Origin: Elusimicrobiota bacterium
GTDB lineage: Bacteria; Elusimicrobiota; Elusimicrobia; UBA1565
Assembly: GCA_016218495.1 (NCBI GenBank)
Contig: JACRDU010000152.1
Location: forward strand, 1-37,788
Reading direction: 5' to 3'
DNA length: 37,788 nt
Part shown: positions 1-37,788 of the stretch, one piece after another
Layout of the letters: every line of letters starts with the position of its first letter
Numbering within the stretch: position 1 is the stretch's first letter
The notes under the pieces: model-generated
Told to the model about the DNA's origin: nothing
Databases searched by the model: none
The model's input: the letters and a program-made list of their open reading frames with translations, nothing else
Position numbers and translations under genes: made by a program

Positions 1-900
1 CAGGCTGTCGAAGTTCCTGCTGCGGCACGGCCTGGTCTGGCGGGAAACAACGGCCTGGACGAAGCGGCACCGTGAGTGGCTGAGGGGTCTGCGCTGGGAG
101 CTTGAGTCGCACGCGCGGGTCTTCGAGGCGTACCTGCGCGGCCTCGAGGAGGTGGAGGCGCGCTTGGCGGCGCTCGACAGGCAGGTGCTGGTGCTGGCCG
201 ACGACGTCGCCTGGCAGGCGGTCGTGGCCAATCTGCGCTGCCTCAAGGGCGTGGACACGCTCAGCGCGCTGACGATGGCGGTGGAAGCGGGCGACTTCCG
301 GCGCTTCGGGAGTGCGGTCGAGTTCATGGGCTACACGGGTCTGGTCAGCCGCGAGCACAGCTCGGGGGAGAGCGTGCGGCGCTACCGGATCGCGAAGGTC
401 GGCAACGCGCATCTTCGGCGCGTGCTGGTGGAGGCGGCGTGGGCGTACACGCAACGCGACCGTACCGGGCCGAAGTTCACCAAGCGCCGCGAAGGTGGCT
501 CGCCGACGGCGCTCGCCACGGCGCGCCGGGCACAGGAGAGGCTGTGCGGGAAGTTCCGCAAGCTGACCGGCAAGGGCAAGCCGCGCCAGAAGGCTGTCGT
601 CGCCGTGGCGCGCGAGCTGGCCGGCTTCGTGTGGCACATCGGCCGACTGAGCCAGGAGGCGCGAGGATAAAATCGTCATGACCCTGGGAAGTCGCGGTCC
701 TGGAGGCGAGGCAACGGCAAGGAGAACCCTCGGCCCCGCTATGTGCAGCGCTCGCGAGAGTGCCACGCACGACTCTAGATCGAGGCAGCTCCCGACGAAT
801 GAAGATCATGCGGCTCGGCGCCGGTCACCGACCGGAGCAACCCGCGAATATCAGCTTGATCAACCGTCGAGAAACGCTTCGCTTCCAGGTCCGGGGCTTC
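1..900 (+). mobile_element. IS110-family insertion sequence, 3' part only
   Basis: The window opens inside an IS110-type transposase gene and continues into a gene-free stretch that looks like the non-coding end of the element. IS110 elements usually lack terminal inverted repeats, so the right boundary cannot be fixed by eye; about 900 is a guess, since the next gene ends at 964. The left part of the element lies outside the window. Confidence 0.6.
2..670 (+). CDS. IS110-family transposase, C-terminal part (5' end outside window)
   Basis: Recombinase of an IS110-type insertion sequence. The frame is open from base 2, so the start codon lies to the left of the window; the first internal ATG at 152 is not the real start. 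The visible 222 residues correspond to the central coiled region and the C-terminal Transposase_20 domain. Typical landmarks are LKGVDTLSAL, the FMGYTGLVSREHSSGES stretch that carries the conserved serine region of the family, and KVGNAHLRRVLVEAAW. The DEDD/RuvC-like N-terminal half is not seen. The last part is rich in Lys and Arg, as is usual. The gene ends with TAA at 668-670. Family membership is clear from these motifs; the IS subgroup (IS110 or IS1111) cannot be decided here. Confidence 0.9.
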   Translation, partial: RLSKFLLRHGLVWRETTAWTKRHREWLRGLRWELESHARVFEAYLRGLEEVEARLAALDRQVLVLADDVAWQAVVANLRCLKGVDTLSALTMAVEAGDFRRFGSAVEFMGYTGLVSREHSSGESVRRYRIAKVGNAHLRRVLVEAAWAYTQRDRTGPKFTKRREGGSPTALATARRAQERLCGKFRKLTGKGKPRQKAVVAVARELAGFVWHIGRLSQEARG

Positions 901-963
901 CCAGGGACGGACCATCAACGCCGCATCGTCGCAGACGCGGGGACTTGACGGGGCTCGTCTATA
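671..963 (+). other. gene-free IS110 3' flank, possible bridge/seek RNA region
   Basis: A stretch of 293 bases without a convincing gene between the transposase stop and the next gene. It contains a perfect hairpin at 821-835 (6-bp stem CCGGTC/GACCGG, 3-nt loop) and a second complementary pair, GGGCTC at 951-956 with GAGCCC at 976-981. Some IS110-family members encode their guide (bridge) RNA in a non-coding end of this size, so this is a candidate location. The RNA itself is inferred, not seen. Confidence 0.35.
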
Positions 964-1491
964 TCAGCGGGCGAGGAGCCCGGTCAGGCCGCGCGTGAAG
1001 CCGTCCTTATAGATCTCCTGGAAGGCGGGCTTGAGCCCCGAAACGGAGACCTCCAGCACCCCTTTGGCCGCGCCGTCCGCCGCGCGCGGCTCGAACATCT
1101 GCGGGAAACCGGACGGGTCCCCCCCCACCTGCAGGCAGAGGGGTACGGACGCTTCGAGGGAGCGGACCGCTCCCGCCAGGCGCAGCAGCCCCTCCCTCAG
1201 TTCGGCCGGCCACGGCCCTTTCCCGGGCAGGACCGGGGGCTCGGCGCGCAGCAGGCGCAGCTCGCAGCCGTCGCCCTCCCCGAGCAGGGATTTGACCAGC
1301 ACGAAGCCCTTCAGCGGCGAGCGCCGCGAGTCGCGCAGGATGATGATGAACTCAGGGCCTTTGGCGCGCTCCCGGAACTCCTCCCAGGCCGGCCCGGAGC
1401 CGCAGGAGAGGGCGAATCCGTGGAGCTCCTTGAGCGCGCCCTCGTCGAGGAGAGCCGTCGCCGCGAAGGCCGCCTGCATGCCGGGGGTCAA
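964..1491 (-). CDS. hypothetical protein, coupled to upstream secreted protein gene
   Basis: Unrecognised protein of 175 residues. The proposed TTG start (1491-1489) overlaps the TGA stop of the upstream gene (1490-1488) as TTGA, a pattern seen twice more in this window; an in-frame ATG at 1479 would give 171 residues. There is no signal peptide or membrane segment. The middle alternates hydrophobic strands (EFIIILRDSRR, KGFVLVKSLL) with acidic/Gly turns, suggesting a small alpha/beta fold. It probably shares an mRNA with the upstream gene. The IS110 end lies directly downstream. Confidence 0.6.
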   Translation of the reverse strand: MTPGMQAAFAATALLDEGALKELHGFALSCGSGPAWEEFRERAKGPEFIIILRDSRRSPLKGFVLVKSLLGEGDGCELRLLRAEPPVLPGKGPWPAELREGLLRLAGAVRSLEASVPLCLQVGGDPSGFPQMFEPRAADGAAKGVLEVSVSGLKPAFQEIYKDGFTRGLTGLLAR

Positions 1492-2345
1492 CGCTTCCTG
1501 AGCTCGGCGACCTTCTTGAGCAGGGGGTCGCCGCCCGGGACGAAGAGGCGCATGCCGCCGGGCCAGGGCACGGCCTTGATCGTCGTCTTCTTCAAGAACT
1601 CCGCCTCGGGGAGGCCGCTGGCCGCGCCGAGGGCCCGGGCCTCGTCGCCGGTGATCTCCAGCCCGCCGGCGGACAGCAGCGCTTCCACCGTCGAGACGGC
1701 CCGGGGGTCCGGCGCGTCGGAAGGGGCGACCACGCCGGCCTTCGGGATGGTGCCGGGCGTGGGCGCGGGAGCCTCCGGAGGGCGGCCCGGCGGCGGAGGC
1801 AGGGCTTTCGGCGGGGCCTGCGGCGGCGTCCCGGCGGCCGGAGGCCGGACCGTGCCCGCGGGCCGCCCGTAGGTGTCGATCCAGAAGACCGGCTTGCGCC
1901 GCTTGGCCGCCAGATAGAGGTCCACCCCGGGGTCGGTGAGGAGCCCTTCGTCGGTGAAGAGCCTGACCTTCTTCATGTCGGTGATCTGGAATACGAACTT
2001 GGCCTCGGACCCGCGCTTCTCGAAGAAGCCGCGCGCCTCCTGCGACAGGATGAAGAGCCAGCGCTCGTGGCCTCTTACGGTCAGCAGGAGGCGCTTGTAG
2101 CCCTGCCCGGTCTCGAACTGCACCGCCGAACCGTCCAGCGTCCCCGTCTTGTCGCGCAGGTAATCGAAGGCCCCCAGGCGCTCGGCGCGCTTGAGCCGCC
2201 TGAGGACGGAGGCCTCCGTGCCCGTCCAGGTCAGCGCGTCCAAGGCGATGACGCCGCGCGCCTTCATCTCAGCCAGCGCGGAATCCGGGGCCGGGGCCTG
2301 CGCCCAGGCCAGCGCCGCGACGAGGCAGAGGACAACGGCCTTCAC
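1488..2345 (-). CDS. secreted hypothetical protein with proline-rich linker
   Basis: Protein of 285 residues with an N-terminal signal peptide (about residues 1-16, hydrophobic core VVLCLVAALAWAQA), so probably exported. Residues about 20-160 form a mixed alpha/beta region. It is followed by a Pro/Ala-rich linker (about 162-205, with runs of Pro) and a short C-terminal segment rich in Leu and Lys. No family recognised. The start is GTG at 2345-2343. A TATCAT hexamer on the minus strand (2358-2353) lies 7 nt upstream and fits a leaderless transcript. First gene of a two-gene minus-strand unit, divergent from the hydrolase gene 20 bp away. Confidence 0.65.
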   Translation of the reverse strand: MKAVVLCLVAALAWAQAPAPDSALAEMKARGVIALDALTWTGTEASVLRRLKRAERLGAFDYLRDKTGTLDGSAVQFETGQGYKRLLLTVRGHERWLFILSQEARGFFEKRGSEAKFVFQITDMKKVRLFTDEGLLTDPGVDLYLAAKRRKPVFWIDTYGRPAGTVRPPAAGTPPQAPPKALPPPPGRPPEAPAPTPGTIPKAGVVAPSDAPDPRAVSTVEALLSAGGLEITGDEARALGAASGLPEAEFLKKTTIKAVPWPGGMRLFVPGGDPLLKKVAELRKR

Positions 2346-2351
2346 GAGCGC

Positions 2352-2358
2352 TATGATA
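2352..2358. promoter_or_regulatory. overlapping bidirectional -10 elements
   Basis: TATGAT at 2352-2357 reads right towards the ATG at 2366 (8 nt away). TATCAT at 2358-2353 reads left towards the GTG at 2345 (7 nt away). The two hexamers share five bases around a GATATC palindrome. In the 20-bp gap between divergent genes there is no room for leaders, so both mRNAs would be leaderless or nearly so. Confidence 0.5.
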
Positions 2359-2365
2359 TCACAGC

Positions 2366-3442
2366 ATGCGGCGGCTCCTGTTCCTCCTCCACGGCGTGGG
2401 CGAGCACGGCTCCGGCTGGGCCGACCGTCCCGAAGGCCCCGCCACCGTCCTGCGCCAGGCCTCCCGGCGCTACGCGGCGTTCCAGCGCCGGCCGCTCGAC
2501 GACCGCGCCGCGCTGGTGCCGCTCTCCTACGAAGAGCTCCTAGACGAGGCCGCCGCGCGCTGGCGGGGCGCCGCCGCCGCCGGAGCCCGCCGCATCAAGG
2601 ACCAGGCCCAAGAGGCCGCCCGCAAGGCGGCGGAGCTGCTGCGCAAGGCGCCCTGGCTGAGCGCGGCGGCCGACGGGCTCTCGCCCCTGGCCGAGAGCTT
2701 CGCCGCCATGCCGGGGCTGGCCGAGCTGGCCGAGCACCTGCCCGCCCTCGAGGCGGCCTGGCCCGACCATGCCTCCGACGTGCTGGCCTGGCGGGCCGAC
2801 GCGGCCTGCCGCGCCCAGGTGCGCGCCAAGGTCGCCGACGGCGTGCGCGGCGCCTTGTTGGGCGCGGCCGAGGACGGCTCGGCGGTGGAGGCCGTTTTCG
2901 CCGCGCACAGCCTGGGCACCGCCGTGGCCCACGACGCCCTAGACGACCTGGGCCGGCGCTGGCTGCAGCGCCGCGCCGCGTTCTCCCCGCGGCGCTGGCG
3001 CTGGCGCGCCGTGTTCATGCTGGCGGACGTGAGCCGCATGCTGGCGGCCGGCGGGCCCGGCTCCCTGCTGCGCGCCGGGCCCGCCAAGGACCCGGAGAGC
3101 TGGGCGCGCCGCCTCTACGAGGTGCGCCACGCCTGGGACCCCATCGACCGGGCCGTCCCCAAGGCCGACGGCGCGCTGCGCCGGTCCCGCCCGCTGTGCG
3201 TCCGCCACGCCTGGAGGGCGAACGTCCATTCCTTCGGGCATTACCTCGAGCACCCGGCCGTCCACATCGCCCTCCTGCGCTCGGCCTGCGGGCCTGCCGT
3301 CGTGACCAAAGAGGAGGAGGCCGAGGCCCTGCGCGACGCCGAGTCGCGCCCTTCCGTCGTCACCGAAACCGGGGATTCCCTCAAGGCCAAGGTCGACGCC
3401 GGCGCCCAGAGGGTCCGGGGCCTCCTGGACCGCGGCCTTTGA
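2366..3442 (+). CDS. alpha/beta-hydrolase-like protein
   Basis: Probable serine hydrolase of 358 residues. The N-terminal strand and oxyanion-type motif LLFLLHGVGEHG (residues 5-16) opens the fold. The nucleophile elbow appears as AHSLGT near residue 180, with the usual first Gly replaced by Ala. A candidate catalytic His lies in the NVHSFGHYLEHP segment near residue 290. Between the first two lies a long Ala-rich helical insertion (about 60-150), which could be a lid. No signal peptide, so probably cytoplasmic. Substrate unknown. The start ATG is 8 nt after a TATGAT hexamer. Similar hydrolase-like proteins sit in diverse contexts; the hypothetical gene following it by 30 bp has its own promoter candidate. 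Confidence 0.65.
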   Translation: MRRLLFLLHGVGEHGSGWADRPEGPATVLRQASRRYAAFQRRPLDDRAALVPLSYEELLDEAAARWRGAAAAGARRIKDQAQEAARKAAELLRKAPWLSAAADGLSPLAESFAAMPGLAELAEHLPALEAAWPDHASDVLAWRADAACRAQVRAKVADGVRGALLGAAEDGSAVEAVFAAHSLGTAVAHDALDDLGRRWLQRRAAFSPRRWRWRAVFMLADVSRMLAAGGPGSLLRAGPAKDPESWARRLYEVRHAWDPIDRAVPKADGALRRSRPLCVRHAWRANVHSFGHYLEHPAVHIALLRSACGPAVVTKEEEAEALRDAESRPSVVTETGDSLKAKVDAGAQRVRGLLDRGL

Positions 3443-3466
3443 TTCCTTTCCTAGTTCTGTTATAAC
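3439..3466 (+). promoter_or_regulatory. promoter for the 3473 gene
   Basis: TTGATT (3439-3444), 16-nt spacer, TATAAC (3461-3466). The hexamer ends 6 nt before the ATG at 3473, so transcription would start at or next to the start codon. Confidence 0.5.
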
Positions 3467-3472
3467 AACGCG

Positions 3473-3976
3473 ATGACGGCCAATTACGCTTTCTCCCATA
3501 TGGCGTTCCGGGGACTGGCGTTCGAAAAGCCCCTGGTGGCGCTGGGCCTCATCGCCATGCCCGTGGGGCGCGAGGAGTTCGCCCGGGTGTGGAACCGCAT
3601 CGTCGAGAAGGAAGGAGGAGAGCCTCGCGTCGTCCCCGACGATTTTTCCGGCGAGGTCCGCCCGCTGCCCGAAGGCGGGGACCTCGGCATACTGGGCGTA
3701 CCCCGCGCCTCAGAGATGGCCGAAGCCCTCCTGGTCGGCGTGCATGTCAAGCCGGGACCGCGACGCCTGCTCGTGGTGGAGAGCCCCCCCCTGGTCCGCT
3801 ATTTCACCCTCGAGGTCACCATGAGCCTCGACGGCGGCCCGCCCTCCAACGTCCTGTGCGAGTGGACGCACGACGGGGACGGCTTCGGGCACGCGAACTA
3901 CGGCCTGAAGGCCGACCCGCCCGGGCCGGAAGGGTTCGCCGCCGCCGTCGGCCGCGTGCTGCGCGGCGACCTCTGA
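3473..3976 (+). CDS. hypothetical protein
   Basis: Unrecognised 167-residue protein. No signal peptide or clear transmembrane helix; the hydrophobic stretch ALGLIAMPVG near residue 25 is too short. Residues about 65-130 alternate short strands (LLVVESPPLVRYFTLEVTMSL), suggesting a beta-rich domain, and the C-terminus ends in an amphipathic helix. The start is set by the promoter 6 nt upstream. It is followed 26 bp later by the zinc-ribbon gene, which has its own -10-like hexamer. Confidence 0.6.
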   Translation: MTANYAFSHMAFRGLAFEKPLVALGLIAMPVGREEFARVWNRIVEKEGGEPRVVPDDFSGEVRPLPEGGDLGILGVPRASEMAEALLVGVHVKPGPRRLLVVESPPLVRYFTLEVTMSLDGGPPSNVLCEWTHDGDGFGHANYGLKADPPGPEGFAAAVGRVLRGDL

Positions 3977-3990
3977 GGCGGACAGATTGG

Positions 3991-3996
3991 TAAGAT
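3991..3996 (+). promoter_or_regulatory. -10-like hexamer for the 4003 operon
   Basis: TAAGAT ending 6 nt before the ATG at 4003, the same spacing as at 3473 and 12549. No clear -35 was recognised. A weaker match than the others. Confidence 0.35.
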
Positions 3997-4002
3997 GACG
4001 GG

Positions 4003-4287
4003 ATGACCCCGCGCTCCTACGAGTTCACCTGCCGCGTCTGCGGAAAGTCCGTCACCGAGAGCTCCGACAACGAGGTCTGCGCGACCTGCGTGATGAACCC
4101 CGGGGCCGCGCCGCGGCCGGCGGCGCCCCCGCCCCCTCCGCCCCCCGTCTCGAAATCCCCCATCGCCCCTCCCAAGAAGGGCGGCTTCAGCATTTCCATC
4201 CGCACGGTATCCGTCTGCAAGGCCTGCAAGGGGAAAGGGGTGATGGACGGGGCCCCCTGCCTCGTCTGCGGCGGGAGGAAGCGGTGA
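4003..4287 (+). CDS. small zinc-ribbon protein
   Basis: Protein of 94 residues built from two metal-binding knuckle pairs. The N-terminal part has CRVCGK (C10, C13) and CATC (C27, C30), a four-Cys ribbon. A Pro-rich linker follows (about residues 35-58, with a run of seven Pro). The C-terminal part has CKACKGKGV and CLVCGG, which resembles half of a DnaJ-type CxxCxGxG zinc motif. The family is not otherwise recognised, and the role could be protein or nucleic-acid binding. First gene of an operon: its stop overlaps the GTG start of the aminopeptidase (GTGA at 4284-4287). Confidence 0.7.
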   Translation: MTPRSYEFTCRVCGKSVTESSDNEVCATCVMNPGAAPRPAAPPPPPPPVSKSPIAPPKKGGFSISIRTVSVCKACKGKGVMDGAPCLVCGGRKR

Positions 4288-5414
4288 GGCTCCCCGCCCC
4301 GGACGCCAAAGCGGCCCTGCGCACCCTGGAATCCATCCTGGTCCAACCCACCGCCCCCTTCCACGAGCGCCGCGTCCGGGCGGCTCTGACGGCCGCGCTG
4401 GACGCCGCCGGCATCCCCTGGGGCGTCGATGCGGCCGGCAACCTGCTGGCGCGCTACAAGCGGGGCAAGGCCGCGCCGTTGGCGATGACGGCCCACATGG
4501 ACCATCCCGGCTTCGAGCTCCTCTCGGTCAAAGGCCGCTCGGCCGAGGCGCGCTGGAACGGCCAGGTGCCGACCTTCGCGCTCAAGGGCCTGCGCCTCGC
4601 CCTCTACGACGGGCGCACCTCGAGCCGCATCGGGCGGGCCGTGGTGACGCGGGGAGACGGGCGCAAGCCCGGCCTGGTCCGCGGGCGCCCCCACAACCTC
4701 ATCGCCCTGCAGGTCCCCTCCGGCGCCAAGGCCGGCGACTTCGGCCACGCCGAGCTCCCGCTCTTCGAGCGCCGCGGCGGGAAGGTCCGCTCCAAAGCCC
4801 ACGACAACCTCTCCGGCTGCGCCGCCATCGTCGCCGCCCTGACCCATCTTTCCCGCCGGAAGCTGCCGGGCGACGTGCTCGCCCTGTTCACGCGCGCCGA
4901 AGAGGTCGGGTTCCACGGCTGCCTGGGGGCCATCCGCCTGGGCAGCGTGCCGCAAGACCGGCCCGTCGTCGTGCTCGAGTGCTCCAAAGAGCTCCCCGGC
5001 GCCGTCATGGGGAAGGGGCCGGTCATCCGCGTCGGCGACAAGGCGCGGGTCTTCGACGCCGACCTGGTCGCCGCCCTGGAGGAGGCCGCCCGCGCGCTCA
5101 AGAAGCGGCGCCCCGCCCTGGGCGTTCAGCGCCGGCTCATGGACGGCGGCACCTGCGAGGCCTCCGCGTTCTCCTTATCCGGCTACCGCGCCGTCTGCCT
5201 GGCCTTCCCGCTGGGCAACTACCACAACGTGGGCGCGAAGAAGGTCGAGGCGGAGTTCATCGACGAGAAGGACTTCCTCGACGGGGTGGACCTGCTGGCC
5301 GCCTTCGCCGCCGCGGGCGTCGCCCCCCGCGGAGCCCGCAAGCGCCTGACGGCCTGGCTGGGCAGCCGCTTCGGCGCCGCGGAGCTCGGACGGCTCAAGG
5401 AGACGGCCCGGTGA
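4284..5414 (+). CDS. M42-family (M20/M42 superfamily) metallo-aminopeptidase
   Basis: Probable cytoplasmic zinc- or cobalt-dependent aminopeptidase, 376 residues, near the usual M42 length of about 350. Metal-ligand motifs appear in order: TAHMDHPG (H71, D73), KAHDNLSG (D174 bridging), RAEEVGFHG (catalytic E206, ligand E207), LECSKE (E232 where Asp or Glu is expected), and GNYHNVG (H314). An inserted dimerisation/lid domain lies between residues about 80 and 165, as in the family. The GTG start overlaps the preceding stop and has GGGAGGA 3-4 nt upstream. The gene end overlaps the methyltransferase start (GTGA, 5411-5414), so the three genes are translationally coupled. Substrate preference (glutamyl or other) cannot be read. 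Confidence 0.82.
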   Translation: MRLPAPDAKAALRTLESILVQPTAPFHERRVRAALTAALDAAGIPWGVDAAGNLLARYKRGKAAPLAMTAHMDHPGFELLSVKGRSAEARWNGQVPTFALKGLRLALYDGRTSSRIGRAVVTRGDGRKPGLVRGRPHNLIALQVPSGAKAGDFGHAELPLFERRGGKVRSKAHDNLSGCAAIVAALTHLSRRKLPGDVLALFTRAEEVGFHGCLGAIRLGSVPQDRPVVVLECSKELPGAVMGKGPVIRVGDKARVFDADLVAALEEAARALKKRRPALGVQRRLMDGGTCEASAFSLSGYRAVCLAFPLGNYHNVGAKKVEAEFIDEKDFLDGVDLLAAFAAAGVAPRGARKRLTAWLGSRFGAAELGRLKETAR

Positions 5415-6067
5415 AGCGCGTCCCCGAGAAAGAGGTGATGGACGACCCCGCCGGGGCCGAGGCGTACGCCAAGGCCGATTTCTCGGGCGTCAACCAGGCC
5501 TTCGTCGGCAACCTCCTCAAGGCGCACCCGCAGGCCGCGCGCGGGAAGGTCGTGGACCTGGGCTGCGGCCCGGGGGACATCATGATTCGCCTGGCGCAGG
5601 CCGCCCCCGAAGCCGCCATCACGGCGGTGGACGCCTCGGGCCCGATGCTGGCGCTGGCACGCTCCGCCGTCGCAAAGGCCGGGCTTTTGGGCCGCATAGC
5701 CCTCGTCGATGGCTACCTGCCCGGCCTGCCGCTGGCCGACCGTTCCTTCGACGCCGTGGTCTCCAACAGCCTGCTCCACCAGCTCCCCGACCCCAAGGCC
5801 TTCTGGGCCGAGGTGAAGCGCTTGACCCGGCCCGGCGGGGCGGTCTTCGTCATGGACCTGTACCGGCCAGCCTCCGAGGCGGAGGCGCGGCGCATCGTCA
5901 CGGCGGCGGCTTCGGGGGAGGACCCCGTGCTTCAGGAAGACTTCTACAACTCCCTCTTGGCCGCGTTCTCCCTCGAAGAGGTCGCCGTGCAGCTGGCCGA
6001 CGCGGGGCTCCCCCTCGCACCCGAGCAGGTCAGCGAACGGCACCTGCTCGTCAGCGGCGCCGTCTAG
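5411..6067 (+). CDS. class I SAM-dependent methyltransferase
   Basis: 218-residue methyltransferase with a Methyltransf_11/25-type Rossmann core. Motif I is KVVDLGCGPGDI (about residues 46-57), motif II is the acidic end of strand 2 in ITAVDASGPML, and the motif IV region is SFDAVVSNSLLHQLPD, followed by LTRPGGAVFVMDLYRP. The motif order and the HQLPDP sequence resemble UbiE/Coq5-like small-molecule methyltransferases, but the substrate is unknown. The GTG start at 5411 overlaps the previous stop; in-frame sequence further upstream is antisense-like shadow and is not used. The stop TAG overlaps the stop of the converging gene (CTAG at 6064-6067). Confidence 0.82.
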   Translation: MKRVPEKEVMDDPAGAEAYAKADFSGVNQAFVGNLLKAHPQAARGKVVDLGCGPGDIMIRLAQAAPEAAITAVDASGPMLALARSAVAKAGLLGRIALVDGYLPGLPLADRSFDAVVSNSLLHQLPDPKAFWAEVKRLTRPGGAVFVMDLYRPASEAEARRIVTAAASGEDPVLQEDFYNSLLAAFSLEEVAVQLADAGLPLAPEQVSERHLLVSGAV

Positions 6068-6438
6068 GTCCCGCCGCCCAGGCAGGCCGGGGAGTTCAAG
6101 GCGTTCTGCACCTCGCGGGCCAGCTCGTCTATCCCGAAAGGCTTCCTCAGGATCCGGCAGCCGTGCCGGTTCAGGCGTTCGACGGCGGCATGTTCCGCGA
6201 AGCCGGAGACGAACATCACCCGGAGGCCGGGCCTGAGCCGCACTGCCTGCTCGGCCAGGTCCGCCCCGCTGGGGCCCGGCAGGACGATGTCGCTGAGCAG
6301 GAGCGCGACGGCCTGCGCCGGGTCCCTCAGGATTCCCAAGGCCTCCTCGGCGTTCCCGGCCTTGCGCACGCAGTAGCCCCTCGAGCGGAGCATCCTCTCC
6401 GCCACGCCGCGCACGAGGGGTTCGTCCTCGACGAGCAA
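6064..6438 (-). CDS. response-regulator receiver domain, C-terminal remnant of a hybrid kinase
   Basis: A CheY-like receiver domain of about 120 residues: acidic pair in LVEDEP, phosphoacceptor Asp in LLLSDIVLPGPSGADL, conserved Ser/Thr region in VMFVSGFAEH, and Lys in ILRKPFGIDEL. A TTG at 6438 could serve as start, but the frame stays open upstream. About 50 codons before it the frame reads [18 protein letters not shown], the last strand of a histidine-kinase ATPase domain, followed by LSLPGAG and a linker. This domain was therefore originally the C-terminal part of the hybrid kinase encoded at 6494-8278. Whether it is now translated on its own is unclear. Confidence 0.75.
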   Translation of the reverse strand: MLVEDEPLVRGVAERMLRSRGYCVRKAGNAEEALGILRDPAQAVALLLSDIVLPGPSGADLAEQAVRLRPGLRVMFVSGFAEHAAVERLNRHGCRILRKPFGIDELAREVQNALNSPACLGGGT

Positions 6439-6493
6439 GACGACCTCCCCGGCCCCCCTGGCGCGGGGGGCCGAGGCGCCCGCCGTGTCGGCC

Positions 6494-8278
6494 TCAGGCT
6501 CCGGGCCCGCCCCGGGCAGGGACAGGCAGAAGGTCGTCCCCTCCCCGGTCCGGCTGCGGACCTCGACCCGCCCGCCGGCCTCCTCGATGCCGGCAGTCCG
6601 CGTCGAGCTTGGGGGCGTGCTCCGCCGCCAGGATCTGCGCGAAGCCGTCCACGGCGCGCAGCGGGGCGCGCAGGTCGTGGGACACCGAATAGGAGAAGGC
6701 CTCGAGCTCCCTGTCGGCGGCCTCCAGCTCGGCGGTCCGTTCCCGGATGCGCGCCTCGAGGCCCGCGTTGAGCGCCTGCAGCTCGGTGCGGGCGCGCGCG
6801 AACTCGGTCACGTCGCGCGCCGCCGCGAAGACTCCGGCCACGGCGCCGTCCGGGCCGCGGTAGACCGTGGCGTTGTAGAGCACGGCGGTCACCCGCCCGT
6901 CGGCGTGCCGGAGCTCGAGCGGGTAGTCGCGCACGGCGCCCTCCCGGTAGACCTTCTCGTAGCCCGCCCGCGCCAGCGCCGGGTCGGTGAAGTAGTCCGC
7001 GAAGTCCGAGCCGACCAGGGCGGCCCGCGGACGGCCGGTGGCCTTCTCCGTGGCCCGGTTCACGTCGGTGATCTTCCCGTCCGGCCCTATGGTGACCAGC
7101 GCGTCCAACGCCGCCTCGATGAGGCCGCGGTTGTAGGCGTTGGCCCGCGACAGCGCCAGCTCGGCGCGCTTGCGGTCGGTCACGTCCTGGGTGGTCCCGG
7201 TGCCGTGGAGCGGCCGGCCTGAATCGTCGAACTCGACCTCCGCCCGTTCCCGGACCCAGCGCTGACCGGACTCCCCGGTGATGCGGTGCTCGATATCGTA
7301 GGGCCGGCGGTCCAGCGCGGCCTTCCAGGCCGCGTCGACCAGCGGCCTGTCCTCGGGATAGACCAGTTCCAGGAAGAAGCCGTAAGTCAGAGGGGTGCCG
7401 GGCGGCACGCCGAAGATGCGGTAGTTCTCGGCCGACCAGGTCAGCTCGTCTTTCAGGAGGTCCAGGTGCCAGCTGCCGATGCGCGCCATGGCCTGGGCCC
7501 GGTTGAGCTTCGCCTCGCTCTGGCGCAGGGCCTCTTCCGCCGCCACGCGGCGCGAGATGTCGCGCGCCACCGCCGAGGCCGCCACCACGCGCCCGGCGCC
7601 GTCCCGGATGGGGGACACGGAGACCGACACGCGCAGCCGACGCCCGTCCTTGGCCAGCCGGGTGGTCTCGAGGGTGGCCACGCGCTCGCCGCGGCGGACC
7701 TTCTCGAGTATGGACTCCTCCTCCCCCGCCAGCTCGGCGGGGACCAGGTCCATGACGCGGCGCCCGAGCATCTCGGCGGGCTCGTAGCCGTAGAGCCTCC
7801 TGGCCCCGGCGTTCCAGCTCAGCACGACGCCGTCGAGGTCCTTGCTGATTACGGCGTCCTCGGAGTTCTCGACGATGGCGGCCAGGTGGGCGCGCGACTC
7901 CTCGGCCCGGCGCTGCTCGCCGAGGTCGCGGGCCACGGTGGAATAGCGGACCACGCCCCCGCCGGGGCCGCGGTGGGCGAGGATGACCTGGGAGACGGGG
8001 ACTTCCCGGCCCGCCCGGTGGAGGAGGGCCGTCTCCCCCGCCCAAGACCCGTCGCGGGAGGCGGCGGGCAGGCCCTGTTCCTCGACGACCCGGCAGGCCC
8101 AGGGCGGATGCACGTCCGCGATGCGCAGCCCGGCGGGCTGCGCATCGGGCGGCAGCCCCACCATGCGCAGCCCTCCCGGGTTGACGTAGACGACCCGCCC
8201 GTCGCTGTCGGCGATGCTCACATAGTCGGGGGTGGCCTCGAGGATGGCCAGCAACTCTCCGACCGAGGGACTCTCCAT
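6494..8278 (-). pseudogene. multi-PAS sensor histidine kinase, ATPase domain deleted and frameshifted
   Basis: No transmembrane segment is seen, so this is a cytosolic sensor kinase. Four PAS domains can be placed: about residues 8-120, 130-250, 258-370 and 380-495 (each ends in a DIS/DVT-like motif such as [28 protein letters not shown]). A coiled coil follows (about 498-526), then a HisKA domain with [19 protein letters not shown], phosphoacceptor H534. After about residue 561 (near 6593-6597) the frame turns into low-complexity Arg/Gly residues and stops at 6494. In another frame the sequence resumes as the end of an ATPase domain and a receiver. The N, G1 and most of the G2 boxes are missing. 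The product cannot autophosphorylate as encoded. A TAACAT hexamer lies 6 nt before the ATG. Confidence 0.75.
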
Positions 8279-8284
8279 GCCCCC

Positions 8285-8290
8285 ATGTTA
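8285..8290 (-). promoter_or_regulatory. -10-like hexamer for the PAS kinase gene
   Basis: TAACAT on the minus strand, ending 6 nt before the ATG at 8278, the same arrangement as other genes here. No strong -35 seen. Confidence 0.35.
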
Positions 8291-8381
8291 GACCCGGCCC
8301 CCCGGTGGCGGGATAGGACGGATAACATCACGGAGCATATCGTCGGTCACAGGGCGCCCCGCGCGCGTCAGTCCCTAGGTC

Positions 8382-8416
8382 TTGACAGAACAGAATCTGC
8401 ATGGTAAAGTACTTTA
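8382..8416 (+). promoter_or_regulatory. sigma-70-type promoter with palindromic operator
   Basis: A perfect TTGACA (8382-8387), a 17-nt spacer and TAAAGT (8405-8410) form the best canonical promoter in the window. The -10 is embedded in a perfect 12-bp palindrome TAAAGTACTTTA (8405-8416). A further AAAGT lies at 8423-8427, making an ACTTT-n7-AAAGT repeat. The operon's second gene encodes a winged-helix regulator, so these repeats are likely its operator. An AGGAG ribosome site (8430-8434) precedes the ATG at 8440. Confidence 0.75.
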
Positions 8417-8439
8417 TCTAACAAAGTCTAGGAGCCGCC

Positions 8440-9057
8440 ATGCAGCGCGAAGAAGCCCGCCTCCTCTCCGACCTCAAGTACATCCGCGACGTGATGGAGC
8501 TCTCCGCCACCCATAAGCTGCTGCCCGATTGGGCGGCCATCGTCGGCGGCCTCTTGGTCCTCGCCGCGACGGCGCTGACATGGAACCTGACCCGCTCCGC
8601 CGACGTGGTCCAGGTGCTGTTCCTCCCCCCCCTCCAGAAGCTCTTCGTGGCCTCCGTGTGGACCGGGACGGCCGCGGCCTCGGTGCTCCTCTATTGGGTC
8701 CTCGCCCTGCGCGAGTCGCGCCGCCTGGGCGTCTCGCTCCAGGCGCGCCCGACCCGCATGGCCCGCCAGGCCATGGGCCCCGCACTCCTCACCGCCGGAG
8801 TCATCACCCTGCGGCTCCTCCTCGACCGCCACTACGGCGTCATCCCCTCCTTATGGATGCTGGGCTACGGCGTCGCGCTCTACAACGCCGGCCTCTTCTC
8901 CAGCGAAGAGCCGCGCCTGCTCGGGCTCTTGTTCATCGTCACCGGCATCGCCGCCATGTTCGTATTCCCCGACGTCGACCTGTGGATCGCGGCGCTGTCC
9001 TTCGGCGGCTACCATATCGCCTTCGGAGCCTATGTCCTCCACGGCAAGCGCGCCTGA
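8440..9057 (+). CDS. polytopic membrane protein, regulator-linked
   Basis: 205-residue integral membrane protein. The N-terminal 30 residues are charged and helical (about QREEARLLSDLKYIRDVMEL), followed by about six predicted transmembrane helices (near residues 32-50, 68-90, 111-127, 133-150, 156-174, 180-198). No catalytic motif recognised. The ATG at 8440 has AGGAG 5 nt upstream and a canonical promoter before that. The stop overlaps the start of the winged-helix regulator gene (TGATG, 9055-9059), and pairs of a small membrane protein with such a regulator are common in bacteria. The function is likely tied to whatever the regulator senses, but nothing in the sequence defines a ligand. 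Confidence 0.75.
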   Translation: MQREEARLLSDLKYIRDVMELSATHKLLPDWAAIVGGLLVLAATALTWNLTRSADVVQVLFLPPLQKLFVASVWTGTAAASVLLYWVLALRESRRLGVSLQARPTRMARQAMGPALLTAGVITLRLLLDRHYGVIPSLWMLGYGVALYNAGLFSSEEPRLLGLLFIVTGIAAMFVFPDVDLWIAALSFGGYHIAFGAYVLHGKRA

Positions 9058-9359
9058 TGGCCGTCTTCATCCCCCCCGAGAGCCTCGACGCGCTCATCCA
9101 CGAGCGCGTCCGCCTGGGGATCATGTCGGCGCTGGCGGCCGAGCCGGAGCTGGCCTTCACCCAGCTGCGCGACATGCTCAAGGTCACCGACGGGAACCTG
9201 AGCGTCCATGCCCGGCTGCTGTTCCAGGCCGGCTACATCAGGATCACGAAGGGGTTCGTGGAGCGCAAGCCGCGCACGACCCTGTCGTTGGCGCCGAAGG
9301 GCAGGGCCGCCTTCGAGCGCTATGTGAGGTCGCTGGAAGACCTGGTCCGCAAGAGGTGA
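9057..9359 (+). CDS. winged-helix transcriptional regulator (HTH_34-like)
   Basis: 100-residue DNA-binding protein consisting of little more than one winged helix. Residues about 14-40 give helices 1-2 (HERVRLGIMSALA), the recognition region is FTQLRDMLKVTDGNLSVHARLL (about 34-55), and the beta wing follows as YIRITKGFVERKPRTTLSLA (about 60-79), then a C-terminal helix probably used for dimerisation. This matches the short ArsR/MarR-like HTH_34 type. There is no Cys cluster for metal sensing. It is translationally coupled to the membrane protein gene and is the likely binder of the TAAAGTACTTTA palindrome in the operon promoter, so autoregulation is inferred. Confidence 0.82.
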   Translation: MAVFIPPESLDALIHERVRLGIMSALAAEPELAFTQLRDMLKVTDGNLSVHARLLFQAGYIRITKGFVERKPRTTLSLAPKGRAAFERYVRSLEDLVRKR

Positions 9360-9362
9360 GCC

Positions 9363-10340
9363 ATGGCGGCGAAGACGACGGTGCTCGTCGAACCGGCCCA
9401 GACGCCGGCCGAGCTCGGACAGATCCGCTTGGGGGAGGTCGCCGCCGTGGCGGCCTTCGCGGCGGGAGTCCTGCTTACCTTCAGCGTCTCGGCCGGCCTG
9501 CTCTGGACGGATAGCGCTCCGCCCTGGTCGCCCGCGGTCCACGCCGCGGCCCTGCTCGGGGTCTGCCTCATATCCTACGGCGTCCTGGTCGAACCCTACC
9601 GTGTCGTCCTGCGCCGTGAGACCCTGCGCAGCCCCGCGCTCAAGGCCCCGCTGCGCGTCGCCCATATATCGGATACCCATGTGCGGCGCTGGAGCGCGGT
9701 CGAGGAAAGCCTGCTCGAACGCCTGCGCGAGGCGCGCCCCGACCTGGTCCTGATGACGGGGGACTACACGGCGTCGCGCTTCGTGCCCGCCGACTTCCTC
9801 CGCCTCCTGCGCGGGCTGGCCGGGGTCGCCCCCGTCTATGCCTCGCTGGGCAACAGCGAGGAGAGCCGTCCGGTGCAGTGCCTGCCGCCGCCGCCCGGAG
9901 TGACCTGGCTCGACGACGAACTGGTCGGCGTCGAGCTGGGCGCCAACCGCCTGCGCCTATACGGAGTCAACGCGGGCAACGAGGCCCTGGTGCGCCGCGC
10001 GGGGCTGGAGAAGGCCCCCGACGAGTTCGGGGTCTGCCTCTACCACTACCCCGACCTGCTCACGGAACTGGCCAAGCTCCCGTACGACCTGGTGCTCTGC
10101 GGACATACCCACGGAGGCCAGGTCCGTCTGCCCTTCCTGGGCGCCCTGGTCAGCATGTCCCGGGCCGGGACGGCCTTCGCGCGCGGCTTCTTCCGGGCCA
10201 AGGGCAAGGCCGCCTGCGTCAGCGCCGGCGTCGGCTGCGAGAGCTACGGCCTGCCGCGCCTGCGCTTCCTGTGCCCGCCCGAGGTCGTCGTCATCGACCT
10301 GAGCCCGGCGGACGACGCGGAGGCTCCTCCGCGGCCTTAA
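9363..10340 (+). CDS. membrane-anchored metallophosphoesterase (YkuE-like)
   Basis: 325 residues: two predicted transmembrane helices at the N-terminus (about 27-47 and 58-76), then a calcineurin-like phosphoesterase domain. Dinuclear-metal motifs: HISDTHV (D104, H106), MTGDYT (D134), LGNSEES (N164), LYHYPD (H228) and LCGHTHGGQ (H248, H250). The usual GNH[DE] motif reads GNSE here, so the His that normally assists phosphate cleavage is absent. The closest recognised type is the YkuE/UDP-2,3-diacylglucosamine-hydrolase-like group, but the substrate is unknown. The ATG is 3 nt after the regulator's stop, with AGAGGTGA overlapping that stop, so it is in the same operon. Its TAA overlaps the stop of the converging gene. 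Confidence 0.82.
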   Translation: MAAKTTVLVEPAQTPAELGQIRLGEVAAVAAFAAGVLLTFSVSAGLLWTDSAPPWSPAVHAAALLGVCLISYGVLVEPYRVVLRRETLRSPALKAPLRVAHISDTHVRRWSAVEESLLERLREARPDLVLMTGDYTASRFVPADFLRLLRGLAGVAPVYASLGNSEESRPVQCLPPPPGVTWLDDELVGVELGANRLRLYGVNAGNEALVRRAGLEKAPDEFGVCLYHYPDLLTELAKLPYDLVLCGHTHGGQVRLPFLGALVSMSRAGTAFARGFFRAKGKAACVSAGVGCESYGLPRLRFLCPPEVVVIDLSPADDAEAPPRP

Positions 10341-10801
10341 TCCTCCTCGTCCCGGTTCACCCGGCGGATGTGGCACCAGGCGGCGGCGGCCACGCCCCCC
10401 AGGCAGAGGGCCCCGGCGGCGAAGACCCACCAGCCGAGGTCGAAATGTATCCAGAGCGCGGGCACGGCCAGACCGCCGACCGCCGCCATGGCCAGCGCGG
10501 CCCCCTCGGGGCTGAGGTTCGAGGCGGGATGGACGCCGCGCTCCCCCACGACCAGCTCGCGCGAGCGGTCCACCTGCATCGGCGGGACGTCGTCGGGCAT
10601 GTCCAGGCCCTTCCACAGAGAGGCGACGATGAACGGAAGCATCGGCACCAGCATGATGCCCAGCACCTGCATCGTCCCCTTATCGGTATAGCCGCCGCGC
10701 ATGTAGACGATGAAGGCCGTCGGCACCATGACGACGGCGCCGCCGATCGTCGCGACCATGACCACCCACGAGGGCAGGCGCAGCGGCCGTTTGTCCGGCA
10801 T
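10337..10801 (-). CDS. small integral membrane protein
   Basis: 154 residues with about four predicted transmembrane helices: about 11-32, 45-62, 101-120 and 123-143. A polar loop rich in Asp and Pro (about 65-95, DMPDDVPPMQVDR) lies between helices 2 and 3, and the C-terminus is acidic. No family recognised. The ATG at 10801 is 8 nt after the stop of the DCC/LMF gene, so the two are one operon. The stop overlaps the stop of the metallophosphoesterase gene on the other strand (TTAA at 10337-10340), leaving no room for an intrinsic terminator. Confidence 0.65.
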   Translation of the reverse strand: MPDKRPLRLPSWVVMVATIGGAVVMVPTAFIVYMRGGYTDKGTMQVLGIMLVPMLPFIVASLWKGLDMPDDVPPMQVDRSRELVVGERGVHPASNLSPEGAALAMAAVGGLAVPALWIHFDLGWWVFAAGALCLGGVAAAAWCHIRRVNRDEED

Positions 10802-10809
10802 ACCTCAGT

Positions 10810-12549
10810 CTAGCCCGGCGGCCCCAGCGCCGCCAGCCGTCCGTCAGGGGACAGGGTCACCACCGGGCAGTAGAGGCCCTTGAGCTCCCGCCGCCACCAG
10901 CCGGGGCCGGAGTCGGTGAACCGGTACTCGTAGACGAGGGTACGGATGAAGCGCGGCGGGCTCGTCGGGAAGGGGTCGCTGGCCAGCAGCCCGCGCACGG
11001 GGACCGAACCCTCGAGCAGGCGGCGCAGGAAGGCGAAGTACCACGGGTTCGCCTGATAGGGCGACAGCGCGGCGAACCACATCTGCCAGTCCAGGCGCGG
11101 CTGATGGGGCTGCGCCCAGCCCGGACGGCGCGCGGGGTCGCCCGGCTTCCAGCGGAACCCGTAAGGCTTCCACTCCCGCCCGTCGGCCGAGCCTTCGACG
11201 ACGAGCTCGAAGCGCGGACGGGTCATCACCGCGAAGAGGCCGTAGGAGTTGACCAGGTCGAGGCTCTCGCCGGCCGCGGCCAGGGCGCCGACGACGGGCC
11301 GGCGGGCGGCCTGGGGCGCGACGCGCAGGGCGCCTACGGCCAGGCTGGTCGGCAGCGCGAAGAGCGCGAAGGCCCAGGAGACGGCGCGCAGGTTCCGCGG
11401 CTCGCAGGGACGGGGCGCCCCCCGCAGGCGGCCCGCGAGGGAGGGCAGGAACCGGCGCAGAGCGGAATCGTCCAGCAGGGGCAGGCTGAGCGCCACGGCC
11501 AGCAGGTTGAAGAAGGTGTAGTTCCCGGTCGCCGCGATGATGAGCATGAGCAGGTTGACGCCGAGGAAGGACGCGAGGCGCGGCCGGCGCGGCAAGAACA
11601 CGGCGAAGGGCAAGACGAGCTCGATGAAGAACATGGCCCCGCAGGCGGCCATGAGCGCCCAGGCCGGCAGGTGATGCGCGTACCAGGCCAGGGCGGTGGG
11701 CAAGGGCTGGGTCTCGAAGTGGAATTGCAGGGCCGTCAGGGAACTCCAGAGCGCGTCGCCGGAGGTCAGCTTCACCAGGCCGGATAGGAGAATCAGGCGG
11801 AACCACAGCCAGCGGACCAGGACCAGCGCCGTCCGGACGGGCGCGCGCTCGTCTTCCAAGCGCGGATTGAGCCCCCACGGCGCGGCCAGCACGCTCAGCG
11901 CTCCGGCCTCGAGCAGCAGGACGTCCCACTGGAAGCCCAGGAAGACGCCCCCGGCGTGATAGACCTGCCGATAAAGCAGCCACAGGCCGGCGGCGGCAGC
12001 CATCGGCAGCAGGCCGGCGAAGAGACAGGCCGAAAGGGCCGCCCCGCCCCAGACCAGCCCCAGGATGGCGCCCTTGGACAGGGAGGGGACGATGCCTGAA
12101 GGGCCGAGCAGGCCGTCGGCCTGGGCGCCGAAGGACAGGAAGGCGGCGAGGTAGCACAATGCCATCCCGCGAAGGAACAGCCAGCGCGACAGGTGGAAGG
12201 TCGGCGCAGCCAGGTCATCCCCCCAGCCCCAGCGCGTGAGGCGGGAGAAGAAAGGACGGTGGTCGGCCACAAGACGGTAGGCGCGCTCGCAGAGCCGGGC
12301 GAGGAGCGGCCAGCGGCGGTAGAGCGGGAAGAGCGCCGGCCCGGGGAACGGGGCGTACGCCAGGGTCAGGAAGACCGCGGCCGCCCCTTCGGATTCCGTC
12401 CCGTCGGCCTCGACGAAACGGACGGCGCGGGGCTCGGACTCAGGGGAAGGCTCGTAGCGGACGGAGTCTCCCGTCAGCCCCTTCCAGCGCTCCACCCAGC
12501 GCCGGCAGAAGCCGCAGGCGCCGTCGTAGTAGAGCGTGGGGGCCGCCAT
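10810..12549 (-). CDS. DCC thiol-disulfide oxidoreductase fused to lipase maturation factor family protein
   Basis: 579-residue fusion. Residues about 4-115 are a DCC1/DUF393-type thioredoxin-like domain: LYYDGACGFCRRW with the CxxC pair C12 and C15, followed by a RFVEADG segment and YRRWPLLARLCERAYRLVADHR. Residues about 120-579 match the lipase maturation factor (LMF) family: multiple transmembrane helices, FQWDVLLLEAG, LLSGLVKLTSGD, FHFETQPLPTALAWYAHHLP, FFIELVLPF, TGNYTFFNLL, and the C-terminal NPWYFAFLRRLLEG. In animals LMF1 folds lipases in the ER; bacterial members are uncharacterised. A disulfide-exchange domain on such a protein suggests folding of exported proteins, which is inference. 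The ATG is 6 nt after a perfect TATAAT. It is first in the operon with the 154-residue membrane protein. Confidence 0.85.
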   Translation of the reverse strand: MAAPTLYYDGACGFCRRWVERWKGLTGDSVRYEPSPESEPRAVRFVEADGTESEGAAAVFLTLAYAPFPGPALFPLYRRWPLLARLCERAYRLVADHRPFFSRLTRWGWGDDLAAPTFHLSRWLFLRGMALCYLAAFLSFGAQADGLLGPSGIVPSLSKGAILGLVWGGAALSACLFAGLLPMAAAAGLWLLYRQVYHAGGVFLGFQWDVLLLEAGALSVLAAPWGLNPRLEDERAPVRTALVLVRWLWFRLILLSGLVKLTSGDALWSSLTALQFHFETQPLPTALAWYAHHLPAWALMAACGAMFFIELVLPFAVFLPRRPRLASFLGVNLLMLIIAATGNYTFFNLLAVALSLPLLDDSALRRFLPSLAGRLRGAPRPCEPRNLRAVSWAFALFALPTSLAVGALRVAPQAARRPVVGALAAAGESLDLVNSYGLFAVMTRPRFELVVEGSADGREWKPYGFRWKPGDPARRPGWAQPHQPRLDWQMWFAALSPYQANPWYFAFLRRLLEGSVPVRGLLASDPFPTSPPRFIRTLVYEYRFTDSGPGWWRRELKGLYCPVVTLSPDGRLAALGPPG

Positions 12550-12555
12550 GCGGAG

Positions 12556-12561
12556 ATTATA
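12556..12561 (-). promoter_or_regulatory. -10 element for the DCC/LMF gene
   Basis: A perfect TATAAT on the minus strand, ending 6 nt before the ATG at 12549. This implies a leaderless transcript. No good -35 seen upstream. Confidence 0.55.
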
Positions 12562-12583
12562 TCCCCGCCCCCCCCGGATGTGG

Positions 12584-12589
12584 GATAAT
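12584..12589 (+). promoter_or_regulatory. -10 element for patA
   Basis: GATAAT (five of six consensus bases) on the plus strand, 30 nt before the ATG at 12620. Unlike most genes here this gives a leader of about 24 nt, and an AGGTGA ribosome site lies at 12610-12615. Confidence 0.45.
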
Positions 12590-12619
12590 CACGGCTCAAG
12601 CCGCGCCACAGGTGACGAT

Positions 12620-13969
12620 ATGCCCCAAGACATGAAGACCGCCCGGGCCGAGTCCCAGTTCGTGCTCGACCTCATCGCCAAGAAGAGCCTCGCCCCCGAC
12701 GAGAAGAAGCGCGTCATCGAGGATTCGGTCCGCTACTGGACCGAGCACGTCAACGAGGGCTTCCTCAAGTACCGCAAGTCGGTCAGCACCGACTACACGG
12801 CGGTGGAATGGGAGGACTCCGGCTCCTGCTTCAAGGATATCAACGGCAAGGAGTTCATCGACATGCTGGGCGGCTTCGGCATCTATGTGACCGGCCACCG
12901 GCACCCGAAGGTGCTCAAGGCCGTCATGGACCAGCTCTCGCGCCAGGGCATCCACTCCCAGGAGCTCATCGACCCGCTGCGCACCTACCTGGCCCACCTG
13001 GTCTCGCTCATCACGCCCGGGGACCTCAAGTTCGCCTTCTTCACCAACTCCGGCACCGAATCCGTCGAGGCCTGCCTCAAGATGGCGATGCTGACCACCG
13101 GCCGCCGGCGCTTCATCGGCGCGGTGGGGGCGTTCCACGGCAAGAGCCTGGGTTCGCTTGGCGGAACCTCGAAGGCCGTGTTCCGCGAGCCCTTCCTGCC
13201 GCTCCTCGACTGGCAGCATGTGCCCTTCGGCGACGCCGGGGCGCTCAGGACCATGATGGAGACCTGCGACTTCTCGGGCAACCGCGTGGCCGCCATCGTC
13301 CTCGAGCCCATCCAGGGCGAGGGCGGCATCAACGTGGCCCCGCCCGGCTACCTGAAGACGGCCCGCGAGCTCTGCGACAAGTACGGCGCCATGCTCATCC
13401 TCGACGAAATCCAGTCCGGCATGGGCCGCAGCGGCAAGATGTTCGCCTGCGAGCACGACGGGGTGGTCCCCGACCTGATGGCCCTCGGCAAGGGCTTCGG
13501 CGGCGGCATCGTCCCCATCGGGGCCTGCGTAGGCACGGCCAAGACCTGGGAGAAGTACATCGCCAACCCGTTCCTGCACACCACGACCTTCGGCGGCAAC
13601 CCGATGGCCTGCGCGGGAGCCATCGCCACCATCAACGTCATCCTCGAAGAGGACCTCCCGCGCCAGGCCGCCGAGAAGGGCGAATACCTCATTAAGCACA
13701 TCGGGGCGCTGGCCGGGAAGTACGCGAAGGTGCTCAAGCTCGTGCGGGGTCGGGGCCTGATGCTGGGGATGGAGTTCACCGACAACGACCTGGGCTACGA
13801 AGTGTCGAAGAACCTCTTCGCCAGGAACATCCTCATCAGCGGGACCTACATCAACGCCCGGACCCTGCGCATCGAGCCGGCCCTGACCATCGGCTATCCG
13901 GAGCTCGACAAGTTCCTGGCCGCCCTGGAAGACTCCCTCAAGCAGGTCTACGAGGACCGCGGGCTCTAA
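12620..13969 (+). CDS. patA: putrescine aminotransferase (class III, PLP-dependent)
   Basis: 449-residue class III aminotransferase that closely follows E. coli PatA (YgjG), which transfers the amino group of putrescine to 2-oxoglutarate. Landmarks: VEWEDSGSCFKDINGKEFID, GGFGIYVTGHRHPKVL, HSQELIDPLR, FFTNSGTESVEACLKMA, GAFHGKSLGSLGG, LEPIQGEGGI, LILDEIQSGMGR (D262 at the pyridine nitrogen), ALGKGFGGGIVPIG (K291 forms the Schiff base) and FLHTTTFGGNPMACA. The N-terminal extension of about 55 residues is also PatA-like, which separates it from ornithine aminotransferases. The ATG at 12620 has AGGTGA 4 nt upstream; an upstream in-frame ATG at 12536 lies inside the divergent gene and is rejected. 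The stop overlaps that of the converging gene. It could link with the arginase gene in arginine/polyamine use, but the agmatine or ornithine decarboxylase step is absent here. Confidence 0.87.
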   Translation: MPQDMKTARAESQFVLDLIAKKSLAPDEKKRVIEDSVRYWTEHVNEGFLKYRKSVSTDYTAVEWEDSGSCFKDINGKEFIDMLGGFGIYVTGHRHPKVLKAVMDQLSRQGIHSQELIDPLRTYLAHLVSLITPGDLKFAFFTNSGTESVEACLKMAMLTTGRRRFIGAVGAFHGKSLGSLGGTSKAVFREPFLPLLDWQHVPFGDAGALRTMMETCDFSGNRVAAIVLEPIQGEGGINVAPPGYLKTARELCDKYGAMLILDEIQSGMGRSGKMFACEHDGVVPDLMALGKGFGGGIVPIGACVGTAKTWEKYIANPFLHTTTFGGNPMACAGAIATINVILEEDLPRQAAEKGEYLIKHIGALAGKYAKVLKLVRGRGLMLGMEFTDNDLGYEVSKNLFARNILISGTYINARTLRIEPALTIGYPELDKFLAALEDSLKQVYEDRGL

Positions 13970-14478
13970 TTCAAGGTCCCCGGGGAGATGCCCGTCGTCT
14001 GGACGCGCGCGAAGGCGCGTTGGGCGGCGGCGTCGTAGGCCGACAGCAGGGCCGCCAGGCGCACGGCGGGGACGATGGGGGGCGGGGCCGCGGCATAGGC
14101 CTCCTCCCCCTCCGGCGGGACCGTCCATTCGGCATGGAACACGCCGTTCTCGGAACGGTACATCCCGTCGGCATGAGGCAGGCCGCGCAGGAGCTTCAGG
14201 GCCAGCAGGGCGAACGGCCCGGGCGTCGGGGCCGCCTCCGGCCCGAGCCCCCCGACCATCGAGAGCGACAGGTGATGGACACGGACGGGTTCAGGCCCGC
14301 CGGCGTCCAGGCGCGCCGTATACATCACCCTGAGGCCGGCGCTGCTGCGCCCGGCCCGCGCCTCGGCCCCCGGGTCCACCGGCGCGTCGCGCCGGGCCGG
14401 GTCCAGGGCCTTGGCGCGCAGGGTCGTCACCAGTTCGGCGAACTCCTCCAGGTGTGCGGGGGCGCGCAGGGGGTCCAT
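13966..14478 (-). CDS. hypothetical protein
   Basis: 170 residues, unrecognised. No signal peptide or membrane span. The middle has a beta-strand pattern (GLRVMYTARLDAG, VRVHHLSLSMVGG) and a segment FHAEWTVPPEGEEAYAA. The ATG at 14478 is only 2 nt after the stop of the gene at 14481-15143, so the two are co-translated. The TAG stop overlaps the TAA of patA on the other strand. The partner gene may share its function, but nothing more can be said. Confidence 0.6.
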   Translation of the reverse strand: MDPLRAPAHLEEFAELVTTLRAKALDPARRDAPVDPGAEARAGRSSAGLRVMYTARLDAGGPEPVRVHHLSLSMVGGLGPEAAPTPGPFALLALKLLRGLPHADGMYRSENGVFHAEWTVPPEGEEAYAAAPPPIVPAVRLAALLSAYDAAAQRAFARVQTTGISPGTLN

Positions 14479-14480
14479 GG

Positions 14481-15143
14481 TCAGGAGGTCCTGTAGAAGG
14501 GCGCGGCCTCGGGGGCGGGGGCTTCGGGGTCCGTGGCCGCGAAGACGGCCAGCTCGAAGCCGGCCTCCTCGGCCGCCCGGAGCAGGTCTCCCCTCACATA
14601 CTTGAAAGCCGTATCCTGCCCCTTGTGCATCGTGACGACGACCCGGAATCCCTCGCCCGGCGCAAAAGCGGCGGAGGCGGCCTCCATGCTGCGGGCCAAA
14701 GCCTCCTTCAGGGCCCTGACCAACGCGTCGGGCCTCCCGTCGGCGCGGGAACCCGGACGGCCCCCCAACTCCTTGTGGGCGAGGCGGACCATGTCCCGCA
14801 TCATGGCGACCATCTCGGCGGGGAAAGGGCGCGTCTCTCCCGTGTCGATGACGAGGACCAGGCGCGCGGCCGGGTTGGACTCCAGGGCCAGCACCAGGTC
14901 GTCGCCCCTCAGCTCGGCCAGGACGGCCCCGTCGGGCGGGGCGTCGCGCACCGTCTCGCGGGACCCGTAGGCCAGCGCTGCCGGCCGGCCGTCGACCGAG
15001 AAGATGACGGGGAGGGGGCCCTCCGAGCCGGCTCCGGGCCGGGCCGGGACCAGGAGCTTCGTCGCGAGCAGAGCCGCGAAGAAGGCGAACATCTGCTCTT
15101 CGCCCTCCCCCGCCGCTTCCAGCGCCTCCTCGAGTCCTCCCAT
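14481..15143 (-). CDS. hypothetical protein, SseB-like N-terminal region
   Basis: 220 residues. The first 60 (FFAALLATKLLVPARPG, then LPVIFSVDGRPAALAYGSRETV) recall the SseB N-terminal domain, which has a short helix, a hydrophobic FVP strand and a GRP...AF strand; the similarity is by eye only. The middle contains LVLVIDTGETRPFPAEMV, and the C-terminal third contains EGFRVVVTMHKGQDTAFKYV. No signal peptide. I choose the ATG at 15143 because TATACT lies 7 nt upstream of it; an in-frame ATG at 15179 would put that hexamer inside the gene. First gene of a two-gene minus-strand unit. Confidence 0.55.
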   Translation of the reverse strand: MGGLEEALEAAGEGEEQMFAFFAALLATKLLVPARPGAGSEGPLPVIFSVDGRPAALAYGSRETVRDAPPDGAVLAELRGDDLVLALESNPAARLVLVIDTGETRPFPAEMVAMMRDMVRLAHKELGGRPGSRADGRPDALVRALKEALARSMEAASAAFAPGEGFRVVVTMHKGQDTAFKYVRGDLLRAAEEAGFELAVFAATDPEAPAPEAAPFYRTS

Positions 15144-15150
15144 GGGAAAA

Positions 15151-15156
15151 AGTATA
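15151..15156 (-). promoter_or_regulatory. -10 element for the 15143 gene
   Basis: TATACT on the minus strand, 7 nt before the ATG at 15143. A TTGCGG lies 17 nt further upstream as a weak -35. It decides the start codon of the gene. Confidence 0.5.
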
Positions 15157-15196
15157 GAGCCTCCCGCGGCTGGCCGCAAGGAGGCCCTATGGCCCG

Positions 15197-17347
15197 TCAG
15201 GCGTCGACGTCTTCCGCCGGAGGAGGCGGAGGCGCCGGGGGCAGCGGCTTCTTCACCGGGGCCTCGATGCGCCGCGGGGCGGGGATGACGAGCGGCGGGA
15301 GCGCGATGGGCGGCGCGACGAAGACGGGCTTTACGCCGACCGGCGGGCGGGCCACGGCCTGCGGCACGGTGTCGCGCAGGCGCTCGTAGGCGGCCAGCGG
15401 GTTCACCACGATGAAGCGCTGCTCCACCGGCGCCTCGGGCGCCACCTCGCGGCGCGGCATCTCGCTGCCGGTGGCGACATAGGCGTCCTGGATGCGCTTG
15501 GTCATCTCGACGGGGTTGAGCAGGGCGTTCATCTTCTTGACGGCGTCCACCATGAGGACGGTGGCGCCGGCCACATGAGGCGCCGCCATCGAGGTCCCCG
15601 ACTGCCGGGCGTAGGCGAAGCCGCTCTCGGGGCCCATCATCGGGCTGACCGTGGAGTTCATGTTGTCGCCCGGGGCGACGAAGACCGGCTTGACGACGAA
15701 GGTGTTCGTCGCGGGGTCGAAGTTCCGGCCGAACGAGGTGAAGGAGGTCAGGCGCCCCTGGGCGTTGAGGGCTCCCGCCGTCCAGGCCTGGGGAGCGGCC
15801 GAGGGCGCGCTGACCCCGCCGGAGAACGGCCCGTTGTTGCCCGAGGAGATGATGAAGATGACTCCTTTTTCGGAGTATTCGTTGATCTTCTTCGACATCG
15901 CGTCGCTCGGGCGGCCGGGTCCCCCCAGGCTCATGTTGATGACCTGGTTGCCGTCGGCGACCGCGGCGTCGATGGCCTTCATGATGGCGGCCTCGGTCTC
16001 GGTACCCTGCATGTTCAGCCGGGACGTCTGGTTCATCGGCAGGTCGGAGTTCAGCGCCGCATAGGAGCGGATTTCGGCCATGGGGGCCAGCGCGTGGATG
16101 GTGCCGGCCACGTGCGTGGCATGGACGCCGATGGAGTCCCCCGGCAGCTGGTTGGTGAAGGTCTTACGGGACTTGACCACGCCCTGCAGCTCGGGGTGCG
16201 GGGAGACGCCCGTGTCGATGACGGCGACCTTGACCCCCTCGCCCTGCAGGCCCTCCTTCCACAGGTCCTGGGCGCCCATGCGCCAGACCGTGTCGCCCAG
16301 CGGGAACGACTTGATGAGCGCCTCCTTCTGGGCGGGCGTCATCTTCGGCCCGGGCAGCGAGTCCATCATCGACAGGACCATCGGGAGCGTGCGGTGGCGG
16401 GGCGGCACCGGGTCCCCGCCGAACTCCGCCATCGGGTCCGGGGGCGGGACCGTGCCGGGAGGGGCCAACCGGTCCAGGCTCTGACCGGTGTGGTACCGGT
16501 AGCGCTTCAGGGCCTCCAGGGCCTGCGCCGCCTCGGCGATGCGGGCCACCTCGGCCCGGTCGGCGGCCTTCGCGGCCGAAACCAGCAAGGCGTTCTGGTG
16601 GTCCTGGAGCTGGTCGGCGATGTTCCGCGTGGGGCGGAACTCCAGGGCGGTCTCCCCCTTGCCGCGGGCGTCCCCGGAAAGGAGGCCGAGGCCCGCCTTG
16701 ATGTCGGCCATCCCGACATCCGGGCGCCGGCTGCGGAAGGCCTGGGCATAGCCCGAGTCGAAGAGGGATAGAGACTGGCTGAGGCGTTCGCCGCTCAGGC
16801 GCTCGGAGAGGGACTTGGCGTCCACGGCCTTGCCTCCGGGCCCCTGGGTCAGGCCGTGGTAGAGCATCAGGCCGAAATAGGTGGCCGTGCCGTCCGGGTT
16901 GAAGAGATGGATGTTGTCGTAGGACTGGGGCACCCCCCACTCCTGCAGCTTCTTGCCGATCTCGTCGGGCTTGTAGCGGGCCACCTCGGAGAAGCCCAGC
17001 ATCCCCTTGAGCAGCGGCATCAGGTCCTCGGTGGAGACGGGCTCCATGATGCGCGGGTCGACCAGCCGCCCCGCGGGGTCCCAGATGAGCCCCAGCTGCA
17101 TCAGCACGCGCGGGGGATAGACGGCGCCCGAGGCCTTGTGCTCGATGGAGCCGTCCGGGCGCACCGAGAAGCCGTCCTTGGTCAGCGCCTCGCCCAGGCC
17201 CTTCTCGACCTTGAAGGGAGCGGGGGCCGGAGCGGCGATGGGCGTGCTCCCGGCCACGGCCGGCGTCGACACCGTGACCTGGGCTCCGGCGAGGGACGCC
17301 AGGACCAGGGTTCCGAGGGCGGCGGCGAGCGGGGCGGAGAGTTTCAT
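15197..17347 (-). CDS. secreted subtilisin-like (S8) serine protease
   Basis: 716-residue exported protease. The signal peptide is about residues 1-22 (LAAALGTLVLASLAGA). A large N-terminal region of about 340 residues, with no recognised fold, may be a prodomain or regulatory segment. The S8 catalytic domain spans about 350-620: VAVIDTGVSPHPEL (Asp378), VHATHVAGTIHA (His409), SSGNNGPF (oxyanion Asn504) and SGTSMAAPHVAGA (Ser586). All four essential residues are present. The C-terminus is a Pro/Ala-rich tail (about 660-716). The stop at 15197 leaves 53 nt to the neighbouring gene's start. The ATG has AGAGG 8 nt upstream. The gene is divergent from the M2 peptidase gene, so both secreted peptidases share one intergenic region. 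The substrate is unknown. Confidence 0.87.
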   Translation of the reverse strand: MKLSAPLAAALGTLVLASLAGAQVTVSTPAVAGSTPIAAPAPAPFKVEKGLGEALTKDGFSVRPDGSIEHKASGAVYPPRVLMQLGLIWDPAGRLVDPRIMEPVSTEDLMPLLKGMLGFSEVARYKPDEIGKKLQEWGVPQSYDNIHLFNPDGTATYFGLMLYHGLTQGPGGKAVDAKSLSERLSGERLSQSLSLFDSGYAQAFRSRRPDVGMADIKAGLGLLSGDARGKGETALEFRPTRNIADQLQDHQNALLVSAAKAADRAEVARIAEAAQALEALKRYRYHTGQSLDRLAPPGTVPPPDPMAEFGGDPVPPRHRTLPMVLSMMDSLPGPKMTPAQKEALIKSFPLGDTVWRMGAQDLWKEGLQGEGVKVAVIDTGVSPHPELQGVVKSRKTFTNQLPGDSIGVHATHVAGTIHALAPMAEIRSYAALNSDLPMNQTSRLNMQGTETEAAIMKAIDAAVADGNQVINMSLGGPGRPSDAMSKKINEYSEKGVIFIISSGNNGPFSGGVSAPSAAPQAWTAGALNAQGRLTSFTSFGRNFDPATNTFVVKPVFVAPGDNMNSTVSPMMGPESGFAYARQSGTSMAAPHVAGATVLMVDAVKKMNALLNPVEMTKRIQDAYVATGSEMPRREVAPEAPVEQRFIVVNPLAAYERLRDTVPQAVARPPVGVKPVFVAPPIALPPLVIPAPRRIEAPVKKPLPPAPPPPPAEDVDA

Positions 17348-17464
17348 GTTTGGGCCTCTTGGTCAAAGGATGCGTCCCGATGGCCCCAGCCGCAAACTCC
17401 CATAGTCCCAGAGGAATATGGGCCCTAAGGCCTAGGAGCAGGCCGCTCCAAATAGAGGTATGCT
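17348..17464. promoter_or_regulatory. divergent control region of two secreted peptidase genes
   Basis: On the plus strand TATGCT (17459-17464) lies 7 nt before the ATG at 17472. For the subtilase, TATGGG on the minus strand is a possible -10. An inverted repeat CCCATA (17399-17404) / TATGGG (17417-17422) lies between the two and could be an operator. Nothing else was recognised in these 124 bases. Confidence 0.35.
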
Positions 17465-17471
17465 CAGTTCC

Positions 17472-19265
17472 ATGGATATCCGAATCCCCCTCCTGCCGCT
17501 GCTGCTCCTCGCCGCCCCGTACGCGCGCGCCGCCGCCCCCGCCCCGGATGCCGAGAAGTTCGTGGCCGACGTCGAGAAGAAGCTCGACGAGGCGGGCCGG
17601 CGCAGCCGCTTCGCCTCCTGGGTGCAGTCCACCCACATGACCTACGACACGGAATGGCTGTCGGCCGACGCCTCCCGGGCCTATGCCGCCGCCGCCGCGG
17701 ACCTGGCCCGCCAGGCGCGCCGGTTCGACGGCAAGCCCCTGTCGCCCGCCGCGGCCCGCAAGCTGCTCTTCCTGAAGCTCGCCGTCGAGGCGCCGGCCCC
17801 CCCCGACCCGGCCGAACAGCAGGAACTGGCCGACATCAAGGTCTGGCTCGAGGGCGCGTACTCCAAGGGCCGCTACTGCAAGACCCCCGACTCCTGCCTG
17901 AGCCTCGACGACATGGAGGACCGGTTCCGGACCAGCCGCGACCCCGCCGACCTGCTGGGCATGTGGCAGGGCTGGCGGACGGTCTCTCCCCCCATGCGCG
18001 CGAAGTACCAGCGCTTCGTCGAGCTCTCCAACAAGGGCGCCCGGGAGCTCGGCTTCAAGGACACCGCCGACCTGTGGCGCTCGGGCTACGACATGACCCC
18101 CGCCGAGTTCTCGGCCGAGCTCGACCGGGTCTGGCTGCAGCTCAAACCGCTCTACGAATCCCTGCACGCCTATGTCCGCCGGCGCCTGGCCGACACCTAC
18201 GGCGCCGACGCCATCGGCTCGGACGGCCTCATCCCGGCCCACCTGCTGGGCAACATGTGGGGCCAGGAATGGGGCAACGTCTTCCCCCTCGTGAAGCCCA
18301 AGGGGACCGCCGAGGGCTACGACCTGACCGAGCGCCTGCGCGCCAAGGGCGTCGACGAGAAGGGGATGGTCAAATACGGGGAGGGTTTCTTCTCCTCGCT
18401 GGGAATCGCCCCCCTGCCCGCCACCTTCTGGGAACGCTCGATGATCGTGAAGCCCGCGGGGCGCGAGGTGGTCTGCCACGCCTCGGCCTGGGACGTGGAG
18501 GACTCGCAGGACGTGCGCATCAAGATGTGCACGCGCGTGAACTCCGACGACTTCGTCACCGTCCACCACGAGCTGGGCCACAACTACTACCAGCGCGCCT
18601 ACGCCGGACAGCCCTACCTGTTCCGCGGCAGCGCCAACGACGGCTTCCACGAGGCCCTGGGCGACACCATCGCCCTCTCCATCACCCCCGCCTACCTCAA
18701 GCAGGTGGGCCTGCGCGACAGCGACGCCGGGGCCGACGAGGACACCGACCTGCTGCTAAGGATGGCCCTCGAGAGGGTGGCCTTCCAGCCCTTCGGGCTC
18801 CTGGTCGACAAATGGCGCTGGGGGGTCTTCTCCGGAGAGATCCCGCCCGGCCGCTACAACCAGGCCTGGTGGGACCTGGTGCGGCACTACCAGGGGCTCA
18901 AGCCCCCGGTGGCCCGCTCCGAAGCCGACTTCGACCCGGGAGCCAAGTACCACATCCCGGCGAACACCCCCTACGCGCGCTATTTCCTCGCGCAGGTCCT
19001 GCAGTTCCAGTTCTACCGGGCGCTCTGCCGGCAGACCGGACATACCGGGCCCCTCCACCGCTGCTCGTTCTACGGGAACAAGGAGGCCGGCAAGAAGCTC
19101 GAGGCCATGATGGCGATGGGCTCCAGCCGCCCCTGGCCGGACGCCCTCGAGGCGCTGACCGGGGAGCGCGCGATGGACGCGACCGCCATCCTCGAATACT
19201 TCGCCCCGCTGAAGGCCTGGCTCGACGAGCAGAACAAGGGGCAGTCCGTGGGCTGGAAGCCTTAG
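17472..19265 (+). CDS. M2-family peptidyl-dipeptidase (ACE-like), secreted
   Basis: Zinc metallopeptidase related to angiotensin-converting enzyme, which removes C-terminal dipeptides. 597 residues from the ATG at 17472, close to the single-domain M2 length. The signal peptide is about residues 1-21 (LLPLLLLAAPYARA). The zinc site is TVHHELGHNYYQ (H366, catalytic E367, H370), and the third ligand is E394 in FHEALGD. Other family marks are HLLGNMWGQEWGN and FLAQVLQFQFYRALC near the C-terminus. The whole catalytic set is present. I prefer the ATG at 17472 over 17460 because TATGCT is centred between them. Probably periplasmic, it may work with the divergent subtilase in using extracellular peptides. 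Confidence 0.88.
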   Translation: MDIRIPLLPLLLLAAPYARAAAPAPDAEKFVADVEKKLDEAGRRSRFASWVQSTHMTYDTEWLSADASRAYAAAAADLARQARRFDGKPLSPAAARKLLFLKLAVEAPAPPDPAEQQELADIKVWLEGAYSKGRYCKTPDSCLSLDDMEDRFRTSRDPADLLGMWQGWRTVSPPMRAKYQRFVELSNKGARELGFKDTADLWRSGYDMTPAEFSAELDRVWLQLKPLYESLHAYVRRRLADTYGADAIGSDGLIPAHLLGNMWGQEWGNVFPLVKPKGTAEGYDLTERLRAKGVDEKGMVKYGEGFFSSLGIAPLPATFWERSMIVKPAGREVVCHASAWDVEDSQDVRIKMCTRVNSDDFVTVHHELGHNYYQRAYAGQPYLFRGSANDGFHEALGDTIALSITPAYLKQVGLRDSDAGADEDTDLLLRMALERVAFQPFGLLVDKWRWGVFSGEIPPGRYNQAWWDLVRHYQGLKPPVARSEADFDPGAKYHIPANTPYARYFLAQVLQFQFYRALCRQTGHTGPLHRCSFYGNKEAGKKLEAMMAMGSSRPWPDALEALTGERAMDATAILEYFAPLKAWLDEQNKGQSVGWKP

Positions 19266-19290
19266 TCTTGAAAGCGTAACCCGGGCGCCC

Positions 19291-19296
19291 TATCCT
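19291..19296 (+). promoter_or_regulatory. -10-like hexamer for the 19304 gene
   Basis: TATCCT 7 nt before the ATG at 19304. An upstream ATG at 19298 would begin only 1 nt after the hexamer, so 19304 is the better start. Confidence 0.4.
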
Positions 19297-19303
19297 TATG
19301 AGG

Positions 19304-20098
19304 ATGCCGGTGCCCGCCCCCCGCTATTGGGTCTACGCCAGCGAGCATGTCGTGGGTCCCTACGACCCCGACGAGGTCGCGCGCCTGCCGGTATTCTCGG
19401 CGGACCTGGCGCTCTGTCCCGAGGCGCTGCAAGGAACGCCCGAGGAGAGCTGGCACCGGGCCGCCGACGACCCCGCCTTCGCCGCGCTGTTCCCCGCCGA
19501 ACAGCGCACCCCGGAGGGCAGCCAGCCTCCCCGCGTCGGCCCCTGGCCGCCCGACCCCGAGCGGGAGACCGACCTGCTCGCCACCGCCCAGGAGCGCATG
19601 AGCATAATCGACCGCTCCTTGGAGGCGACCCAAAAACGCCTGGCCCTGCGTCGGGAGGCCTACGAGAGGCTCAAGCGCGACATAGCGGCCCGCGCCGCCT
19701 CCGCCACCGAGATGGAGGCGAAGATTCGGGCCATGGGCGCCCGCATGGGTGGCTTCCTCGGGGTCAAGGAGGAACTAGACCAGGCCCGCGCGGCGCTGGC
19801 CATGCACAACCAGCGCGCGAGCGAGCAGGACCTGCGTCTGGAGACCATGCAGGCCGAGGCCCGGGAGACCGCCGCCGCCGCCGAGGCGCGCCTCAAAGCC
19901 GAGTTGGAGGCGAAGATTGCGGAGCTGGAGGCGCGCCTGGCCGAGGTGAAGACGGCGGCGGCCAGGGCCGCTAGGCGCACGCGGCCGGAAAGGCCGGAGA
20001 AGGCCGCGCGCCGCGAACGCCCGCCGCGCCCGAAAGGCCCCGGGGTGGACCTGGGCCTGCCCCCCGCCTCCTCCGTGGACATCCCGGACTTCTCTTGA
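19304..20098 (+). CDS. coiled-coil protein with GYF_2-like N-terminal domain
   Basis: 264 residues from the ATG at 19304. The first 50 (APRYWVYASEHVVGPYDPDEVARLP) resemble the GYF_2 domain, in which a W/Y pair and a GP[YF] turn form a small beta sheet, as in proteins of envelope or signalling complexes. Residues about 90-215 are a long coiled coil, rich in Glu, Ala, Arg and Leu (TQKRLALRREAYERLKRDIA, then an Ala/Glu-rich heptad stretch). The C-terminus is basic (about 215-245) and ends in DLGLPPASSVDIPDFS. No transmembrane segment. The stop overlaps the TTG start of the GT-C-like protein (TTGA, 20095-20098), which suggests a shared complex or process. Confidence 0.6.
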   Translation: MPVPAPRYWVYASEHVVGPYDPDEVARLPVFSADLALCPEALQGTPEESWHRAADDPAFAALFPAEQRTPEGSQPPRVGPWPPDPERETDLLATAQERMSIIDRSLEATQKRLALRREAYERLKRDIAARAASATEMEAKIRAMGARMGGFLGVKEELDQARAALAMHNQRASEQDLRLETMQAEARETAAAAEARLKAELEAKIAELEARLAEVKTAAARAARRTRPERPEKAARRERPPRPKGPGVDLGLPPASSVDIPDFS

Positions 20099-21684
20099 GC
20101 GGCGACGACGAACCGCTCTCTGCGGCCAGTGTCAGCTTATTCCTGTTCGCGGCGGCCGTATGCGCCTCCCCCCTCGTCGACCCCGACATGTGGTGGCATC
20201 TGGCTGCGGCAGGATTGCCCGGGTTCCCCCCCACGGCGGAGAGTTGGTCGCACACGCTCCCCGGCGCGCATTGGGTGGATTTCGAGTGGTTGGGACAATC
20301 GGCGATGGCCTCGTGCGGAGGACTCTTCGGGTTCCGGGGCCTCGTCGCGCTAAAAGCCCTCGTCTGCGCTGCAGCCATTTCAATGACCTTCGCGGCCGCC
20401 CGCCAAGAGCGCGCCGGACTCCCTGCGGCGCTCCTCGGCGCACTCCTCGCCCTCACGGCCATACGTCTGCGTGCCCATGCCCGGCCCGAGCTGGCGACCC
20501 TGCTCTTGCTGCCTCTTTTCCTATGGTCGGCCCGGGCTTCGGAGGAGAAGTCGTGGGCTCTGGCCCCGCTTCCCCTGCTCAGCCTCTTTTGGACGAACAT
20601 GCACGGGGGCTGGGTCCTCGGACCCGCCATCCTCGGAGCCGCGGGGGTGGGGCGGGCCTGGCGCCTGCGCGACGGGCGCCACCCCGCCGCCCTGCGGCTT
20701 TGGGGCGCTTCCCTGGCCTGCTTCGCGGCCTCCTTCCTCAATCCCTACGGGACACGCATGCACGCCGTCGTCCTCGAACACGCCCTCCACCCCCCGGCCG
20801 CCGCCGGAATCGAGGAGTGGAGCAGCGCGGCGCTCGTGCAGTTCCCCGCCTTCTGGCTGCTTCTTGCCGGAGTCCTGGTTCGCCTGGCCCTGGACCTGCG
20901 CCGGAACAAGCGCGAGAGCCTCTATTGGCTCTGTCTGCTGGCGCCCTTCGCGGTGCTCGGGCTCTCCGGCGCCCGCTTCGCCCCGTTCTTCTGCCTGGTC
21001 GCCCCAGCCTACCTCTTCTCGGGCCTGGCCGACCTGCCGCCGTCGCGCGCCCTGCGCTGGGGCCTGCCGGCCGCGGGCCTGGCCCTGGTCCTCGGCATGG
21101 CGCCGCCCCTCTTCGCGCGCGACTGGGAATCCCCCGTGCGCTGGGAGCGCACGCCCCGGCAGGCCCTGGAGTTTCTCGAGCGCGAAGGCGTGGAAGGCAC
21201 GCTCTTCAACGACTACGGCTTCGGCGGGTTCATCGACTGGAGCACCTCAGGGCGGAGGCCGGTCTACTACGACGGCCGCTACCTGTTCCAGGGCCTGCTG
21301 GCCGAAGCCGCGGCCGCGGCCGAGGACCCGGCGGCTTTCCAGGCGCTGATGGACCGACGCGTTGTGACCTACGCCCTCGTACCGCTGGCGCACGCCCCGG
21401 TGCAGGGTCCCGACGGGACGGTGCGCTCGCCGTGGAAGCTCCGTTTCCCCGCAGAGCATTGGGCTCTGGTCTGGTCCGACGACGCCGCCCAGGTCTTCGT
21501 GCGCAGGGAAGAACGCTACGCCGGGCTCATCGCCCGGACGGAGCTCCGCTACGCCGACCCGGCCGACGCCGACTTCGTTCTGGCTCAGGTCCGTGCAGGC
21601 TCCTGGTCCGCCGACGCCGTGAGGGCCGAGGCGGCCGGGCTCCCCGGCGCGGCCGGGAAGGCCCTGGCGTCCCTCTTTCCCTAG
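20095..21684 (+). CDS. polytopic membrane protein, GT-C-like
   Basis: 529-residue integral membrane protein. It has about ten predicted transmembrane helices over residues 1-345, then a soluble C-terminal domain that is probably periplasmic. The first periplasmic loop has VDPDMWWHLAAAG and later VDFEWLGQSA, the acidic/aromatic pattern typical of bacterial GT-C-type glycosyltransferase-like proteins in which an Asp in this loop is catalytic. WTNMHGGWVLGP lies in the middle. The C-terminal domain starts with LFNDYGFGGFIDWS and RPVYYDGRYLF, a combination seen in uncharacterised members of this group. The start is TTG, fused with the stop of the preceding gene. A strong hairpin (21693-21719) follows the stop by 9 nt. 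The donor lipid and acceptor are unknown. Confidence 0.7.
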   Translation: MSGDDEPLSAASVSLFLFAAAVCASPLVDPDMWWHLAAAGLPGFPPTAESWSHTLPGAHWVDFEWLGQSAMASCGGLFGFRGLVALKALVCAAAISMTFAAARQERAGLPAALLGALLALTAIRLRAHARPELATLLLLPLFLWSARASEEKSWALAPLPLLSLFWTNMHGGWVLGPAILGAAGVGRAWRLRDGRHPAALRLWGASLACFAASFLNPYGTRMHAVVLEHALHPPAAAGIEEWSSAALVQFPAFWLLLAGVLVRLALDLRRNKRESLYWLCLLAPFAVLGLSGARFAPFFCLVAPAYLFSGLADLPPSRALRWGLPAAGLALVLGMAPPLFARDWESPVRWERTPRQALEFLEREGVEGTLFNDYGFGGFIDWSTSGRRPVYYDGRYLFQGLLAEAAAAAEDPAAFQALMDRRVVTYALVPLAHAPVQGPDGTVRSPWKLRFPAEHWALVWSDDAAQVFVRREERYAGLIARTELRYADPADADFVLAQVRAGSWSADAVRAEAAGLPGAAGKALASLFP

Positions 21685-21692
21685 GACGAAGA

Positions 21693-21719
21693 AGGCCCCG
21701 GCGGGATTCGCCGGGGCCT
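21693..21719. terminator. hairpin terminator at end of the 20095 gene, facing the displaced tRNA fragment
   Basis: A perfect 11-bp stem, AGGCCCCGGCG paired with CGCCGGGGCCT, and a 5-nt loop. No T-tract follows on the plus strand. It lies 9 nt past the stop of the membrane protein gene and 9 nt from the displaced tRNA-Leu 3' fragment, so before insertion it was probably the tRNA's own downstream hairpin. Confidence 0.6.
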
Positions 21720-21728
21720 ATCAGAAGA

Positions 21729-21781
21729 TTGCGCGAGAAGGGACTCGAACCCTTACAGGATTTCTCCCACACGCCCCTCAA
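21729..21781. repeat. left 53-bp direct repeat (att), displaced tRNA-Leu 3' end
   Basis: Identical to 23440-23492. Covers the anticodon loop to the discriminator of tRNA-Leu(GAG), on the minus strand. The sequences diverge directly beyond both ends. The 5' half of the tRNA is missing, though 21782-21811 happens to begin with GCGCGG when read on the minus strand. Confidence 0.85.
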
Positions 21782-21811
21782 GCGGCAGCATGCCCGTCGG
21801 AGATTCCGCGC

Positions 21812-21940
21812 TTAGACGAGGTCGCGGGTCGACAGGGATTTCGCCTTGCGGAGCTTGTTGAGAAAGTCCCTGTAGGCTGGTATCGCCAGAGGGGTGGGAG
21901 CCACCGCTCCAGCGGATTTGGGTTGACGGGCTCGGCTCAT
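21812..21940 (-). CDS. small hypothetical protein (42 aa) in the integrated element
   Basis: Short gene, 42 residues, with a good ribosome site: AAGGTGA ends 4 nt before the ATG at 21940. The product begins with a basic SRARQPK stretch and ends in an amphipathic helix (YRDFLNKLRKAKSLSTRD). No family recognised. It lies just inside the left att repeat and reads towards it. The ribosome site is the main reason to accept it; chance cannot be excluded at this length. Confidence 0.4.
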   Translation of the reverse strand: MSRARQPKSAGAVAPTPLAIPAYRDFLNKLRKAKSLSTRDLV

Positions 21941-22074
21941 GGGGTCACCTTCGGGGTATGGGGATTGACATTGATTGGTATAATCGCGGCGGGCATGGTC
22001 GTCACGCAGTCGCGCTCGGAACACGAACCGCGCATTCCTAAATCAGGAAGGCGGGGGGGGGAGTTGCTTTCCGT

Positions 22075-22177
22075 GGTCCATGGGCATGGTCACTTGGGCG
22101 GGACTCTCCCCGCGCCCAAGGGGGTGCGGAGAAAAAGCCAGTTTGCGCGCGGTTGAGTTATCCATTGCCCATGGACC
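22075..22177. repeat. nested inverted repeats (12-bp outer, 8-bp inner)
   Basis: Outer arms GGTCCATGGGCA (22075-22086) and TGCCCATGGACC (22166-22177) are perfect complements; with a 1-nt gap they extend by three more bases. Inside, CTTGGGCG (22093-22100) pairs with CGCCCAAG (22113-22120). The region is otherwise gene-free (21941-22234) and precedes the ribbon-helix-helix gene. It could be an operator array, a structured RNA or a replication/transfer site of the element. Confidence 0.6.
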
Positions 22178-22234
22178 GTATGCTTCTAGGGGCCCCTGTA
22201 GCACACAGCAGCCGGAATGTCAAGGGATTTCTAA

Positions 22235-22486
22235 ATGAGCGAGAAAAAGGCAAATCCTCGACGACAAAACCGCGTCGCGGTTTATCTCCCATTGGAAATT
22301 CGCGATGCGCTCGGCCGTCTGCGAAAGCAAAAAGCCGTTCCTGATTCGGAGTCAACGTTCATCGTAAACGCGCTCGCCGAATGGCTTGACCACAACAAAG
22401 TGGAATGGAGAAATTCCGGGAGGTCCCTTCCCAACGAACGACCACCAGGGCTACGTGGACCGACTCTGGGAGGGCGCGGTGTCTAA
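22235..22486 (+). CDS. ribbon-helix-helix-like DNA-binding protein
   Basis: 83 residues. The centre follows the MetJ/Arc/CopG pattern: a short basic strand NRVAVYLPLEI (about 12-22), helix RDALGRLRKQKAVP and a second helix SESTFIVNALAEWLDHN (about 38-54). Such proteins dimerise through the strand and bind operators, often controlling plasmid copy number, toxin-antitoxin pairs or integrative elements. The C-terminal 25 residues are polar and Pro/Gly-rich. The ATG has AAGGGA 7 nt upstream. The coding sequence is noticeably less GC-rich than the chromosomal genes, fitting acquisition with the element. The inverted repeats at 22075-22177 lie upstream and may be its target. No toxin partner is seen next to it. 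Confidence 0.55.
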   Translation: MSEKKANPRRQNRVAVYLPLEIRDALGRLRKQKAVPDSESTFIVNALAEWLDHNKVEWRNSGRSLPNERPPGLRGPTLGGRGV

Positions 22487-22537
22487 TTCTCCGGTTTGGC
22501 GTCTCTGGGCTAAATGGCTGGATGGGGAGGTGACGCC

Positions 22538-22771
22538 ATGAGCGGAGGGCCTGTCTGCGCCGTCTGCGGATATCACGGGGCGCCTGACAGGGAGACCCCG
22601 GGGAGCATCCTCATAGAAGTCGTCTTGTGGTGCGCGTTCATCATCCCCGGCATCATCTACTCCCTTTGGCGTCTCACCAACAAAAAGGACGTCTGCGCCA
22701 AGTGCTCGTCGCCTGCGCTCATCCCGGCGGATTCACCACGGGGGCGCAAGATCATCGCGGACGGGCAATGA
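22538..22771 (+). CDS. zinc-ribbon membrane protein
   Basis: 77 residues from the ATG at 22538, chosen because GGAGGTGA lies 4 nt upstream; an ATG at 22514 in the same frame has no such site. Layout: CAVCGYHG (first Cys pair, about residues 7-10), a hydrophobic helix VVLWCAFIIPGIIYSLWRL (about 30-48) and KDVCAKCSSPALIPADSPRG (second Cys pair). This is a recognisable small bacterial family in which two halves of a zinc ribbon flank a membrane hairpin; its function is not known. The stop overlaps the start of the next gene (ATGA, 22768-22771), so the two are coupled. Carried within the integrated element. Confidence 0.7.
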   Translation: MSGGPVCAVCGYHGAPDRETPGSILIEVVLWCAFIIPGIIYSLWRLTNKKDVCAKCSSPALIPADSPRGRKIIADGQ

Positions 22772-23148
22772 GGCTCCGCCTCGAGGTCGCCACGAACACC
22801 CGGGCCCCGTCCTGGCCCTTCGTGCTGCGCCTGCTCCGGCAGTGGCGCCACTACGAGCTGCGCGTCGAAGACGGCGTCGAGGTCCACGTCCTCGAGTTCG
22901 ACGACGAGAAGGACTTCGTCCCCTACTTCGAGCCCGTGAACAGCTGGAAGACCTACAGCGTCTATCGGGACGGAAAGCTCATCACGCACTCGGCCGCCTT
23001 CGGCATCTACCACAAGGTGCTCTACCCCAACGCCTACAACCCTCTCCGCGGCGAGGAACCCCCCACGGACTACGCCGAGCGGGCCCGCTACGCCCGCCGG
23101 GTCTCCCCCCTCCCACCCGACGAGCTCCCGCCGCCCGCGGGGGACTAG
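22768..23148 (+). CDS. hypothetical protein coupled to zinc-ribbon protein
   Basis: 126 residues, not recognised. The ATG at 22768 overlaps the stop of the zinc-ribbon gene. There is no membrane span or signal peptide. The first half has a basic helix (WPFVLRLLRQWRHYELRVE) followed by strands (VEVHVLEFDDEKDFVPYF, TYSVYRDGKLITHSAAFGI), suggesting a compact alpha/beta protein; the C-terminal third is Pro/Arg-rich. Its composition is closer to the chromosome than that of the 22235 gene. It lies directly upstream of the recombinase remnant, which begins within the bases of its stop codon in another frame. Confidence 0.55.
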   Translation: MRLRLEVATNTRAPSWPFVLRLLRQWRHYELRVEDGVEVHVLEFDDEKDFVPYFEPVNSWKTYSVYRDGKLITHSAAFGIYHKVLYPNAYNPLRGEEPPTDYAERARYARRVSPLPPDELPPPAGD

Positions 23149-23435
23149 GTGCCCTCCGTCTGGTCCTGCGCCGCGGCCGCAACTGGCGCGTCTATTGGCG
23201 GGTCGGCTCGCGCTCCCTTGACGCGGGCCTGGACCTGCCCACCGTCATGCAGTTGACCGGGAACCGGGACATCCGCTCGATGATGCACTACGCCAAGATG
23301 GGCCAGGGCGTGCGCCCAGCGCACCTGGCCCGGCTCTCCTACGACCTGGCCCCTAAGCCGGGAGATGCCCCCCCGGTGCCCCCAAAACGCCGAGGCCCCC
23401 GTCGCCGTTGGGGCTCCGGGGGCCTCACTACTTAG
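23148..23435 (+). pseudogene. tyrosine recombinase (phage-type integrase) C-terminal remnant
   Basis: Only the end of an integrase is readable: LDAGLDLPTVMQLTGNRDIR followed by MMHYAKMG, the classical box around the last His and the nucleophilic Tyr (codon 23289-23291). The family's GH position is GN here (codon 23262-23264), so a catalytic His is lost, and the conserved Arg-containing box I and the HxxR part of box II are absent. A preceding LRRGRNWRVYWRVG could be part of an N-terminal arm domain brought next to it by deletion. No start codon or ribosome site is evident. The frame ends 4 nt before the right att repeat, the usual place of an integrase next to its attachment site. Confidence 0.7.
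23392..23426 (-). terminator. hairpin downstream of tRNA-Leu, inside the recombinase remnant end
   Basis: A perfect 10-bp stem, GAGGCCCCCG (23392-23401) with CGGGGGCCTC (23417-23426), and a 15-nt loop. It lies 14 nt past the 3' end of tRNA-Leu on the minus strand, so it probably ends the gap-secG-tRNA transcript. It resembles the hairpin at 21693-21719 near the displaced tRNA copy. Confidence 0.5.
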
Positions 23436-23439
23436 ACGG

Positions 23440-23492
23440 TTGCGCGAGAAGGGACTCGAACCCTTACAGGATTTCTCCCACACGCCCCTCAA
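23440..23492. repeat. right 53-bp direct repeat (att) within tRNA-Leu
   Basis: Identical to 21729-21781. Overlaps the intact tRNA-Leu from its anticodon loop to its 3' end, so integration would have regenerated a functional tRNA. Confidence 0.85.
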
Positions 23493-23524
23493 ACGTGCGC
23501 GTCTGCCAGTTCCGCCACCCGCGC
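23441..23524 (-). tRNA. tRNA-Leu (anticodon GAG)
   Basis: 84 nt. The acceptor stem GCGCGGG pairs with CTCGCGC (one G-U), with discriminator A. The anticodon stem CACGT/GCGTG encloses the loop TTGAGGG, giving GAG. A long class II variable arm (GGGA/TCCT stem) and the T-arm AAGGG/CCCTT with TTCGAGT follow. CCA is not encoded; the discriminator is followed by ACC. It begins 10 nt after secG, the same neighbour order as secG-leuU in E. coli, and serves as the integration site of the element to its left. Confidence 0.92.
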
Positions 23525-23534
23525 TCGGGTGATT

Positions 23535-23882
23535 CTACTTCGCCGGCTGGGCCGGAGCCGCCGGCTGAGCCGGAGCGGCCGGCTGAGCAGGGGCCGCCGG
23601 AACGGCCGGGGCCGACATCGGCAGCGGGGCGTCCGCGCTGGTCACGCTGCGAAATCCCACCCGGCCTTGGAGCAGGGTCAGCAGCAGCGAGGTGATAGCG
23701 AAGGTGCCCGCCAGCCACGCCGTGAGCTTCCTCATGAAGCTCGAGCCCGTCGGGGTGGCGAAGAGGGAATCGCCGCCGCCGCCGAACACGTTGAATCCCG
23801 CCCCGCGCCCCGCCTGGAGCAGAACGACCAGGATCATCAGGACGCAGGCCAGAATGTGGACCGTCATCAACACAGCGTACAT
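23535..23882 (-). CDS. secG: preprotein translocase subunit SecG
   Basis: SecG, the small accessory subunit of the SecYEG channel that helps SecA-driven export. 115 residues. Two transmembrane helices (about 4-22, LMTVHILACVLMILVVLLQ, and about 53-71) flank the conserved Gly-rich loop GRGAGFNVFGGGGDSLFAT. The C-terminal tail is a run of PAQPAA repeats (about 90-115), encoded by imperfect 18-bp repeats and longer than in standard SecG. The ATG at 23882 lies 9 nt after a perfect TATAAT in the 21-bp gap behind pgk, so it has a promoter of its own besides read-through. tRNA-Leu follows by 10 nt. Confidence 0.9.
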   Translation of the reverse strand: MYAVLMTVHILACVLMILVVLLQAGRGAGFNVFGGGGDSLFATPTGSSFMRKLTAWLAGTFAITSLLLTLLQGRVGFRSVTSADAPLPMSAPAVPAAPAQPAAPAQPAAPAQPAK

Positions 23883-23891
23883 GGTGCTGGG

Positions 23892-23897
23892 ATTATA
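23892..23897 (-). promoter_or_regulatory. -10 element for secG
   Basis: A perfect TATAAT on the minus strand in the pgk-secG gap, 9 nt before the ATG. No strong -35 could be found, since that position lies within the end of pgk. Confidence 0.5.
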
Positions 23898-23903
23898 GCA
23901 AAA

Positions 23904-25106
23904 CTATCTTGAAAGGGCCTTGAGGCCCGGCAGGAGCTTGCCCTCGAGGAGCTCGAGGCTGGCCCCGCCCCCGGTGGAGCAATGGCTCATCTTGGGCCCC
24001 AGGCCGGTCTGGGCCAGGACGGCCAGCGAGTCCCCGCCCCCGACCACCGTGACGGCCCCGCCCGCCGTGGCGGCGGCCAGGGCCTCGGCGACCGACTTCG
24101 AGCCGGCCGCGAAGGCCGGCATCTCGAAGACCCCCATCGGCCCGTTCCAGAACACGGTCTTGGCCTTCTTGATGCGCTCGGCGAAGAGGGTCCGGGTGCG
24201 CGGCCCGATGTCGAGGCCCATCAGGCCCTCGGGGACCTCCTGGGCCGGAGTGACGGAGGCCGGGGAGTCGGCCTTGAACTCCGCGGCGGCCACATGGTCG
24301 GCCGGTAGCAGGAGCTCCACCCCGCGCTTGCGGGCCTCGTCGAGGATGCGCCGGGCGTCGTCGATGCGCTCGGCTTCGAGCAGGGACTTCCCGATGCCGA
24401 TGCCCTGGGCCTTCAGGAAGGTGTACGCCATCCCTCCCCCGATGAGGAGGGCGTCGACCTTCTCCAGCAGCTTCTGCGTGACGATGAGCTTGTCGGAGAC
24501 CTTGGCCCCGCCGAGCACGGCGATATAAGGGTGCTCGGGCCGCTCGGCCACCTTGCCGAGGAACTCGAGCTCGCGGGCCACCAGCCCGCCGATGGCTCCC
24601 GGCAGCAGCTCGGCCGCCGCGGCCGTCGAGGCGTGCGCGCGGTGCAGGGCCCCGAAGGCCTCCTGCACGAAGACCTCGCCGTGGGAGGCCAGCGCCTTCG
24701 CGAAGGCGGCGTCGTTGGCCTCCTCCTCGGGGTGGAAGCGCAGGTTCTCCAGCAGCAGCACCTCGCCCGGGCCCAGCGCCTTCACGGCCGCGTCGGCGAC
24801 GGGGCCGACGCAATCGGAGGCGAACTTCACCGGCCGGCCCAGCAGCTTCTCCAACGCGCCGGCGGCGGGCTTGAGGGAGTACTTGGGATTGACCTTCCCC
24901 TTGGGACGGCCCAGGTGGGCGATGAGGACGATGCGGCAGCCCTGGGCGATGAGGGCCTTGAGCGTGGGCAGGGTCTCCCGCACGCGGGTGTCGTCGGTGA
25001 CTCGCTCTCCATCGAGCGGGACGTTGTAGTCGACGCGCATCAGCACGCGCTTTCCCTTCACGTCGATCTGTTCGAGGGTCTTCAGGTTCAATGTCGCCGT
25101 AGTCAT
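23904..25106 (-). CDS. pgk: phosphoglycerate kinase
   Basis: Glycolytic enzyme that makes ATP and 3-phosphoglycerate from 1,3-bisphosphoglycerate. 400 residues, the normal bacterial size. N-domain substrate motifs: RVLMRVDYNVPLDG, the basic patch LIAHLGRPKGK and LLENLRFHPEEEAND. The C-domain nucleotide site includes AVLGGAKVSDKL, LLIGGGMAYTFL, KTVFWNGPMGVFE and GGGDSLAV. A small oddity is FGALHRAHAS, where many Pgk have FG(A/T)AHRAHAS. The start ATG at 25106 overlaps the arginase stop (TGATG), so translation is coupled. Longer in-frame sequence upstream of this ATG is shadow of the arginase and gap genes. In the cluster gap - arginase - pgk - secG. Confidence 0.95.
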   Translation of the reverse strand: MTTATLNLKTLEQIDVKGKRVLMRVDYNVPLDGERVTDDTRVRETLPTLKALIAQGCRIVLIAHLGRPKGKVNPKYSLKPAAGALEKLLGRPVKFASDCVGPVADAAVKALGPGEVLLLENLRFHPEEEANDAAFAKALASHGEVFVQEAFGALHRAHASTAAAAELLPGAIGGLVARELEFLGKVAERPEHPYIAVLGGAKVSDKLIVTQKLLEKVDALLIGGGMAYTFLKAQGIGIGKSLLEAERIDDARRILDEARKRGVELLLPADHVAAAEFKADSPASVTPAQEVPEGLMGLDIGPRTRTLFAERIKKAKTVFWNGPMGVFEMPAFAAGSKSVAEALAAATAGGAVTVVGGGDSLAVLAQTGLGPKMSHCSTGGGASLELLEGKLLPGLKALSR

Positions 25107-26023
25107 CAGAATATCCTCTTGCCTAGGGCCGATTGGATGAGCTCGGAGGCCAGGCCCGCGGTCTGGTTGTGCACATCTTCGAGGGGGTTGATCTCCACCA
25201 TGTCGAGCGCGGCCAGCATCTCGGAGTCGGCCACCATCTCCATGATGAGGTGCGATTCCCGGTAGGTGAGGCCGCCGCGCTTGGGGGTGCCGGTGCCTTG
25301 GGCGACCGACGGGTCGGCCGCATCGACATCGAAGCTCATATGGATGCCGGAGGTCTGGTCGCCGGCCTGCTCGATGGCCTTCTGGGCCACCCAGGCCATC
25401 CCGTAGCGGTCGACCTCCTTCATCGTGAAGACGGTGACCCCGGAGTCGCGCAGGTTCTTCTTCTCGTTGTCGTCGAGGTCGCGGATGCCCACCAGCACGA
25501 TGTTGCGGGCCTTGACCTTGGGGCCGCGCCCGCCGATGGAGGCCAGCTGCCGGTCGCCCAGGCCCAGGAGGTGCGCCACCGGCATCCCGTGGATGTTCCC
25601 CGAAGGGGAGGTCTCGGGGGTGTTGATGTCGCCGTGGGCGTCGACCCAGATGAGGCCGATGGCCTGCTTCTTGCCGGCGTAGTATTTCGCGGTACCGGAG
25701 ACGGACCCCATCGCAAGGGCGTGGTCGCCGCCCAGCGTGACGGGGAGACGGCCGGATTTGTGGATGGAGTAGACCTCGTCGCACAGGTCGGAGCAGACCT
25801 TGAGGATGGGGGTCTTGAACCGGAGCTTGGGGCTTCCGGGCTTCGCCGGGCGCTCCGGGACGTCGATGTCGCCGACGTCCTCGACATCGAGGCCGAGGCG
25901 CTCCAGCGAGGGGATGAGCTCGGCGCGGCGGATGGCGTCCGGACCACCCGCCGCGCCGAGCTTCGAGGCCCCCAGGTCCATGGGGACGCCCAGGACGGAG
26001 ACCTTCTTCACCCCGGCCGGCAT
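25106..26023 (-). CDS. rocF: arginase (ureohydrolase family)
   Basis: Manganese enzyme that hydrolyses arginine to ornithine and urea. 305 residues, typical for the family. Metal ligands in order: GGDHALAMGS (H101), WVDAHGDINT (D128, H130, D132) and MSFDVDAADP (D232, D234). The segment TSPSGNIHGMPVAHLLG and the GTGTPKRGGLTYRE loop favour arginase over agmatinase. The ATG is 6 nt after the gap stop. Its placement between gap and pgk is unusual; no other arginine or urea genes adjoin it, although the putrescine aminotransferase is elsewhere in the window. Agmatinase or formiminoglutamase activity is less likely but not excluded. Confidence 0.85.
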   Translation of the reverse strand: MPAGVKKVSVLGVPMDLGASKLGAAGGPDAIRRAELIPSLERLGLDVEDVGDIDVPERPAKPGSPKLRFKTPILKVCSDLCDEVYSIHKSGRLPVTLGGDHALAMGSVSGTAKYYAGKKQAIGLIWVDAHGDINTPETSPSGNIHGMPVAHLLGLGDRQLASIGGRGPKVKARNIVLVGIRDLDDNEKKNLRDSGVTVFTMKEVDRYGMAWVAQKAIEQAGDQTSGIHMSFDVDAADPSVAQGTGTPKRGGLTYRESHLIMEMVADSEMLAALDMVEINPLEDVHNQTAGLASELIQSALGKRIF

Positions 26024-26029
26024 GGGGCC

Positions 26030-27094
<1,065 letters not shown>

Positions 27095-27138
27095 TTAGGA
27101 GCCCCGGGGCCAGGAGGGAGGGGTTGACGGCGGTCAAG

Positions 27139-28284
27139 CTACCGGTTGACGAGTATGAACTCGACGCGCTGGTCGGCGTAGCCGACCGCCAGGGAGTCCG
27201 TGTTGATGTCCTGGGCGGTGAGCATCAGCTCGGAGACCAGGTAGCGCTCCACGGCCTGGGCCTGGCGCTCGGCCAGGGCCTTCGCCCCGGCGTACACCTC
27301 GACCCGGATGGGCACGTTGTTGTACTTGCGCTTGACCAGGTCCGCCGCCGAGCGCAGGATCATCAGCCCCTCCTTCTCGACCTCCTCGGAGGCCTTCGCG
27401 CGGCCGAAGAGGGACTGGGAGTCGAGCGAGATGTGCAGGCCGTCGCGCTCCTGGTGGACGACTCCTTTATAGCGCAGCGGGTCGCCGGCCCGGGTGAAGG
27501 GGGTGCCGCCCGGGTCGGTGTACATGTAGACCGGGGAATAGGCCCGCCCGGCCCGGATCCACTCCCCCTGGTCGTTCTCGCCCGACCAGACGATCTCCTC
27601 GGGAGGGCTGCCGGCGCCCTCGTAGTGCTGGAAGACCTTCCCCTCCTCGTCGGCGATGGTCAGGCTCCACTGGTAGTTGCGCTCCTCGCGGCCCTCGAGC
27701 TTGCGGCCCAGGACCTCCTGGAGCTGGTCCTTGGGGCTGAACACGATGCCCGGGCGCTCGCTGAAGGTGGTCAGGGCGGGGAGGATGACCCGCTCGTTGC
27801 GCAGGAACTCGGGATGGGTGCGGCGCCAGACCACGGTGAGCGGGGATTCCGCCAAGAGCAGGTTCTGGTCGGGCTTGAGCGACTCGCGGATGGACTCGTA
27901 CTCGTCGACCTCGATGGAGAGCGGCGGCTTGTTGACCTTGAGCTTGTTGCCCCCGGTGCCCTTGATGACGACCTCCTGGGGCATCTCGCCGGAGGGATGC
28001 TCGCCGATGGCCGTCTCGGTCTCCGAGGTCTTCGGGGAGGCGCCGTCCTCGGGGGGCGGCGGGGCGTCCTTCTCAAGGCCCAGCTCCTGGCGGACCTCGT
28101 CGGCCTCCTGGGCCATCTTCGGGGCGGTGGGGTCCGCGGCCTCCTTGCCCATGCCGGGGAGCTGGTCGCCCTCGGCGGCGGGCTTCTTGTCCGGGTCCTC
28201 CGTCTTCTTCTTGCCGAACAGCGAGAAGGCCCCGCAGGGGGCGGCCAGGGCCAGGGCGGTCAGCAGGGCGAGGATTCGTTTCAT
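27139..28284 (-). CDS. secreted envelope protein with degenerate OmpA-like C-terminal domain
   Basis: 381 residues with signal peptide (about 1-19, LALLTALALAAPCGA). Residues about 20-105 are charged and Pro-rich, low complexity. Residues about 105-285 are a beta-rich region with ESPLTVVWRRTHPEF, YQWSLTIADEEGKVFQHYEG and EIVWSGENDQGEWIRAGRAY, which recalls FlgD/Ig-like extracellular domains. Residues about 290-381 follow the OmpA peptidoglycan-binding fold (VPIRVEVYAGAKALAERQAQAVERYLV, then DINTDSLAVGYADQRVEF), but the family's GHTD motif is replaced. Last gene of the TPR-ExbB-ExbD-ExbD-TonB operon; the ATG is 4 nt after the TonB stop, with GGAG inside the end of the tonB gene. It could anchor the complex to the cell wall. 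Confidence 0.65.
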   Translation of the reverse strand: MKRILALLTALALAAPCGAFSLFGKKKTEDPDKKPAAEGDQLPGMGKEAADPTAPKMAQEADEVRQELGLEKDAPPPPEDGASPKTSETETAIGEHPSGEMPQEVVIKGTGGNKLKVNKPPLSIEVDEYESIRESLKPDQNLLLAESPLTVVWRRTHPEFLRNERVILPALTTFSERPGIVFSPKDQLQEVLGRKLEGREERNYQWSLTIADEEGKVFQHYEGAGSPPEEIVWSGENDQGEWIRAGRAYSPVYMYTDPGGTPFTRAGDPLRYKGVVHQERDGLHISLDSQSLFGRAKASEEVEKEGLMILRSAADLVKRKYNNVPIRVEVYAGAKALAERQAQAVERYLVSELMLTAQDINTDSLAVGYADQRVEFILVNR

Positions 28285-28288
28285 GGTG

Positions 28289-29413
28289 TCACTCCAGGAG
28301 GAACCGGAAGGTGATGATGCCCCATTCGTTGCCGGAGGAAGCGGTCGGCTGGAAGCGCCAGAGCTTGAGGTGCTGCATGGCCAGGCGGTCGAGACGCCCG
28401 TATCCGGAGGTCCGCTCGACGCGCATGTTGTCGGGCTCCACCGCGCCGTCGGGGGTCACATAGAACTTGATCTGGACCTCCGCCTCGACCAGGCCCATCT
28501 CGCGGGCCCATTCGGGGAAGGTCGGCAGGCTGTGCTGCACGATGCGGCGGTTCGACAGCGGCCCTTCGATCTCCACGGCCTTGCGCTTCACCTGCTGGGG
28601 GGCCTCGGCCCGGCGGACCGGAGCGGGAGGCGGCGTGGACATCGCGGAGAGCTTCTCCTGCTTCGGGGCCGCGGCGGCCTTCGGTTCGAGGCGCACCCGG
28701 CCCTCTTCGCTGGGCAGCATCGCGGCCAGCCGGGAGAGGGCCGAGGAGCCCGCTGCGGGCGCCGCCTCGCTGGGCAAGAGCGGCGCGGCCTGGGCCGTGC
28801 GCCTGCGCTCCGGGGCCATCGAGCCGAGGGCGTCCAGGCGCTGGGGCTGCAGGCGGCCGCGGTCGGCCTCCGCCAGGGCCGCCATCTGCAGGGCCCGGCG
28901 GGGAGCCTGCCGCCCCCCCACCTCTTCGAGCTTCGGCAGGGCCGCCAGGGTCTTGGCTTCGCGGCGCTCCGTCAGCGGCTCGGCGATCTTGGCCAGGTCG
29001 GGCCGCTGCCGGTCCAGGTCCAGGGCCGCCAGCTTCTGGGGCTCCTTGAGGCGCCCCTTGTCCTCGAGCTTCGGGGTCATGTCCAGCAGCTTGCGCTCTT
29101 CGACGGGGAGCTTCACGTCGAGCGGGCCGCGCAGCTCGGGCTTGGGCACGGCCGGCAGGGCCATCTTGAGGAAATCCTTCATCGACGGGGGCGCCTTGGG
29201 CTTGGGCGCGGCGGCCTCCTTCCTCTCCTGCTCTTCGACCATCAGGTCCACGTTCTCGATGACCTGCAGCGGCTCCTCGGCGGGGTTAAACGAGAGGCGC
29301 ATGAAGCCCACCAGGCCCAGGGCATGGACGGCCAGGGAGACGCCCAGCGCCACGGGCACGCGCGGCCCGCGCTTCTTCTCCTCCGTCCCGATGGTCGCGG
29401 CGCCTACATACAC
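28289..29413 (-). CDS. TonB-family energy transducer
   Basis: 374 residues. A single transmembrane anchor at about 20-40 (VALGVSLAVHALGLVGFM), a long periplasmic spacer of about 240 residues rich in Lys, Arg, Leu, Ala and Pro (repeated KLEEVGG/KPKAPP-like segments), and a C-terminal TonB domain at about 285-374 (IVQHSLPTFPEWAREMGLVE, then VEPDNMRVERTSGYGRLDRLA and LKLWRFQPTA). The LKLWRFQP ending is typical of TonB/TolA-like C-domains that contact outer-membrane partners. The start is GTG at 29413, with AGAGGTG 9 nt upstream. The preceding two genes encode ExbD proteins, so it is the transducer of the same machine. Its outer-membrane partner is not in the window. Confidence 0.82.
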   Translation of the reverse strand: MYVGAATIGTEEKKRGPRVPVALGVSLAVHALGLVGFMRLSFNPAEEPLQVIENVDLMVEEQERKEAAAPKPKAPPSMKDFLKMALPAVPKPELRGPLDVKLPVEERKLLDMTPKLEDKGRLKEPQKLAALDLDRQRPDLAKIAEPLTERREAKTLAALPKLEEVGGRQAPRRALQMAALAEADRGRLQPQRLDALGSMAPERRRTAQAAPLLPSEAAPAAGSSALSRLAAMLPSEEGRVRLEPKAAAAPKQEKLSAMSTPPPAPVRRAEAPQQVKRKAVEIEGPLSNRRIVQHSLPTFPEWAREMGLVEAEVQIKFYVTPDGAVEPDNMRVERTSGYGRLDRLAMQHLKLWRFQPTASSGNEWGIITFRFLLE

Positions 29414-29429
29414 GGGTTATGACACCTCT

Positions 29430-29846
29430 TCAACGCCTTTGTTCCGTCGCCACGGTCAGCGAACGGGCCCCGGCGGCCTTCGCCCGGGCCATCAGGTCGG
29501 TCAGACGGCCGTGCAGGGCCTCGCGGTCGGCCCGGATGACGACCAGCCCCGACTCGGTGCCGGCGATGGCCCGCTTGAGGCCGGCCTGCAGCTCCTCGGG
29601 GGTCTTGAACTCCATCGAATCCACCGCCAGGCGGCCGTCGGCCGAGAGGGAGAGGGTGACCTTGTCCTGCTCCTCGCCCTCCTTGGTCTTGGCCACCGGC
29701 AAAGAGACGTCGAAGGCGGGGCGGGACAGGAGCGGCGTGGCGACCATGAAGATGATGACCAGCACCAGGCAGACGTCCACCAGCGGGGTCACGTTGATGC
29801 CGGTGACCGCGTCGTCCTCGAGCTGGAAGCGCGTCGAGCCCTTCAT
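29430..29846 (-). CDS. ExbD/TolR-family protein (second copy)
   Basis: 138 residues. One transmembrane helix (about 19-36) carrying the family motif GINVTPLVDVCLVLVIIFM with the conserved proton-path Asp, then a periplasmic domain with VVIRADREALHGRLTDLMARA, typical of ExbD/TolR. Works with an ExbB/TolQ channel to harvest proton motive force for a TonB/TolA-like transducer. The ATG overlaps the stop of the first exbD (ATGA, 29843-29846). The two copies share only the motif region, so they are distinct, not a recent duplication. Confidence 0.88.
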   Translation of the reverse strand: MKGSTRFQLEDDAVTGINVTPLVDVCLVLVIIFMVATPLLSRPAFDVSLPVAKTKEGEEQDKVTLSLSADGRLAVDSMEFKTPEELQAGLKRAIAGTESGLVVIRADREALHGRLTDLMARAKAAGARSLTVATEQRR

Positions 29847-30289
29847 TCCTCGGCCTCCGCGCCGGGGGCCGCCGGGGCCTTGTCGACGGTCATGATGGCG
29901 ATCTTCTGGGCCCCGGCCTGCTTGGCGGCGTCGAGCACCTCGACGACGTCCCCGACCTTGTTCTCGTCGTCGGCCGACAGACTGACCATGCGGTCCTTGG
30001 AGGCGGCCAGGGCGTCGCTGATGGAAGCGAACAGCGCGGCCCGCTCCACGGCCTTGCCGTTGATGGTGAGCACGCCGTCCTTGGTCAGGCGCACCGAGAC
30101 GTTCTCGGAGGCGGAGACCTTGCCGACGGCGGCCTTGGTCTTCGACTCGAGGACCTTGATGCCGGACTGCATCGCGAACGGCGCGATGGCCATGAAGATG
30201 ATGACCAGCACCAGGCTCACGTCCACGAGGGGCGTGACGTTGATGTCGGTGATCGGATCGCCGTCCTGCTGTTGGGCCCCGCCGGCCAC
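29843..30289 (-). CDS. ExbD/TolR-family protein (first copy)
   Basis: 148 residues, GTG start. The N-terminal tail is short and polar (GGAQQQDGDPITD). The transmembrane helix is at about 14-36 with INVTPLVDVSLVLVIIFM, including the conserved Asp; the periplasmic domain has MVSLSADDENKVGDVVEVLD and the end is Ala/Glu-rich. The start is 18 nt after the exbB stop, with GGGAG upstream. Two ExbD-type genes next to a single ExbB/TolQ gene match the arrangement of the AglRQS gliding motor of myxobacteria and of some TonB systems. Confidence 0.88.
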   Translation of the reverse strand: MAGGAQQQDGDPITDINVTPLVDVSLVLVIIFMAIAPFAMQSGIKVLESKTKAAVGKVSASENVSVRLTKDGVLTINGKAVERAALFASISDALAASKDRMVSLSADDENKVGDVVEVLDAAKQAGAQKIAIMTVDKAPAAPGAEAEE

Positions 30290-30307
30290 TCAGGCTCTCC
30301 CGGGCGC

Positions 30308-30922
30308 CTACTTCGCGCCGACCATCACGAGGAACCTGGCCGAGACGACTTCCATGTCGACGGACAGGCTCTTCACCTTGCGCATGTAGAAGTTATAGAC
30401 GATGACCGCCGGGATGGCCACGGCCAGGCCGCCCGCCGTGGCGACGAGCGCCTCGGCGATGCCCTTGGCCACCACGGCCGGCCCGCCGGTCCCGGCCAGG
30501 GCCAGGTCGCGGAAGGCCTTGATGATGCCCACGACCGTGCCGAAGAGGCCGACGAAGGGCACGGTGTTCCCCATCGTGCCGAGCACCACCAGGAACTTCT
30601 CGAGCTTGAGCCTCTCCTCGAGGCGCTTGGAGGAGAGCAGTTCCTCGAGCTCGTGGCGCGCCCGCCCGCGGTGGAGCAGGCCGTAGTGGACGACCTGGGA
30701 GACGGCCGCGGGGTTCTTCTTCGTCTCCGCCAGCGCGGCGTCGGCCTTCCCCTCCTGCAGGAGCTTGGCCACGTGCGCCAGGAGCTTGTCGCCCTCGGCG
30801 CTGGCCTTCCTGAAGAACCAGAAGCGCTCGATGGTGAAGGCCACCGAGACGATCGAGCATCCGAAGAGGATGAGCAGCGTGAACGACTCTTTGAAGATCT
30901 GCAGGAAATTAATTTCAGGCAT
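30308..30922 (-). CDS. MotA/TolQ/ExbB-family proton channel protein
   Basis: 204 residues, three transmembrane helices: about 15-33 (LLILFGCSIVSVAFTIERFW, with the usual IERFW end), about 110-132 and about 150-172. The cytoplasmic loop is about 35-105. Family motifs: GTMGNTVPFVGLFGTVVGII and the Ala/Gly-rich EALVATAGGLAVAIPAVIVYNFY. Such channels form pentamers around ExbD/TolR dimers and convert proton motive force into movement. Upstream is the TPR gene, whose TGA is 1 nt before this ATG. Sequence alone cannot separate ExbB, TolQ and AglR-like types. Confidence 0.9.
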   Translation of the reverse strand: MPEINFLQIFKESFTLLILFGCSIVSVAFTIERFWFFRKASAEGDKLLAHVAKLLQEGKADAALAETKKNPAAVSQVVHYGLLHRGRARHELEELLSSKRLEERLKLEKFLVVLGTMGNTVPFVGLFGTVVGIIKAFRDLALAGTGGPAVVAKGIAEALVATAGGLAVAIPAVIVYNFYMRKVKSLSVDMEVVSARFLVMVGAK

Positions 30923-30923
30923 G

Positions 30924-33900
30924 TCAGTTCATCCCCGGGATGTTGATCTCCTTCGATTTTTCAGCGGGAGCCTTCGGCTTGGCGCCCTTCGACGGCTTCT
31001 TGGCGGGGGCCTTGGCGGGGGGCGCCTCGGCCTCGGCGGGCTCGTCGGACGGCATCACCTGCGTCTTGTCGAGCTCCTGCGGGGCCTCGGCGGCGCCCTT
31101 CCCCTTGGCCGGCTTGCTCCCCTTGGCGCCGCCGCAGCCGCCGGAGGCCTTCAGCGCGGCTCCCCTCTGGCGGGCGGCCTGGGCGACGTTCGCTTGGGGC
31201 GAGTTCTTCGCGATGTCGTCGTAGACGGCGGCGGCGTCGCACTCCTCCTTGCGCTTCTCGTACTCCTCGCCGAGCTGGATCAGGCCCTGGAGCCTGTAGG
31301 CGCTGTTCTTGGGGGAGAGGGAGACCAGCGCTTCCCAGGACTCCATCGCCTCGTCCCGGCGGTCCATCATCAGCAGCAGCTCGCCCTTGCGGAAGGCCGC
31401 CTCGATCTGGGTGTCGGCGTCTGCGCCCGCGGCGACGATGCGCTCGATGGTCTGCAGCGCCGAGCCGAAGTCCTTGCGCTCCTTCTGGATGGCCAAGAGC
31501 TCCCAGAGCGCCTCTTTGGCGCTGGAATCCCCGGCCGCCATCGTCGCGTAGCGGCGGTACGACTCCTCGGCCCTGTCGAGCTTCCCGGTGGCCTTGTAGG
31601 CCAGAGCCAGGTTGTAGAGCGCGGCCTTGGCGTACTCCGAGGTGCCGAACTCGTCTATCAGCCGCTGGTAGTTCCGGGCGGCCGGATCGTAGTTCTTCAG
31701 CGCGTAGTGCGAGCTGGCCAGGTGGAACAGCGCCAGCGGGGTGTCGTCGGAGATGGGGAAGTTCTCCTGGAAGCGCTCATAGGCCAGCACCGCGTCCTGG
31801 TGCTTCTCGGCGTTGAAATAGGACTCCGCCAGCAGGAACTGGGCCTTCTTCAGCTTGGGGTTCCCCGTGAAGTCGACCGAGAAGCGCTGGAACTCGACGG
31901 CGGCGTCGGCGAACTTCTTCCCCTCGAAGAGCCGGCGGCCGATGCGGAACTGCGCCTCGCCGGCCGTCGCGGTCCGCGGGGCGGCCTCGACCACGGCGCG
32001 CAGCGACGAGCGGAAGTCGGCCGCGGAGTTGCGGTCGTAGACCGCCTCCATCAGGTCCAGCGCGTCGGTGGCCTCCGGGGCCGACGGGAAGCGCTGCACC
32101 AGGGCCAGCGCCCCCTTCAGGGTGCCGGCGTCGTCCTTGGCGTTGAACGCCGACATGGCCACCCGGAGGTAGGCCAGCGGGAGCTGGTCGGAGTCCTTGA
32201 AGTTCTCGATGATCCGCTTGTACTGCCCCTGCGCGTCGTCGTACTTCTGCGCGCGGAACATCGTGTCCCCGATCTGGTATTCGGCCCGCACGGTCTCGGG
32301 CGCGTTCGGGTAGCCGTCGCGGAGCTTCGTCCAGGCCTCGATGGCCTGGGTGTAGTAGCGCAGGTGGTAGAGGCACATCCCCGCCCGGTAGAGCGACTGG
32401 GCCGCCTGCTTGGCCTGCGGGGTCTCCTTGACGAACTTGTCGTAGAGCTGGAAGGCCTCCTCGTACTGCTTCTGGTTGTACATCGAGTCGGCGATGCCGA
32501 GCTGGTTGGCGCCCGAGAAGTTGAACGACGAGCGCGCCACCGAGAGCATCTCGGTCAGCTTGCGGCGCATGTCCAGGGCCATCTCGTCGTCGCCGAGCAT
32601 CTGATAGGTCCATGCCAGGCCGTCCTGCGCGTAGAAGGCCGCCTGCTCGTGCGGGTAGACCTTGAGGACCATCTCGTAGATGGCCTTGGCCTCGTCGACC
32701 CTGTTCATGTTCAGGTAGGCCTCGGCGGCATAGAGGTAGCTGAGGCTCCGCCAATGCGACTGCGAGGGCGGCAGATGCCGGAAGATGAACTGGTAGGAGG
32801 TCAGGATGGCGTTGTAGCGCTTGAGGTCGTGCTGGGTCTTCAGGATCGAGAACAGCGCCTGCTCGGCGATGTCGGAGGTCGGGGCCAGGTCGATGATGCG
32901 CTGGAAGGAGGTGACCGCTTCGTCGTGCCGCTTCATCGCCAACAGCGAGTTCGCCATGATGATGTAGACGTTCTTCGCCAGCGTGTTGGTCGGGTACAGC
33001 GACAGGAAGTTGCGGCAGGTCTGGGCCGCCTGGGCGTGGTCCCCGACCTGCGCCTGCACCCAGGCCAGCTTGTAGTGGGCAAGCGGGGAGATCCGGATGG
33101 TCTCCGGGTACTGGGTGATGACCTTCGTGTAGGCGAACAGCGCCTCGCGGTGCTGCTCGGCGACCAGGTACGACTCGGCGATGAAGTACTGGGCCAGCGG
33201 GGCGAAGAAGTCGCGCGGGTAGCGGTCGATGACCGACTGGAAGTGCGCGCGCGCCTCGACATAGTCCCCCTTCTGGAACTGCGAGGAGCCGATGCGGAAG
33301 AGGGCCGACACGCGCAGCGGGGAGTCGGCGTACTTGGCCAAGAAGCGCTGGTACTTGGTGATGGCCCCGTCGAAGTCCTTGGCCAGGAAGAAGGAGTCGC
33401 CGATGAAGAACTCCGTCTCCTCGATCAGCACAGAGTCCTGGTACTCCCGGGTCAGACGCTCGAAGGCCGCGGCGGCGAGGTAGGGGCGCTTGGAGAGCAG
33501 GTAGGTCTTGCCCAGGTAGAACTGGGCCTCGGCCGTCTTGACCAGGGAGAGCGCCTTTTCGGCGTTCGAATAATCCCCTTTGTGGAGGCTGATGATACCC
33601 TGCACGTAGAGGACCTCGGGGACCTTCAGGTAGTGCGGGAAGGTCTCCCCGAGCAGGAAGAGGTTCGCCTCGGCCTGGCTGAACTGCTCCAGCGCCAGGT
33701 TCGCGAAGATGATGCCCATCCACGCCTCGGGCACCAGGTAGGACTTCGGGAAGTCCTTCTCCACCTTGCGCCACTCCTCGATGGCCTTCCCCCAGTCCTT
33801 GGCGTCGTAGGCCGTCTCGCCGAGGCGGTACTGGGCGGACGAGCGCAGCCCGCCGTCCGCCTTGCGGTAGCGGTCGATGACCTTTCGGAAAGACTGCTCG

Positions 33901-34241
33901 GCCCCCTGCAGCGCCTGGATGGCGGCGGTGTTCTTGGGGGCCAGCAGGCGGGAGGCGGTGCTCTTCTTGGAGTCCGACTCGTTCTTGAGGATCTTGAGCG
34001 CCTGGTCGAGGTAGCCCTCGCCCAGCATGAACTGGGCGTCCCCGGCCCGGGGGCTGTCCGGGAACCTCTGCAGGAACCTCTCGTAGGCGTCGATGGCCGC
34101 CGCCTTGTCGCGCGCCGGGTCTCCGAAGAGCTGGGAGGCGGAGTTGAACTGCTCGTCCTCCTCCTTGTTGGGCCGCTCGGGACGGGCGGCGGACGCGGGG
34201 AGCGCCGATACCAGAACCAGGAGCGTCAGGAGCTTTCTCAT
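30924..34241 (-). CDS. large secreted tetratricopeptide-repeat protein
   Basis: 1105 residues with a signal peptide (about 1-18, LLTLLVLVSALPASA). Almost the whole mature protein is an array of TPR-type helix pairs, recognisable by repeated FP-S/A-A...LG...Y segments such as YERFLQRFPDSPRAGDAQFM, YQRFLAKYADSPLRVSALF and YQRLIDEFGTSEYAKAALYN. A low-complexity Ala/Pro/Lys tail (about 1020-1100) follows and the protein ends in EINIPGMN. The number of repeats is not exact, but well over twenty. Proteins of this kind act as periplasmic scaffolds, for example YbgF/CpoB in Tol systems or GltE-like proteins in gliding machines. The ATG at 34241 overlaps the thrS stop (ATGA), so it is coupled to thrS; exbB follows 1 nt after its stop. 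Confidence 0.85.
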   Translation of the reverse strand: MRKLLTLLVLVSALPASAARPERPNKEEDEQFNSASQLFGDPARDKAAAIDAYERFLQRFPDSPRAGDAQFMLGEGYLDQALKILKNESDSKKSTASRLLAPKNTAAIQALQGAEQSFRKVIDRYRKADGGLRSSAQYRLGETAYDAKDWGKAIEEWRKVEKDFPKSYLVPEAWMGIIFANLALEQFSQAEANLFLLGETFPHYLKVPEVLYVQGIISLHKGDYSNAEKALSLVKTAEAQFYLGKTYLLSKRPYLAAAAFERLTREYQDSVLIEETEFFIGDSFFLAKDFDGAITKYQRFLAKYADSPLRVSALFRIGSSQFQKGDYVEARAHFQSVIDRYPRDFFAPLAQYFIAESYLVAEQHREALFAYTKVITQYPETIRISPLAHYKLAWVQAQVGDHAQAAQTCRNFLSLYPTNTLAKNVYIIMANSLLAMKRHDEAVTSFQRIIDLAPTSDIAEQALFSILKTQHDLKRYNAILTSYQFIFRHLPPSQSHWRSLSYLYAAEAYLNMNRVDEAKAIYEMVLKVYPHEQAAFYAQDGLAWTYQMLGDDEMALDMRRKLTEMLSVARSSFNFSGANQLGIADSMYNQKQYEEAFQLYDKFVKETPQAKQAAQSLYRAGMCLYHLRYYTQAIEAWTKLRDGYPNAPETVRAEYQIGDTMFRAQKYDDAQGQYKRIIENFKDSDQLPLAYLRVAMSAFNAKDDAGTLKGALALVQRFPSAPEATDALDLMEAVYDRNSAADFRSSLRAVVEAAPRTATAGEAQFRIGRRLFEGKKFADAAVEFQRFSVDFTGNPKLKKAQFLLAESYFNAEKHQDAVLAYERFQENFPISDDTPLALFHLASSHYALKNYDPAARNYQRLIDEFGTSEYAKAALYNLALAYKATGKLDRAEESYRRYATMAAGDSSAKEALWELLAIQKERKDFGSALQTIERIVAAGADADTQIEAAFRKGELLLMMDRRDEAMESWEALVSLSPKNSAYRLQGLIQLGEEYEKRKEECDAAAVYDDIAKNSPQANVAQAARQRGAALKASGGCGGAKGSKPAKGKGAAEAPQELDKTQVMPSDEPAEAEAPPAKAPAKKPSKGAKPKAPAEKSKEINIPGMN

Positions 34242-36016
34242 GCGAGAGTGGGGACCAGGGACTTCGTCCTTGCCTCCTCGGCGAGCCGTGCCGCCAAATC
34301 CTCCGCCTTGAGCCCGTTGACCTGGGTGCCGTCCTGGCGCCGCACGCTGACGACGCCGGCTTCGACGTCCCTCGGCCCCAGCACGGCCATGTAGGGGACC
34401 TTCTCCAGGGTGGCCTCCCTGATCTTGTGGCCGATCTTCTCCACGCGCAGGTCGACCTCGACCCGGAGGCCGGCCGCGCGCAGGGCCTTGGCCAGGGCCT
34501 CGGCGGCCTCGTTCTGGGCGTCGGTGAGGCTCATGACCTTGACCTGGACGGGGGCGAGCCAGAGCGGGAACTTCCCTCCGTAATGCTCGATCAGCACGCC
34601 GATGAAGCGTTCGAAGGAGCCCAGGATGGCGCGGTGGATCATCACCACGAACTCCTCGCCCCCCGAGGAATCACGGTACTTGACCCCGAACTTGCGGGGC
34701 AGGACGAAATCCAGCTGGATGGTCGCCACCTGCCACTCGCGGCCGATGGCGTCCCGGACCTTCAGGTCTATCTTCGGGCCGTAGAAGGCCCCGCCGCCCT
34801 CGTCCACCTCGAACTTGAGCCCGGAGCCGCCCAGGGCGTCGCGCAGCATCACGATGGCCTTGTCCCAGAGCTCGGCCTCGCCGGAGGACTTCTCGGGCCG
34901 GGTCGAGAGGTAGCAGGTCAGGTCGGTGAAGCCGAAGTCCCCATAGACCGCCTTCGCCAGCGCGAGCAGGTCGGCGATCTCGGACTCTATCTGGTCGACG
35001 CGGCAGAAGATGTGGGCGTCGTCCTGGGTGAAGCCGCGCACGCGCATCAGGCCGTGCAGGACCCCGGAGCGCTCGAAGCGGTACACCGTCCCGTACTCCG
35101 CGTAGCGGATCGGCAGCTCGCGGTAGGAATGGAGCTTCGACTTGAAGATCATGATGTGGTTGGGACAGTTCATGGGCTTGGCCCGGAAGGGGTTGCCCTC
35201 GATGTCCATCGCCCCGTACATGAGGTCCGAGTAGTTCTGCAGGTGCCCGCTGGTCTTGTAGAGCTCCTCGGAGGAGACGTGCGGGGTCATCACGAACGAG
35301 TAGCCCCCGCACTCGAGCTTCGAGCGCAGGTACTCCTCGATCGCGCGCCGCAGCGCGGTCCCTTTGGGATGCCAATGGACGAGCCCCGCGCCCACCATCT
35401 GGTGGATGCTGAAGAGGCCAAGGTCCTCGCCAAGGCGACGGTGGTCGCGCTTCTTGGCCTCTTCGAGCTGCCTGAGGTACGCCTTCAGCTCGTCTTTGCT
35501 GAAGAAGGCCGTGCCGTAGATGCGCTGCAGCATCTCGCGCTTCTCGTCGCCGCGCCAGTAGGCGCCGGCGACCGAAAGCAGCTTGACGAACCGGATGGAC
35601 GAGGTGTCGGCCATGTGGCCGCCCCGGCAGAGGTCGGTGAAGGTGTCGTGGGTGTAGTGGGTGACCGTGCCGGTCAGCTCGTCGAGGATTTCGACCTTGT
35701 ACTTCTCCCCCCGCGCCGCCCAGTAGGCCCGCGATTCGTCCTTGGTCACGACCTTGCCGTTGAAGACATGGTCGCCCTTGGCGATCTCGAGCATCCGGGC
35801 CTCGATCCTGGCGAGGTCCTCCTCGGTGAACCGGTGCTCGGAGTCGAAGTCGTAGTAGAATCCGTTGTCGATGGGCGGGCCGATGGTGATCTTGGTCCCA
35901 GGGAACAGCTCCTGGACCACCTGGGCCATCACGTGCGCGCAGGAATGGCGCAACGCGTCCAGGGCCTCGCGGGTGGGGGGTGTTCCGGGTTTCGGCGGCG
36001 AGATTATGTCAGACAC
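34238..36016 (-). CDS. thrS: threonyl-tRNA synthetase lacking the TGS domain
   Basis: Charges tRNA-Thr. 592 residues against about 640 in E. coli; the first 15 residues are short and polar, and the N-terminal TGS domain is absent. The editing domain is present: RHSCAHVMAQ (H24, H28) and DLCRGGHMADT (C130, H134). The catalytic core has the zinc-site Cys in KPMNCPNHIM (C284), motif 2 in MRVRGFTQDDAHIFC (H335), the third ligand in VVMIHRAILGSFERF, and the anticodon-binding domain in the last 100 residues (VKVMSLTDAQNEAAEALAKAL and KIREATLEKVPYMAVLG). The start is GTG at 36016, with GAGGGAG 4 nt upstream. It is preceded by an intrinsic terminator behind tRNA-Val. Confidence 0.93.
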   Translation of the reverse strand: MSDIISPPKPGTPPTREALDALRHSCAHVMAQVVQELFPGTKITIGPPIDNGFYYDFDSEHRFTEEDLARIEARMLEIAKGDHVFNGKVVTKDESRAYWAARGEKYKVEILDELTGTVTHYTHDTFTDLCRGGHMADTSSIRFVKLLSVAGAYWRGDEKREMLQRIYGTAFFSKDELKAYLRQLEEAKKRDHRRLGEDLGLFSIHQMVGAGLVHWHPKGTALRRAIEEYLRSKLECGGYSFVMTPHVSSEELYKTSGHLQNYSDLMYGAMDIEGNPFRAKPMNCPNHIMIFKSKLHSYRELPIRYAEYGTVYRFERSGVLHGLMRVRGFTQDDAHIFCRVDQIESEIADLLALAKAVYGDFGFTDLTCYLSTRPEKSSGEAELWDKAIVMLRDALGGSGLKFEVDEGGGAFYGPKIDLKVRDAIGREWQVATIQLDFVLPRKFGVKYRDSSGGEEFVVMIHRAILGSFERFIGVLIEHYGGKFPLWLAPVQVKVMSLTDAQNEAAEALAKALRAAGLRVEVDLRVEKIGHKIREATLEKVPYMAVLGPRDVEAGVVSVRRQDGTQVNGLKAEDLAARLAEEARTKSLVPTLA

Positions 36017-36027
36017 GGGGCTCCCTC

Positions 36028-36063
36028 AACAAAAACGCCCGCGACGATGACGAGCGCGGGCGT
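36028..36063 (-). terminator. intrinsic terminator between tRNA-Val and thrS
   Basis: A perfect 9-bp stem, ACGCCCGCG with CGCGGGCGT, and an 11-nt loop, followed on the minus strand by TTTTTGTT. It starts 4 nt past the tRNA CCA end, so it ends the tRNA-Val transcript. Its T-tract lies 12 nt before the thrS GTG, which leaves almost no space for a separate thrS promoter. Confidence 0.8.
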
Positions 36064-36067
36064 GAAA

Positions 36068-36142
36068 TGGTGGGCAGTATAGGATTTGAACCTATGACCT
36101 CTCCCATGTCAAGGGAGCGCGCTACCGCTGCGCCAACTGCCC
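36068..36142 (-). tRNA. tRNA-Val (anticodon GAC)
   Basis: 75 nt including an encoded CCA. The acceptor stem GGGCAGT pairs perfectly with ACTGCCC, with discriminator A. The D-arm is GCGC/GCGC. The anticodon stem CTCCC/GGGAG encloses TTGACAT, giving GAC. The T-arm is ATAGG/CCTAT with TTCAAAT. All the expected invariant positions are present. It has its own promoter upstream and an intrinsic terminator downstream. Confidence 0.95.
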
Positions 36143-36151
36143 GGCTCGGAG

Positions 36152-36181
36152 AGTCTATCAAAGCCATGAATGATGATTCAA
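36152..36181 (-). promoter_or_regulatory. promoter for tRNA-Val
   Basis: On the minus strand TTGAAT (36181-36176), an 18-nt spacer and TAGACT (36157-36152). The -10 ends 9 nt before the first base of tRNA-Val. Confidence 0.55.
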
Positions 36182-36235
36182 CAAAATACGGAGGAGGCGC
36201 AACAACGCCGGCAGGGATATGTTAGAGGAAGGATG

Positions 36236-37177
36236 TTACGGAGTCATGGCGCCGAAATCGGCGGGCAGCGGGGCTTCGACCGTCAGCGGCGCGCCGGTCC
36301 CGGGATGCCTCAAGGTCAGGCTGCGGGCGTGGAGCATCTGGCGCGGCGCCCCGGAGGCTTCGCGGTCCTGGGGGGTCAGCGTGCGGGCCACCGCCTTGAG
36401 GTAGAGCTCCCCCCCGCCCCGGTAGAGCAGGTCTCCGAGGATGGGATGCCCGAGATGGGCGAGGTGCACGCGGATTTGGTGGAGGCGGCCCGTCCGGGGC
36501 CGGCAGCGCACCAGGGCTCGGTCCGCTCCGGCGGACTCCACCCGGAATTCGGTCAGAGCCGGATAGCCGTCCGGGGACCCGGCCTGGCGCACGCGGATGT
36601 CGCCGCCCGCCCCCGCCAGCGGCAGGTCGACCACGGTCTCCGTCCAGTCCGGGCGGCCGGAGACCAGGGCCAGGTACTCCTTCGCCGTCTCGCGCCGCTC
36701 GAACTGCTCCTGCAGGCTGCGGGCCGACGCCGCGTCCTTGGCCAGGACGAGGACGCCGCTGGTCTCGCGGTCGAGGCGGTGGGCGAGGTGGAAGACGGCC
36801 CGCGGGAACTGGCCCTTCAGTATCTCGGTGACGGAGTTGTGGGCGGCCTTGTCGGTGGGATGGCTGAGCACGCCGGCCGGCTTGTCCACGACGAGCAGGG
36901 ACGCGTCCTCATGGAGGACCGTGAGGCGCTCGACGTCGGCCGGCGGGTCGAAGCGGCGCGGATAGAGGACCACGACGGAGTCCTCCAGCGCGACGCGCGT
37001 CGCCGCGCGCGGCGCCCCGGGCCGGCCCTCCACGCGCACCCGCCCCTCGTCGAGCATGCGCTGGGCGGCGGCGCGCGTCGTGCCTTTGATGCGCGCGGCG
37101 AGGAAGCGGTCGAGCCGCCCGCCGGCGGCAGCGGGCGCTTCCCTCACCTCGAAGCGGACCTCGATGAAGCCGCTCAA
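36236..37177 (-). CDS. RluD-type pseudouridine synthase
   Basis: Isomerises specific uridines of rRNA (or tRNA) to pseudouridine. 313 residues. The N-terminal S4 RNA-binding domain is about 18-75 (RLDRFLAARIKGTTRAAAQR). The catalytic domain from about 85 has VVDKPAGVLSHP, AHRLDRETSGVLVLAK with nucleophile D136, KEYLALVSG, RCRPRTGRLHQIRVHLAHLG and HPILGDLLY. The match to the RluA/C/D family is clear; the exact target cannot be told. The start is TTG at 37177, overlapping the TGA of the upstream gene as TTGA. A small hairpin (GGCG/CGCC around 36196-36209) lies behind the stop, before the tRNA-Val promoter. Confidence 0.88.
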   Translation of the reverse strand: MSGFIEVRFEVREAPAAAGGRLDRFLAARIKGTTRAAAQRMLDEGRVRVEGRPGAPRAATRVALEDSVVVLYPRRFDPPADVERLTVLHEDASLLVVDKPAGVLSHPTDKAAHNSVTEILKGQFPRAVFHLAHRLDRETSGVLVLAKDAASARSLQEQFERRETAKEYLALVSGRPDWTETVVDLPLAGAGGDIRVRQAGSPDGYPALTEFRVESAGADRALVRCRPRTGRLHQIRVHLAHLGHPILGDLLYRGGGELYLKAVARTLTPQDREASGAPRQMLHARSLTLRHPGTGAPLTVEAPLPADFGAMTP

Positions 37178-37788
37178 GCCGGCGCCTCCTCCCAGGCCTG
37201 GGGCCTGAGGGCGTCGCGCAGCACGGCCGTGGGGTCCGCCTCGGAGAGCTCGACGAAAGCCAGGCCGCGGTGGCGCAGCGCCGCTTCCAAGGCCGCGGCG
37301 GCCGGGGCCCCGTCCGACGGGCGCAGCCGGGCGTGGAATGCCAGGCCCGACGCCCCCAAAGCCGCCAGCGTCGCCGCGTCGGCCCCTTCGGCGAGGGCGA
37401 CCAGGTCAGCGTTGCGCGCGGCGAGGTGCAGCAGCCAGCCCAGCGCCATGCCGCGCGGCGCGGGGATCAAGGCCACGCACTTGCGGCTGGGGTCGTGCAG
37501 CCGGGCGCCCGCGGCGGCGGGGGCGGCGCCTTCGCCCAGGCCCCAGGCCTGCGCCACGGCCAGAGCGGGCCGTCTCGCGGAGGCGGAGAAGACGAAAAGG
37601 TCCGCCGGCCTCAAGAAGGCCGCCGACGCCGCGTCGGCCAGAGCCGACTCCAGCGCCCCCGCCCCGGGCGCCACGAAAGCGGAGCCCGGCGCGGCGGCGG
37701 CCGCGAAAGACGGCGGGCGCGGCCCGGGGCGCGCCGGGGCCGCCCGGAGCGGCGCCTGGGCCGGGGGCGGCGCCGCGGGGCCCGGCAC
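37174..37788 (-). CDS. hypothetical protein, incomplete at window edge
   Basis: The frame runs off the right edge; a GTG at 37788 is not necessarily the start. The 204 visible residues open with a Pro/Ala-rich stretch (about 1-45), then an alpha/beta region. Segments RGMALGWLLHLAARNADLVALAEG and LEAALRHRGLAFVELSEADP recall the thiamine-diphosphate beta subunit of 2-oxoacid:ferredoxin oxidoreductases (LIHAARRN and GFAFVEV-type motifs), but the cofactor-binding GDGD region is not seen, so this is only a weak resemblance. The stop overlaps the TTG start of the pseudouridine synthase gene, so the two are coupled. Confidence 0.5.
   Translation of the reverse strand: MPGPAAPPPAQAPLRAAPARPGPRPPSFAAAAAPGSAFVAPGAGALESALADAASAAFLRPADLFVFSASARRPALAVAQAWGLGEGAAPAAAGARLHDPSRKCVALIPAPRGMALGWLLHLAARNADLVALAEGADAATLAALGASGLAFHARLRPSDGAPAAAALEAALRHRGLAFVELSEADPTAVLRDALRPQAWEEAPA

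Follow-up and report, generated by a model that had tools for sequence, protein, structure and literature searches.

The DNA window analysed here, a whole stretch of 37,788 nucleotides (37.8 kb) from an Elusimicrobiota bacterium, is an entire contig and part of a 4.15-Mb assembly. Within it, a direct repeat of 53 bp marks off an insert of 1,711 bp. The two copies are exact over their length and diverge immediately outside it, and lists of k-mers give this pair as the sole exact repeat of at least 40 bp in the window. Within the tRNA-Leu(GAG) gene, the repeat runs from the anticodon loop to the 3' end, and the left copy consists of that part alone. ARAGORN calls an intact tRNA at the right copy and none at the left one. 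An earlier note, made from the letters of this DNA, had described the same identity, with the right copy in an intact tRNA-Leu(GAG) and the left only its 3' half, and it was accurate on both counts.

Table 1. Features of the insert and its borders (positions within the window)
Feature	Position	Strand	Basis or comment
Left flank, terminator-like hairpin	21685-21728		Follows tRNA-Leu immediately in the empty site of genome G001
Distal attachment-site copy: the 52 nt at the 3' end of tRNA-Leu and one further base	21729-21781	-	Exact repeat
Divergent 42-codon frame (relative to the RHH operon), possible truncated regulator	21812-21940	-	Sequence
12-bp exact inverted repeat GGTCCATGGGCA/TGCCCATGGACC, 79-bp spacer	22075-22177		Precedes the RHH-like gene
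Small RHH-like regulator (83 aa)	22235-22486	+	By-eye pattern
Small membrane protein, CxxC motifs, weak Pmp3 similarity	22539-22771	+	Pmp3 E=1.9e-4
ORF3, 126 aa, unnamed recombinase-adjacent family	22768-23148	+	Relatives in genomes G052, G053, G223 and G010
Remnant of a tyrosine integrase: VPSVW at the start, a frame slip, an N-terminal strand motif, a C-terminal tyrosine block	23149-23435	+
Integrase-proximal attachment-site copy within tRNA-Leu	23440-23492	-	Exact 53-bp repeat
tRNA-Leu(GAG), intact, integration target	23441-23524	-	ARAGORN, Rfam RF00005

Three small genes lie in open frames between the copies, where the earlier note had placed them. The RHH-like protein has no match in Pfam, PHROG or NCBIfam, no homologue in the 341 genomes of the phylum set, and no counterpart among solved structures; a single-sequence AlphaFold model predicts helices at residues 20-31 and 37-53 with low confidence (pLDDT 54). 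The Pmp3 match of the membrane protein falls just under the family cut-off and was obtained with the longer frame 22514-22771 as the query. The window member of the ORF3 family has no Pfam (at cut-off), PHROG or NCBIfam match, and the family appears to match no known one. Base composition is mixed, with 55% G+C in the RHH region and 69% in ORF3, whose GC3 is 0.95. In the control region, the arms of the inverted repeat (22075-22086 and 22166-22177) reach 12 bp against a maximum of 11 in 30 simulated sequences, and they are possibly paired operators. By eye, the divergent 42-codon frame resembles at its end the beginning of an XRE-type HTH domain; it stops near the attachment site and may be an XRE-type regulator cut short by the deletion. 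This frame has no Pfam match and no homologue in the 341 genomes. The structured non-coding stretch that the earlier note also listed contains this inverted repeat, but the idea of a structured RNA there was dropped, because its folding scores are weak (z of -1.25 for plus-strand RNA, -2.16 for minus-strand RNA and -1.81 for DNA) and it belongs to no Rfam family, the tRNA being the sole Rfam match. Elsewhere in the window, positions 17460-19265 hold a bacterial Peptidase_M2 gene of the angiotensin-converting-enzyme family (full-length match, E=4.5e-222).

The gene adjoining the attachment site is an integrase, present as an internally deleted remnant. It opens with a GTG directly behind the ORF3 stop and encodes VPSVW, comparable to the starts of three other tyrosine integrases (MPSAW, NPSVW and HPSVW, or PS(V/A)W, among G053, G010 and G223). 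After codon 5 a frame slip occurs, and the next stretch, LRRGRNWRVYWRV, resembles residues 12-22 of the G223 integrase (KRGRVWLVRWE). Directly after it comes the tyrosine block LDAGLDLPTVMQLTGNRDIRSMMHYAKM; its counterpart in the same protein begins at about residue 297, and the block aligns near the C-terminus of full-length integrases in G002 and G025. About 270 codons are missing, and with them the catalytic Arg, Lys and His-x-x-Arg residues; the complete catalytic set of an autonomous element is absent. Against an integrase profile, the remnant frame outscores the other five frames and all 200 shuffles. With E 2.5e-6 for a single sequence, the score itself is modest, and there is no Pfam hit to the remnant. 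This modest evidence of identity, drawn from the sequence, agrees with position and gene order, and 23435, where the frame stops, is 4 nt from the right attachment copy, as the earlier note had reported for its recombinase remnant.

The note had also proposed looking for an empty site in related genomes. Two congeneric genomes, G001 and G002, have secG and then tRNA-Leu(GAG) with no insert, the opposite of a 1.7-kb stretch kept by all relatives. When the window flanks were joined in silico by a script and aligned to G001, the alignment spanned query 12-703 and so crossed the junction, which lies at 661; with the unjoined window sequence it ends at 661. The hairpin of the left flank and the G001 sequence behind tRNA-Leu give a score reached by none of 500 shuffles. 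In G002, the neighbouring genes are co-linear, with the homologue of window 20095-21684 coming next. In G001, a different, unrelated insert of about 4 kb separates the hairpin from that homologue, so the spot behind tRNA-Leu is variable. Two small genes of this other insert (L036 8474-9420, contig C6) lie right behind tRNA-Leu, and one of them resembles a zeta-toxin-like kinase by eye. From the repeat, the partial left copy, the empty sites and the flanks that align through the junction, it follows that these 1,711 bp were inserted into a tRNA gene at its 3' end, as had been claimed.

Relatives of ORF3 were found in four of the 340 other genomes of the phylum set (loci L033, L034, L042 and L043) and in none of the IMG/VR viral contigs. 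Those of G010 and G223 are distant, at 22-24% identity to the window protein, and a three-sequence profile scores them at E 2.9e-9 and 1.0e-14, respectively. An intact recombinase gene lies immediately downstream of the relative in all four genomes. It is a tyrosine integrase in G053, with an S24-type repressor upstream, and in G223, with RecT and YqaJ genes nearby. In G052, it is a serine recombinase, the end of which overlaps the 3' end of tRNA-Gln, and an S24-type repressor again lies upstream. G010 has a tyrosine integrase and a PD-(D/E)XK nuclease gene nearby, and its gene order is that of the window: an RHH-like gene, a membrane protein, the ORF3 relative, the integrase and a tRNA. The RHH-like protein of G010 has a weak Arc-like PHROG match and no sequence similarity to the window protein at the matching position; an HTH gene lies divergent to its gene. 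At the same locus (L043 6857-9112, contig C19), a second copy of part of tRNA-Ala lies about 2.1 kb upstream of the gene itself, and an apparent AbiEi/AbiEii-type pair can be made out by eye between the two.

The insert is very probably the integrase-proximal operon left by a temperate-phage-type element, its body deleted and the remainder fixed in tRNA-Leu. A tyrosine integrase, whose action we infer, would have recombined the attachment site of the element with the part of tRNA-Leu(GAG) between the anticodon loop and the 3' end. The repeat, the intact tRNA and the empty sites show an insertion that restored a working tRNA and placed a 53-bp copy at its other end. Later deletions would have removed most of the integrase gene, where the damage is visible, and also the body of the element, as the relatives suggest. 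Because no intact close copy of the window element was found, we infer this body from gene order and have not seen it. What would remain is an operon of the RHH-like regulator, the small membrane protein and ORF3 with its upstream control region. It is possible that these small genes are still expressed, or else that they are drifting. The decayed larger island that the earlier note had considered is supported by the gene order matched in G010 and by the internally deleted, frame-disrupted integrase. Within the 1.7 kb, no repressor, recombination or structural phage gene was recognised; the phage-type genes (S24, RecT, YqaJ and PD-(D/E)XK) lie near the ORF3 relatives, outside the window element. 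Since no phage structural genes were seen in the stretches read, the “prophage” could also be a non-phage island. The element is fixed in place and immobile on its own because its integrase is destroyed. With empty sites in sister genomes and longer elements of its kind in other Elusimicrobia, it amounts to a rather unremarkable scar in the genome.

The earlier note had also suggested a small satellite that borrows its integrase. Such a non-autonomous element would keep both attachment sites and be excised and integrated by the integrase of another element. Both 53-bp sites are perfect, the cargo is compact with open frames, and the genome has 13 PF00589 matches that represent other tyrosine integrases. 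However, none of these integrases is close to the remnant, and the search for further copies that the note had called for found the cargo to be single-copy in its own genome. A DNA search with the whole insert likewise gave no second copy and matched relatives essentially at the tRNA only. The viral contigs, as said, hold no ORF3 relative, and the broken integrase that the element itself has at the canonical position marks it as formerly autonomous. A satellite is therefore unlikely. Slightly less likely again is a bolder version, a 1.7-kb tRNA-targeting mini-element still moved by a foreign integrase, in which ORF3 travels with two unrelated recombinase superfamilies and may control them.

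The insert could also be a composite, in which several insertions used one tRNA and homologous recombination between successive attachment sites left a small cargo. The mixed base composition and the unrelated insert at the same spot in G001 would fit such a history, but the insert shows no more than two attachment-site copies and a single integrase remnant, and we give this account a still smaller chance than the mini-element. Partial tRNA copies arise in other ways too, CRISPR uptake being listed as one (PMC9897764), but a partial tRNA duplication without a mobile element is hardly credible here, given the integrase remnant adjoining the intact tRNA, the ancestral terminator behind the left copy, and the recombinase-linked relatives of the cargo between the copies.

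The ORF3 family, a side product of reading the insert as a decayed phage-type element, may matter more than the element itself. Its members immediately precede recombinases of both the tyrosine and the serine type, and it is a candidate regulator of integration or lysogeny.

Among known systems, PICIs are larger and have their own integrase and regulators. The window element is like phage satellites of the PICI type (e.g., PMC10111431) in being small, site-specific and dependent on other elements, and unlike them in that no PICI hallmark gene was seen in it. It also resembles the tRNA-Ala element of G010, which has the same order of RHH-like gene, membrane protein, ORF3 relative and tyrosine integrase, with the integrase reaching to within 4 nt of the tRNA. 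Unlike the window element, the one in G010 has an intact integrase followed by phage-type recombination genes; its contig ends before the far attachment site comes into view. The general process by which defective prophages and genomic islands come to occupy tRNA 3' ends has been reviewed (PMC9897764, citing Reiter 1989 and Williams 2002). As in those prophages and islands, the direct repeat is the 3' part of the tRNA, with the intact tRNA at the integrase end and a partial one at the far end. The window element differs in being down to 1.7 kb and in its internally deleted integrase. It belongs to a known kind, of which other Elusimicrobia carry longer elements with intact recombinase genes, and it documents a tRNA-targeting phage-type element together with its empty site in this poorly studied phylum.
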